From: Legionella oakridgensis ATCC 33761 = DSM 21215
GTDB taxonomy: Bacteria; Pseudomonadota; Gammaproteobacteria; Legionellales; Legionellaceae
Length of the DNA stretch: 50,245 bases
Reading direction: 5' to 3'
NCBI RefSeq assembly: GCF_000512355.1
Contig: NZ_CP004007.1
Location: 1 to 50,245, forward strand
The notes below the pieces were generated by a model. That model ran no database searches. It worked only from the letters and a program-made list of their open reading frames with translations, and was not told the DNA's origin. Positions 1 to 50,245 of the stretch are shown in pieces (the first letter of the stretch is position 1; each line of letters begins with the position of its first letter). A program made the translations under genes and the position numbers.

Positions 1-41
1 CTACAAAAAAAATTATAATCTGACTGCAAGAGAAAGCATGA

Positions 42-65
42 TTATTCCACAGATTTTGTGGATAA
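42..65. promoter_or_regulatory. Inverted DnaA-box-like pair
   Basis: TGTGGATAA at 57-65 is the exact reverse complement of the DnaA box TTATCCACA. A diverged facing copy, TTATTCCACA, begins at 42. The pair lies directly downstream of the stop codon of the minus-strand parB. It may be part of the origin, or it may act as a weak hairpin at the end of parB, since no T-run follows the stem. One perfect box is a modest signal. Confidence 0.35.
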
Positions 66-66
66 C

Positions 67-942
67 TTAATCTCTTTCGCTCATCAGCTTAATAAGCCAA
101 TCAACTTCACTAGCAGAATTCACTTCAATAATCACTTTTCCCTTACCCTCAGCATTTACTTTTACAGAAACATTTGTTGTAAATTGTTGGGATAAATATG
201 TACTCCACTCTTCACATTTGTCGTGCAGTGCGACAGCAAGAGTCTTGTTATGCCCTTCATTCTCCGTTGACTTCAATCGATTGGCTAAGGCCTCCGTCTC
301 ACGCACATTGAGTTGTTTCTCAATGACGGTACATGCAACCTGATACTGCTGCTCTGGCGAAAGTTTCAAAAGCGATCGCGCATGTCCCATATCAATCTTA
401 CCTTCGTTCAACATCGCTATTACTCTAGAATCTAAAGATAGTAAGCGAAGCGTATTAGTAACCGAAACTCTAGACCGCCCTATCATTTGTGCTATGTCCT
501 CATGAGTCATTTGAAACTCTTCGCGAAACCGATTCAATGCCAATGCCTCTTCAATCGGATTTAGATTTTCACGTTGAATATTTTCAATCAGTGAAAATGC
601 GAGAGCAACATTATCGTCAATATTTCTAATAATAACAGGCACATAAGTTAATCCTGCTTTTTTTGCTGCTCGCCAACGTCTCTCGCCAGCAATAATCTCA
701 TAACGTTCTTCTGCAATCTTTCTAACAATAAGTGGCTGGATGATCCCTTGGACTTTGATGGAGTTTGCGAGCTCGTCTAAAATAGATTCATCAAATTGTT
801 TTCTAGGCTGATATTTGCCAGAATTTAATAACTCAACAGCTAAATGAGTTATCGATTCGCTGCTGGGTATAGATTCTCCATCCTGGAATGAATTGTCTAA
901 GGCTCGAAGCAACTTCAATCCCTTCAATTCTAAATTTGACAC
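67..942 (-). CDS. parB: ParB/Spo0J-family partition protein (chromosomal type)
   Basis: A 291-residue ParB-family DNA-binding protein. The N-terminal CTP-binding fold shows GERRWRA (86-92) and ENIQRENLN (120-128), and a helix-turn-helix follows at about 145-168 (EDIAQMIGRSRVSVTNTLRL). Family members load on parS and spread as CTP-dependent clamps. The start is GTG at 942, preceded by GAGGAGAG. No ParA partner is adjacent in the same orientation; the nearest ParA (1298) is divergent and has its own P1-type ParB. This copy may therefore be an orphan, share that ParA, or act as a regulator or anti-silencer. The family is certain; the role is open. Confidence 0.9.
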   Translation of the reverse strand: MSNLELKGLKLLRALDNSFQDGESIPSSESITHLAVELLNSGKYQPRKQFDESILDELANSIKVQGIIQPLIVRKIAEERYEIIAGERRWRAAKKAGLTYVPVIIRNIDDNVALAFSLIENIQRENLNPIEEALALNRFREEFQMTHEDIAQMIGRSRVSVTNTLRLLSLDSRVIAMLNEGKIDMGHARSLLKLSPEQQYQVACTVIEKQLNVRETEALANRLKSTENEGHNKTLAVALHDKCEEWSTYLSQQFTTNVSVKVNAEGKGKVIIEVNSASEVDWLIKLMSERD

Positions 943-962
943 GAGTGTCTCTCCTCAATTTT

Positions 963-1104
963 CCCTGCAAACGTCCCACCCTACCTGTAGACGTCGCACC
1001 ATCAGTTATTTTTCTTATTTTTACTTCCTGAAAACGTCTCACCCTATCCCGTAAACGCCACAGCCATCCCTGCAAACGTCCCTGACCATCCCCGTAAATG
1101 TCCC
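963..1104 (+). repeat. Six-copy iteron array, probable replication origin
   Basis: Six related units begin with CCTG/CCCG at 964, 984, 1027, 1048, 1069 and 1091. The best unit reads CCTGCAAACGTCCCACCCTA. Spacing is 20, 43, 21, 21 and 22 bp, so one slot of two turns is missing or decayed near 1005-1026. The array lies between divergent parB and parA and is followed by AT-rich DNA, as expected for an iteron oriV. The same repeat recurs twice in inverted orientation downstream of the initiator gene (4871-4919), which ties both arrays to that protein. The repeat is seen directly; its function as origin or incompatibility region is inferred. Confidence 0.75.
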
Positions 1105-1297
1105 TCAGATTCTCTTACAACCCTTAAGAACATTGACTCATTCGACTTCTAAACAACTAATAAAAAGATCTTAAAAAAATTAAAACACGTTGTGTTTCTA
1201 TAGTAAATAGAAATTCCACTTTTCTGTTGCATTTTCAACAAATCACAGATAAATTATAAAAAATGTGAAAATCAATTATTTTAATAAAAGGGAAATC
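1105..1297 (+). promoter_or_regulatory. AT-rich leader of parA with a small palindrome
   Basis: This AT-rich stretch separates the iterons from parA. It holds a short palindrome, AAACAC (1183-1188) and GTGTTT (1192-1197) around GTT. Type Ia ParA proteins usually repress their own promoter through such a site, so this is a candidate par operator, and the AT-richness could also serve origin melting. No single -35/-10 pair stands out. Confidence 0.35.
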
Positions 1298-2506
1298 ATG
1301 CTTGATCCTCAAATCATTACGTATGGTACAGATAATCCAGAACAGTTAATGGATAAGTTCTATCAAGCGGGTAACGAAATGTTACTGACATTAAGAAATT
1401 TTGTAATTAATCCCGAAAAAAGAAAAAAACCAAGAACTTGGGGAGCAATTGAGGCCGCAAAAATGGTTAAGGTTTCCGACCCTACATTTAGAAAATTATT
1501 AGAGTCCTCAGACGATATACCAGGACTAGTAATTGAAGATTCTGAAAATGGCAGAAAAGTTAAAAAATATACATTGGCCGCCATTAATGCACTTAGAGAT
1601 AAAGCAGAAACACGATATAAAAGACCAAAAGGTTCTAAATGCTTAACCATAGCTGTTTCCAACTTAAAAGGCGGAGTTGGAAAAACTGAAACTACCGTTG
1701 ATTTAGGAAAAAAGATTGCCATAGAAGGCTTAAAAGTTTTGCTGTTGGACTTCGATGCACAAGGAACAGCAACTTTAATTAGCTCAGGACTAATCCCCGA
1801 CTTAGAGCTGCGTTATGAAGATACAATAACCAATGTGTTAATTTCAAATCCTAACAACATCAAAAATGTAATACTAAAAACGCATTTTGATGGTCTGGAT
1901 ATCATCCCTGCTAACTTAGCCATACAAGATTGTGATCTTATTTTACCTAATGAAAAAGAAAACAATCACGAGCGTTTGGGTTCTCCTTTCATTCGTTTAT
2001 CGGAGTCATTAAAGATTATTAAAAATCAATATGATGTTATTTTAATCGATTGCGGCCCTAATCTTGGCTTGCTTACGCTCAATGCAATCATTGCCTGTGA
2101 TGGAATCATTATACCTATTCCTCCAAGTATGAACGACTACTCAAGTTTTATTATGTACACGGCTACCTTACGCAATATGTTTAAAGAATTACCTTCCAAA
2201 AAATTGGAGTATTTGCGAATACTCATTTCCAAGCACAGCGGAAGTAACGAAGCATTACAGATGGAAAATATGATGCGAGAGCAGTTTGGTAGATATATTC
2301 TCACAAATCATATGTGCGAAACCGTTGAAGTGGCAAAAGCAGCTAATGAAATTGGAACCATTTATGATGTTTCAAAACCGCGTGGCAGCCGTGAAGCTTA
2401 CCGCAGAGCTTTGCAACATTTAGATGATGTGAACCTCGAAATTATTAATAACTTTAAAGAAATATGGGAAAAGCAATCTAAAGCATCCTTTGTAAGTGGA
2501 GAGTAA
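1298..2506 (+). CDS. parA: ParA-family partition ATPase, type Ia
   Basis: A Walker-type ParA ATPase of about 402 residues that would move plasmid copies over the nucleoid together with ParB. Counting from a possible GTG at 1265, an N-terminal helix-turn-helix region lies at about 60-115 and the deviant Walker A motif KGGVGKT at 135-141. LLLDFDAQGTAT (Walker A') and VILIDCGPNLG (Walker B) follow. The long N-terminal DNA-binding region marks the P1/P7 type, which autorepresses. ATG 1298 is chosen because it follows AAGGGA at good spacing; the GTG at 1265 has no ribosome site. The stop is 1 bp from the next gene, so parA and parB form one operon. Confidence 0.93.
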   Translation: MLDPQIITYGTDNPEQLMDKFYQAGNEMLLTLRNFVINPEKRKKPRTWGAIEAAKMVKVSDPTFRKLLESSDDIPGLVIEDSENGRKVKKYTLAAINALRDKAETRYKRPKGSKCLTIAVSNLKGGVGKTETTVDLGKKIAIEGLKVLLLDFDAQGTATLISSGLIPDLELRYEDTITNVLISNPNNIKNVILKTHFDGLDIIPANLAIQDCDLILPNEKENNHERLGSPFIRLSESLKIIKNQYDVILIDCGPNLGLLTLNAIIACDGIIIPIPPSMNDYSSFIMYTATLRNMFKELPSKKLEYLRILISKHSGSNEALQMENMMREQFGRYILTNHMCETVEVAKAANEIGTIYDVSKPRGSREAYRRALQHLDDVNLEIINNFKEIWEKQSKASFVSGE

Positions 2507-2507
2507 C

Positions 2508-3515
2508 ATGGATAATAGTAAGCGAAACGTTCATAATTCTGGCCCATTAGGTATGCTAATGAAAAGCGGTCAAGTAAAAAAAATAGAGGCTGCTGATGAG
2601 GAAGTTGTTTTAAAACAAGCTGCCCCTAAAACTCCATCTTATTTTAAAACTCAGTCTGGGATTGAATTTGCTGAGCAGGAATTAATTTATGTAAACCCAG
2701 AGGAATGCGAACCTTGGAAATACGCAAACCGCCAAGAAAGCGAGTTAGGTGATATTGATGGGCTAATTGATTCTATTAAATCAAACAAACAATTACAGCC
2801 TGCTTTAGTGAGAAATCATCCTAATCCTCATGGGAAAATAAAGTATGAGGTAATTTTTGGTCGAAGAAGGCATATTGCTTGTATGCGGCTGGGGATCCCT
2901 TTTCTTGTAATCAGAAAAGATATTCCCAATGTACAAGATGCGATTGCATCTCAAGATGCTGAGAACAAATTACGAAATGATGTTAGTAATTATTCCAATG
3001 CAATCCTGTATAAACGATTGTTGTCGGATAATGTATTTAAAACCGAAAAAGAACTTTCGGAAAAATTACGTATTTCCTATTCCACATTTAACGAATTGAT
3101 GGCTTATTCAAAAATTCCAGAAGATATTGTGCGTGCTATTCCAGATATACACGCCCTCTCTAAACAACTTGCTGTAAAGATTGTTCAATTAATTAATAAG
3201 TCTAAAGACAACTATAACAAGATGCTTTCTATTGCTAATCAGTTAGGTAGAACAATTACTTCACAGGCTAAATTAGAAAAGATATTTGAAGAGAAGACGT
3301 TACAACAAAAAACTGAATCTAAAAGTTCAAGTGATGCAAAGTTTTACACCTCTGTAAATGGAAAAAAACTATTTACCTTTAAGTCAGATTATCGAGGACT
3401 TCCATCGATTGTACTGAACAAAGAAATCTCTAGTTTTGTGAAGGTAGAAGATTTGTGCGAACACGTTTCAAATTATTTAGAAAAAATTATAGCAGAATCC
3501 GAGTACTCGGATTAA
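2508..3515 (+). CDS. parB: P1-type ParB centromere-binding protein
   Basis: A 335-residue ParB family protein and partner of the preceding ParA. The family motif appears as FGRRRH (about 117-122), with a helix-turn-helix around residues 170-200 (EKLRISYSTFNELMAYSKIP) and a C-terminal domain after a Ser/Lys-rich linker, as in P1/SopB-type proteins. ATG 2508 is preferred over GTG 2496: it has GGAG upstream and sits 1 bp after the parA stop. The last codons (ESEYSD) are encoded inside the first of two perfect 18-bp palindromes, which are candidate binding sites for this protein. It differs clearly from the other ParB at 67-942. Confidence 0.9.
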   Translation: MDNSKRNVHNSGPLGMLMKSGQVKKIEAADEEVVLKQAAPKTPSYFKTQSGIEFAEQELIYVNPEECEPWKYANRQESELGDIDGLIDSIKSNKQLQPALVRNHPNPHGKIKYEVIFGRRRHIACMRLGIPFLVIRKDIPNVQDAIASQDAENKLRNDVSNYSNAILYKRLLSDNVFKTEKELSEKLRISYSTFNELMAYSKIPEDIVRAIPDIHALSKQLAVKIVQLINKSKDNYNKMLSIANQLGRTITSQAKLEKIFEEKTLQQKTESKSSSDAKFYTSVNGKKLFTFKSDYRGLPSIVLNKEISSFVKVEDLCEHVSNYLEKIIAESEYSD

Positions 3516-3538
3516 GAGTGAATCCGAGTACTCGGATT
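3496..3538. repeat. Two identical 18-bp perfect palindromes (candidate parS or operator)
   Basis: AATCCGAGTACTCGGATT occurs exactly at 3496-3513 and again at 3521-3538, separated by AAGAGTG. Centre-to-centre distance is 25 bp. The first copy overlaps the last codons and stop of parB, and the second ends 26 bp before the start of the initiator gene. Paired palindromes between par and rep genes suit a plasmid parS, or an operator that a homodimer uses to repress rep. There is no T-run, so a terminator is less likely. Confidence 0.7.
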
Positions 3539-3564
3539 GCTTGTTAGGTGGCATGGAGAAACGT

Positions 3565-4842
3565 ATGGGAAGCGTGGCAATAAATAATAAGAATCTTGAG
3601 CTAAAAAAACATGTTAATGCAATACATTGCTCTAATAATCTGTCATTGGTGCAGCGGAAGCTGTTTAATGCGTTACTCTTTAATGCTTATCCAGATCTTC
3701 CCTACAAACAACAATTTGAAATCAAAGGAAAAGATTTATATCAACTGATTGGCTACAATAGCAAAGATACTGCAAAGCTAAAAGAAGCCTTGATTGGATT
3801 AATTACAATCGCTATTGAATGGAACGTTATTGATTGCTCCACAGGACAAGAAAAAAAATGGAAGGCGAGTTCCATATTGGCATCTGCCGAACTTTCAAAC
3901 GGCGTTTGCATTTATGAATACAGCCATGTAATGAAAGACCTTATGTATCAACCTGAGATTTATGGTCAAATAAACATGGAGCTGATTTCAAAATTCAAAT
4001 CAGGCTATGGTTTGGCGCTTTATGAGAACTGTATTCGCTACAAAGGGCTTGCGCAAACACCCTGGTTTCCACTAGATATATTTAGAAAGTTAATGGGTGT
4101 GTTTGATGGGAAATATCAAGTATTTAAAGACTTTAAGAAAAGAGTTTTGGATGTTGGGGTGAATGAGGTAAATACAGTATCGCCCATTCGCATTTTTCCT
4201 GAAATAGAACGAGTTAATCAAAAAGTCACGAGAATACGATTCAAGTTAGAAAAAAATGTTGATGAATCCCCTATTCCCCTAAATAACTTATCGATAGACG
4301 AAGAATTAAAACAACTTCTGATTAATACATTTGGGTTTTCAACTCAAATGATTGATGAGGCATATGCAAAATATGATAACGACTATATACGAGAGAAAGT
4401 GGAGATCATCACTCAATCAGAAAGTTTTATTGCGGGGAAGATTAGAGGCCTCGCTGGATATTTGATTGAAGCACTCAAAAAAGATTATAAGCATAGTAAA
4501 TCAAGCAAAGCATTAATCAATGAGCGCCGCAAGATCTCAGAAGCGAAGGAAAAAGAAAAGAAAGAAAAACAAGAAGTCCAAACTGAACGTTACAGGCAAT
4601 ATGTTAATAAAAAGATAAATAACTACCTTACAAATTTAACAGAAGATCAAAAAAGCGACTTAATTAGTGAATTTGAGAATTATATAAAAACTCAAAGTAG
4701 TATTCTCAAGAATTGGTATCAAAAACATAGGTTAGAGCACCCTGCAACCAAAGGATGTTTTCATAGTTTCATAAGAGAGAATAAACAAAGTGCAGTGGGA
4801 AACATTATATCTATGGAAGATTATATTGAATTAATTGAATAG
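3565..4842 (+). CDS. Plasmid replication initiator, Rep_3/RepB-like winged-helix protein
   Basis: A protein of about 425 residues. Its N-terminal half (KKHVNAIHCSNNLSLVQRKL onward) matches the Rep_3 initiator pattern, with two winged-helix domains in roughly residues 15-230. A lysine/glutamate-rich helical segment around 315-345 links to a distinct C-terminal region. Such proteins bind iterons to open the origin and control copy number. Iterons lie on both sides of the par-rep block. Possible starts are TTG 3541, ATG 3553 and ATG 3565; the last has GGAG six bases upstream. The initiator assignment is confident, the exact subfamily less so. Confidence 0.8.
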   Translation: MGSVAINNKNLELKKHVNAIHCSNNLSLVQRKLFNALLFNAYPDLPYKQQFEIKGKDLYQLIGYNSKDTAKLKEALIGLITIAIEWNVIDCSTGQEKKWKASSILASAELSNGVCIYEYSHVMKDLMYQPEIYGQINMELISKFKSGYGLALYENCIRYKGLAQTPWFPLDIFRKLMGVFDGKYQVFKDFKKRVLDVGVNEVNTVSPIRIFPEIERVNQKVTRIRFKLEKNVDESPIPLNNLSIDEELKQLLINTFGFSTQMIDEAYAKYDNDYIREKVEIITQSESFIAGKIRGLAGYLIEALKKDYKHSKSSKALINERRKISEAKEKEKKEKQEVQTERYRQYVNKKINNYLTNLTEDQKSDLISEFENYIKTQSSILKNWYQKHRLEHPATKGCFHSFIRENKQSAVGNIISMEDYIELIE

Positions 4843-4870
4843 GCTTACAAATAAGATCAATTTTAAAGAT

Positions 4871-4919
4871 GGGACATTTGCGGGGCATTAGTTAAATGTA
4901 GGGTGGGACATTTGCAGGA
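4871..4919 (-). repeat. Two inverted iterons downstream of the initiator gene
   Basis: GGGACATTTGCGGGG (4871-4885) and GGGACATTTGCAGG (4905-4918) are reverse complements of the iterons at 963-1104. The second extends through the adjacent GGGT and matches the first iteron at about 20 of 22 positions. They are 34 bp apart and close the par-rep block on its right side. Possible roles are initiator binding for handcuffing (copy control) or a second origin element. Confidence 0.7.
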
Positions 4920-4953
4920 AGCTTAACATCAAAAATAAGAGGTATTTTAATAA

Positions 4954-5658
4954 ATGTTGAAGTTTAGCGATGATCAAATTAAGAAGTATGGAAAGAGTAG
5001 TATCACTGGTACTGGATTTCTTGCATTTAGAGATGTTGAAGAATTTGCTGCAAAATATGATACAAGTCTGGATTATGTTTTAGACTTGGGCTGTGGTTCT
5101 GGTAGATCAACTAATTTTCTAAGTACTTTTTGTAAAAAAATAAATGGATGCGATATAGATCAAAATGCATTAAACAATGCGAAAAATAGTAGCCTCAAAG
5201 ATAATTCGATGTATTTTGAAAACACGTCTGAAAACACTTCGTACCCATATGGTAAATATACTGCTATCTTTTCAATTTTAATGTTTTTTCACTTATCTAC
5301 TGAAGAGGAAATAAAAACAGAGCTGGAGAAATGTTTTAATTCTTTAGAAAAAAATGGGAATGTAATTATTATAAGCGGCACTAAAAATCTTTATACTCGA
5401 AATTACTTAACCGTTAAAGGAATTGGAAAGGCTCCTTCCTTGGATGGTGATCTTGCTAAAATAAAGCTACTAGTTATAGATTGTGAAATTAATGATTATT
5501 ATTGGAGTGAAAATTTTATTATTCACCTTGCAGAACAAATAGGGTTTAAGCATTTAGGGACACATTTAGCATTCGGCAGTGAAAAAGACGGTATAAATTA
5601 TATCGATGAATACAATTTTGCTCCTTATTACTACATAGCCTTAAGAAAAAATGCATAA
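4954..5658 (+). CDS. SAM-dependent methyltransferase, class I
   Basis: A 234-residue Rossmann-fold methyltransferase. Motif I LDLGCGSGRS is at 43-52 and the acidic loop after strand 2, GCDID, is at 65-69. A strand-4 region near SILMFFHLSTEEE follows, then NGNVIIISGTKN. The layout is that of small-molecule methyltransferases, and no target-recognition or DNA-methyltransferase motif is visible. It overlaps the next gene by 8 bp (stop 5656-5658, ATG 5651), so the two are probably translated together. The substrate cannot be read from the sequence. Confidence 0.75.
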   Translation: MLKFSDDQIKKYGKSSITGTGFLAFRDVEEFAAKYDTSLDYVLDLGCGSGRSTNFLSTFCKKINGCDIDQNALNNAKNSSLKDNSMYFENTSENTSYPYGKYTAIFSILMFFHLSTEEEIKTELEKCFNSLEKNGNVIIISGTKNLYTRNYLTVKGIGKAPSLDGDLAKIKLLVIDCEINDYYWSENFIIHLAEQIGFKHLGTHLAFGSEKDGINYIDEYNFAPYYYIALRKNA

Positions 5659-6592
5659 ATATAAGTTAAATATCGATTTTGTAAATAATAATTTACTGTA
5701 TAGTCCCATAGATGGTGGTCATAAAAAGCCATCAACATTGGACTACGAAGATGTTATAGATAATCCTGATTTTATGAATAATTTTTCTGGAAAAGATGGA
5801 TATCTTATTGGAACAATTTTCGCATCTAAAACTTTAAATAAGCTAAGCCTGGCAAACGCATTACCAAGATATAAGTACCTTGTTTTAATAGCGATTTTAT
5901 TCGTTACCATAATTTTATTAAGCAACGTACTTTCGACAAAGTTAATAAGCATCGGCGGATTCACAATAACTGGAGCGATGCTTTTATATCCATTCAGTTA
6001 CATATTTGATTATATAATAACGGATATTTATGGGTATCAAAATGCCAGAAGAATATTACTGTCTTGCATGGCTGCATTAGTATTATTTGATATTTGCATC
6101 TATTTGGTGATTATCCTTCCGCCATCGCCATTTTGGAAATTTCAACATGATTTTGAAACTGTATTTTCAAGAATGCTTAGAACGTACGTTGCCTCAACTA
6201 TTGCATTTTCAGTTTCCTTTTTCATCTCGTCATTTATTTTTCAGAAATTAAAAATAAAGAATAATGGGAGGTCATTATTTAAACGAATATTCCAATCTCT
6301 CCTTATCTCAGAAATAACGGATACAACACTATTCTGTTTCCTGTCGTTTTATGGAATATGGCCTATGGAATACATGATGAAATTTATTTTGGTGTCCTAT
6401 TTTACTAAAATTACATATGAAATAGTTGTGTATTCGATTATTACAAAACCTTTAATCACTGTTATCAAAAGAGAAGAAAAAAGCGATATTATCGATTGGA
6501 ATACAGATTTTTCGCCTATCAAGTGGGAAATAAATTATGATGAATCGAATAATGTATATTCTAAGCAGGATGTGAATGGAGCGACTGGCTGA
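5651..6592 (+). CDS. YhhQ/VUT-family membrane transporter (queuosine-precursor type)
   Basis: A 313-residue membrane protein with a soluble N-terminus of about 73 residues and roughly six hydrophobic segments from residue 75 on. The segment GGFTITGAMLLYPFSYIFDY followed by ITDIYG is the hallmark of the VUT_1/DUF165 family, whose characterised members import queuosine precursors. The soluble N-terminal extension is longer than I would expect, since YhhQ-type proteins are about 220 residues. It is coupled to the upstream methyltransferase and its 3' end overlaps the convergent repressor gene by 32 bp. The substrate is inferred from the family only. Confidence 0.75.
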   Translation: MHKYKLNIDFVNNNLLYSPIDGGHKKPSTLDYEDVIDNPDFMNNFSGKDGYLIGTIFASKTLNKLSLANALPRYKYLVLIAILFVTIILLSNVLSTKLISIGGFTITGAMLLYPFSYIFDYIITDIYGYQNARRILLSCMAALVLFDICIYLVIILPPSPFWKFQHDFETVFSRMLRTYVASTIAFSVSFFISSFIFQKLKIKNNGRSLFKRIFQSLLISEITDTTLFCFLSFYGIWPMEYMMKFILVSYFTKITYEIVVYSIITKPLITVIKREEKSDIIDWNTDFSPIKWEINYDESNNVYSKQDVNGATG

Positions 6593-7259
6593 GAGAGTTG
6601 ATAAGATTAGATAGGGTGCCTAAATTAAATTTTTCTAGAATAGAAACCACAGTATTTTTGTCTTTAATATATTTAGTTTCTATATTTATAACTTTGCCGA
6701 CCATCGAGGCATTTTTTACGTCTATTTTTAATAGTAGGTTATCAATTGGCTTAATAAAACCTTGATGCATGGTGCCAACCATATATTTTTTATTAAATAA
6801 GAAAAGAACTGTATCTCCATCTTGATATGTTGATAATGAATCTACCGAAGCAACAACAATGCTTTCATTGTTCAATATTTTACAATCAAAATTTCTATCA
6901 ACTTTGAAGCCAATTGTATTTTTCTTCCAATCGTTATCATTTTCAATAAAACCTAATACTTTGGTTTGATCGGGCTCCGTTAAATTGCTTGTACTAATTA
7001 CAGCAATATAATTTGATTCTTTGATATCTTCTGCCGAAATATCAATAAAGTCTTCAATTTTATTCCCTAATGCTTCGGCTATTGCTATAGCCTGATACAA
7101 AGAAGGGCATACCTGGCCGTTTTTAATTCTATTAATGGCTGACTGGCTGATCTCTGTTGTTTTACTTAATTCAGTTTCACTAACGGCGCGAGTTGCCATC
7201 AACTGGCGCATATTTGATGAAAATCGATGTTTCAACTGTTCTTCAGAAATAATTGGCAT
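6561..7259 (-). CDS. Phage-type repressor (XRE helix-turn-helix plus S24-like domain)
   Basis: A 232-residue cI/LexA-like repressor. An XRE-family helix-turn-helix spans about 20-70 (SETELSKTTEISQSAINRIK then NGQVCPSLYQAIAIAEALG). The C-terminal domain has an S24-like core, VDSLSTYQDGDTVLFLFNKK, that keeps a Ser at the nucleophile position. Where a catalytic Lys is expected, the alignment by eye reads YMVGTM, so self-cleavage may be lost. It is divergent from traY, and the shared gap holds repeated TACCC/GGGTA half-sites (7270-7303). It probably represses itself and the tra operon. Confidence 0.8.
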   Translation of the reverse strand: MPIISEEQLKHRFSSNMRQLMATRAVSETELSKTTEISQSAINRIKNGQVCPSLYQAIAIAEALGNKIEDFIDISAEDIKESNYIAVISTSNLTEPDQTKVLGFIENDNDWKKNTIGFKVDRNFDCKILNNESIVVASVDSLSTYQDGDTVLFLFNKKYMVGTMHQGFIKPIDNLLLKIDVKNASMVGKVINIETKYIKDKNTVVSILEKFNLGTLSNLINSLSQSLHSHPA

Positions 7260-7269
7260 AAGCGTATAT

Positions 7270-7303
7270 ATTACCCTTTACAGGGTACCCGATAAAGGGT
7301 AAT
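7270..7303. promoter_or_regulatory. Composite operator upstream of the repressor and tra operon
   Basis: ATTACCCTTTA (7270-7280) and TAAAGGGTAAT (7293-7303) are exact reverse complements. Between them lies the palindrome GGGTACCC (7283-7290). The whole block can be read as two overlapping operators sharing the central half-sites. It starts 11 bp upstream of the repressor start codon, so autoregulation by that protein is the simplest reading. Confidence 0.65.
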
Positions 7304-7324
7304 ATGGTTAAATAATACTTTTAG

Positions 7325-7376
7325 TTTACATCAATTTTCTAAGCATTGGCTATTTATAGATAAATTTTATAGATAA
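7325..7376 (+). promoter_or_regulatory. Candidate tra operon promoter with an 11-bp direct repeat
   Basis: TTGGCT (7346-7351) and TATAGA (7368-7373) form a plausible -35/-10 pair with a 16-bp spacer. TTTATAGATAA is repeated exactly at 7353-7363 and 7366-7376, 13 bp apart, overlapping the presumed -10. Tandem sites here would suit TraY or an activator. The promoter is predicted by eye only. Confidence 0.4.
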
Positions 7377-7403
7377 CCATAAAGAAAAAAGCACCATTTT
7401 TTC

Positions 7404-7646
7404 ATGGAGTTGAAATTGGAATCAAATAACGATTACAAAAAAGTCTTTATCACAATACAGATCTCCGAGGAATCAAATAAATTTCTTTCGGAGTCTGCAA
7501 AAAGATCAAATAGAAAGAAAGTGCAGGAAGCCAAAATACGTTTGGAAGATCACCTCAATAGATACCGCTCAATATCCGAATTAAATGCCGCTGTCCCCCA
7601 GTTTAATAATGAAAATAAAAAGCAGTTGGAGAAGAACGATGAATGA
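7404..7646 (+). CDS. traY: TraY-like ribbon-helix-helix relaxosome protein
   Basis: An 80-residue protein with one ribbon-helix-helix domain: strand KVFITIQI, then helices from SEESNKFLSE through KVQEAKIRLEDHLNRY. The end of this segment closely resembles F TraY, where a related block reads EAVIRLKDHLHRY. F TraY carries two such domains; this one has a single domain, like shorter TraY proteins. TraY binds near oriT and the tra promoter and stimulates nicking. It is the first gene of the tra operon. ATG 7404 lacks a ribosome site, while TTG 7416 follows GGAG at 6 bp, so the start is uncertain. Confidence 0.72.
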   Translation: MELKLESNNDYKKVFITIQISEESNKFLSESAKRSNRKKVQEAKIRLEDHLNRYRSISELNAAVPQFNNENKKQLEKNDE

Positions 7647-7869
7647 TTCGTATGGTAATGCCGATTTTGTGAGCATTAAAAAAACATCAATTTATCCGCG
7701 TAATGACGATGAAAATAATGAAGCAAGTAAGAGTTATCTCCTAAATTTGGTCGCATTAGCTAATGCAAGGATGGCTTACAAAATTGACGGATATTTAGCA
7801 CATGCTGTGTCTGACACTAAAGGTTTAGAAGTAGGTGATAAAGATTGTGTTGCAAATGGATGTAAGTAA
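7639..7869 (+). CDS. Small hypothetical protein between traY and traA
   Basis: A 76-residue polar protein beginning MNDSYGNADF. I recognise no family. It has no signal peptide or membrane segment, and its middle (YLLNLVALANARMAYKIDGY) is probably one amphipathic helix. The ATG at 7639 overlaps the end of traY by 8 bp and has GGAG upstream, and the gene ends 24 bp before traA, so it belongs to the operon. Plasmid F has no gene of this kind between traY and traA. A regulatory role is possible but unsupported. Confidence 0.6.
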   Translation: MNDSYGNADFVSIKKTSIYPRNDDENNEASKSYLLNLVALANARMAYKIDGYLAHAVSDTKGLEVGDKDCVANGCK

Positions 7870-7893
7870 TTGGAACTAACGAGAGGAAGAGAA

Positions 7894-8181
7894 ATGAAGA
7901 TTTTGAAAAAAATAATAACAATTTCAAAGCAGTTATCTACTGTTGCGGCGGTGACTTTACTTTCAAAAAGTGCTTTTGCTAATGATTTGCTTGCCAAAGC
8001 GCTAGAAGGCGATGTCAAAGATTCGCTAGGAAGCGGCTCGATGTTTTGGAAAGTTTTTATTCTGGTGGACATCATTTTAGCAACGGCCATGGCTGTAAAA
8101 AGCAAAAATCCTATGGTGTTTGTTGGCGTGACCGCTGTTGCATTTATTCCTGCGTTCTTACTGAAAACCTTTGTTTTTTGA
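7894..8181 (+). CDS. traA: F-type prepilin TraA
   Basis: A 95-residue precursor of the conjugative pilin. A 29-residue signal peptide ends SAFA|NDLL, leaving a mature protein of about 66 residues (F pilin is 70). Two hydrophobic segments, one near VFILVDIILATAMAV and one near FVGVTAVAFIPAFLL, are separated by the basic turn KSKNP, which is the pilin topology. The start is ATG 7894 after GAGGAAGAG. It is followed by traL with a 9-bp gap, the standard F order. Confidence 0.88.
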   Translation: MKILKKIITISKQLSTVAAVTLLSKSAFANDLLAKALEGDVKDSLGSGSMFWKVFILVDIILATAMAVKSKNPMVFVGVTAVAFIPAFLLKTFVF

Positions 8182-8190
8182 GAGAGGAAG

Positions 8191-8490
8191 ATGATGAGCA
8201 ACATGAGCTATCAATTCTTAAACCATATCGATGCACCCAAAAGGGTCTTAACGTTAACCATGGATGAGCTGGTGGTGGCAGGGCTTGGTTTTATGTTGCT
8301 TATCACCTCCAATCAAAAAGTACTGGTATCGGTGTTTGGATTGGGTTTGTTAAGTGGGTTGCGGTATTTGAAGAAAGGGGAGGGACCCAAAGCCCTTTTA
8401 GTGCTGGCTTATTGGTATTTACCCAGTTATATCACCCAATTTTTCTTGCCCAAATTACCTTTATCACACCACCGTGTGTACGTGGCTTAA
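8191..8490 (+). CDS. traL: TraL, type IV secretion pilus assembly protein
   Basis: A 99-residue inner membrane protein of the VirB3/TraL family (F TraL has 91). The family N-terminus is visible as FLNHIDAPKRVLTLTMDEL, followed by two close hydrophobic segments (VVAGLGFMLLIT and VLVSVFGLGLLSGL). ATG 8191 and ATG 8194 are both possible, and the second sits better relative to GAGGAAG. It lies between traA and traE. Confidence 0.9.
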   Translation: MMSNMSYQFLNHIDAPKRVLTLTMDELVVAGLGFMLLITSNQKVLVSVFGLGLLSGLRYLKKGEGPKALLVLAYWYLPSYITQFFLPKLPLSHHRVYVA

Positions 8491-8499
8491 GGAGAGAAC

Positions 8500-9069
8500 A
8501 TGGATTTTAAAAGTTATCAAAGCCGCTTAAGTCAACTGTCTGCGCGGTTTAATCTGATGGTGGTTTTAGTGTTTGGCCTTTTGGTGTCTAACGTCTTGTT
8601 GTCTTGTTTTCTTTTTAAAGCATGGAATCATCACACCATCGAGGTAACTCCCTTTAGTGGCGCGCCTTCCTATTTGAAAACAGCATCCAGTGTCGATGGC
8701 CATTACCTAAGTCTCATGGCAGAGAATTTTATTAATGAACGTTTAAACGTCACGCCAGAAACAGTGGATGCAAACCATCAACGCCTGCTTTCCTACGTGA
8801 ATCATCAAAACTACACCAAGATGCTACGGCTTTTAACCAATGAGGCTAAGGTCATCAAAGCTAAAAAAATGTCGTCCATTTTTTATATCGACAAAAATAA
8901 AGCCAATCCGCATGAGCTGACTGTCATTGTTTCAGGCATTTTGAAACGGTTCGTAGGGCTTCAAGCATTAAATGATGAGCGTAAGACCTATGTTTTGCAA
9001 TTCCAATACAAAGACAGCCGTCTGTCCATAGTTCAGTTTTCGCTTTTAAAGGAGGAAGAAGATGCGTAA
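8500..9069 (+). CDS. traE: TraE, VirB5/TraE-family pilus assembly protein
   Basis: A 189-residue bitopic membrane protein (F TraE has 188). One membrane segment near residues 19-40 (LMVVLVFGLLVSNVLLSCFL) is followed by a periplasmic domain. In the F-type system TraE is needed to build the pilus and belongs with the VirB8-like fold group. A strong AAGGAG precedes the ATG, and its end overlaps traK by 8 bp. Confidence 0.9.
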   Translation: MDFKSYQSRLSQLSARFNLMVVLVFGLLVSNVLLSCFLFKAWNHHTIEVTPFSGAPSYLKTASSVDGHYLSLMAENFINERLNVTPETVDANHQRLLSYVNHQNYTKMLRLLTNEAKVIKAKKMSSIFYIDKNKANPHELTVIVSGILKRFVGLQALNDERKTYVLQFQYKDSRLSIVQFSLLKEEEDA

Positions 9070-9778
9070 ACCATTAATCATCGCCCTCACGTTTCTATCA
9101 ACGGTTGCAGTAGGCGCCAACAGCATCCCCGTGAAAGACAACAGTGATATTGCGTTAACCTTAAGTCAGGGGAATTACAACCGCCTGGTGGTCAAAAACG
9201 ATAAAATCATGGAAGCGGTGTTTCCTCCCAACGCCATGGCGATAAAACGTGATGAACAGGATGGTTCAGTGTATGTGATGTTGTTGGCTGCTAATCCTTT
9301 TACCTTGTTTTTAACCACAGAAGCAGGCCGCCATTTTTCAGTGACATTAAATGGTGAAGAGTCCTTAGGTAAGACCATTGAGCTGGTTCCTTCGCAGCCT
9401 GTTATTACAAAAACAGTAGCTAATACTACAAAAACAAATCCAAAAACAATCGCACAAGAAGCCGTACCCGAAGCCATTCTTGCCATGCTCACGCACATGG
9501 AGCAACAAAAACCGTTTGCTGATGTAAGCGTGAAACGTCAATGGGGCAGGGTGGAACGTTGGTCAAAAGGCTTAACGCTTTTACCCAAAGAATCCTGGGA
9601 CGGCAAGCTGTTAAAAGGTGAGACTATCGAACTATACAATGGTGGCAAGGAACCTTTGGAACTCTCGCAAGAATGGTTTGCTAAAGAGGGAACTCTGGCA
9701 ATTAAATTTTCTAAACCATCGATTGCACCAGGTGAAAAAGCCATGCTGTACCGCGTTCAGGGAGTAAGTCATGGCTAA
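9062..9778 (+). CDS. traK: TraK, VirB9-like secretin of the transfer channel
   Basis: A 238-residue secreted protein (F TraK has 242) with a signal peptide ending near VAVGANS. In F it forms the outer-membrane core complex with TraV and TraB. The early motif PVKDNSDIALTLSQGNYNRL is typical of TraK, and the C-terminal half (KGETIELYNGGKEPLELSQE) is the TraV-binding region of the family. It overlaps traE by 8 bp and traB by 8 bp. Confidence 0.92.
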   Translation: MRKPLIIALTFLSTVAVGANSIPVKDNSDIALTLSQGNYNRLVVKNDKIMEAVFPPNAMAIKRDEQDGSVYVMLLAANPFTLFLTTEAGRHFSVTLNGEESLGKTIELVPSQPVITKTVANTTKTNPKTIAQEAVPEAILAMLTHMEQQKPFADVSVKRQWGRVERWSKGLTLLPKESWDGKLLKGETIELYNGGKEPLELSQEWFAKEGTLAIKFSKPSIAPGEKAMLYRVQGVSHG

Positions 9779-11144
9779 CTGGCAATGGAATAAAATGGTT
9801 AAAGGGTGTCAGGTTCGGACTTTGATTGTGGCTGGAAGTTGTCTGTTTTTTCTTGTTGCCATGATGATTGTGCTATTAGCCGATGGTCGCCCAAAAAAGA
9901 ATCTTGCGGCTAAAAAATCTGTGGATTTAACAGGAATTGTTGAGGAATCGTTTACTGATGCGGTGGCAGACAGTGCCTTAACCTCTCAACAAACAGAACT
10001 GGAATCATTAAGAAAACAAATTGGTGAACTGACCCTTAACATTAAATCAATGGGGGAAGCGCATCAAAAAGAGTTGCAGGCGCAAAAAGAAGAGATTACA
10101 TCTAAAGTACAAGAGTTGGTTTTAGCTAATCAAGAAAAGCAAATCAGTACAGAACAGCAAAATAACCCTTCCGAATTAAAAGAAGTACAAAACCCACAGC
10201 TGTGGCATAACCCCAACACCTATGCCATGAATAACATAATAAATGGCGCTACGGTCCTATCTGATGCAAGTCCTCGCATTAACACAGTATCGTTTCGACC
10301 TAAGCGGCGCATGATAAAAACGCATCACAATTTTTATCTTAACCCTGTCCATTATGTACCTTCCAACACGTCTGTACGGGCAGTTATTTTAGGTGGGGCT
10401 GACGCGGATGCTTCAGTCAATGGACAATCGAAAAACAATGGCGTGATGCTCTTTAAGTTCTTGGAAGACGGCACATTGCCTAATGGTCAGCGCTCACGCT
10501 TGAGAGGGTGTCGCGTCAGTGCCAATTCGTATGGGGATATTTCCAGCGAACGTGCTTATGGAACGCTTTATCGCCTATCGTGCGCTCATCCAGGTGAGCC
10601 GATTATTGATAAGGAAGTAACCGGCTGGGTGTTTTTCAATGGCAAGGTGGGTATTAAAGGTAAGCCCTTGATGCGTGACAACAAAGTAATGACCTGGGCT
10701 GGGGTAAGTGGTGCGTTATCTGGGATTGCGTCAGCTGCCCAATACGCCCAAAGCGTACAAGCCATTGGACCATATGGTGCAACCTCCGTTGTGCCAAGTA
10801 GTCAAATCGCACCTTTTGCTGCCTATGGCGGTGCTTCCAAAGCAGCTGATACCTTATCTCAGTACTATGTCAAACGAGCAGAACAATACCATCCGGTGAT
10901 TCAAGTAGGTTCTGGCAATGTGGTGACTATTGTCTTTAAAGATGGTTTTTACCTGGAGCCTGACGAAGACAAGAGCCAACATGCGATGCAGAAGCTCAAA
11001 GCACAACAAGAAACTCATGAACTGATAGCAAGCCAGGAGGATAACCAGAATCCTGAGATGAACTTTTCTGTGCCTCCCGAGGTCTTGGGGAAAATTGACC
11101 AGGTGAATACCTTAAGCCGCAATGAAACAGGAGGTTTACGATGA
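9771..11144 (+). CDS. traB: TraB, VirB10-like envelope-spanning scaffold
   Basis: A 457-residue protein (F TraB has 475). An N-terminal membrane anchor lies near residues 17-38, a coiled coil at about 75-125 (repeated Gln/Glu/Lys, HQKELQAQKEEITSKVQEL), and a VirB10 beta-barrel domain from about 200. The domain contains TSVRAVILGGADAD and RLRGCRVSANSYGDISSERA. It links inner and outer membranes and joins TraK and TraV. It overlaps traV by 4 bp (ATGA). Confidence 0.93.
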   Translation: MANWQWNKMVKGCQVRTLIVAGSCLFFLVAMMIVLLADGRPKKNLAAKKSVDLTGIVEESFTDAVADSALTSQQTELESLRKQIGELTLNIKSMGEAHQKELQAQKEEITSKVQELVLANQEKQISTEQQNNPSELKEVQNPQLWHNPNTYAMNNIINGATVLSDASPRINTVSFRPKRRMIKTHHNFYLNPVHYVPSNTSVRAVILGGADADASVNGQSKNNGVMLFKFLEDGTLPNGQRSRLRGCRVSANSYGDISSERAYGTLYRLSCAHPGEPIIDKEVTGWVFFNGKVGIKGKPLMRDNKVMTWAGVSGALSGIASAAQYAQSVQAIGPYGATSVVPSSQIAPFAAYGGASKAADTLSQYYVKRAEQYHPVIQVGSGNVVTIVFKDGFYLEPDEDKSQHAMQKLKAQQETHELIASQEDNQNPEMNFSVPPEVLGKIDQVNTLSRNETGGLR

Positions 11145-11431
11145 AACGCCCTATGTTTTGCTTAATGCCTTTGATGGCAGTCCTTTTAACGGGTTGTGGC
11201 ACGATGAATTCCAATTTCAGCTGTAATGCCACAGCGGGGGACAGTTGTTTGACGATTGAACAGGTCGATGCCATGACCCGCTTCGCTGATGATGTAAAGC
11301 CAACGCAATCAAGACGCGGTGTAATGAAAGCAGAAAATACCTTCCCAAGTAAAACGGGGAAAATTATCAAACAAAATAATGGCCAGTCGGTATGGGTTGC
11401 AAAAAAAGTGGAGGGGCAATCATGGGCTTAA
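11141..11431 (+). CDS. traV: TraV, outer-membrane lipoprotein of the core complex (short form)
   Basis: A 96-residue lipoprotein with the lipobox LLTGC at about residue 19. Two further cysteines (FSCNATAGDSC) follow, as expected for TraV, whose Cys residues stabilise the core. F TraV has 171 residues, so this one lacks most of the C-terminal half. It anchors TraK to the outer membrane. Its last 10 bp overlap the start of traC. Confidence 0.82.
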   Translation: MKRPMFCLMPLMAVLLTGCGTMNSNFSCNATAGDSCLTIEQVDAMTRFADDVKPTQSRRGVMKAENTFPSKTGKIIKQNNGQSVWVAKKVEGQSWA

Positions 11432-14019
11432 ATTTGGCGGACTTTCGTGATAAAGCACGCGATTTATTACATCGCGCAGCTACCCTACTTGGGGAAACAT
11501 CAGGCATTAAACCCGCTTCACTTCATGCACATGATAAAGCGCATGAGTCGTGTGCTCTCGACTTGCCATCGATTAAAGCCATTCTACCCTATGAAACGGC
11601 GAATGAAGCAGGTTTTTTTGTTAATCGCAACTCGATGGGATTTGGCTTAATGCTCATGCCTATGTCGGGCGCTGATGAGTCCTTAATGAACAGCCTGTCG
11701 CAACTGTTTAAGAATAAGTTAACTGTAGGGACTGATTGCACGGTGCTGTTGTATAAACACCCATGGCTTGGAACCTCACTTTCACAAAACTATGAACCCA
11801 TTTTAAAACAAGGCGGGATTTATGCCGAGCTTGCACGTCAGAGCCTTAAATACCACTTAAATGCCATTAAAAAAGGGTATAAAAATGGCCGTAATGTTCC
11901 GGCGGGATTGGGTGATTATTGTTGTTATCTTTTTGTTTCAAGACCGATACAATCTGATGTGGAAGGGCAGCTTCATCTGTTACAAGCTGACTTTGAGTCT
12001 GAATTAAAGGTTGCAGGTTTTGGGTTTAAGCGGTGTGAGGAAGGGGATTTTAAGGTATTGATGCGTGTATTAATCTCTCCTGACTTCAATGAGTTGTCCT
12101 GGCCGGCCATTCATGAATCAGATGGATTTATTGCAGAATCGATACCTTGTCCATCCACCGTGATTGAAATTGAGGATGAGGCTATCGGGGTATCGATTGT
12201 TGACTCTAAAGCGCAAACGCGGCGAACACGACTCGTTAATTGTGAGCTAAGTGCTTATCCGAGCCAGCCTTTTGCACTGTGGCAAACACCGGATTTATTT
12301 GCCAATCTGCTTGATACCGAGCAGGGGATCCAATGTCCTTTTTTAATTTCATTTACAATTCGAGGAGTGAATCAGGAAAAGGTGAAGGCAAGAGCGAAGG
12401 CTCGCGCCAAGTCGTTGAGCGCCAACAACAATGCGGTGCAAGGCTTTATTAACCCATCCATTCGTGAGGAAACCGCTGAATGGCAGTTTGTGCACGATCA
12501 TGCATCCAAAGGCGAATTGCATCTCTTGCCAACCTTTTACAACGTGGTGCTCTATACCAGTGAAGAAAAAGAGCGTGAGCATGTCGCCAAAGCGATTGCA
12601 AGTTTTAGACAAATGGGCTTTACCCTCACTCAAAGCCGTTGTAAACAATGGTTAAGATTTTTAGGTAGTCTTCCTTTCATGCTTACTGAAGGGCTTTTTT
12701 CAAGTCTCGATCTGTTAGGTATGACCAAAAAATTAAGTCATGCCAATGTCGCAAATCTTTTGCCTGTCGTTGCTGATTTTAAAGGAGCAAGACAGGGACT
12801 CATTGTGCCTACTTATCGTCATCAACTGTTTTATTTAAATACCTTTGATGACAGGGTATTGCCGATTACCAACTTTAATCGACTCACAGTGGCTTCTACA
12901 GGAGCTGGAAAATCCTTCTTTGAGCAGGCCCAAATTTTAGATGGTTTATCGCGAGGTCAGCAGATTTTCGTCATTGATTTAGGCGGCTCCTACAAACATT
13001 TATGTGAGATGGTGGGTGGCAGCTACATTGATGCGTCCACGCTGGCGCTTAACCCATTCACCCTGTTTGATTTTGATGGGGTTACGGAAATTAAAGGTGA
13101 GCAGGTCAATGATTACATTCAAATCAGGGATTTGTTGGCGATTATGGCAAGCCCCTCAGAGGCTTTAGGGGAGGTACAGAAGTCCTGGCTGCTGGATGCC
13201 GTGACTGAATGTTGGAAAGCGCGAGGCAGGCAGGCCAAAATGGATGATGTGTTGATCGCCCTTCAGGGGATGTTAGAAAGACAAGAGTCTCAAGGTGACC
13301 AAAGACTTAAGGATTTACTGATATTGCTTGGTAAATATGGAAGCCAAGGCATTTATGGTCATCTCTTTAACAGCGATACCCCACTGCTCAATGGTTCCAA
13401 TTTGGTGGTTCTTGAAATGGGTGAGCTGGAATCCAATCCTGAGCTTCTGACCATTGTGATGTTTGTCATGATTGTGATTATTCAGGGGCAATTCTATCAC
13501 TCGGACAGAAAGCGTGAAAAACGCTGCGTCATTGATGAAGCCTGGCGGTTTTTGGCTCGTGGATCGAATCCTGTGTGTGCCAGCTTTATCGAGCAGGGCT
13601 TTCGTACTGCAAGAAAGCATATGGGCGGGTTTGCGGTCATTACACAGAATCTTGTTGATACTATGAACACCATTCAGGGGCGCGCGATTGCGGCAAGCTC
13701 TGATACTAAAATTATTATGCGTCAGGGTTCGTTTAAGCAATACATTGAAGAACATCCGCGTCTCTTTAATCCCCTGGAAGTAAAAGTCATTGAGTCCTTT
13801 GGTGAGGCGAAAACGCAAGGATTTTCCAATCTGATGATTCAGTTTGGTAATGTCACTACTTTTCATCGTTATTTTTGCGATCCGTTTTCCCGTGTGCTGT
13901 TTTCCACCTCAGGTGAAGAGGTGAGTCTCATTGAATCGTTAACCAATCAAGGGGTCAACTTAAGTGATGCGATACAACGCGTTGCAAACAATTACTATGG
14001 GGAGGAGTTATGCGATTAA
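11422..14019 (+). CDS. traC: TraC, VirB4-like ATPase
   Basis: An 865-residue cytoplasmic ATPase (F TraC has 875) that drives pilus assembly. Walker A is GAGKSF near residue 495 and Walker B is VIDEAWRFLARG near 700. The HerA/FtsK-like block continues with GFRTARKHMGGFAVITQN. ATG 11422 (MGLNLADF) follows GAGGGG and is preferred to an upstream in-frame codon at 11392 that lies inside traV. It overlaps trbI by 10 bp. Confidence 0.95.
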   Translation: MGLNLADFRDKARDLLHRAATLLGETSGIKPASLHAHDKAHESCALDLPSIKAILPYETANEAGFFVNRNSMGFGLMLMPMSGADESLMNSLSQLFKNKLTVGTDCTVLLYKHPWLGTSLSQNYEPILKQGGIYAELARQSLKYHLNAIKKGYKNGRNVPAGLGDYCCYLFVSRPIQSDVEGQLHLLQADFESELKVAGFGFKRCEEGDFKVLMRVLISPDFNELSWPAIHESDGFIAESIPCPSTVIEIEDEAIGVSIVDSKAQTRRTRLVNCELSAYPSQPFALWQTPDLFANLLDTEQGIQCPFLISFTIRGVNQEKVKARAKARAKSLSANNNAVQGFINPSIREETAEWQFVHDHASKGELHLLPTFYNVVLYTSEEKEREHVAKAIASFRQMGFTLTQSRCKQWLRFLGSLPFMLTEGLFSSLDLLGMTKKLSHANVANLLPVVADFKGARQGLIVPTYRHQLFYLNTFDDRVLPITNFNRLTVASTGAGKSFFEQAQILDGLSRGQQIFVIDLGGSYKHLCEMVGGSYIDASTLALNPFTLFDFDGVTEIKGEQVNDYIQIRDLLAIMASPSEALGEVQKSWLLDAVTECWKARGRQAKMDDVLIALQGMLERQESQGDQRLKDLLILLGKYGSQGIYGHLFNSDTPLLNGSNLVVLEMGELESNPELLTIVMFVMIVIIQGQFYHSDRKREKRCVIDEAWRFLARGSNPVCASFIEQGFRTARKHMGGFAVITQNLVDTMNTIQGRAIAASSDTKIIMRQGSFKQYIEEHPRLFNPLEVKVIESFGEAKTQGFSNLMIQFGNVTTFHRYFCDPFSRVLFSTSGEEVSLIESLTNQGVNLSDAIQRVANNYYGEELCD

Positions 14020-14345
14020 CTCCTCTTATTATGGGTTGTGTGTTAGCTGTTTTTGGCGCGTTCACTGTTTTTTATGGTGTGGCAACTCAAAAATCGATTG
14101 TCATTTTTGATAAAGAGGAAGTTCTGAGCCAATTCATTCGCCAATTGGCCGAAGTAAAAGCGACCGAATCTCAGGTGGATCAGTCTACCAGAAGATTTAA
14201 TTCCGTACTTAATAAGGTGCTGGTAGAGCTTGCAAAGCAAAAGAAGGCCATCATTTTAAGGAAAAATGATGTTCTTGCTGGCGGTATTGATATCACCGAT
14301 GAAGTGCGAATGAAGTTAAGCCAAGCCATGAGGAACAAATCGTGA
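14010..14345 (+). CDS. trbI: TrbI, F-type pilus retraction-associated protein
   Basis: A 111-residue inner membrane protein (F TrbI has 128) with one N-terminal membrane segment (LIMGCVLAVFGAFTVFYGVA) and a periplasmic, mostly helical rest. IVIFDKEEVLSQFIRQLAE is the family signature. In F, TrbI affects pilus extension and retraction. It sits between traC and traW as in F and overlaps both, by 10 bp and 4 bp. Confidence 0.85.
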   Translation: MRLTPLIMGCVLAVFGAFTVFYGVATQKSIVIFDKEEVLSQFIRQLAEVKATESQVDQSTRRFNSVLNKVLVELAKQKKAIILRKNDVLAGGIDITDEVRMKLSQAMRNKS

Positions 14346-14977
14346 ACATTTTTTGCTGCTTGATTCTTCTTATGATTTCAATGGGGCAGGTTTACGCCAA
14401 ATCTTTTGGTGTAGTAGGTGAAGTGTTTCCTATTACTGAAAAGAGCTTTTTAAAGCTGATTGAAGAACGGTTGGCGGCTTTAAAGGCCAGTGGAGAACTG
14501 GATGCAATAAATCAGCACTGGGTTCAAACGGCAGCTCTGCATGCGAACAGACCAACGGCATTAGAGCTTCCGCGCGCTAGCCATTCAATAAAGCATCGCT
14601 TTGTTCCTGCAATTACTTTAGGTCAGGATATCAGAGATGAGCGAGGTCGAGTTTTGTTTGCCCGCGGCACGTCTGTGAATGCATTGGCGCAAATGCTTTC
14701 TTATAAACCTTGTTGGTTGTTTTTTAATGCCGATGATGAAGCTCAGTTGAATTGGGCAGAGCATCAAAAAGCTCACTGCATAAACCCTAAATTGATTCTG
14801 ACTGGCGGTGCCGTCAATAAAGCTGAAAAAAGGTTGAACTCGGTGATTTATTTCGATCAGGCAGGGCGTATCACAAGCAAACTGCATATTGCCCATGTGC
14901 CGGCAAAAGTGACACGCCACCAAAATCATTTGGTTATTCAAGAACAAGCGATTAAGGAGAATGGTGATGTACTTTAA
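14342..14977 (+). CDS. traW: TraW, F-type pilus assembly protein
   Basis: A 211-residue periplasmic protein (F TraW has 210) with a signal peptide ending near QVYAKS. The conserved N-terminus GVVGEVFPITEKSFLKLIEE and the middle RVLFARGTSVNAL match the family. It works with TrbC and TraU in mating-pair assembly. The start overlaps trbI by 4 bp and the end overlaps traU by 11 bp. Confidence 0.92.
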   Translation: MNIFCCLILLMISMGQVYAKSFGVVGEVFPITEKSFLKLIEERLAALKASGELDAINQHWVQTAALHANRPTALELPRASHSIKHRFVPAITLGQDIRDERGRVLFARGTSVNALAQMLSYKPCWLFFNADDEAQLNWAEHQKAHCINPKLILTGGAVNKAEKRLNSVIYFDQAGRITSKLHIAHVPAKVTRHQNHLVIQEQAIKENGDVL

Positions 14978-15950
14978 AATCCTTCTTTTAACAACTCTTG
15001 TTCTTATTTCCGCAGTACTTAATGCCAAGCAATGTACAGGACATTTTGTGAACCCAGTGACTGATGTATGCTGGCATTGCTTATTTCCTTTATCCATAGG
15101 CAATACCAAGGTAGTTAATTCTTCACTTCCAGACACTGAAAACGCATCTAGTCCTATAGGTGTTTGTCCCGCAAGTACTGGTGTGCGAATCGGTTTGAAT
15201 ATTGGATTTTGGGAGCCAATGGCGCTTACTGATGTGACGGATACACCGTATTGCCTCGTGAATCTTGGAGGCACTAAATTAAATCTAGGATTAAAGCAGG
15301 GCAGAGGTGGCCGTCATGTGGTGGGCAATGGCCAACAACGCGCATTTTTCCATGTGCACTGGTACAAATACCCGCTTATTAATTGGTTGAATCTCATTAC
15401 CTCAGTAGGTTGCCTGCAAAAAGGTGATTTTGACGTTGCTTACCTGACCGAACTGGATCCGACCTGGCAGGATTCGGAGATGAGCTTTGTGTTAAGTCCT
15501 GAGTCAGTTTTGTTTGGCAATCCCGTAGCTGCAAGTGCGTGTGCTGCCGATGCACTGTCCTCCACGTTTACCAATAAACCACTGGATAGTCTTTTTTGGT
15601 GTGCGGGCAGCCAGGGAACTCATTATCCGATGACTGGACACGTTAATGCATCGGTTTCACCCGTGCAAACCGCGCTGCTTCTCACTGAGCGCATGAATTA
15701 CAAAATGCACCGTGAGTTTTTAGTTTCTGACTCAAGCCCAAAATCTGGGGCAATTTGTAAAGAGCATTATTACACCGTAACCCCTAAATCACGTTATCGC
15801 TATGAGATGGTGAATCAGATGGCTGATGGCAAGAATTGTTATCCATCGGGTCACAGTGCGCTGACCTGGGAAGCCGGAAAAATTAAGCCGCATACCCCTG
15901 ATCAATATGGGTTTTTAGTGTGGCGAAAACGTCACTGTACGTTTCTTTAA
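14967..15950 (+). CDS. traU: TraU, mating-pair formation protein
   Basis: A 327-residue exported, cysteine-rich protein (F TraU has 330). The signal peptide ends near VLNAKQ and the first mature motif is CTGHFVNPVTDVCWHCLFPL. The other Cys residues, for example in GCLQKGDFD and WCAGSQG, are those that depend on disulfide chaperones encoded nearby (trbB, trbC, traF). ATG 14967 is chosen because AAGGAG lies 7 bp upstream; ATG 14961 is too close to that site. Confidence 0.94.
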   Translation: MYFKILLLTTLVLISAVLNAKQCTGHFVNPVTDVCWHCLFPLSIGNTKVVNSSLPDTENASSPIGVCPASTGVRIGLNIGFWEPMALTDVTDTPYCLVNLGGTKLNLGLKQGRGGRHVVGNGQQRAFFHVHWYKYPLINWLNLITSVGCLQKGDFDVAYLTELDPTWQDSEMSFVLSPESVLFGNPVAASACAADALSSTFTNKPLDSLFWCAGSQGTHYPMTGHVNASVSPVQTALLLTERMNYKMHREFLVSDSSPKSGAICKEHYYTVTPKSRYRYEMVNQMADGKNCYPSGHSALTWEAGKIKPHTPDQYGFLVWRKRHCTFL

Positions 15951-15963
15951 ACGGGAGTTCACC

Positions 15964-16386
15964 ATGTTAAAAAAAGGAATTTATTTGTTGCTTGGTTGCT
16001 GCCTAATGACCTCATCCTTTGCAGTACAAGTATCTGTGTTTGTTAGTTTTTCCATGCCAGAGACTCTTTTGCAAGAAACATTAAAAGAAAGCGCCCAATT
16101 AAACATTCCAGCGTATATAAATGGCCTTTATCGTGATTCGATGAGTGAAACGGCACTAAAGGTGATGGCATTAAGCAAGCGTATTCCTAATTTAAATTTA
16201 AACATTGATCCTACTTTGTTTGAGCGTTTTGGAATCCATCAAGTCCCCGCATTAGTTGTTGATGATGGTAAAGCCTTTGATGTGATTTATGGTCACCTGA
16301 TCATTCAAGAAGGATTAGCCCGAATGGCTGGGCGTGGTGATGTCGATTCTACATCCAGAAGAAGCACGAGGATTCGTTATGAGTAA
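15964..16386 (+). CDS. trbC: TrbC, F-type thioredoxin-like pilus assembly protein (short)
   Basis: A 140-residue periplasmic protein with a signal peptide ending near SSFAVQ. The first mature stretch, VSVFVSFSMPETLLQETLKE, is the type-F TrbC signature, followed by IDPTLFERFGIHQVPALVVD, a thioredoxin-like cis-Pro region without a CXXC. F TrbC has 212 residues, so this copy is a minimal form. It overlaps traN by 8 bp. Confidence 0.88.
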   Translation: MLKKGIYLLLGCCLMTSSFAVQVSVFVSFSMPETLLQETLKESAQLNIPAYINGLYRDSMSETALKVMALSKRIPNLNLNIDPTLFERFGIHQVPALVVDDGKAFDVIYGHLIIQEGLARMAGRGDVDSTSRRSTRIRYE

Positions 16387-18070
16387 ATTCACACTGTTTT
16401 TATTTGGCCTCATGTTCATAGGTTGTGCCGCAGCACTTAACCAGAATGACGCACTGCATGCGCGTGATGAAGCCTTAAGGACATTAAAGGGATTTAATCC
16501 AGCGACCGTATTAAAAGGATATACGACAAATCCTCAAGAATCCGCACTTCAACCGCAAGAAGGGAGTAATGCGTTGAGTGCTCAAGGGTTGAATGCGCTA
16601 AAAAATAATGGAGTAGCCAATGACGTATATAACCAAGCTGGCAGCCGCGCCAAGGTTCAATCAAATCCCGTGAGTCCCGAAATGCAATACGCAGAAGAAC
16701 TGCTTGAGAATCCAGATGGTGTTTTAGACGGCGCATGCTATAAGCAAGCAGGTGTTTGCAAAAATGAATCGGTCATTAAAACATGTGACGAGTCCGTACA
16801 GTACACAAACAGTTCCTGCAAAGACACATTAAATGTATTGGTTAAACCCATCACGCAAAGTTTTTCCAGAGTAGTCACGCCCAATCGATTTCAATCGACC
16901 GCCACCTTTGATTTGCAAACCTGTGCAGCACGTGATTGGCGATGTACAACAGCAAATACGGTGCTTATAGCACCCAATTGTGAGCATCTTGCAGTGAGTG
17001 TTTCTCGCTATAACCAAGCAATGTTAGTCACCAAACAGCCAACCTGTACCGATCCGACTGTTACGGTGCAATTTTCAGGATGGGGCGGATATTCAACACC
17101 TCTCCTTGTGAGTGTCACTGAATATGTGAGCGAAGACCAATGGAGTACTCGTGATTGCGAACGCATTAAAACAGAACATGCAAAGAGTCTTTGCATAATG
17201 GATTCGAGTCAATCTTGTTTAGAACCTAATCAGGCGAAAGTGATTGGTGGCATTTCTATTAAAAGATCGTGCTGGGGTAGGGGATATAATTACCAGTGTG
17301 CCGCTGTTAACGAAAGTGCATGTACTCCCTTAATCAATCAAGGTTGCTCTCAAACAGCTTCTACTTGCATAGAGGCCAAAGCCAATCGTTGTGAGCGCTA
17401 TTCTCAAACATTTACTTGCATGCAGCAATTTTGTATGCCAGAAAAAACAGTTTGCCCAGGGAAAGTCTCATGTGCTGATGGGCAATGCGATACATCGAAG
17501 AATGAAACCAGTGATGACATGGCAGAAGGATTATCACGCCTTGGCGCACTAGCTGGTGTTGCAGGAGACGTGACTGCAAACCAAGTGCGGAGTGGATCGC
17601 CTGCCATTTTTACGGGAAGTGCCAAAGAATGTAAAAAATACCCTTTGGGTTTTCGTGATTGCTGCACGGATTCAGGATGGGGTGATTGGGTAAAGCATTG
17701 CCCACAAGACTTGCAAGTGCTTCAACGCGCCAAGCAGGAAAACCGTGTGGTGTATTTAGGCTCTTATAAAAACCATAAATTAGGTGCGCGGCATTACACT
17801 TATTGCATATTTCCAACCAAATTAGCGTCAATAGTTCAAATTCAGGGGCGCGGTGGGCAATTGGGTATCCCCTATGGAACAGCGGAATATCCTAACTGTC
17901 GAGGATTGACACCCGAAGAGTTGGAGCGCATCAATTTTGCCGCCTTGGATTTATCTCCCATCCAACAAGAACTGATGGCGCGCATGGCTTTACCTAACAA
18001 CGGTTCTATTAACAATGCCAATCAATCCCACGTTGAACGCTTAAAACAACAGGGGCGTGCTCATGACTAG
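16379..18070 (+). CDS. traN: TraN, outer-membrane mating-pair stabilisation protein
   Basis: A 563-residue cysteine-rich protein (F TraN has 602). It opens with a signal sequence that contains a Cys (MFIGCAAALNQ) and carries more than 20 cysteines in the middle, for example CEPN-like and CxxxxC clusters around residues 230-400. TraN contacts the recipient surface and determines recipient choice in F-like plasmids. ATG 16379 overlaps the trbC stop; an upstream in-frame codon at 16334 lies inside trbC. The receptor cannot be read from the sequence. Confidence 0.92.
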   Translation: MSKFTLFLFGLMFIGCAAALNQNDALHARDEALRTLKGFNPATVLKGYTTNPQESALQPQEGSNALSAQGLNALKNNGVANDVYNQAGSRAKVQSNPVSPEMQYAEELLENPDGVLDGACYKQAGVCKNESVIKTCDESVQYTNSSCKDTLNVLVKPITQSFSRVVTPNRFQSTATFDLQTCAARDWRCTTANTVLIAPNCEHLAVSVSRYNQAMLVTKQPTCTDPTVTVQFSGWGGYSTPLLVSVTEYVSEDQWSTRDCERIKTEHAKSLCIMDSSQSCLEPNQAKVIGGISIKRSCWGRGYNYQCAAVNESACTPLINQGCSQTASTCIEAKANRCERYSQTFTCMQQFCMPEKTVCPGKVSCADGQCDTSKNETSDDMAEGLSRLGALAGVAGDVTANQVRSGSPAIFTGSAKECKKYPLGFRDCCTDSGWGDWVKHCPQDLQVLQRAKQENRVVYLGSYKNHKLGARHYTYCIFPTKLASIVQIQGRGGQLGIPYGTAEYPNCRGLTPEELERINFAALDLSPIQQELMARMALPNNGSINNANQSHVERLKQQGRAHD

Positions 18071-18800
18071 AGTTATTCTGATGGTACTTTTGCTTCTTAA
18101 TGGCATAGCTTTTGCCGATAAGCCCGTGGGATTTCTCTGGTACACAAAAGAAAACAAAAGAGTCGAAAAGAAAGTGCCTTCAGGTATTGCCTTTAAGAGC
18201 CTAAGCTATACCGAGCGCGATGCCGTTTTGCGCTTCTACACCATGGAGGCACTTCATAAAGCACGGTACACCAAAAAAGTGGAGGACATGCGCGTATTTT
18301 TAAGTCTGCAAGATTACTGGCTTAAAGAATCCTCACGGTTTAAATCGTTGTTTCAACAAACCATGTTAGCCCATCCTGAATATGATTACGCGGTTACTCA
18401 TCCCACATCTAATCTTGGCGCAAAAATCACTGATGAGATGAGAGAATCCCAAACAGTAGAGGTTATAAACCGCTTATCCAAATCTCATGGTTTGTTGTTT
18501 TTCTATCGTGGAAAAAGCCCTTATGACTTGAAACAAATCCCTATTATTACTGATTTTTGTCAGCGATTTAATTTGCCCTTAATGCCGGTTAGTGTCGACG
18601 GGGTAGTCTCTCCAACGCTCATGAATTCTCGAATGGATCAAGGGCAAGCTAACCGACTTGGTGTTCGTTATTTTCCGGCATTACTCTTGGTGAATCCTGA
18701 AAATCAACGTGTTTCCCCTATCGCTTATGGTCTAACCACTCAGGATGTATTGATGGAGCGCATAAAACAAGTGGCAACCCAATTTAAAGGAGATGAATGA
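18063..18800 (+). CDS. traF: TraF, periplasmic thioredoxin-like assembly protein
   Basis: A 245-residue exported protein (F TraF has 247) with a signal peptide ending near GIAFADK. The C-terminal thioredoxin fold has FFYRGKSPYDLKQ in place of a CXXC motif, as in F TraF, followed by RLGVRYFPALLLVNPEN with the conserved cis-Pro. It is needed for pilus assembly. ATG 18063 has AGGGG 7 bp upstream and overlaps traN by 8 bp; the end overlaps trbB by 4 bp. Confidence 0.92.
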   Translation: MTRVILMVLLLLNGIAFADKPVGFLWYTKENKRVEKKVPSGIAFKSLSYTERDAVLRFYTMEALHKARYTKKVEDMRVFLSLQDYWLKESSRFKSLFQQTMLAHPEYDYAVTHPTSNLGAKITDEMRESQTVEVINRLSKSHGLLFFYRGKSPYDLKQIPIITDFCQRFNLPLMPVSVDGVVSPTLMNSRMDQGQANRLGVRYFPALLLVNPENQRVSPIAYGLTTQDVLMERIKQVATQFKGDE

Positions 18801-19306
18801 TGAGTGCACGGGTATTTTTGAGTGTGGTGTTAGCCTTTATTTTTTTAAACGCCGCGGCTGAAGGATCGCAATGGCTAACTAATCTGATTGCCGAACAGGA
18901 AGGGGAAGTAGCACATCAACGTGAAGAGCCACTCAATCAACAAGGTAAGGGATTTTTTAGCACTCATGGATTAATTTTGTTTTATGGCAGCCAATGCCCA
19001 CACTGCAAGGGTTTTGCACCGATATTAAAAGGGTGGGCAAATCGTAACAAAGCAGAAGTCTTGCCTTTGTCGTTGGATAATCAACCGTTGCCTGAATTTC
19101 CTAAATTTTTACCGGCAACCACTGAATGGATTAATGCTGCATTTGGCGGTAATGCCATTAATTATCCGGCACTTTTTGTGGTTAACCCTAAAACAAAGGC
19201 TTTATATCCAGTGGGATTTGGTTCCATGACGGACGCTGAACTGAACGACCGCATGGATGTGCTCATTCCAAAAATCAAAGCGTATGAAATCAAGGGGAGA
19301 CGGTAA
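18797..19306 (+). CDS. trbB: TrbB, DsbC-like periplasmic disulfide isomerase
   Basis: A 169-residue thioredoxin-fold protein (F TrbB has 179) with a signal peptide ending near NAAAEGS. The active site is the CPHC in FYGSQCPHCKGF, and the conserved cis-Pro is in NYPALFVVNP. TrbB probably shuffles disulfides in TraU, TraN, TraV and TraH, all rich in Cys. It overlaps traF by 4 bp and traH by 1 bp. Confidence 0.9.
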   Translation: MMSARVFLSVVLAFIFLNAAAEGSQWLTNLIAEQEGEVAHQREEPLNQQGKGFFSTHGLILFYGSQCPHCKGFAPILKGWANRNKAEVLPLSLDNQPLPEFPKFLPATTEWINAAFGGNAINYPALFVVNPKTKALYPVGFGSMTDAELNDRMDVLIPKIKAYEIKGRR

Positions 19307-20670
19307 TGAAAAAAGTCGTTCTTACTCTTTGTTTATTGGTTGTTTTCTCTGCTGCGCAGGCTAATGTAAGTCAAGATCTCGATAGTTTTTTTAATGGGGT
19401 GGGCTATGCGTCTAATGTGACATCTCCCGCTGCTTTTGAATCTCAGGCCGCGGGATTTTTTGGTGGCGGTTCACTCTATTCGCGTAATCAAGTACGCCAA
19501 TACCAGCTGGTGCAATTGGATTTGCCGAGTTACCGTGCCGGATGCGGAGGCATTGATTTATTTACTGGAAGTATGAGTTTTTTAAGTGAACAAAAATTAG
19601 TCGATTTAGGGAGATCGGTGATGACCAATGCCGGTGCCTATGCGGTGGATGTGATGCTCGCCTCTACGGTGCCTGAACTAAAACAGGTAAGGGATTATTT
19701 GCAGCAATTGGAACAGATGGCCAATCAGGCCAGCATTAACTCCTGTCAGCTCTCGCAAAACATGGTGGGCGGCATCTGGCCTAAAACCGCAGAAAGCCAA
19801 CAAAAAATCTGTAAAGACCAGGCGGCCATGGGTAAAGAGGGATTATTCAGTGATTACGTAAAAGCACGTATGGCTTGCTCTGGCAATGGCTTTGATAATG
19901 TGATGAACAAAGCATCTCAAGACCCTGAGCGTAAAAAGCAGGTGGTTTTAAATAAAAATCTTGTATGGTCACTGTTGCAAGCCAAATCATTCTTAAATAG
20001 TGACAGGGAGTTGGCTGAAATGGTGATGAGTTTAACTGGAACACTGATTATTGATAAAGAAGGTAAAGTGACTAACGTACCCTCGCTTGCGGGAAATGCT
20101 GATTTAGTGAATGCGCTAATTGGCACTGGAAGTGGCGTTAGAACTGCAAAAATATGGCGTTGTAAGGATGCGGGCAGCAATAGCCAATGCATGCAGGTGA
20201 ATTTGCGAGATATCACCATCTCAGAAGCGTCTACGCTGACCTACAAAGTACGGGAGATCATTCGCACCATCAATACCAAATTAATTAATGACGAAAAACC
20301 AGGCAATCGTGAGCTTAATTTTTTAAGCATGACTTCTTTGCCTGTCATGAAGTTTTTGTCGGTATTAAACAGCATGCACTACGGCAGTAGCGCGGTAGAT
20401 ATTGAAGAGTATTCGATGTTGATAGCTCAGGACTTGTTAACCAATTATTTAACAGAATTACTGACTGAAGTCAGTGTAGCAACAGCAGGTTCTGAGTTAA
20501 ATACCGATTTGGTCAAAGAAATTCAAAAACGAATTAATGAGGCAACAACGCGCGTAGCTTCTATTGATCCCAAGGTAGGCCGCAAGCTGCAAGAAAAGCT
20601 CACCCTGATTGAGCGTATGGCGCAAATTGAAAAGCAGGTGGCCTCTCAAATGAACAGCACAGCGGGTTAA
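19306..20670 (+). CDS. traH: TraH, pilus assembly protein
   Basis: A 454-residue exported protein (F TraH has 458) with a signal peptide ending near SAAQANVS. GCGGIDLFTGSMSFLS and the Cys pairs near NSCQLSQNMVGGIWP and QKICKD are family hallmarks. A helical C-terminus (about 390-450) suits the coiled coils of TraH. It acts with TraF, TraU and TrbI in pilus extension. The ATG overlaps the trbB stop by one base. Confidence 0.94.
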   Translation: MKKVVLTLCLLVVFSAAQANVSQDLDSFFNGVGYASNVTSPAAFESQAAGFFGGGSLYSRNQVRQYQLVQLDLPSYRAGCGGIDLFTGSMSFLSEQKLVDLGRSVMTNAGAYAVDVMLASTVPELKQVRDYLQQLEQMANQASINSCQLSQNMVGGIWPKTAESQQKICKDQAAMGKEGLFSDYVKARMACSGNGFDNVMNKASQDPERKKQVVLNKNLVWSLLQAKSFLNSDRELAEMVMSLTGTLIIDKEGKVTNVPSLAGNADLVNALIGTGSGVRTAKIWRCKDAGSNSQCMQVNLRDITISEASTLTYKVREIIRTINTKLINDEKPGNRELNFLSMTSLPVMKFLSVLNSMHYGSSAVDIEEYSMLIAQDLLTNYLTELLTEVSVATAGSELNTDLVKEIQKRINEATTRVASIDPKVGRKLQEKLTLIERMAQIEKQVASQMNSTAG

Positions 20671-20682
20671 GGAGAGTAATTG

Positions 20683-23493
20683 ATGATAACGATTCATGTT
20701 TTAGCTGGTGGTGAATTATTCCAACACGTGCTGAATGCCATTAGTGTTTTTATGAAACAGGATAGTTTTCTTGGGCTTTTACGAATCACAGCATTAATTG
20801 GAATCGTCATGGCCACCATCGGCTTTCTCAAAACTCGTGATCCGATGGCTTTTGCTCGATGGTTTTTGGGTTATGTACTGTTTGTGAATTTGGTGTTATT
20901 ACCTAAAACTTCCGTGCTGATTGACGACATTTCTTCGCAAACGCCGAAACTTATAGATAATGTACCTGTGGTATTTGCGTTAAGCGCCAGTTTAGTCACA
21001 ACCATTGGCTATGGTTTGGCTCAATCCTACGATGCATTACTTACCATGCCCGATGATTTGCAATATACCAAGACGGGAGCTCTTTTTGGTTCGCGTCTGG
21101 TTTCAGCGTCAACTTCATTTCGTATTAAAGATCCGGTGCTTAAGGAAGAAATGAATGAGTACTTCCGCGTTTGTGTTGTAGGAGACATTCGATTAAATAG
21201 AAAGTACAGTGTCGGTGATTTAGCCCATTCTACGGATATATGGAATCTCATCACAGCGCGTGCTTCACCATTGCGCATGATTTCGGTGAATGGCAAATTA
21301 GTGACCTGCCAAGAGGCCTCAAAACCTGATGGACAATACAGTTTGCGCAAAAAACTGGATATTGAAATTAAAAAGGCCTATACGTTTTTTGGCGTGAATT
21401 TGTTTGGAAAGCCTAAGAATACCACTTATGAAGCGTTATTTAGTACCCATCTTAAATCAGCCTTTGATTATTACCAGGGATTAACGGACTCATCCAGTAA
21501 TATTTTTTTGCAAAGCATGATGATTAATGCCATGGGTGATGGTGTGGCGCATTACCAGGCGTTTACCGATGCAACCGCAGGTATCGTAAATCAGCAATTT
21601 ACCAAATCACAAGTACAACACCGCTGGAGCTGGGAAGTGCTAGGCCAAAAAGCCTTGTGGATTTTACCGATTACTCATACCTGCCTGACTCTTTTATTGT
21701 TTGGTGTGTTTCCCTTGATTATTGCGCTAACCACGTTACCTGGTGGGATACGAATTCTTTATGGCTATATGCAGTTTTTCATGTCGCTGCAATTTTGGCC
21801 GGTGCTTTTTGCAATTCTCAATGCAGGCATGACTATTTATGGGGCTTCATCATCGGCTGAATACGGCCAATTTACGATGGTCAATCTTGATAAAATTGAT
21901 GAATTGCATGCAGATATTTCCGGGGCATGCGGCTATTTAATGATGCTTATTCCTTTTCTGTCGCATGGCTTAGTTTCTAATTTAGGTGGCGCATTCAGTA
22001 ATCTCGCAACCAGTATGATGAGTCATATGCAAGGCTCCAGTATGTCGGTGGCAGGGGAGGCGGCCAGCGCTTCATTTGGCCTTGGTCAAACCAGCTTCTA
22101 TAACACCACAGCCAATAATTTTTCGGCAAACAAACATGATTCCAACTGGACACATATGCATGGTTTGCACACAGAACAATTGGGAAGTGGGGTTTTAAAA
22201 ACCATCACAGGTAGTGGTGATAGGGTGTTTGATGTCAGTCCAGGCATGACGAGGAGTGCTGTATCTATCAATGCACAGGAAGGATTAAGTGCATCACTGA
22301 ACCAGGCGTATGAACAATCGACACAGGCTGCGCGAAACGAATCGGCACATTATCAGAGTTCATTATCTAATTTTGCTCATCGAGCACTGCAATTATCACA
22401 ACTGGCAGGGCACGACATGCGTTTAGGCGATGGCATATCGGAAAGTGAGACAGGTCAATATTCCAAAGCCTTATCAACTATTAGCCATATTGCAGAGGAT
22501 GTGGCGCGACGCACAGGAGTTAGTAAAGAAGATGCACTAACTCATTTGACAAGCGGCGGTTGGGGTGCGCAAGTTGGGGTTAAAAGCCAGGGCAGTATAT
22601 GGGGCAAGCTTGCGCAACTTGGGACTGGTTTTCATGCAGGCGCTGATGCGCATCTTAAATTTGATCGTAACTCTTCCAGTAGTGATAAATATCATACTGG
22701 TATGGATGGCGCTCTCTCAGCTCGTGAATCGCGTGACTTTAATGATGCGATGAGCTATGTGAAACAGTTTTCTCAAAATCATCATTTTGATGACAGTCAT
22801 TCACAAGCAGCTTCGTTGTCTAATCAATTGGGTGCTGATCTGAGAGAGGCAGAAACAGCCAGCCGAAATGTGGATGCTTCATTTGCCAAAGCCACACGCA
22901 TCCAGAATGCGAAAAGCTTCGTGGAGTCTCATTCCTCTCAAATCAACACTGATTTAAATCAAGCATTTCCAGCTTATGTAGCTGCTAAGCTTAATGAGTC
23001 AGAGCGTGATGCATTGTATAGCCACCCAGGAGATATGCGATCACTTAATAAGCTTCAAGCGTTAGGTCAGGACTTTATTGCATCCAAACGAGACGAGTTA
23101 ATTACCCAATTCGGTAATACAGAACATAAATCGCAGATAGAGTCGTTTTATCAAAAAGAAAAAAGCGACTTTATTGCCAAAGAAAACCAATTAGGATCCC
23201 ATTATCAAAAAAACAGTGAAGAGTTTCTTTCTCAAGCACAATCAATGAATGTTGGCATTAATGAAAAAGAGCTTGGATCCTTTCAGCAAGAGGTACATCA
23301 ACAAAAGGGGGCTTTACCTCAAAACTTGAAACAAGGAGAGCAATTGATTAAGTCAGATCAGCATGATCTAATGAAAGAAAAGGATTTAAAGTTGCAAGAA
23401 GGTATGGTGAATGCTCAAAAAAATGTAGTAGTGCCAGAGATTGTACATTTACCTAAAGAAAAAAGATTCAAGCTACATCAAAAAGGAGAGTGA
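20683..23493 (+). CDS. traG: TraG, mating-pair stabilisation and entry-exclusion partner
   Basis: A 936-residue inner membrane protein (F TraG has 938). Its N-terminal part, to about residue 440, has several membrane segments and is needed for pilus assembly. A long polar, helical C-terminal region follows, which in F stabilises mating pairs and is the target of the recipient's TraS. This C-terminal region is rich in Ser, Gln and His. ATG 20683 has GGAGAG 6 bp upstream. The next gene, 1 bp after the stop, sits in the traS position. Confidence 0.93.
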   Translation: MITIHVLAGGELFQHVLNAISVFMKQDSFLGLLRITALIGIVMATIGFLKTRDPMAFARWFLGYVLFVNLVLLPKTSVLIDDISSQTPKLIDNVPVVFALSASLVTTIGYGLAQSYDALLTMPDDLQYTKTGALFGSRLVSASTSFRIKDPVLKEEMNEYFRVCVVGDIRLNRKYSVGDLAHSTDIWNLITARASPLRMISVNGKLVTCQEASKPDGQYSLRKKLDIEIKKAYTFFGVNLFGKPKNTTYEALFSTHLKSAFDYYQGLTDSSSNIFLQSMMINAMGDGVAHYQAFTDATAGIVNQQFTKSQVQHRWSWEVLGQKALWILPITHTCLTLLLFGVFPLIIALTTLPGGIRILYGYMQFFMSLQFWPVLFAILNAGMTIYGASSSAEYGQFTMVNLDKIDELHADISGACGYLMMLIPFLSHGLVSNLGGAFSNLATSMMSHMQGSSMSVAGEAASASFGLGQTSFYNTTANNFSANKHDSNWTHMHGLHTEQLGSGVLKTITGSGDRVFDVSPGMTRSAVSINAQEGLSASLNQAYEQSTQAARNESAHYQSSLSNFAHRALQLSQLAGHDMRLGDGISESETGQYSKALSTISHIAEDVARRTGVSKEDALTHLTSGGWGAQVGVKSQGSIWGKLAQLGTGFHAGADAHLKFDRNSSSSDKYHTGMDGALSARESRDFNDAMSYVKQFSQNHHFDDSHSQAASLSNQLGADLREAETASRNVDASFAKATRIQNAKSFVESHSSQINTDLNQAFPAYVAAKLNESERDALYSHPGDMRSLNKLQALGQDFIASKRDELITQFGNTEHKSQIESFYQKEKSDFIAKENQLGSHYQKNSEEFLSQAQSMNVGINEKELGSFQQEVHQQKGALPQNLKQGEQLIKSDQHDLMKEKDLKLQEGMVNAQKNVVVPEIVHLPKEKRFKLHQKGE

Positions 23494-23494
23494 A

Positions 23495-24085
23495 ATGGAT
23501 CCACAACAATTAAAACAAGCTATAGAAGAGGATATGAGGACAATTAAGACATTAAACCCAGAGATTATCCCTGCGCAATCCTATTATGGAGGTCTTTTAA
23601 AAGGGGTTTTTAGTGGATTTTGGAAGATGTTTATTATCCTGTTGTTAACATTATGCTATGTAATGGGATCAGATGAGGCGGATCCTACTACTTGGTCTGA
23701 ATTGCTTACTACCTCAAGTGTCGTCTCATTTTTCCTAAGCGCGGTTGCGATGCTTATATTGCTAACTCCCATCAGTTTTTTTGTTCAATTTAAGTTTCAT
23801 CTGGAGAAAAAATTAAAAACTGGTGCATTAATAAGAAAAAAATGTAGCCATATTTCAATGGTGTTTTTTGGAGTGTTTACTTCCTTTTGTATCTTGTTTG
23901 GCAGTTATGCTTCTGGACAGCAGATCTTTTTTATGTTGGTACTGTCTTTCTTCTTGAGCTTAGGAGCGACTCATATTGTGGTTAACATGGAGTTAAGCCG
24001 TATTGGTTTTAGCAGCCTATTTACTCTATTCAATGAATTTTTTTCTAAAGGAAAAAGTGTCCCAAGAGAAGAAACTCAGAAATAA
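23495..24085 (+). CDS. Four-helix membrane protein in the traS (entry exclusion) position
   Basis: A 196-residue inner membrane protein with four hydrophobic segments: IILLLTLCYVM, VVSFFLSAVAMLILL, SMVFFGVFTSFCILF and IFFMLVLSFFLSLGA. The N-terminus and C-terminus are charged and probably cytoplasmic. I do not recognise the family. It lies between traG and traD, where F encodes TraS and TraT; TraS proteins are small membrane proteins that diverge strongly between plasmids. ATG 23495 follows AAGGAG. The exclusion role rests on position and topology only. Confidence 0.65.
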   Translation: MDPQQLKQAIEEDMRTIKTLNPEIIPAQSYYGGLLKGVFSGFWKMFIILLLTLCYVMGSDEADPTTWSELLTTSSVVSFFLSAVAMLILLTPISFFVQFKFHLEKKLKTGALIRKKCSHISMVFFGVFTSFCILFGSYASGQQIFFMLVLSFFLSLGATHIVVNMELSRIGFSSLFTLFNEFFSKGKSVPREETQK

Positions 24086-24176
24086 AAAATAAAACACAAA
24101 AAGAATAATTTTAAACCGTTTTTCAGGCAATGGTAGCTACTGCTTTGCCTAAAAAATATGATAAGGAGTAAATATC

Positions 24177-26012
24177 GTGCGTGAAGAGCCGAATTTCAAA
24201 CACTATACCCGTGGCGGGCAAATCAGTTTTCACAATCTTCGGATGTGGGATCAAATTACTAAAACACTGGTATGGGTTTGTCTTTTTCTTTGGGTCGTAT
24301 TAACCGGCTTAATCACCTGGTTGGTTACATCTCCTGAGAAATTCTACCAAGCCATTGCCTATTACTATGCAAGTTTCTTAAATCTCGTAGGACAAAAGCA
24401 TACCTTTACGCTTCACTTTCATGGAAAAAACTATCAACAAAATGTAGATGTGATTTTGCATTATCCCTATTACAAAGAGAATGCCACTCATATGGTGGAT
24501 CTATTAGGAAAATCTTCATTGGCGGCATTCGTACTTTCATTTGTTTTGGGACTTTGTCTTGCCTTTTATTTTATTCGCAGGGGAAAAGCGCAGCGTGCTA
24601 ATCAGTTTATTCGTGGCAGCCGTATTGGTACAAAGGAAAATGTAATCCAACAAATCCTGGAGAAAAAAGAAAACTCTGATATCACAATTGATGGATTCCC
24701 GCTCAAAGCTAACAGCGAGGTTCAACATCTTTTGGTGCATGGAACTGTAGGGACTGGAAAAAGTCAGCTCATTATGAAAATTATGGATGCCTTACGCAAG
24801 AGGGGAGATAGAGTTATTGTCTATGATAAGGGATGTGCCTTTATTCCGCATTATTTTGATTCAAATCAGGATGTTATTCTAAATCCATTTGATGTGAGGT
24901 GTCCTAATTGGGATATGTGGCTTGAAGCACCTCGAGATTCCGATTTTGAAAACATGGCAGAAAGCCTTATTCCGATGCATGGCGATTCTGATCCCTTCTG
25001 GGTGAATGCCGCGAGAACCGTATTTTCCTCGGTTGCTGCTAAAATGAGAAAAGACAAAGATCGATCCGTTGAGAAACTGCTCAAATTGCTATTGACCGGT
25101 GAATTTTCTCATTTGGAGGATTATCTTAAAGGGACGCCTGCAGCAACTCTGGTAAGCGGTAAAATTGAAAAAACGGCTATTTCCATTCGCTCAGTCATTA
25201 CCACTTATTTAAAATCGCTTACTACCTTGTCAGGACTGAATTCAGAAGGGGCAAGCCCATTTTCTATTCGTGATTACATATTAAATGAACAGGATAGTGG
25301 TTGGCTTTTTATTTCATCCAATGGTGAACAACACAAATCATTAAAGCCTTTAATGTCTATGTGGTTAGCCATGGCCTCCCTCACATTATTAAGTCTTACG
25401 CCTAATCCAGATCGCCGGATTTGGTTCATTTGCGACGAATTGCCAAGCCTTCATAAATTACCGCTTTTAGGAGAGACCATTGCAGAAGTCCGAAAATTCG
25501 GAGGTTGCTTTTTATTAGGAATGCAAAGTTTCTCTCAGCTCACCAAAGTTTATGGTCAATCAGGCGGTGCTAAGGAATTGTTTGACTTGCTGAACACCCG
25601 TTTTTTCTTTAGAAGCCCAAGCGCTGATATGGCACGTTTGGTTGCCAGTGAGTTGGGAGAAGAAGAAATTGAAGAATCACGAGAAAATTATTCTTATGGA
25701 GCTAACAGTATTCGAGATGGAATCTCGCTTGGCAGCCAGCGTGTTACACGTCCAATTGTCTCCTACCCACAAATTTTGGAGCTAGAAGATCTAAAGTGTT
25801 TTGTGCGCCTTCCAGGAAGTTATCCCATCACGCAACTGACGCTCGAGCTTAAAGATAGACCTAAACACTTGAAAGGGTTTGTTGAGCGTCAATTCATTTT
25901 CGATGAGGTATTACAAAACATTGTTAAAGAAAGCACGAATCAAGAAGCCGAACCAGGCGGATCTCCAAAAAACCTCAACAAACAACCCATTGAAGTGGAA
26001 TTTGAAGTCTAG
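24177..26012 (+). CDS. traD: TraD, VirD4-type coupling protein
   Basis: A 611-residue inner membrane ATPase that brings the relaxosome to the secretion channel (F TraD has 717). Two membrane segments occur at about 30-50 and 112-132. Walker A is GTVGTGKS near residue 190 and Walker B is WFICDELPSLHKLP near 415. The start is GTG at 24177 with AAGGAG 8 bp upstream; no ATG is nearby. The C-terminus stops soon after the ATPase domain and lacks the long tail that in F contacts TraM, although it still ends in an acidic stretch (EVEFEV). Confidence 0.94.
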   Translation: MREEPNFKHYTRGGQISFHNLRMWDQITKTLVWVCLFLWVVLTGLITWLVTSPEKFYQAIAYYYASFLNLVGQKHTFTLHFHGKNYQQNVDVILHYPYYKENATHMVDLLGKSSLAAFVLSFVLGLCLAFYFIRRGKAQRANQFIRGSRIGTKENVIQQILEKKENSDITIDGFPLKANSEVQHLLVHGTVGTGKSQLIMKIMDALRKRGDRVIVYDKGCAFIPHYFDSNQDVILNPFDVRCPNWDMWLEAPRDSDFENMAESLIPMHGDSDPFWVNAARTVFSSVAAKMRKDKDRSVEKLLKLLLTGEFSHLEDYLKGTPAATLVSGKIEKTAISIRSVITTYLKSLTTLSGLNSEGASPFSIRDYILNEQDSGWLFISSNGEQHKSLKPLMSMWLAMASLTLLSLTPNPDRRIWFICDELPSLHKLPLLGETIAEVRKFGGCFLLGMQSFSQLTKVYGQSGGAKELFDLLNTRFFFRSPSADMARLVASELGEEEIEESRENYSYGANSIRDGISLGSQRVTRPIVSYPQILELEDLKCFVRLPGSYPITQLTLELKDRPKHLKGFVERQFIFDEVLQNIVKESTNQEAEPGGSPKNLNKQPIEVEFEV

Positions 26013-26027
26013 GAACAAGGAGATAAT

Positions 26028-29000
26028 ATGTTAAGTATACAACCGCTTAAATCAGCGCAGGGCGCTGCCGATTACTATACTGCTGCTTTTAATTATTACG
26101 CAGGTGATGCTCAGGCTTTAAGATGGTTGGGGAAGGGCAGCGAGCGCCTGGGATTAACGGGAGTTGTTGAAAAAGAGCAAATGCTGGCTCTTCTTGAGGG
26201 GCATCTTCCTGATGGTCAAGTTTTAAAGAATAAAAAAGGAGAGCACCGTCCTGGCTTTGACATGACGTTTTCAGCGCCTAAAAGTGTTTCCATTTTGTCA
26301 GGACTTGGCGCGGACAGCATGCTTTCTCACCTACATGACAAGGCTGTTGAAAAAGCCATCGGACTTATTGAAAAAGAATTTGCGCAAGCTCGCGTGGTTA
26401 TTGATAGCAAAGTACATTATGTAGATACCGGTAATTTAGTGGTGGCTGCATTTAGGCAACCCTCCTCACGCGCAAACGATCCCGCACTGCATACGCATGG
26501 CGTCACCATGAATATCACGTTTACTTCTGAGGATGGAAAAGCGCGTTCACTTGCCTCTGATATGAATGGAAATTTTGGAGTAATTGAACAATTGCAACAG
26601 CATGTGATTTATGCCGGTCTTTTATACCGCACTGAACTTGCCAATTTATTAAAAGAGCAGGGTTATCGGCTTCGTGATGTCGGAAAAGGAATGTTTGAAA
26701 TTGATGGGGTGCCTGAAGCGGTATTAAAGGAATTTTCCACACGACGTGCTGACATTGAAGAAAAGATGAAGGAAAAGGGATGGGAAGGCGCACGACTTGC
26801 AAGTAAAGCCACACTATTAACTCGAAATTCTAAAGAGGAACATGATATCAATGTGTTGCGGGCAGATTGGCAAAAGCGGGCAGAGTTGCTGGGCTTTGAT
26901 GCGCATGCCTTTGTTACTTCACACAAGGCTGACCTAGAACCGAAAGCCTTTGGCTTTTTTACATCAATTAAAGAAAAACTATTTGAGCGTTTTTATGGAA
27001 AGGAAGACTTGATTTCATTGCAGGCTAAGGAGGCTGTTTTTGTTGCCATGGAAACTCTTTCTCAGCAAACCAGTGTATTTGAGTTAAGGCAACTAAAGGA
27101 AGCAGCGCTTAAACATACTCTTTCAGGACGAACGATTGTCCCGATTAAGGCAATCGATGCCATGATTGATGCTCACGTTAAGAGCGGATTACTTTATCAG
27201 GCCACCGATCCCATGACGAGATGTTCCATGTTCACTACTCCATGGGCATTAACATTAGAAACAGAAACGCTTGCCCGTATTGAATCTAATCAAGGCATAT
27301 TAAAACCTATGGCCAATACCCATGCAGTACTTCAAGCTCAGATTGCCTATGAAGCAAATTCTCCATTTCCTTTAACAGTTTCCCAAAAAAATGCATTGAT
27401 ACATGTATTTACCTCAACCGACCGCTTTAATGCAATTCAGGGTTATGCGGGTACTGGAAAAACCACCCTGCTTCAATTAACTAAAACGCTAGCAAGCGAC
27501 AAAGGATTTAAACTAAGAGGAATGGCTGTTACAAGCTCTGCTGTCAACGAGCTTCGTGAGAAAGCAGGTATTCACTCAGATGTTTTTCCAATAGTGCACC
27601 AAGAACTTTTGAAAGCACCTAAAAGTTCCTTGAAAAATACCCTGTTTATTCTGGATGAAGCTTCTATGCTATCTACCACCCAAGGCCATGAACTTATCAA
27701 ATTAATTGAGCAAAAAGGGGCAAGACTCTTATTAACCGGCGATGACTCGCAACTCTCAAGCGTCAAATGTGGCCGTATTTTTGGTCAGGCACAGGAATAT
27801 GGGATATCTACAATCCAAATGACCGATATTATTCGGCAAACAAACGCCAGAACAAAAGAATCAGTACGCGATGCAATTAATAGAGATTTATACGACTCTC
27901 TGCAAAAACTTGATGAAGTGAGGGAATTTAAATCCCATGATGAGCGTATCGAGGCTATAGCCCATCACTGGCTAAATTTTTCCCCACAGGTTCGTGAAAA
28001 AACACTGGTCTTTGCGCCGACCCATGCGAACCGACGTGATATTACCCAAATAATGCGTGATGGTTTAAAAAAAGAGGGGACATTGACGGGTAAAGAGTAT
28101 GTGATTAACACTTTGAAGGCTCGCGCGATGGAAGAAATCCAACATCATCATACCCAATACTATCAACAGAGTGATGTGCTCCGGTTCAACCTAAAGCTAC
28201 CCAAATCAGGCATTCGTCCAGGCGATTACCTGACGGTGGAAGTAATGACTGAAAGACATCGGAAAAATAAAACCGTGCCGTTGCTGACTGCCGAAGGCAA
28301 ATCAGTCGTTCTTCATTTGAAGGACTTACCCATTTACACACCTTCGCGTGCGGGATTAAATCGCCCCATTGAATTTTATGAGGCAACCTCTCTTGCTCTT
28401 TGCGTACAAGATAAGGTGCTAATTACTCGCAATAACAACCAGGCAGGTCTTGTGAATTCATCCTTAGCTGCTGTCATTGCCATTGATGAAAAGAATGTAA
28501 CGTTGAAGTTTGAAAAAGACGAACAAGTAAAAACATTTCCGTTTGGAGCAAAGGAATTACAGCACCTTGACCATGGTTATGTACTGACCAATATGAAAGT
28601 GCAGGGCAAGGATAAAACTTATGCCCTAGGGTTTATGGAGTCCTACAATAAATTTTCAGCAACGCTTAGAAATTTTTATGTTCAGATTTCACGCGCAATA
28701 TCCCGAATGACCTTGATTACCGATGATAAAAACCAATTATTAAAAGCCCTTGAGTTCAATGAAGACACCAAAAAATCCGCTCTCAATTATGTAAATAGTA
28801 CAACGCTAAAAACACACATAGATCAATTTGCAGCCAATCCCAAAGCCATTGATGTGGCAACTGTTGCGGATAAAAAAAGTTTCAATGAAGAAGTAATGAC
28901 GCAAAAACAAGCCTTGATACACCAGTATATCGATGCAAAAGATAAGCAAAAAACAGCAATAGCTTGCATTAAAGCCTGGCAAATCGCTACAGACGATTAT

Positions 29001-31943
29001 CTCAAACGAATGGCTAGACATCAGCTGGTTGTTTCTGAAAGCGTAATACGACAAGACACACTCAAATTTGCAACAATGATGTTGTTAAAGGGCTTAGATA
29101 CTGAGGAGCGAAAAAAAGCCTTAACTGTCAAAGCGTATTTTGAGGCCTGCGCCGACACACAAAAAGCATGGAAATCGATTCATCAAGGGAATCGAGGTGT
29201 TTTACAAAGAGAAAAAGCTTGGGGTAAAGCTGAAATCAGAGATGCCCTTGCTTTTAAAATTGTTGAACATATTGAAGAGTACAGGCCTTATCTTCATCAT
29301 TTTTCCATCGGAAAACTTAATCGATTGGGTGTTCCCCAATACCGCATTGAAAAAGGGGAGGAACGGGCGCGAGCCAGGCTTAAAAATTTAAGCGTTCACG
29401 CTGAAAAGCATCAAATGGCATGCACTGTGGCTGCGTTTTTCAGTGAAGAACCATTTAAAACAAAAGAAACGCTTGCAGCCTTTCTTAAAAACCAATCTAA
29501 AGCTGTACATCCCCATTTAATTCGTCTGAGTGAAAAGACAAAAAAACCACTTGATGAGTTATGGCGTGAAATCAATCAACACGCTAAAAGATATGAAGAT
29601 ACTTATTTTAAAGAGGGCTTAAGTTCTCAAGAAAAAATTCTTTTTAATACCATCAAAACGTATCAGTCACTAAATAAAGAATTAGCCATTCATTTCACCA
29701 GTACGATTTATGCGTTAGAAAAAGGAAAAGAGATTCCAGACGCTATTGAGCAAACGCAAAGAGAGGCTTCTGCCTTAAGAAACCAGATTGCCGCAATGGT
29801 TCATAATAATGCCTCTTTTGACAAGATTTTACATTTTTTCAAGATAGACAAAGAAAAAATCAAACAACAAGCACTAAGCCACGACAGGCGAGAAACGGTT
29901 TTAAGGTTTAAACACGCTACGTCCAACTTTGAGCAGAAAAGAGAAACCGCTTTAGCAATTGCCTCGGATATAAAAGGACACTACCCATTTATCAAAGAGC
30001 TTGGCATCAACACCAAAATATTAAATACTCTGATGCGAATTGAAGAGCGGCGTACCTTCATCAGTGAATTGAATGAAACGCAGAAGGAGCATTTTTTTAA
30101 ATGCGTGGACTATAAAATAACGAGCCAAAAAGCCAGTCACCTCTGGAAATCTATTTTTTTCGACAAAGAGCAAGGCCTACCACTTAATGAGCGGAAGTTT
30201 ATCCAGGCGCAACAATTAACGGCAAAACGAGATAGTCTTGCCTATGTCATTCATCAAAAATCAGAAATTCAAGATTTTCTTGCTCGGGAAAAACTTGACC
30301 CACTCAAAATAGAGCAGCAAGTAAGACAGCACAAGGCGAGATTACAAACGATTAATCAATTAAATCAAACTAAAGCCAATCTCTTTCATCAATTAGAACG
30401 CCGTATAGAAGGCATGAATCATAAGGAGTCAACCCGATGGCATAAAGCATGGACTGCATTTAAAAATGATTTGCAGCGGGTTTCTAAAAATGAATCTCTG
30501 TATCAAGAAGCCATTGAAGCAATACAAAAATCACCGCTGGTATTTACAAAAAGCGAGCAATCACTTTTAAGTCAATATGAATTAGATAATACCCATAAAG
30601 CATCAGAGCTTAATAAAATTGTTTACAAGGATCAATTAAACGAATCAAAAGGATTTTATAATGCAGCCCGAATCACAGAAGCATTGATTGCAAATCATAT
30701 CGAAACGTATCGTGCTATTTTTGGCGAACCGAAGAAAATAACGTCTAAGGAAATGCGTTATTCAGGCGGACTTATTGTTTCCTTGAGAGGCAGTAAAGCG
30801 GGCTCTTGGTATGATTTTTCAGAAGGCTGTGGAGGTAACCCACTTTCAGCATTGATGCAGGAAAGAGGGATCTCATTTCAGGACGCATTAAAGGAAGGGG
30901 CAATCATTGCTGGTATTTCAGGCTTAACAAGTGTTCTTCCAATGAAAAGAGAAAAGAAATTAAACGATTTAAGCGAATTACGTGAAGAAAAGAACAAAAT
31001 AATATCGGCAAATAGTATTCTCAAAGGCGGAATGCCAATTCACGGAACACTAGCAGAAAAATATTTAAAAGCGCATCGTGGTATAGAGCATCCAGAACAA
31101 TTAAATGTCTTATATTGGCCTAAAGGCGCCTTGTGGAAAGCAATCGATGATAATGGAATACTCTACGATAAAATCAATAAAATACCCGCTTTATTGATCG
31201 CGGCCAAAAACAAACAAGGGGAAATCACCGGCGTCCAACGGATTTATTTGGATGAAAAAAATGCTAAGAAAAATACCTTTATGGAAAATGCGAAATTATC
31301 CAAAGGGAGAATAGAAGGCAGCGCAGGAATCTTGCAAACGGGTGGAAAGCGATCGGCATTGTATTTGGCAGAAGGTCCTGAAACAGGAGCAACCATTGCC
31401 ATGGCTAATCCACAAGCTACAGTCTTGGTTTCCTTTGGCTTGTCGAACTTGAAAAATTTGGGTGCGCTTATTAAAAGCTTTTACCCTAGTGAAGTGATTA
31501 TTGCAGGAGATAACGATTCTGCTGCAAAAAATAATACCGCAAAAATAACCGAAGAAGCAAAAGAAGCCTTAATGAGAGAGGGGATAAGCGTAAAAATAAT
31601 TATGCCTCAAAATCTGCCTGGCCGAGAAAAAACGGATTGGAATGATGTGCATTGTTCCCAAGGATTAAACCAGGTAAAACATCAGCTTGGATTAAACGAA
31701 ATAAACCCTAAAATTCATAAAATAGCGATTCACCTGAACAATGAAAAATCACTCGAATTAGAACAATACGTTAATAATTTTGTCGAGATTAAAAATCAAT
31801 TGGGTAAAACCATCTCGCCCAAAAATTATAATGTAGATTATTTAAATAATAATCAAGGTAAGGAACTGCCTCAAAAATCTTTTGAAATCGAGAGAATAAA
31901 AGAGCTTCATCGCAATCAAAAAGAAATGGATATCGAGCTTTAG
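26028..31943 (+). CDS. traI: TraI, MOBF relaxase-helicase with C-terminal TOPRIM/primase-like module
   Basis: A 1971-residue DNA transfer enzyme (F TraI has 1756). The relaxase domain spans 1-300, with tyrosines at 16, 17, 23 and 24 exactly as in F TraI, and HTH at 155-157. The first His of the metal triad is replaced by Gln 144 (FRQPSSR). A RecD-like helicase follows, with Walker A GYAGTGKTT at 472-480 and a DEAS box near 540. After a long helical region (about 950-1560) comes a segment like a primase front end (SWYDFSEGCGGNPLSAL, near 1595). A TOPRIM core follows at about 1775-1860 (LAEGPETG, then IIAGDNDSAA). AAGGAG precedes the ATG. Confidence 0.95.
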   Translation: MLSIQPLKSAQGAADYYTAAFNYYAGDAQALRWLGKGSERLGLTGVVEKEQMLALLEGHLPDGQVLKNKKGEHRPGFDMTFSAPKSVSILSGLGADSMLSHLHDKAVEKAIGLIEKEFAQARVVIDSKVHYVDTGNLVVAAFRQPSSRANDPALHTHGVTMNITFTSEDGKARSLASDMNGNFGVIEQLQQHVIYAGLLYRTELANLLKEQGYRLRDVGKGMFEIDGVPEAVLKEFSTRRADIEEKMKEKGWEGARLASKATLLTRNSKEEHDINVLRADWQKRAELLGFDAHAFVTSHKADLEPKAFGFFTSIKEKLFERFYGKEDLISLQAKEAVFVAMETLSQQTSVFELRQLKEAALKHTLSGRTIVPIKAIDAMIDAHVKSGLLYQATDPMTRCSMFTTPWALTLETETLARIESNQGILKPMANTHAVLQAQIAYEANSPFPLTVSQKNALIHVFTSTDRFNAIQGYAGTGKTTLLQLTKTLASDKGFKLRGMAVTSSAVNELREKAGIHSDVFPIVHQELLKAPKSSLKNTLFILDEASMLSTTQGHELIKLIEQKGARLLLTGDDSQLSSVKCGRIFGQAQEYGISTIQMTDIIRQTNARTKESVRDAINRDLYDSLQKLDEVREFKSHDERIEAIAHHWLNFSPQVREKTLVFAPTHANRRDITQIMRDGLKKEGTLTGKEYVINTLKARAMEEIQHHHTQYYQQSDVLRFNLKLPKSGIRPGDYLTVEVMTERHRKNKTVPLLTAEGKSVVLHLKDLPIYTPSRAGLNRPIEFYEATSLALCVQDKVLITRNNNQAGLVNSSLAAVIAIDEKNVTLKFEKDEQVKTFPFGAKELQHLDHGYVLTNMKVQGKDKTYALGFMESYNKFSATLRNFYVQISRAISRMTLITDDKNQLLKALEFNEDTKKSALNYVNSTTLKTHIDQFAANPKAIDVATVADKKSFNEEVMTQKQALIHQYIDAKDKQKTAIACIKAWQIATDDYLKRMARHQLVVSESVIRQDTLKFATMMLLKGLDTEERKKALTVKAYFEACADTQKAWKSIHQGNRGVLQREKAWGKAEIRDALAFKIVEHIEEYRPYLHHFSIGKLNRLGVPQYRIEKGEERARARLKNLSVHAEKHQMACTVAAFFSEEPFKTKETLAAFLKNQSKAVHPHLIRLSEKTKKPLDELWREINQHAKRYEDTYFKEGLSSQEKILFNTIKTYQSLNKELAIHFTSTIYALEKGKEIPDAIEQTQREASALRNQIAAMVHNNASFDKILHFFKIDKEKIKQQALSHDRRETVLRFKHATSNFEQKRETALAIASDIKGHYPFIKELGINTKILNTLMRIEERRTFISELNETQKEHFFKCVDYKITSQKASHLWKSIFFDKEQGLPLNERKFIQAQQLTAKRDSLAYVIHQKSEIQDFLAREKLDPLKIEQQVRQHKARLQTINQLNQTKANLFHQLERRIEGMNHKESTRWHKAWTAFKNDLQRVSKNESLYQEAIEAIQKSPLVFTKSEQSLLSQYELDNTHKASELNKIVYKDQLNESKGFYNAARITEALIANHIETYRAIFGEPKKITSKEMRYSGGLIVSLRGSKAGSWYDFSEGCGGNPLSALMQERGISFQDALKEGAIIAGISGLTSVLPMKREKKLNDLSELREEKNKIISANSILKGGMPIHGTLAEKYLKAHRGIEHPEQLNVLYWPKGALWKAIDDNGILYDKINKIPALLIAAKNKQGEITGVQRIYLDEKNAKKNTFMENAKLSKGRIEGSAGILQTGGKRSALYLAEGPETGATIAMANPQATVLVSFGLSNLKNLGALIKSFYPSEVIIAGDNDSAAKNNTAKITEEAKEALMREGISVKIIMPQNLPGREKTDWNDVHCSQGLNQVKHQLGLNEINPKIHKIAIHLNNEKSLELEQYVNNFVEIKNQLGKTISPKNYNVDYLNNNQGKELPQKSFEIERIKELHRNQKEMDIEL

Positions 31944-31963
31944 ATTTTAAATTTTTAAAGCTC
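31935..31963. terminator. Candidate bidirectional terminator between traI and traM
   Basis: GAGCTTTA (31935-31942) and TAAAGCTC (31956-31963) form an 8-bp stem with a 13-base AT-rich loop. The stem covers both convergent stop codons, each ending in Glu-Leu-stop. It would be shared by the tra operon and traM. The stem is short and GC-poor, so efficiency is doubtful. Confidence 0.4.
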
Positions 31964-32287
31964 TTCTGGCACAATCCCCATCAATTCCTGGTATTTATTA
32001 ATTGATAAGTCCATTAATTTTTTAAACTCATCCTGGCCATAATCCAGCTGCTTTGATGCCATATTTTTTAATAAGGCATTCATTTGAATCATAAGCTTAA
32101 AGCAATGTTTTTCAATGTCAGAATACTTGTCTTCAGGGCTTTTTTGATTTTGCTGACTTTCAGTCACCATTAATCCAATTTCTGTCATTTTGGTAATAGT
32201 ATAAGAAAGAGAATCATCATTATCCCCAGCATATTTGGTCAGCTTTTTATAGAGGTCATTCGGTACGGTAACAGTCACTCTAGGCAT
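31955..32287 (-). CDS. traM: TraM-like relaxosome protein (ribbon-helix-helix)
   Basis: A 110-residue DNA-binding protein (F TraM has 127). The N-terminus PRVTVTVPNDLYKKLTKY aligns by eye with the ribbon-helix-helix start of F TraM, and ITKMTEIGLMVTESQ with its second helix. A helical tetramerisation region follows. TraM binds repeats upstream of its gene, represses itself, and links oriT to TraD. Here it lies after traI and is transcribed towards it, whereas in F it stands ahead of traY. Phased GATGC boxes lie immediately upstream. AAGGA precedes the ATG. Confidence 0.75.
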   Translation of the reverse strand: MPRVTVTVPNDLYKKLTKYAGDNDDSLSYTITKMTEIGLMVTESQQNQKSPEDKYSDIEKHCFKLMIQMNALLKNMASKQLDYGQDEFKKLMDLSINKYQELMGIVPEEL

Positions 32288-32313
32288 AAAATATCCTTTT
32301 CTAATTTATATTT

Positions 32314-32434
32314 GGTGATGCAAATTTGATGAACTGGGTGATGCATTATAAGATGCGCAGATAACACATACTAGTATTGCATAGAAAAGCAAATAGCACT
32401 ACCAGTGATGCACAAAGATGCATTTGTGATGCAC
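32314..32434. repeat. GATGC boxes upstream of traM, probable TraM-binding sites
   Basis: GATGC starts at 32317, 32340, 32352, 32407, 32417 and 32428, all on the plus strand, with an inverted TTGCAT at 32377-32382. GGTGATGCA is repeated exactly (32314, 32337), as is GTGATGCAC (32405, 32426). The last three sit 10-11 bp apart and an earlier pair 12 bp apart, so they face the same side of the helix. This resembles the sbm sites of F. The boxes also cover the traM promoter region, which suggests autoregulation. Confidence 0.7.
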
Positions 32435-32550
32435 ATAATTGTTTATATAATCGCCATATTAAGGAGCTTTTACGATCCATTTTGATTATTTTTAAATCTA
32501 TGGAAAATATTTTTCTTTATACTTCATCGACACTAGTTTTAATTAATATA

Positions 32551-32600
32551 AATCAATAGGTTACAAATTAGCATTCCAATGCGAAAGGTGTGCTTGTTTT
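32551..32600 (+). other. oriT: Origin of transfer: IHF site, inverted repeat and nick candidate
   Basis: From left to right this holds a perfect match to the IHF consensus (32551-32563, AATCAATAGGTTA), then GCATT/AATGC around CC (32571-32582), then GAAAGGTGTGC. The order inverted repeat, short gap, GGTGT/G matches the F oriT, where nicking follows GGGGTGT before GG. The predicted nick is between 32591 and 32592. With sbm boxes and traM further left, the layout is the F one in mirror image. The nick base is inferred, not seen. Confidence 0.65.
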
Positions 32601-32802
32601 TATTAGTGTTCTTTTTATTTACTTGGGGCATGGGGTTTACTGGTGATTTTTTTATAAATTTATATGAGCGCGGTTTAATTGCGTGAATGTGATTAATACT
32701 AGGCTGTGTATATGGCGTTCGCTCTTAGGATAAAAAGGCTTGTATATGAATTTTTTGCAATACTTTATTAAATTTTTTAATATGTTTTTGAGGTTGGCGC
32801 CC

Positions 32803-33531
32803 TTATTGTTTAACTTTAATATAATGCTTATCAAATTCTTTTACTATGTTAGGGCTGTAGTACATTTTTCTCCCACTATTGGGCTTAGAGGGATTAAGCA
32901 GTCTCTCATAGCAATATTTTTTATTATCTATTAAATTCTTCTTGATTTCATGGAAGGGTTCATTCATTTTAAAATTAATATATCTTTTGTATAGCTGGGT
33001 CGTTAATACATCATAATCCCAGGGGTATTTATCTAATATTTCTTCATCAGACAGGTATACTCTAGGAGCATTTTTATCAGGGGTTTGTTGAGCAGAAATT
33101 CCTGGTTCATTCGATTTTACTTTCCGCAGCTTTATATCTATCGCTAACGTAAGATCAAAATTTGTTGTATCACTATTGGCATTTTCCTTTTCAAGACCCT
33201 CAATAAACTTTAATAGTTTTTCTCCACATTTATTTAATGACTCTCCTGTTGCTGAATCAAAATCTCTAAAAAATGATACTGGCATTAGATAAAAATTATA
33301 TTGATCAAGTCTACATCCAAACCACTCATCAACTAAGTGTAAATAATTTTGTAATGAGGCAGTACCATATTCCTGAATTTTAACGTTCAACTTAATGTCA
33401 TTGTTAATAAAATGAGTTGAGTTATCTCGTATTTCCGTTATTGAAACAATATTATCTTTCACTACCTTTGGTATCTTTAGACCATATTCAAAGATTATTT
33501 TATCAAATGCATCAAATAAACTAACGGTCAT
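32803..33531 (-). CDS. DUF3644-type protein, C-terminal part (frame broken)
   Basis: A 242-codon open frame that continues the DUF3644 protein started at 33797. Its formal start ATGACC overlaps the upstream stop as ATGA, but the frame is open further upstream. Reading back gives RNRSGNPMTVSLFDAF, which joins the upstream Lys-rich segment after a one-base shift in a run of seven A. The part contains VSITEIRDNSTHFIN, then a poorly conserved C-terminus. No function is established that I can name; members occur on mobile elements, and a defence role is speculative. Confidence 0.65.
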   Translation of the reverse strand: MTVSLFDAFDKIIFEYGLKIPKVVKDNIVSITEIRDNSTHFINNDIKLNVKIQEYGTASLQNYLHLVDEWFGCRLDQYNFYLMPVSFFRDFDSATGESLNKCGEKLLKFIEGLEKENANSDTTNFDLTLAIDIKLRKVKSNEPGISAQQTPDKNAPRVYLSDEEILDKYPWDYDVLTTQLYKRYINFKMNEPFHEIKKNLIDNKKYCYERLLNPSKPNSGRKMYYSPNIVKEFDKHYIKVKQ

Positions 33532-33797
33532 TGGATTACCAGATCTATTCCTTTTTTTGGTTTTTTCTTTGCTTTATTACCATTTTTTAGCGTCCTATAT
33601 TCCCATACATGAAGCGATGAATCCTTATTATTAGATAGCTGCAGTATTTTTGCTTTTAAAAACAACTCCCAACTATTTATACACAAAATCGAAAATATCT
33701 CCTCACGATATTTAAAATCAGGCTTATTATAAATCTCAATGGCTGAAAGCATTCCAGATATTGATTTATCTAACATTGATCTTGCTCGTGATTTCAT
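33528..33797 (-). CDS. DUF3644-type protein, N-terminal part (frame broken)
   Basis: An 89-codon open frame. SAIEIYNKPDFKYREEIFSI followed by LCINSWELFLKAKIL is the hallmark of the DUF3644 N-terminus. The frame runs off into KKPKKGIDLVIQ and stops, where intact members would continue. The break coincides with A7 followed by GG (minus-strand sense, positions 33558-33552). In the zero frame the codons read CCA AAA AAA GGA, a classic -1 slippery site. It is either a one-base deletion (pseudogene), a sequencing slip, or recoding. ATG 33797 is preferred to TTG 33812. Confidence 0.65.
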   Translation of the reverse strand: MKSRARSMLDKSISGMLSAIEIYNKPDFKYREEIFSILCINSWELFLKAKILQLSNNKDSSLHVWEYRTLKNGNKAKKKPKKGIDLVIQ

Positions 33798-33812
33798 TTT
33801 TTCTCTAAACAA

Positions 33813-34031
33813 TTAATGAATAATTTTTAATTCAATAACCTCAGAAAAAAGATTAGGAGTTATTGGTTGATATATTTATAGTGTAGTCTTTCCTTCTCCC
33901 CTCACCTTGCATGGAATTGAATTTTTTTTCATTGGCATAAAGTTTTACTAACTCCTCTTTATTCATCAGTGCTTATTACGATCTGGGTCATGATTTGATC
34001 TTTGGTTATCGCCTTATACTTTATTAATCAC
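33813..34031. other. Non-coding gap, nothing recognised
   Basis: This AT-rich stretch lies between the DUF3644 gene and the large inverted repeat. I see no convincing gene, repeat or RNA in it. A promoter for the DUF3644 gene would be expected near 33815-33860, but no clear boxes stand out. Confidence 0.4.
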
Positions 34032-34116
34032 TTGCGACACTGCGACAATTGCGACAGCTAGGTTAATAATAGACTCCTATAATTCAACTTTTGTCGCAAT
34101 TGTCGCAGTGTCGCAA
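34032..34116. repeat. Perfect 25-bp inverted repeat built of TGCGACA units
   Basis: The arms at 34032-34056 and 34092-34116 are exact reverse complements, with a 35-base AT-rich centre. Each arm contains three TGCGACA units 8-9 bp apart (34033, 34041 and 34050 in the left arm). It ends 3 bp from the stop of the DUF3987 gene. The long perfect arms with internal iterations and no T-run look more like a protein-binding or replication site than a terminator. Confidence 0.8.
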
Positions 34117-34119
34117 AGT

Positions 34120-35628
34120 TTATTGAGAACAATGAGGGTTCATTTCCAAAATAGTTTTATTACCCTGCGTTGTTTCTCTGATAACATGATGATCCATTAA
34201 TATGTCTATCGCTTTATTAATTCTGGATTTATCCCTTAAAGGACTCAATCTTTGAATCTCTCGCACACTGATGGTGTAACGATCTTTCATCATTAGCCAG
34301 TTCAGTAGTCTTTGTGCATCCTGAACTTCACCTTGAGAACTTTCAGTAGCTAATAACCTCCGAGTCTCCTGCATATGCCAGCGCACGATTTCAATAGCAC
34401 TTTCAATATGCTCAGCGCTTATGTCTCCAACTTTACCTTCAAAGAGGTGAAAAAGAGCGGCTAGCCTTGCGGAATTCTCTGCAGCCTTACTAACAAAATC
34501 CTTTAATGTCACCCATGGCCCATTATCTGCGAGTCCTGATTCCATGTGGTTAAAGAATTGGATCCATTTTTGTTTAGCCTGTGGACTCAAAACTAATGTT
34601 GGCAAATTAATGCATCCTTTAATCCCCAACTCTTCCGATTGAGAAAGACAGGCTGTAATACGCTCGTGATAGGCGCTAAAACAGGATAAAGAATCATTGG
34701 GTTCCTGGTATAGACGTGTTCCCATGAGGCTTTTAGGATAAGCCAGTAAACACCGTGGCAAAAAACCACTCTGACGCGCAATATGCTGCGACTGACCTAA
34801 CAATTGTTGCATCAAAATGGGTTGGCTCAGTAGATTTAAAGTAAGGCGACGATTTTTTAGGACAAAATTATCAGATGTTTTTCTATGCGTTGTAAAAAGT
34901 TTTGCATCCCACAAGCGATTAAGTAATGCGACAAATCGAGTCGGATTCGATTGCATACTCTGGCTACCAATAATAATACCAGCCTCATCAGACCAAAGAG
35001 ACGCACTTGGCCAGCCATGAGCTAAACTATGAGCCAGTGCTTCTTGCGTAACATCCTCAAAATATAGAGTTGGAAGCAACGGTATTTCAGGCTCATGCAT
35101 CATAAGTTCTTCAAGCTCTTCTCGAGAATCTGCATAATCCTCAGAAAAGGAACCGGATCGTAATCGATAAGTCAGTTCCTCACATTGCATTTTCCACGCA
35201 CGATGCAACACTTTAGCAGCATTGACCATAGGCAAACGCTGAGAACGCACCTTTTCTTGCCAGTTTCTGGCAGCTTGTGAAAATAAATTATCCGATGCAG
35301 ATTTTCTTTCCCCGCTAGATGCTAATACGATGAAATATAAGGAAACAGGACTAATTAAATAATGATCTCTTGCCACATTTGCTAACGACTGACAAGCTAA
35401 AGACACATTAGCCAATGCACCACAAGCAATTAGTGAAATTGGTTGTTGGCCGTATTGTTGATAATCGGAAACTGTTTTCTGTAAGATGGCTGGCAGCGCT
35501 TGTAAAGGATAAGCTGACTCTTCCTGCATGGTCACTGCAAAAGGAATTGGGATTTCCCAATCTATTGTGACCCGAGCTACAGCCTTTTCGGCGTTATCTA
35601 ATACCGTATTTATGACCAAAGAATTCAT
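34120..35628 (-). CDS. DUF3987 (YfjI-like) protein
   Basis: A 502-residue protein of the DUF3987/YfjI family common on plasmids, prophages and integrative elements. The family block FIVLASSGERKSASDNLF (about 99-116) is P-loop-like in position but has GERKS rather than a full Walker A. LPTLYFEDVTQEALAHSLA and ASLWSDEAGIIIGSQSM (about 185-225) continue the fold. The C-terminus looks like a winged helix (LSPLRDKSRINKAIDILMDH). Members are thought to take part in DNA replication or processing, without firm proof. The start has no strong ribosome site. A large inverted repeat follows its stop. Confidence 0.78.
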   Translation of the reverse strand: MNSLVINTVLDNAEKAVARVTIDWEIPIPFAVTMQEESAYPLQALPAILQKTVSDYQQYGQQPISLIACGALANVSLACQSLANVARDHYLISPVSLYFIVLASSGERKSASDNLFSQAARNWQEKVRSQRLPMVNAAKVLHRAWKMQCEELTYRLRSGSFSEDYADSREELEELMMHEPEIPLLPTLYFEDVTQEALAHSLAHGWPSASLWSDEAGIIIGSQSMQSNPTRFVALLNRLWDAKLFTTHRKTSDNFVLKNRRLTLNLLSQPILMQQLLGQSQHIARQSGFLPRCLLAYPKSLMGTRLYQEPNDSLSCFSAYHERITACLSQSEELGIKGCINLPTLVLSPQAKQKWIQFFNHMESGLADNGPWVTLKDFVSKAAENSARLAALFHLFEGKVGDISAEHIESAIEIVRWHMQETRRLLATESSQGEVQDAQRLLNWLMMKDRYTISVREIQRLSPLRDKSRINKAIDILMDHHVIRETTQGNKTILEMNPHCSQ

Positions 35629-35722
35629 CTGGGTTTTGCTCTCTACAATGCCATCAATTTTCGATGCAATTTATATTATTGATCTCAGTAACAACTTGAG
35701 GTCACAAATTGTGATCTTAAAA

Positions 35723-36619
35723 TTACTTGCTTTGAATAATGGAATTTATTCGCTCCATCAAACCAAAGCTATTATGCTCAAGCTTAGAAAAGGCAAACCA
35801 TTTCTTCGCTAAATCTTTTAAAGACGCGCCTATGTGGTATATATCAGACTGATCAATAATTAAAAAACGATCGTGAGATAAATCAAACTGGAATATTTCT
35901 ATTTTTTCATGCTGCGCATTATATTTCTCAATATCTAACTTCAGATGTTTGCTAATCGTTTTTGTCAGTATATAGATCTTCACTTGTGGTTCAGCTTTAG
36001 ACAAGTGTTCTAAAACAGTTTCATCGACATAATTATCAAGCAATATTATTGATCTTTTTGCTGATCTAATGAGTTTAGAAATAAAAACATATGCATCAAA
36101 AATTTGACCTTCAAAAAATATACCTTGACTAGACTGAGCCGATCTATTTTCTAATGCTGTGAAAATTCTCTCAAATTGGTCATTAGCTTTTATTTCATGA
36201 ACAAGCTGGCGCTTTTCTAATGTGTTTAATCGATTAAATATCTCTCCATTCAATGAAATAAAACGGCGCATTTCCACAAATGTTCGCATAATAGTAATAT
36301 TTACAGCTATCGCCCTATCACTTGTTAGAACTCCTGATATTCCAGCAACTCCCTGCTCTGTAAATACATAAGGCAAAAAACCACCGAGACTCTTTTTTGA
36401 AGGTATCGCATTTTGCGATAGCAGATACTCAACCTCTTCTTCCACAAGCTGAAACATAAAATCTTCAGGAAATCGCTTGATGTTACGCTTAACCTGTTCT
36501 CGAAGACGAATTGGTTTAACCTCATACAAATCAGCCAAATCTTTATCCAGCATGACATGAACACCGCGAATAAAATAAATTTTCTTCTGTAGCTCGTCTT
36601 TGCTAAGAACTAAATCCAT
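35723..36619 (-). CDS. ORF6N (KilA-N-like) DNA-binding protein with PLD-like C-terminus
   Basis: A protein of about 298 residues. The ORF6N domain is clear: IYFIRGVHVMLDKDLADLYE, then RLREQVKRNIKRFPEDFMFQ and LPYVFTEQGVAGISGVLTSD. The C-terminal third (SIILLDNYVD, LSHDRFLIID, YHIGASLKD) resembles the half-HKD phospholipase-D-like domain usual in this family. A lone HxR/K-like element remains, so catalysis is doubtful. Such proteins are typical of phages and mobile elements. ATG 36619 gives the usual family N-terminus; GTG 36655 is possible. A 10-bp-arm palindrome lies upstream. Confidence 0.8.
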   Translation of the reverse strand: MDLVLSKDELQKKIYFIRGVHVMLDKDLADLYEVKPIRLREQVKRNIKRFPEDFMFQLVEEEVEYLLSQNAIPSKKSLGGFLPYVFTEQGVAGISGVLTSDRAIAVNITIMRTFVEMRRFISLNGEIFNRLNTLEKRQLVHEIKANDQFERIFTALENRSAQSSQGIFFEGQIFDAYVFISKLIRSAKRSIILLDNYVDETVLEHLSKAEPQVKIYILTKTISKHLKLDIEKYNAQHEKIEIFQFDLSHDRFLIIDQSDIYHIGASLKDLAKKWFAFSKLEHNSFGLMERINSIIQSK

Positions 36620-36693
36620 ACCCAATCTCACACCTATGTTATATGTAGTTGCCACTACGAAAAATGTAAATCATAGAAAAACGCATCTTTTAG

Positions 36694-36717
36694 TTTAAGC
36701 TTTATTAAAAGCTTAAA
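36694..36717. promoter_or_regulatory. AT-rich palindrome upstream of the ORF6N gene
   Basis: TTTAAGCTTT (36694-36703) and AAAGCTTAAA (36708-36717) are exact reverse complements around ATTA. The site is about 75 bp upstream of ATG 36619, or 39 bp upstream of the alternative GTG. It could be an operator, or a weak terminator for genes read from the right. Confidence 0.4.
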
Positions 36718-36737
36718 TAGTTTGCCTCAAGGTTAAA

Positions 36738-36845
36738 TTATAAAACAGTAATACAACCAGAGAATTTAGTATTTCTGTCGTTTTTCGTATCATCCCAGCC
36801 AATATCTTCTTGTTTTGTTAGATCCATTCCCCATGGAGTCGCCAT
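36738..36845 (-). CDS. Possible small ORF or gene remnant
   Basis: A 35-codon open frame starting MATPWGMDLTKQEDIGWDDT and running to TAA at 36738. The composition is protein-like, unlike random AT-rich sequence, and the frame is open upstream for another ten codons (from about 36875). No ribosome site is evident. It may be the tail of a decayed gene between the recombinase and the ORF6N gene. I do not recognise it. Confidence 0.25.
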   Translation of the reverse strand: MATPWGMDLTKQEDIGWDDTKNDRNTKFSGCITVL

Positions 36846-36920
36846 TCGCCAATTGCCGAGATGGAGATCATAAATCTAACGTTACTTCCTCATTAACATT
36901 AATATTTCATCGCTCATTTA

Positions 36921-37946
36921 TTACTGGTTTTCAAATAACTCTTCAATTGTAGATTGCATTTCATCCTGACTCGGCTTAGCATAACGAAAAATTTCTTTAA
37001 TAGAGACATTACCACTGAGCTCTTGAGCAAAATGCACCCCATGCTTATCAGTGACTTTCTTCAAAAAAGTATGCCGCAATTTATGGGGTGTAAATGCAAA
37101 TCGCTCCCCTTCTGGTAAAAAAGCTAAAGCCTGTTTTAATACTCGTTGGCAAATCCGATACACATCTAAAGTCTGTAAACGCGTTCCGTAGCGTGTGATA
37201 AATAATGGCTCATCTTCTTGAGCTTGTCTTCCTTCAAGATATTTATCCAAATACACCCTGCTCTCTTGAGGTAAAGGAATTTTTTGGCTGATTCGTTTCG
37301 ACTTATGCCGTAGTACTTCACATAACCCTTTTTGTCGATATTGACTCACATTCAAAGTAACTACTTCCGATTCCCGGAGGCCTGTACCCAGTAGTAAATA
37401 AAATAGCGCCGTTTCCATTAGGGGATTTTGATTTTTACGCGTGCAACTTTTGATTCGTTGTTCGCAAGCAGACTTTAAGCGCATTAATTGTCTAGATGTT
37501 AAACCATTCCAGTCAGGTGCATCGGTTTGTAAATCCTTCACTTGGGCTAAGGGATCCCCTGCTAATAATGGTCTTTGTTTGTGTAGCCACCGACCTACAT
37601 GTCGAATCGTTGCCATTGTTCGATTTACTGAAGTCGCTTTATAAGGTTTTCCCGTTTGTTCTGAAATCGTTTTACTCAAATTCCTTTGAAAATGTTTACT
37701 TACCGCAGGTGTCCAATTATCAACCGAATCATGCCCTACTTCCATTTGAAAAAATTGAATGAATTTCGAGAGGTCTTTCTTTTTCGCTTGCTCTGTTTTT
37801 TCAGGCGCCCCTCTCACATGCACTGCATAATAATAAGACAACCACGCAGATAAGGAATTGGTATCAAAATGAACATCTAAGGGATGAGAAATCTTATCTA
37901 TCACAAACTTTTGATTTTTGGGATTTTGAACATCCAGTAAATTCAT
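36921..37946 (-). CDS. Tyrosine recombinase of Cre size
   Basis: A 341-residue phage-integrase-family recombinase (Cre has 343). A SAM-like core-binding domain lies at about 30-125. The catalytic domain shows Arg 191 (GTGLRESE), a Lys-rich beta-hairpin near 215-222, HKLR at 288-291 and Tyr 322 (FRYAKPS). The second His/Trp position reads SGN, with Asn 313 in place of the usual His. AAAGGAA lies upstream of the ATG. A 13-6-13 inverted repeat lies 38 bp upstream of the start. It may resolve plasmid multimers or have integrated a module; no att-like direct repeats were found. Confidence 0.88.
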   Translation of the reverse strand: MNLLDVQNPKNQKFVIDKISHPLDVHFDTNSLSAWLSYYYAVHVRGAPEKTEQAKKKDLSKFIQFFQMEVGHDSVDNWTPAVSKHFQRNLSKTISEQTGKPYKATSVNRTMATIRHVGRWLHKQRPLLAGDPLAQVKDLQTDAPDWNGLTSRQLMRLKSACEQRIKSCTRKNQNPLMETALFYLLLGTGLRESEVVTLNVSQYRQKGLCEVLRHKSKRISQKIPLPQESRVYLDKYLEGRQAQEDEPLFITRYGTRLQTLDVYRICQRVLKQALAFLPEGERFAFTPHKLRHTFLKKVTDKHGVHFAQELSGNVSIKEIFRYAKPSQDEMQSTIEELFENQ

Positions 37947-37983
37947 AGGGTTCCTTTTTTGTTTTTTACCAATTATACCCTGT

Positions 37984-38015
37984 TTGTGATGGATAAGGTA
38001 CGTTATCCATCACAA
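37984..38015. other. lox-like recombination site candidate beside the recombinase
   Basis: TTGTGATGGATAA (37984-37996) and TTATCCATCACAA (38003-38015) are perfect inverted 13-bp arms around the 6-bp spacer GGTACG. That is the architecture of a tyrosine-recombinase core site: loxP is 13-8-13 and dif about 11-6-11. The spacer is asymmetric at its outer bases, which would give direction. It lies 38 bp upstream of the recombinase start, so an autoregulatory operator is an alternative, or it may serve both. Confidence 0.6.
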
Positions 38016-38195
38016 TTGAATGCTAATCGAAACACGAATCACTAGCTATACTTATTCTACTTACATTAAATTGAAAATATTATGATGGCTTTCATCTAAA
38101 TCAAAACTTGAGGAAATCCGGCAGCAATTAAGATTTTCATTTTATCCATGAAAGCCTCATTAATAGCCTGGTGTGTACTCTCACAAAGGTAATCA
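38016..38195. other. Non-coding region between the recombinase site and the DsrE gene
   Basis: The only structure seen is a 9-bp inverted repeat, GGCTTTCAT (38087-38095) and ATGAAAGCC (38148-38156), with a 52-base gap. No gene is supported. The stretch separates the leading-region genes from the metalloid genes. Confidence 0.35.
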
Positions 38196-38223
38196 TTGAA
38201 TTCACCTTTATTTCATGTATTCT
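38196..38223 (+). promoter_or_regulatory. Candidate promoter for the DsrE-exporter-permease genes
   Basis: TTGAAT (38196-38201) and TATTCT (38218-38223) are spaced by 16 bp, about 30 bp before ATG 38256. A prediction by eye. No metalloregulator operator was recognised next to it. Confidence 0.35.
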
Positions 38224-38255
38224 GGTATTAAGCCTTTGAGTTTTAATGGAAAGCA

Positions 38256-38612
38256 ATGAGCATATTGATAATTTTTAACCGAGCTCCATACGACGGTACG
38301 GATGTGACTTGGAATGGGTTGCGTCTGGCAGAAAAACTATGTGAGGCCGGTCAAGAAGTACGGATTTTCCTTATGAATGATGCAGTTGATATGGCCCGAG
38401 ATGAGAGTAAACCGCCAGAGGGATACGATCAGGACTTATCTAGAATGCTGAAAATCCTAATTTCCAGGCAAATACAAGTTAAAGTTTGCGGAACATGCAT
38501 GGCACGTTGCGGTATTTACAAAAATCAGCCTTATTTTGAAGGGGCTGAAAAATCGACCATGACAGAGTTGGCTCAATGGGTTGTTTTATCAGATAAAATA
38601 ATTACATTTTGA
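38256..38612 (+). CDS. DsrE-family small protein
   Basis: A 118-residue DsrE/DsrF-like protein. The N-terminus MSILIIFNRAPYDGTDVTWN followed by GLRLAEKLCEAGQEVRIFLM is the DsrE fold, and the conserved Cys motif is VCGTCMARCGI at about 77-87. Family members carry sulfur or act as small redox proteins, and they often accompany metal or arsenic genes. It is the first of three plus-strand genes in the island. The substrate is unknown. Confidence 0.82.
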   Translation: MSILIIFNRAPYDGTDVTWNGLRLAEKLCEAGQEVRIFLMNDAVDMARDESKPPEGYDQDLSRMLKILISRQIQVKVCGTCMARCGIYKNQPYFEGAEKSTMTELAQWVVLSDKIITF

Positions 38613-38658
38613 TAAGCAAGAAATGCATATTGAATTATGAAGCCTATTTAGAGGTAAA

Positions 38659-39726
38659 ATGAGAATAAATAGGTTTTTCTCAATTTCTCCTACCTTTGCA
38701 GCGCTTGCGTCAGCAATTCTGTTTGGCGGCAGTACGCCATTTGCAAAACAACTCATTGGGGATTTCTCTCCTTTATTACTAGCGGGGTTGCTTTATCTCG
38801 GTAGTGGGATAGGGTTAATGCTAATGCGCTTGATAAAATACAGAGGATGGCAACACTCCGGGTTACTAACAGATGATTGGCCTTGGCTGTTAGGCGCTAT
38901 CATTTTTGGTGGGACTCTCGGACCAATCTTATTAATGATGGGCTTGAAACAAGCGAGTGCATCTGTGGCCTCGTTGTTGCTGAACCTTGAAGCGGTTTTT
39001 ACCGCCCTGCTGGCATGGGTTGTTTTTAAGGAAAGCACGGAACGTAGGATTGTGCTGGGTATGCTCCTCATTGTCGCCGGGAGTATTGTCTTATCTTGGC
39101 CAAGTAAGACTGCCTCAATACCAAACTGGTGGAGTACAATTACCATTGCTAGTGCTTGTATGTGTTGGGCAATTGATAATAACTTGACCCGCAAAGTTTC
39201 CGCGGGTGAGCCGTTATTCATCGCCGGGACTAAGGGGCTTGTTGCAGGTGTTGTAAGCACAAGCTTTGCATTGGGGCTAGGCACGACGTTGCCGCACTGG
39301 TCGTTAGTAAGTTACGCTTTAATGGTTGGATTTATTGGTTATGGTGCCAGCCTGGTCTTGTTCGTTTTGGCCTTACGCGGCTTGGGTACAGCAAGAACCG
39401 GTGCCTATTTTTCTACAGCACCATTCATTGGTGCAGGTATCGCTATTTTATTTTTGAACGAACCCACATCAGCCCTACTTTGGATTGCAATTATTTTAAT
39501 GGGACTTGGGGTATATTTGCATCTCACTGAGCATCATGAGCATGACCATACACATGAATTACTCAGTCACAGCCACAATCATATTCATGATGAACATCAT
39601 CGTCATGAGCATGATTTTCTCTGGGATGGTAGTGAGCCGCATTATCACCTTCACCACCATGATGCTATAAAACATTTTCATCCACACTATCCGGATATTC
39701 ATCATAGACATAAGCACCATAAATAA
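38659..39726 (+). CDS. EamA/DMT-family exporter with a histidine-rich tail
   Basis: A 355-residue membrane transporter with about ten membrane segments in residues 10-290, built from two EamA repeats (for example LFGGSTPFAKQLIGDFSP and SACMCWAIDNNLTRK). The last 65 residues form a cytoplasmic or periplasmic tail with about 25 histidines, for example HEHDHTHELLSHSHNH. Such tails buffer or sense divalent metals such as Ni, Co or Zn. GAGG lies upstream of ATG. It sits between DsrE and an arsenite-type permease in an island of metal genes, so metal export is likely but the ion is unknown. Confidence 0.85.
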   Translation: MRINRFFSISPTFAALASAILFGGSTPFAKQLIGDFSPLLLAGLLYLGSGIGLMLMRLIKYRGWQHSGLLTDDWPWLLGAIIFGGTLGPILLMMGLKQASASVASLLLNLEAVFTALLAWVVFKESTERRIVLGMLLIVAGSIVLSWPSKTASIPNWWSTITIASACMCWAIDNNLTRKVSAGEPLFIAGTKGLVAGVVSTSFALGLGTTLPHWSLVSYALMVGFIGYGASLVLFVLALRGLGTARTGAYFSTAPFIGAGIAILFLNEPTSALLWIAIILMGLGVYLHLTEHHEHDHTHELLSHSHNHIHDEHHRHEHDFLWDGSEPHYHLHHHDAIKHFHPHYPDIHHRHKHHK

Positions 39727-39796
39727 TGGAAATAGTGTCGGTCATGTTCATTTTGGAACTTTTCTTTTGGCAAAACAGAGTTGAGGTAAGGATCAG

Positions 39797-40762
39797 ATGC
39801 TTCGTAAAACGCTGGAAAGCCAGCAAATTGGTATATATTTCGGTGTAATTGTAGTGGCAGTAGTTGTTGCATTAGCCATTCCTGGCACAACGATTCTTGA
39901 AGTCTGTATAAATCCTGCTCTTGCGCTGATGTTATTTGTGACTTTTTTACAAATACCCATTCCAGATCTTGCCCGAGGTTTTGCAAAGAATTATCTCGCA
40001 GCCCTACTTGTCACAAATTTTGTCGTACTACCATTTTTTGTGGCAGGTCTTGTGCAGCTACTTACTCCTAGTAACCCTATGGTGTTATTAGGCGTGTATC
40101 TAGTTTTACTAACCCCATGCATCGATTATGTTGTGACATTCTCACAACTTGGTGGCGCAGATGCACGCTTAATACTCGCTGCAACGCCTATTCTATTAAT
40201 CATGCAAATGATGTTATTGCCTGTATACATCCACTTGCTCCTTAATGAAGAGGCTGTAAAACTCATTTATTTCAAGCCGTTTTTTCATGCATTTATCTGG
40301 TTAATTGTGCTGCCCTTAATATTTGCGGCCCTTATGCAATTATGGGCTGCTCGATACCATTCGGGGAAGATAATACTTTTAACTTTCGGATTATTACCTG
40401 TACCTGCAACCGCTCTCGTTTTGTTTGTGGTTATTGCCGCTGTGTTGCCCCAAGCAGGTAGCACGATACAGGAAACATTACAGGTGATTCCCATTTATAT
40501 TGTTTTTGCGTTTTTTGCACCACTCATTGGCTGGTTTGTCGCGAAATTCTTTAAACTCAATGCACGTGCTGGCCGGGCGGTAGCTTTTAGCGCAGGGACT
40601 CGTAATTCACTAGTGGTTTTACCGCTCGCTTTTGCTATACCCAACGCAATACCAATATTACCTGCGGTAATCGTAACGCAGACACTCATTGAGCTTATCA
40701 GCGAGCTTGTCTATGTGCGACTCATCTCGAAGTTAGGGAGTAATGAGACTGTATCGCGATAG
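39797..40762 (+). CDS. ACR3/BASS-like arsenic resistance permease
   Basis: A 321-residue membrane protein with about ten segments of the bile acid:Na+/ACR3 superfamily. VLLTPCIDYVVTFSQLGGAD carries the conserved Cys of the ACR3 arsenite site (TPC), and FSAGTRNSLVVLPLAFAIP matches the fourth-from-last helix pair. It would export arsenite or a related oxyanion from the cytoplasm. No arsR or arsC of the usual kind stands beside it, which is unusual for ars operons. AAGG precedes ATG 39797. Confidence 0.78.
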   Translation: MLRKTLESQQIGIYFGVIVVAVVVALAIPGTTILEVCINPALALMLFVTFLQIPIPDLARGFAKNYLAALLVTNFVVLPFFVAGLVQLLTPSNPMVLLGVYLVLLTPCIDYVVTFSQLGGADARLILAATPILLIMQMMLLPVYIHLLLNEEAVKLIYFKPFFHAFIWLIVLPLIFAALMQLWAARYHSGKIILLTFGLLPVPATALVLFVVIAAVLPQAGSTIQETLQVIPIYIVFAFFAPLIGWFVAKFFKLNARAGRAVAFSAGTRNSLVVLPLAFAIPNAIPILPAVIVTQTLIELISELVYVRLISKLGSNETVSR

Positions 40763-40819
40763 AAAAAACAAGAGACATTTTCATTTGTCACCGCCTTTGC
40801 AACAAAGTAAGGCGCGAGA

Positions 40820-41152
40820 TCAATTCGCCATCTTTTCACATTCCTCAGCACATTTACGACAAGCTTCTGCACACTTTAGACAGTGCTCATGATGTTTATG
40901 CTGTTCACATTCTTTAGCACAATCTCTACAGACTTTAGCGCATAATGCACACATTTCTTGTGCATATTTTGAGCCTCTTGCCATGAGTTTGGCAGCTAAT
41001 GAACAAATGAGCGCACAATCCCTATCTAATTGAATACACTCAACCATGTCTTTTACTTGACTCTCATTTAGACAGGCTGTTGCACAATGCTCACACTCTA
41101 TAGCGCATTTTAAACAGGCCTCAATGCAAGATTGATATTCATGATGTGACAT
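40820..41152 (-). CDS. Four-helix-bundle copper-binding protein (Csp/DUF326)
   Basis: A 110-residue protein with about 17 Cys in a CxxxC-type helical repeat (CIEACLKCAIECEHCATACL near the N-terminus, CLKCAEACRKCAEECE near the C-terminus). These Cys line the inside of a four-helix bundle that stores many Cu(I) ions. No signal peptide is present, so it should be the cytosolic type. ATG 41152 follows AAGGAG; an upstream in-frame codon at 41191 would fall beyond that site. It is the last gene of the minus-strand metal cluster. Confidence 0.88.
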   Translation of the reverse strand: MSHHEYQSCIEACLKCAIECEHCATACLNESQVKDMVECIQLDRDCALICSLAAKLMARGSKYAQEMCALCAKVCRDCAKECEQHKHHEHCLKCAEACRKCAEECEKMAN

Positions 41153-41180
41153 TACAATTCTCCTTGTAAATTGTTTATCC

Positions 41181-41573
41181 CTATTGACCATACCATTGCT
41201 TACGCCATTCTTTTAACTGTGCTATCTCTTTTTCTTGAGCCGTAATGATGTTTTGGGCCATTGTTTTAATTTCGGGTTTATCCGAATTTTTAAGCGCATT
41301 TTGTGCCATCAAAATAGCGGCTTCATGGTGTGGTATCATCAAATCGATAAAGCGTTTATCATATTGCGCATCTTTATTCCCTAATTCTTTCATCATCATC
41401 TTATTCATCATTTCATTATCCATGCTGCCATCCATCATTTTTTTCATACAGGCACATGGCTCAGATTTCTGCATATTCATTGAACTTCCAGACATCGGTT
41501 GTTCGGCAGAATAAGTGGGTCCTGCTATACCAAAAGCAAGAAAGCCTAGAAACAATAGTGTTCTCATCATCAT
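41181..41573 (-). CDS. DUF305 (CopM-like) secreted protein
   Basis: A 130-residue exported protein with a signal peptide ending near PTYSAE. It has a Met-rich stretch (MDGSMDNEMMNKMMMKELG) and the family motif LMIPHHEAAILMAQ. DUF305 proteins bind copper or silver in the periplasm, and Met-rich segments suit Cu(I). ATG 41573 follows AGGGAG; the upstream codon at 41612 has none. It lies 28 bp upstream of the Csp gene, so the two probably form a pair. Confidence 0.85.
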   Translation of the reverse strand: MMMRTLLFLGFLAFGIAGPTYSAEQPMSGSSMNMQKSEPCACMKKMMDGSMDNEMMNKMMMKELGNKDAQYDKRFIDLMIPHHEAAILMAQNALKNSDKPEIKTMAQNIITAQEKEIAQLKEWRKQWYGQ

Positions 41574-41792
41574 TAAACTCCCTGTTATGAATGCAAAAAT
41601 AGGAACCACCACCCTCAGTGTCCCTCTATCTGATTATTTGAATCTTTATTAGAGTAGAGGGATTAAACATAATTGTCTAATAATAAAGATGCTTTTAATG
41701 AGCATTGTAATCACAATGATATGTCGGGTACTTTAACTCCTTCGTAATTAACAAATGTCATCATTCCTCTTGCATTGTAGCCTTTGTCAATA
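41574..41792. other. Gap between the RND operon and the DUF305 gene
   Basis: TCCCTCTA (41621-41628) and TAGAGGGA (41655-41662) form an 8-bp inverted repeat with a 26-base gap. It could end the RND transcript or be an operator for DUF305-csp. No gene is supported here. Confidence 0.35.
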
Positions 41793-44954
<3,162 letters not shown>

Positions 44955-46187
44955 TTAATGCTCATGCTCAGCTCCTGACTTTTCAATATCAGCTTTTATT
45001 AAAAAACTATTACCTACCACATACTGTGTGCCGGGCTTTAAACCACTTTTGACTTCGACCCATTCATTATCTTTTACTCCCAATTCGACCTCACGCATCT
45101 CATATTGCTCTCCCACTTTAATGAATAAAACTGTTTTTTCATTCATATTTTGCAACGCGGTCGTTTTGACCATTAATGGAACTTTTATTTCAGAAAGAAG
45201 TACATCAGCTCGCACAATAGTCCCTGGACGCCATTCTTCCTTAGAATTTGGAATAGTTACGATAGCGATTACAGTTTGGCTTAATGGATCAGTCGTTGGA
45301 AGAATCATAGCAATGGGCGCACTTATTTCTTTATCCTCTTCCTGCGAATGTATGGTGACCATTTGGCCTTTATTAATTTTTTCTAAATCGCGCGGGAAAA
45401 CATGAAGTTCAGCCCAAACATCTGATAAATTGGCAATGGTGAAGAGCGATTCTGTTCCGGCTACATTCCCAGGCGTGATGTTACGCGCAAGAATTCGGCC
45501 TTCTGTTGGCGCACGAACTTCATATTCTTTTAAGCTCTCATTGCTTTCAATGGTAGCTAATAGGTCGCCCTTTTTTACGGAATCCCCCCATTTAACCAAT
45601 ACGCTTTTTACTATACCCGGAAAGCGGGCTCGCACATCAGTCGTGGTATTACGGTTAAGGGTAATACGGCCATTAAGATGTGCATATTTCTTTATCTCGC
45701 CGGGTCCTGCGACTAGAACAGTAACACCCTCCTCTTCTGCCTCCTTGGTACTTAGCTTTATCCTTCCCTCATAGGAGGAGTAGTTCCAGCTAAAAGGTTG
45801 ATTTTCATAAACGGCCTTTATTGTGACATCAAAGGAATGGGGTTCTTCTATGTCTTGTTTACTGACTAAAGTATCAGTTTGGGGGATGAAATTGATAGTA
45901 GTTATATCCCCCTCCAGACGTTTTAACTCAACAATAAGATTTACCTTGGAGGGTGAAATGGGCTTTCCTTTCGATGAAACATAGGCCTTAAATTTAGGAG
46001 TTGCTCCTTCTTCAGTAAGAACAAGTTCCACGGTGAAATCCTTACCCTCAAATAAGCGACCATTATGAGGACCGTGCTTCTCTGGAGCGGAGTTTTCCAT
46101 GGCAAAAGTCAACTTAGCTGATAGCCACCATAAAGCACCTGCGAGAATTATTGCTGCAATTATGATTAGATAATGATATTTTTTCAC
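44955..46187 (-). CDS. helB: CzcB/HelB-type periplasmic adaptor
   Basis: A 410-residue membrane fusion protein linking the RND pump to the outer membrane channel. An N-terminal anchor or signal (YLIIIAAIILAGALWWLSA) precedes HGPHNGRLFEGKDFTVELVL, the metal-linked N-terminal domain of CzcB-type adaptors. A lipoyl/hairpin region (about 190-245, RFPGIVKSVLVKWGDSVKKG) and beta-barrel follow. The C-terminus ends with His (AEHEH). The start codon is GTG 46187 with GGGA upstream. It lies 15 bp after helC and 12 bp before helA. Confidence 0.93.
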   Translation of the reverse strand: MKKYHYLIIIAAIILAGALWWLSAKLTFAMENSAPEKHGPHNGRLFEGKDFTVELVLTEEGATPKFKAYVSSKGKPISPSKVNLIVELKRLEGDITTINFIPQTDTLVSKQDIEEPHSFDVTIKAVYENQPFSWNYSSYEGRIKLSTKEAEEEGVTVLVAGPGEIKKYAHLNGRITLNRNTTTDVRARFPGIVKSVLVKWGDSVKKGDLLATIESNESLKEYEVRAPTEGRILARNITPGNVAGTESLFTIANLSDVWAELHVFPRDLEKINKGQMVTIHSQEEDKEISAPIAMILPTTDPLSQTVIAIVTIPNSKEEWRPGTIVRADVLLSEIKVPLMVKTTALQNMNEKTVLFIKVGEQYEMREVELGVKDNEWVEVKSGLKPGTQYVVGNSFLIKADIEKSGAEHEH

Positions 46188-46202
46188 ACTAATTCCCTTT
46201 AA

Positions 46203-47435
46203 TTATTTTTGAAAGGCCTCACTCATTAATAGACCCTGAATCTTAATTAGCGCCTTATGATAATCAGCATGGGCCCTGGTATAATGCTCTTCTTCACGAT
46301 TAAGCATTTGGATTGCATTACTAATAATAAGATAACTATAGCGTCCCTGCTCAACCCCTTCGCGAGCTAATTCAACCGCTTTTTTCGCCTTAGGGAGCAT
46401 TCTGCTCGTCACTTTTTCCACTTCTTCCTTAGACTGTAAGGCGTCTAAAAAAGTGCCATACAAGGAAGATTCAAGATTTAATTTTAATTGATGTAAGTCC
46501 TGAATGGCCTCGTTTCGTTTCGCATGAGCGCTATAGACATTTCCCTGATTTTGATTAAAAACGGGGATTGGAGCTGAAGCTGAAACCAAGAACGCCTTTT
46601 GATCGTTTAACTCAAAATGACGAAAACCGAATTGAAGATTGAGATCAGGCCAAACTTCTTTCGAAGTGGCGGCAATACGTGATCCCATAGCTCGCACTAA
46701 GGCCATTTGTGCTTTAATCAAATTACTCTTAATGAGGCGTTTTTTAATTAAAGGCCATGAGTCTAAGTTATGGGAAAGCCCCTTTTCATTGAGATTCATC
46801 TCAGTAAGAGTTGGGGTACCCATCAAATTGGCTAAGATGGTTTTAGATTTCAATTCATTGCGCCGCGCCCTGTCATAAACAATGACTGCTTCATCAAGTG
46901 CTATCTCAGCTAATCTTAAATCCACTTCAGAATTGGCCCCTATCTCTACTCGTTTATTGATACTTCCAACAACTAATTCATTCAGTTTTACTAAACGCTT
47001 TGAAGCACTAGTCCAATATTGGGCATAAAAGGCATCCACATAAGCATTTCCTATATCGATAAAGAGATTGGAACGACTAGCTTCTAATTTCAAACAAGCC
47101 GCTAGAAATTCCATTTTGGAAGCCTCTCGTTGATAATACAATCGATTCCCTAAGGGTATGGGTTGCTCAATGGAAATGGTTTTTTCTGTTCCGGTATATC
47201 CTGACTCGAGAGTAGAGGGGGTTCCAATATTTTCAGCTTGTAGTGAAAATGTTGGATTTGGATATAAACCCGATTGAATAAAATGCCCTTTGGCTTGTTC
47301 AACAGCAGCTGCTTGGGATTTCAAGCTAGGATTATTTTTATAAGCCAGTGCCAATGCCTCTTTAAATGTTAGCGAATCTTGACCGTACGCGGCTTGCAAG
47401 CAAATCATCAGTAATCCAATTAGTCCATAACGCAT
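46203..47435 (-). CDS. helC: CzcC/HelC-type TolC-like outer membrane channel
   Basis: A 410-residue outer membrane efflux protein with a signal peptide ending near QAAYGQDS. The TolC repeat start SLTFKEALALAYKNNPSLKS is clear, and the two helical-hairpin halves recur around 20-210 and 225-405. No lipobox is present, unlike CusC-type lipoproteins. It is the first gene of the RND triad and follows the P-type ATPase at 45 bp, so it may be co-transcribed with it. Confidence 0.92.
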   Translation of the reverse strand: MRYGLIGLLMICLQAAYGQDSLTFKEALALAYKNNPSLKSQAAAVEQAKGHFIQSGLYPNPTFSLQAENIGTPSTLESGYTGTEKTISIEQPIPLGNRLYYQREASKMEFLAACLKLEASRSNLFIDIGNAYVDAFYAQYWTSASKRLVKLNELVVGSINKRVEIGANSEVDLRLAEIALDEAVIVYDRARRNELKSKTILANLMGTPTLTEMNLNEKGLSHNLDSWPLIKKRLIKSNLIKAQMALVRAMGSRIAATSKEVWPDLNLQFGFRHFELNDQKAFLVSASAPIPVFNQNQGNVYSAHAKRNEAIQDLHQLKLNLESSLYGTFLDALQSKEEVEKVTSRMLPKAKKAVELAREGVEQGRYSYLIISNAIQMLNREEEHYTRAHADYHKALIKIQGLLMSEAFQK

Positions 47436-47480
47436 TCACAATCCTTTACTCATTATTACTAAGAGATGGTAGCTCATCTG

Positions 47481-49607
47481 CTATCTAATAGTCTTGTCAC
47501 TAAAAGTCAGCAATCGCAGTCCATTTGCAACCACAATAAGACTCGCTCCCATATCGGCAAATACTGCCATCCATAATGTGGCTAAACCAGCCAGTGCCAA
47601 ACCAAAAAAAATTATTTTAACCACAATAGACAAGCTAATATTTTGAAATAGTACACTCACAGTTTTACGACTTAAAGAAATGAATTGGGATAGTTTAGCT
47701 AAGTTATCATTCATAATAGCGATATCTGCTGTTTCCAACGCAATATCCGTGCCCTTCCCCATTGCAAAACCAATGGTCGCTTTCGCAAGTGCAGGCGCGT
47801 CATTAATGCCATCGCCCACCATCCCTACCGCACCAAAACGCTTAATTAACTCATCAATGGCGTAAACTTTGTCTGCAGGTAGAACGTTTGCTCGAATTTC
47901 ATCTATACCCACCTGGTCGGCAATGGCTTTTGCGGTGGTCGCATTGTCACCTGTTAACATGCAAGTTTTAATTCCTTGTTGATGCAATGCTTTGATTGCC
48001 ATTTGGCTTGTGGGGCGCAACGTATCCGCCACAGCAAAAATTGCCAATACGTGCTCCGAATCACTTAAAATGATAGTAGTTTGCCCTGTTTGCTCAAGTT
48101 CTTTAAGTTGTGCTTCAATCGCTGGATTGCAAAGCTGGTTGTCTTCAGCTAGTTGATGATTACCCACAAAATATCGCACATCTGCTATTATTCCTGTTAC
48201 TCCACGACCAGGAAGTGCTTTAAAATCGGTTACTGAAAGTAACGAATCTGTTGGTTGCTGTTTTTGCCATTGTTTAACAATGGCCTGAGCAATGGGATGC
48301 TCCGAATGCTCGTCAAGACTGGCTGCCAGTTGCAGAACATTTATGTTTCCTTGGCCGCTTATTTGAATCAACTTGGTCACAACTGGTTTGCCTTCGGTAA
48401 GGGTGCCTGTTTTATCCAGTGCAATGGCTTTTAACCGATGCCCTTGTTCTAAATAGGTTCCTCCTTTGATAAGGATACCGTGTTTAGCGGCAGCAGCAAG
48501 ACCACTAACAACCGTTACAGGTGTTGAAATAACTAACGCACAAGGGCAAGCAATGACAAGTAAGGTTAAGGCTTTATATAGCCATAAAGACCATAACCCT
48601 CCCCAAAGAATTGGAGGAAGAACAGCAACTAAAACAGCAATCACAACCATCAGCGGTGTATAATATTTGGAAAACTGATCTACAAAACGCTGGGTAGGCG
48701 CGCGTTCAGCTTGCGCTTGTGCAATCGTTTTTCCAATCTTTGCAAGGACTGTATCACCTGAAGCGACACTCACTTTAAACTGGAATGAGCCATGTTCATT
48801 GAGGGTTCCCGCATACACGCTCTCCCCTACGTTTTTATCAACGGGCATGGATTCACCGGTAATAGGGGCTTGATTTACACTACTTTTCCCTAGGATTATT
48901 TCACCATCTAAAGGAATGCGCTCACCAGGTTTTACCCAAATTACGTCACCTAAAGCAACTTGACTGACTGGTAGGCTCTGCCAACTGCCATCAGCCCCTT
49001 TAACAGTAGCTACCTCGGGCGCAATTTCCATCAGTTTTCGAATAGCCTCACGCGCCTTATCCAAGGAATACACTTCAATGCGTTCAGCAAACGCAAATAA
49101 GACGGTTACCATAGCAGCTTCCGGCCACTCACCAATTAATACAGCACCCGTAATGGCTATCAGCATCAGACTACTAATATTAAGTGTTTTGGTGCTGAGT
49201 GCTAACCATCCTTTTTTAAGCGTAGTTTCCCCACTTAAGGCCATGGCAATGAGCGCAAGTACGGCGACCCATGGTGATTGCTCATCGGATAAGCTATAAG
49301 CAATGACTTCGGCAATGAGCGCCATAAACCCTGCAAATCCTATCATCCACCAGGAGGGGTGTGGATTTTCTTCTAAATGCTCTTTATCCCGTCCAGTTTT
49401 TAATGTGACTTTCATTCCCAGCGCTTCAATCTTCTCCAAGAAAGGCACAGGTGTATTTAGATAATGGTGAATGGTTACTTCTTGGGTTATAAAGTTAAAA
49501 GTTAATTTCTCCACTTCGGGAATAGATTCCAATTGTCCCCGAATCAGTTTTTCTTCTGATGGACAATCCAACCCGCTAACAAATAATGTTGTTATGGTAT
49601 TTGTCAT
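47481..49607 (-). CDS. cadA: Zn/Cd/Pb-transporting P1B-type ATPase
   Basis: A 708-residue cation ATPase. A divergent heavy-metal domain at the N-terminus has VSGLDCPSEE, with Cys 15 followed by acidic residues, as in Zn/Cd/Pb exporters of the ZntA group. The CPC motif is near 354-356 (IACPCALV), the phosphorylation site D398 (DKTGTLTEGKP), and GDGINDAPAL near 600. It pumps divalent metal out of the cytoplasm. It lies downstream of the SmtB-type sensor, which is the expected regulator. ATG 49607 follows GGAAAG. Confidence 0.94.
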   Translation of the reverse strand: MTNTITTLFVSGLDCPSEEKLIRGQLESIPEVEKLTFNFITQEVTIHHYLNTPVPFLEKIEALGMKVTLKTGRDKEHLEENPHPSWWMIGFAGFMALIAEVIAYSLSDEQSPWVAVLALIAMALSGETTLKKGWLALSTKTLNISSLMLIAITGAVLIGEWPEAAMVTVLFAFAERIEVYSLDKAREAIRKLMEIAPEVATVKGADGSWQSLPVSQVALGDVIWVKPGERIPLDGEIILGKSSVNQAPITGESMPVDKNVGESVYAGTLNEHGSFQFKVSVASGDTVLAKIGKTIAQAQAERAPTQRFVDQFSKYYTPLMVVIAVLVAVLPPILWGGLWSLWLYKALTLLVIACPCALVISTPVTVVSGLAAAAKHGILIKGGTYLEQGHRLKAIALDKTGTLTEGKPVVTKLIQISGQGNINVLQLAASLDEHSEHPIAQAIVKQWQKQQPTDSLLSVTDFKALPGRGVTGIIADVRYFVGNHQLAEDNQLCNPAIEAQLKELEQTGQTTIILSDSEHVLAIFAVADTLRPTSQMAIKALHQQGIKTCMLTGDNATTAKAIADQVGIDEIRANVLPADKVYAIDELIKRFGAVGMVGDGINDAPALAKATIGFAMGKGTDIALETADIAIMNDNLAKLSQFISLSRKTVSVLFQNISLSIVVKIIFFGLALAGLATLWMAVFADMGASLIVVANGLRLLTFSDKTIR

Positions 49608-49739
49608 ATAATCTTTCCGCCGTAGTTATACTTTTTTCTGTCTATGCATGGGCGATTTAGAGTAATGGTGAAAGACGTAGTGTCACTAGCAACAGCCTCA
49701 ACACCATAATGAGTATTTATAAGTTTTAAAATAAATTGA
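49608..49739. other. Gap between sensor gene and ATPase gene
   Basis: The gap contains the small palindrome TAGTG T CACTA (49678-49688) and the ATPase ribosome site. A second promoter for the ATPase could lie here, but I see no clear boxes and no gene. Confidence 0.3.
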
Positions 49740-50057
49740 TTAGGCAAGGTCATGACTATCCTCTAAATCTTCTATAAAATGATTAATCATATCCATTAAA
49801 ATGCAACGGACATGCTCATCATCTACTTCATAGAAAATATGCTTCCCTTCTCGTTTTGCACACAATAATCGTGCTGACCGAAGGAGACGCAAATGATGGC
49901 TAACAAGAGGCACAGAAAGTTGTAATTGTTCTGCTAAATCGCTAACTGCTTTCGGTTTGTCAAGGCAAGCCAGCAAAAGCTTTAACCGATTAGGTTCACC
50001 CATTGATCGCAAAATATCTGCTATTGTTGCGATCATGTTATCCGAAAGCGGTTTCAT
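49740..50057 (-). CDS. SmtB/ArsR-family zinc-type metalloregulator
   Basis: A 105-residue winged-helix repressor. The DNA-binding helix region is AVSDLAEQLQLSVPLVSHHL, then RLLRSARLLCAKREGKHIFY. Near the C-terminus, Asp 80, His 82, His 93 and Glu 96 (DEHVRC...NHFIED) reproduce the alpha-5 metal site of SmtB/CzrA (D-x-H ... H-x-x-E), which senses Zn and Co. No CVC alpha-3 site is seen. ATG 50057 is preferred; TTG 50066 would almost touch the operator. It probably represses itself, cadA and perhaps the RND genes. Confidence 0.9.
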   Translation of the reverse strand: MKPLSDNMIATIADILRSMGEPNRLKLLLACLDKPKAVSDLAEQLQLSVPLVSHHLRLLRSARLLCAKREGKHIFYEVDDEHVRCILMDMINHFIEDLEDSHDLA

Positions 50058-50067
50058 ACAATTCAAC

Positions 50068-50118
50068 AGTTAAACAAGTGTTTAACTATAAACTAGATAA
50101 AATTCTTTAGCTTGTCAA
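50068..50118 (-). promoter_or_regulatory. SmtB-type operator with -35 box
   Basis: AGTTAAACA AG TGTTTAACT (50068-50087) is a perfect 9-2-9 palindrome of the ArsR/SmtB type. It ends 11 bp upstream of the sensor's ATG. TTGACA, read on the minus strand at 50118-50113, is a perfect -35 box, which puts the operator at or just after the -10. Binding there would block the polymerase. The -10 itself is unclear. Confidence 0.75.
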
Positions 50119-50245
50119 GAAACACTATGAAAACTGGGTAGGACCTAAACTCAATAAGGACATGAGCTTCCTGCCCAGTGTTTTTTATGCCATTGTTTTG
50201 CCATTGCATCCATCCTTGAATCGGCAAAAAAATGGCTCTTTTAAC
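50119..50245. other. Window end, no gene seen
   Basis: An imperfect inverted repeat, with AAACTGGGTAGG on the left and CCTGCCCAGTGTTTT on the right, lies at about 50131-50191. It could be the edge of an old mobile element or a hairpin. No open frame of useful length crosses the window end. Confidence 0.25.

What the first reader, a model, noticed from the sequence alone, without database searches (positions are those of the whole stretch)
37984..38015. A Cre-like recombinase with an adjacent lox-like 13-6-13 site
A 341-residue tyrosine recombinase stands beside a perfect inverted repeat with 13-bp arms and a 6-bp asymmetric spacer. The size (Cre 343 residues) and arm length (loxP 13 bp) both match a stand-alone resolution system. 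The plasmid context gives it a job: resolving multimers so the par system can work. I know no described Legionella plasmid resolution pair of this form. The Asn at the usual second His position makes the enzyme itself unusual.
Basis: partly seen in the sequence, partly recalled or inferred. Interest (0 to 1): 0.75.

Follow-up and report, generated by a model that had tools for sequence, protein, structure and literature searches.

The report
Legionella plasmid recombinase and crossover site
A plasmid of the Legionella family carries a DNA-rejoining enzyme next to its own short crossover site, and related plasmids and chromosomes show joins exactly at that site, so it looks like a self-contained system that separates, and sometimes mixes, plasmids.

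Summary
The 13-6-13 palindrome at 37984-38015 is real and the only one in its genome. It lies 37 bp upstream of an intact 341-aa tyrosine recombinase. Across 143 Legionellaceae genomes the recombinase is in 53, the site in 50, both in 42. Of 45 distinct recombinase loci, 43 keep spacer and gene-side arm just upstream. The strongest evidence is a set of junctions: in four pairs of loci the DNA is identical up to the site and first differs at site columns 24-26, just past the spacer; in one genome two plasmids share 17.6 kb that ends there. I also found a third half-site inside the recombinase gene (37894-37906), at near-constant spacing, with almost no synonymous change, whose sequence changes together with the gene-side arm. 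By sequence the enzyme is nearer Xer than Cre; the layout resembles TnpI/irs. Recombination at the site is strongly inferred; multimer resolution as its job is plausible but not shown. Many copies are chromosomal, which a plasmid-only role does not explain.

The parts
37984..38015 (-). core crossover site, 13-6-13 perfect dyad (gene sense TTGTGATGGATAA-CGTACC-TTATCCATCACAA)
   Evidence: spacer and gene-side arm kept upstream of the gene in 43 of 45 distinct recombinase loci
37997..38002 (-). 6-bp spacer, CGTACC in gene sense; presumed strand-exchange region
   Evidence: CGTACC in 40 of 41 loci, CTTACC in 1 (L001 and L057 left out there); junctions of four locus pairs lie just past it
36921..37946 (-). 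tyrosine recombinase, 341 aa, putative active-site residues R191, H288, R291, N313, Y322
37894..37906 (-). third half-site TTGTGATAGATAA inside the recombinase gene (codons 14-18), 109 bp from the start of the core site
37972..37977 (-). TATAAT, -10-like hexamer 6 bp inside of the core site
   Evidence: best -10-like hexamer at offset 6 in 37 of 43 loci; the strict sigma-70 scan found no promoter here
37904..37916 (-). IHF-consensus-like stretch next to the third half-site (weak lead; consensus recalled)
   Evidence: 14 exact, 22 with one mismatch, 7 worse, of 43 loci
67..4842 (.). plasmid maintenance block: ParB (67-942 -), ParA (1265-2506 +), ParB-like (2496-3515 +), Rep3 initiator (3541-4842 +)

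Best explanation
A self-contained site-specific recombination module. The recombinase binds the two 13-bp arms of the site just upstream of its own gene and exchanges strands within the CGTACC spacer. SHOWN by comparison: the site is conserved with the gene, and DNA on its two sides has been re-partnered within a few bases of the spacer. INFERRED: the adjacent recombinase is the catalyst; its usual job on a low-copy conjugative plasmid is to turn multimers back into monomers so that partitioning works; the third half-site in the gene's 5' end is an accessory binding point that biases the reaction or regulates the gene, as the DR subsites do for TnpI; the site may overlap the gene's promoter, so binding could also repress the gene. 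Occasional recombination between sites on different molecules fuses or mixes plasmids, which explains the mosaic junctions.
For: Co-occurrence: 42 of 53 recombinase genomes have a site, against 8 of 90 others. Site upstream of the gene in 43 of 45 distinct loci. Four pairs identical on the left and divergent on the right, first difference at site column 24, 25, 25 or 26. G068 plasmid contigs C2 and C3 identical over C2 39742-57338, the right edge in the site. Converse case: L034 against L035 and L036, recombinase 96-97% identical, 37-bp gap 95-97%, flank beyond the site at background, one mismatch within the site. Distal arm more diverse than gene-side arm: 0.168 against 0.081 (28 loci, identity 80% or more), 0.158 against 0.089 (13 loci below), 0.175 against 0.142 (all 41). 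Third half-site: motif exact in 42 of 43; spacing 109 (34), 108 (3) or 119 (4) bp, the other two 104 and 111; synonymous difference 0.02 against gene mean 0.454, 0 of 20,000 same-residue codon draws as low (21 of 20,000 in the 12 loci below 80%). Gene-side arm and third half-site carry GGG at positions 4-6 together in 11 loci and neither does in the other 32 (read). ParA/ParB and Rep3 on the same plasmid.
Against: No activity is measured. Many recombinase genes and sites lie on chromosome-sized contigs, and decayed copies are common, so plasmid resolution cannot be the whole story. 11 of 53 recombinase genomes have no site at up to 2 mismatches; in 10 of them the best recombinase match is partial, the other (G051) has a replaced left arm. 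L021 has an open recombinase and no site in the 4 kb held. In the Bandiella homolog that was scanned no dyad of this form was found. The junction picture is not always simple: G068 C2 and G064:C15 match closely only from about column 96, just before the third half-site, with 20 differences between there and the core site, so a second break lies inside the module. Codons 2-9, 10-13 and 24-30 are also constrained at synonymous positions, so part of the signal may be general 5'-end constraint. All four left-identical pairs share the left side only, and two shared flanks are short (537 and 949 bp), so a mobile left flank is conceivable for those.
Confidence: 0.7

Rival explanations
1. The palindrome is only an operator: the protein (or another repressor) binds it to control the recombinase promoter, and no strand exchange happens there.
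For: A -10-like hexamer sits 6 bp inside the site in 37 of 43 loci; the third half-site could help repression by looping; TnpI also regulates expression from its irs site (PMC7157771 passages).
Against: An operator does not explain left flanks identical up to the site and different right after the spacer in four locus pairs, a spacer kept as CGTACC in 40 of 41 loci, or sites without a nearby intact gene. No full promoter was found by the strict scan.
Confidence: 0.07
2. An integrase-type module: the enzyme mainly integrates and excises plasmids or islands at matching sites on chromosomes, with multimer resolution incidental.
For: Open recombinase plus perfect site in chromosome contigs of over 3 Mb (G118, G126); in G118 gene and site lie near one edge of a region of about 12.5 kb that differs from G117; in L. 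fallonii the flank joined to the recombinase on the plasmid is joined to other DNA on the chromosome at the site (L097/L002).
Against: No partner site was found in the stretches held around the G118 and G126 copies, and the site is about 200 bp from the boundary; Pfam shows no arm-binding domain; 35 of 40 stretches of up to 20 kb scanned hold a single site.
Confidence: 0.15
3. The sites are acted on by the host chromosomal recombinase XerL, and the adjacent gene is a passenger.
For: XerL is the single dif recombinase of Legionellales, and Coxiella XerL also acts on a plasmid dif site (PMC9765430 abstract and passages).
Against: Legionella dif is described with 10-bp arms near the terminus (PMC9765430 passages); the gene-side arm here changes with the half-site inside the adjacent gene; sites follow the recombinase across genomes.
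Confidence: 0.05

Closest known systems
TnpI/irs of Tn4430 and Tn5401
   Same: tyrosine recombinase; core inverted repeat upstream of its gene; extra binding subsites; promoter in the site (PMC7157771 passages)
   Different: here one extra half-site instead of two, and it lies within the coding sequence; no Tn3 transposase domain among the 19 window proteins scanned; homology to TnpI not tested
Cre/loxP of P1
   Same: one recombinase of about 340 aa, 13-bp arms, stand-alone on a low-copy partitioned replicon (Cre features recalled)
   Different: not matched by sequence; 6-bp instead of 8-bp spacer (8 recalled); Asn where Cre has Trp (recalled); extra half-site
XerL/dif of Legionellales (PMC9765430)
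   Same: single-recombinase system with a perfect dyad, in the same order of bacteria
   Different: dif arms are 10 bp in L. pneumophila and the site is near the terminus, over 400 kb from xerL (passages); this protein shows no similarity to the five other recombinase loci compared from its genome
pdif / Xer modules of Acinetobacter plasmids
   Same: short dyad sites with 6-bp spacer that shuffle plasmid DNA (recalled; PMC7399989 and PMC11705084 seen in a search listing only)
   Different: this site travels with its own recombinase; usually one site per stretch

Membership tests
Tyrosine recombinases | catalytic-domain profile and conserved R..H-x-x-R..Y | tested here: met
   PF00589 E 2.8e-17; R191, H288, R291, Y322 in 40 of 40
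Cre/lox | sequence relationship to Cre | tested here: not met
   PDB searches list XerD, XerC-like and XerA (and one chain labelled as another protein), no Cre, at E up to 0.001 and 0.01
Cre/lox | 8-bp spacer (recalled) | tested here: not met
   6-bp spacer
Cre/lox | resolves plasmid dimers in vivo | not testable with these tools
   bench step, referred
TnpI/irs | core inverted repeat upstream of the recombinase gene | tested here: met
   43 of 45 distinct loci keep spacer and gene-side arm
TnpI/irs | two accessory subsites DR1 and DR2 | tested here: not met
   only one further half-site position recurs between loci
TnpI/irs | part of a Tn3-family transposon | tested here: inconclusive
   no Tn3 transposase domain among 19 window proteins scanned, of 71 listed ORFs
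XerC/XerD equivalogs | score over curated cut-off | tested here: not met
   87.3 bits against 335.15 (XerC), 74.9 against 329.6 (XerD)
XerL/dif | orthology to XerL | tested here: inconclusive
   best tblastn E 1.4 between P0001 and five other PF00589 loci of this genome; which of them is XerL was not established
XerL/dif | chromosomal site near the terminus with 10-bp arms | tested here: not met
   plasmid site with 13-bp arms, only copy in the genome; dif features from PMC9765430 passages
pdif modules | pairs of sites flanking cassettes | tested here: not met
   one site in this plasmid; two strong sites in 2 of 40 stretches scanned (L099, L112)

The most novel reading that the evidence does not exclude
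A family-wide exchange point: Legionellaceae plasmids carrying different versions of this recombinase (74-80% identical DNA) can still recombine with one another at the shared spacer and inner arms, so plasmids and chromosomes swap large segments there, each swap giving the recombinase gene a new upstream flank, while a third half-site written into the gene's coding sequence filters, regulates or even takes part in the reaction.
Probability: 0.3. Interest if true: 0.72.

Novelty: new variant of a known kind. Interest (0 to 1): 0.6.

Why it matters
It gives Legionellaceae plasmids a dedicated recombination pair that I did not find described and explains where some plasmid mosaics break. The half-site inside the coding sequence, where Val-Ile codons become Gly-Val codons and the DNA keeps matching the arm, would be an unusual case of a DNA-binding constraint shaping a coding sequence. 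The naturally diverged arm/recombinase pairs would be a ready set for studying how tyrosine recombinases change site specificity.

Tried and rejected
Structure: an AlphaFold model from 30 homologs was poor (mean pLDDT 58.9; residues 286-326, with H288, R291, N313 and Y322, under 50), so no fold search was run and the Asn question rests on sequence alignment only.

Integrated element with two flanking sites: chromosomal neighbourhoods of G118 and G126 were compared with relatives. No second site was found in the stretches held; the origin of the chromosomal copies is unresolved.

Viral spread: no recombinase relative in viral contigs. The 16-bp core occurs in 15 viral stretches, none with both outer arms; I take these for chance.

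Promoter: the strict consensus scan found no sigma-70 promoter in 37850-38260, so promoter overlap rests on the -10-like hexamer alone.

First thought, corrected: that G064:C15 matches G068 C2 from the core site onward. One search shows the close match starts only near column 96.

Rows dropped: a first flank script stopped with an error and was redone with a corrected spacer position for L002. In one search, 81 tblastn hits (over 60% identity, nearly full length) were reduced to 45 by dropping rows with an identical recombinase stretch. In one search, 40 of the 45 loci were used (5 without an open frame of 330 codons from the assumed start). In one search, L001 and L057 (left arm replaced) were left out of the arm counts.

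Full report
OBSERVATION. The window is the whole 50,245-bp second contig of a two-contig genome and reads as a conjugative plasmid: ParB, ParA, a second ParB-like protein, Rep3, TraD and a TrwC-type relaxase. At 37984-38015 stands TTGTGATGGATAA-GGTACG-TTATCCATCACAA. None of 100 shuffles gave a match with up to 3 mismatches and the genome has no second copy at that setting. The recombinase ORF 36921-37946 (-) starts 37 bp inside the site.

THE ENZYME. Pfam gives Phage_integrase at 2.8e-17. The nearest solved proteins by sequence are XerD (1.3e-7), a XerC-like protein and XerA; no Cre chain appears. It scores far below NCBIfam's XerC and XerD cut-offs. R191, H288, R291, N313 and Y322 are the same in 40 of 40 open homologs; N313 aligns with the last His of the XerD match. 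So the Asn is a family trait. Five other recombinase loci of this genome show no similarity to it (best E 1.4).

DISTRIBUTION. In 143 Legionellaceae genomes the recombinase has a match at E up to 1e-20 in 53, the site pattern with up to 2 mismatches in 50, both in 42, site without recombinase in 8, recombinase without site in 11 (Fisher p about 6e-18, not corrected for kinship). Some of the weaker site matches may be chance. The backward control pattern hit 1 of 143 genomes. Plasmids of L. antarctica, L. fallonii, L. geestiana and L. anisa carry relatives, an L. longbeachae plasmid a 114-bp piece, and two Bandiella (Rickettsiales) plasmids a 46-47% identical protein. Many copies are on chromosome-sized contigs and many are decayed, among them a fragment in this genome's own chromosome. 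No relative was found in viral contigs.

SITE CONSERVATION. After removing rows with an identical gene stretch, 45 distinct near-full-length loci remain; 43 have the spacer and gene-side arm upstream, the spacer starting 56 bp from the assumed start codon in 34, 66 in 4, 55 in 3, 51 and 58 in one each. The two without (L021, L052) still have the third half-site. In L001 and L057 the left arm is replaced by other DNA exactly at the spacer. In the other 41 the spacer is CGTACC in 40 and CTTACC in 1. The distal arm is more diverse than the gene-side arm: 0.168 against 0.081 in 28 loci at 80% identity or more, 0.158 against 0.089 in 13 below, 0.175 against 0.142 over all 41.

JUNCTIONS. Of 23 locus pairs with recombinase DNA at least 88% identical, 20 have an 80-bp flank beyond the site at background identity (0.62 or less), while the gene-side arm matches at 11 to 13 of 13 positions in all 23; the exceptions are L035/L036, L024/L027 and L034/L131. 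In several of the 23 the 37-bp gap between site and gene is itself only 70-78% identical. The sharper cases are pairs that share the left side. Four pairs have left flanks identical over 97 to 300 compared bases, identical spacer, first difference at site column 24, 25, 25 or 26, and 29-80% identity over the next 300 bases: L135/L028 (two plasmid-sized contigs of genome G068), L013/L050 (two contigs of L. septentrionalis, G098), L097/L002 (chromosome and plasmid of L. fallonii, G057) and L108/L031 (G103 and L. quinlivanii). A fifth pair examined, L131/L102, has left flanks at 95% and no difference in the site, and is not informative. In G068 the identical block runs 17.6 kb, C2 39742-57338; its left edge lies in a stretch where the contigs are about 95% alike, fitting ordinary homologous recombination, and its right edge is in the site; against the redundant end of contig C3 the same stretch shows 2 mismatches. 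The L. moravica contig G064:C15 is collinear with G068 C2 for about 55 kb on the gene side and unrelated on the other, but base by base the close match starts only near column 96, just before the third half-site; the bases between core site and there differ at 20 places and look more like L032 (7 differences). So C2 is a mosaic with one break in the core site and a second inside the module. Cleaner is L034 against L035 and L036: gene and gap 95-97% identical, left flank at background. Fusion of molecules at the site followed by homologous recombination elsewhere would explain the pattern.

THIRD HALF-SITE. A 13-bp copy of the arm, in the orientation of the distal arm, lies in codons 14-18 of the gene (window 37894-37906). 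It matches TTGnGnnnGATAA exactly in 42 of 43 loci, one base off in L051; its offset from the site start is 109 in 34, 119 in 4, 108 in 3, 104 in L011 and 111 in L069. 119 is 109 plus about one helical turn. A scan of 300 bp upstream plus the gene found no other half-site position shared by two or more loci, and 11 single occurrences. Synonymous difference over these codons is 0.02 against a gene mean of 0.454; 0 of 20,000 draws of same-residue codons were as low over 40 loci, and 21 of 20,000 within the 12 loci below 80%. In 11 loci the gene-side arm and the third half-site both carry GGG at positions 4-6, so that the codons read Gly-Val instead of Val-Ile; in the other 32 neither does (read; not corrected for kinship). 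Against a narrow reading: codons 2-9, 10-13 and 24-30 are also constrained, while 20-23 are not. An IHF-like stretch overlaps it in some loci (14 exact of 43), a weak lead.

HOW IT WORKS. Tyrosine recombinases cut and rejoin in two steps across a 6-11 bp central region (PMC5357621 passages). The comparison shows the outcome, re-partnering at the site, not the reaction. [quoted passage not shown] With par and rep on the same plasmid, multimer resolution is the most economical job. The third half-site resembles the accessory DR subsites of TnpI/irs, where TnpI binding also modulates expression (PMC7157771 passages). Using one ParDE pair and one HigBA pair as queries, ParDE was found within 2 kb downstream of the gene in 3 of 45 loci (L001, L002, L032) and HigBA upstream in 1 (L016); a VapC gene precedes the recombinase in both Bandiella plasmids.

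WHAT IS NOT EXPLAINED. Open recombinase genes with good sites occur on chromosomes, with no partner site found around G118 and G126. Sites without a nearby intact gene exist; several keep the first 60-140 bases of the recombinase module and look like relics, others do not.

LITERATURE. Abstract and passages seen: PMC9765430. Passages seen: PMC7157771, PMC5357621, PMC8138268. Searches for this pair or its sequence gave no description; the library lacks most subscription papers.

VERDICT. A real, conserved recombinase/site pair with historical exchange at the spacer; new variant of a known kind.

Noticed in passing
L001 and L057, at the spacer: The left arm is replaced exactly at the spacer by the same other DNA; in L001 a site-specific integrase and an IS91-family transposase gene are annotated next to it, as if such an element inserts at this site.
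   Followed up: partly
L138 (G068:C2) against L154 (G064:C15), about column 96 from the site start: A second break in near-identical DNA lies just before the third half-site; whether the half-site itself takes part in exchange is open.
   Followed up: partly
L112 (L. nautarum) 9141-10029: Two sites in direct orientation, starts 857 bp apart, flank a HigBA-like toxin-antitoxin pair, next to the recombinase.
   Followed up: partly
L099 (G066:C13) 8103 and 11916: Two direct sites 3.8 kb apart in a genome without a recombinase match at E up to 1e-20, around an ankyrin-repeat ORF and a DUF4238 ORF.
   Followed up: no
G129:C5 134703 and 159459 (L127, L128): Two sites in opposite orientation about 25 kb apart, each with a recombinase gene: exchange would invert the segment.
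   Followed up: no
window 37857-37877, codons 24-30 of the recombinase: A second stretch with very little synonymous change (0.143; 0 of 20,000 draws as low), not matching the half-site; cause unknown.
   Followed up: partly
G000:C1:2203495-2203821 (L008): A decayed fragment of the same recombinase family in this genome's own chromosome.
   Followed up: no
window 32803-33812: DUF3644 is matched in two parts by two ORFs in different frames that overlap by 4 bp, so the gene looks broken or split.
   Followed up: no
L239 (L. sainthelensi plasmid pLA01-117_113k), 5010-5041: An orphan copy of the site on a conjugative plasmid, with no tyrosine recombinase annotated in the 10 kb around it.
   Followed up: partly
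L005 and L223 (Candidatus Bandiella plasmids): The 46-47% identical recombinase directly follows a VapC toxin gene in both; no dyad of the 13-6-13 form was found beside the one scanned (L005).
   Followed up: partly
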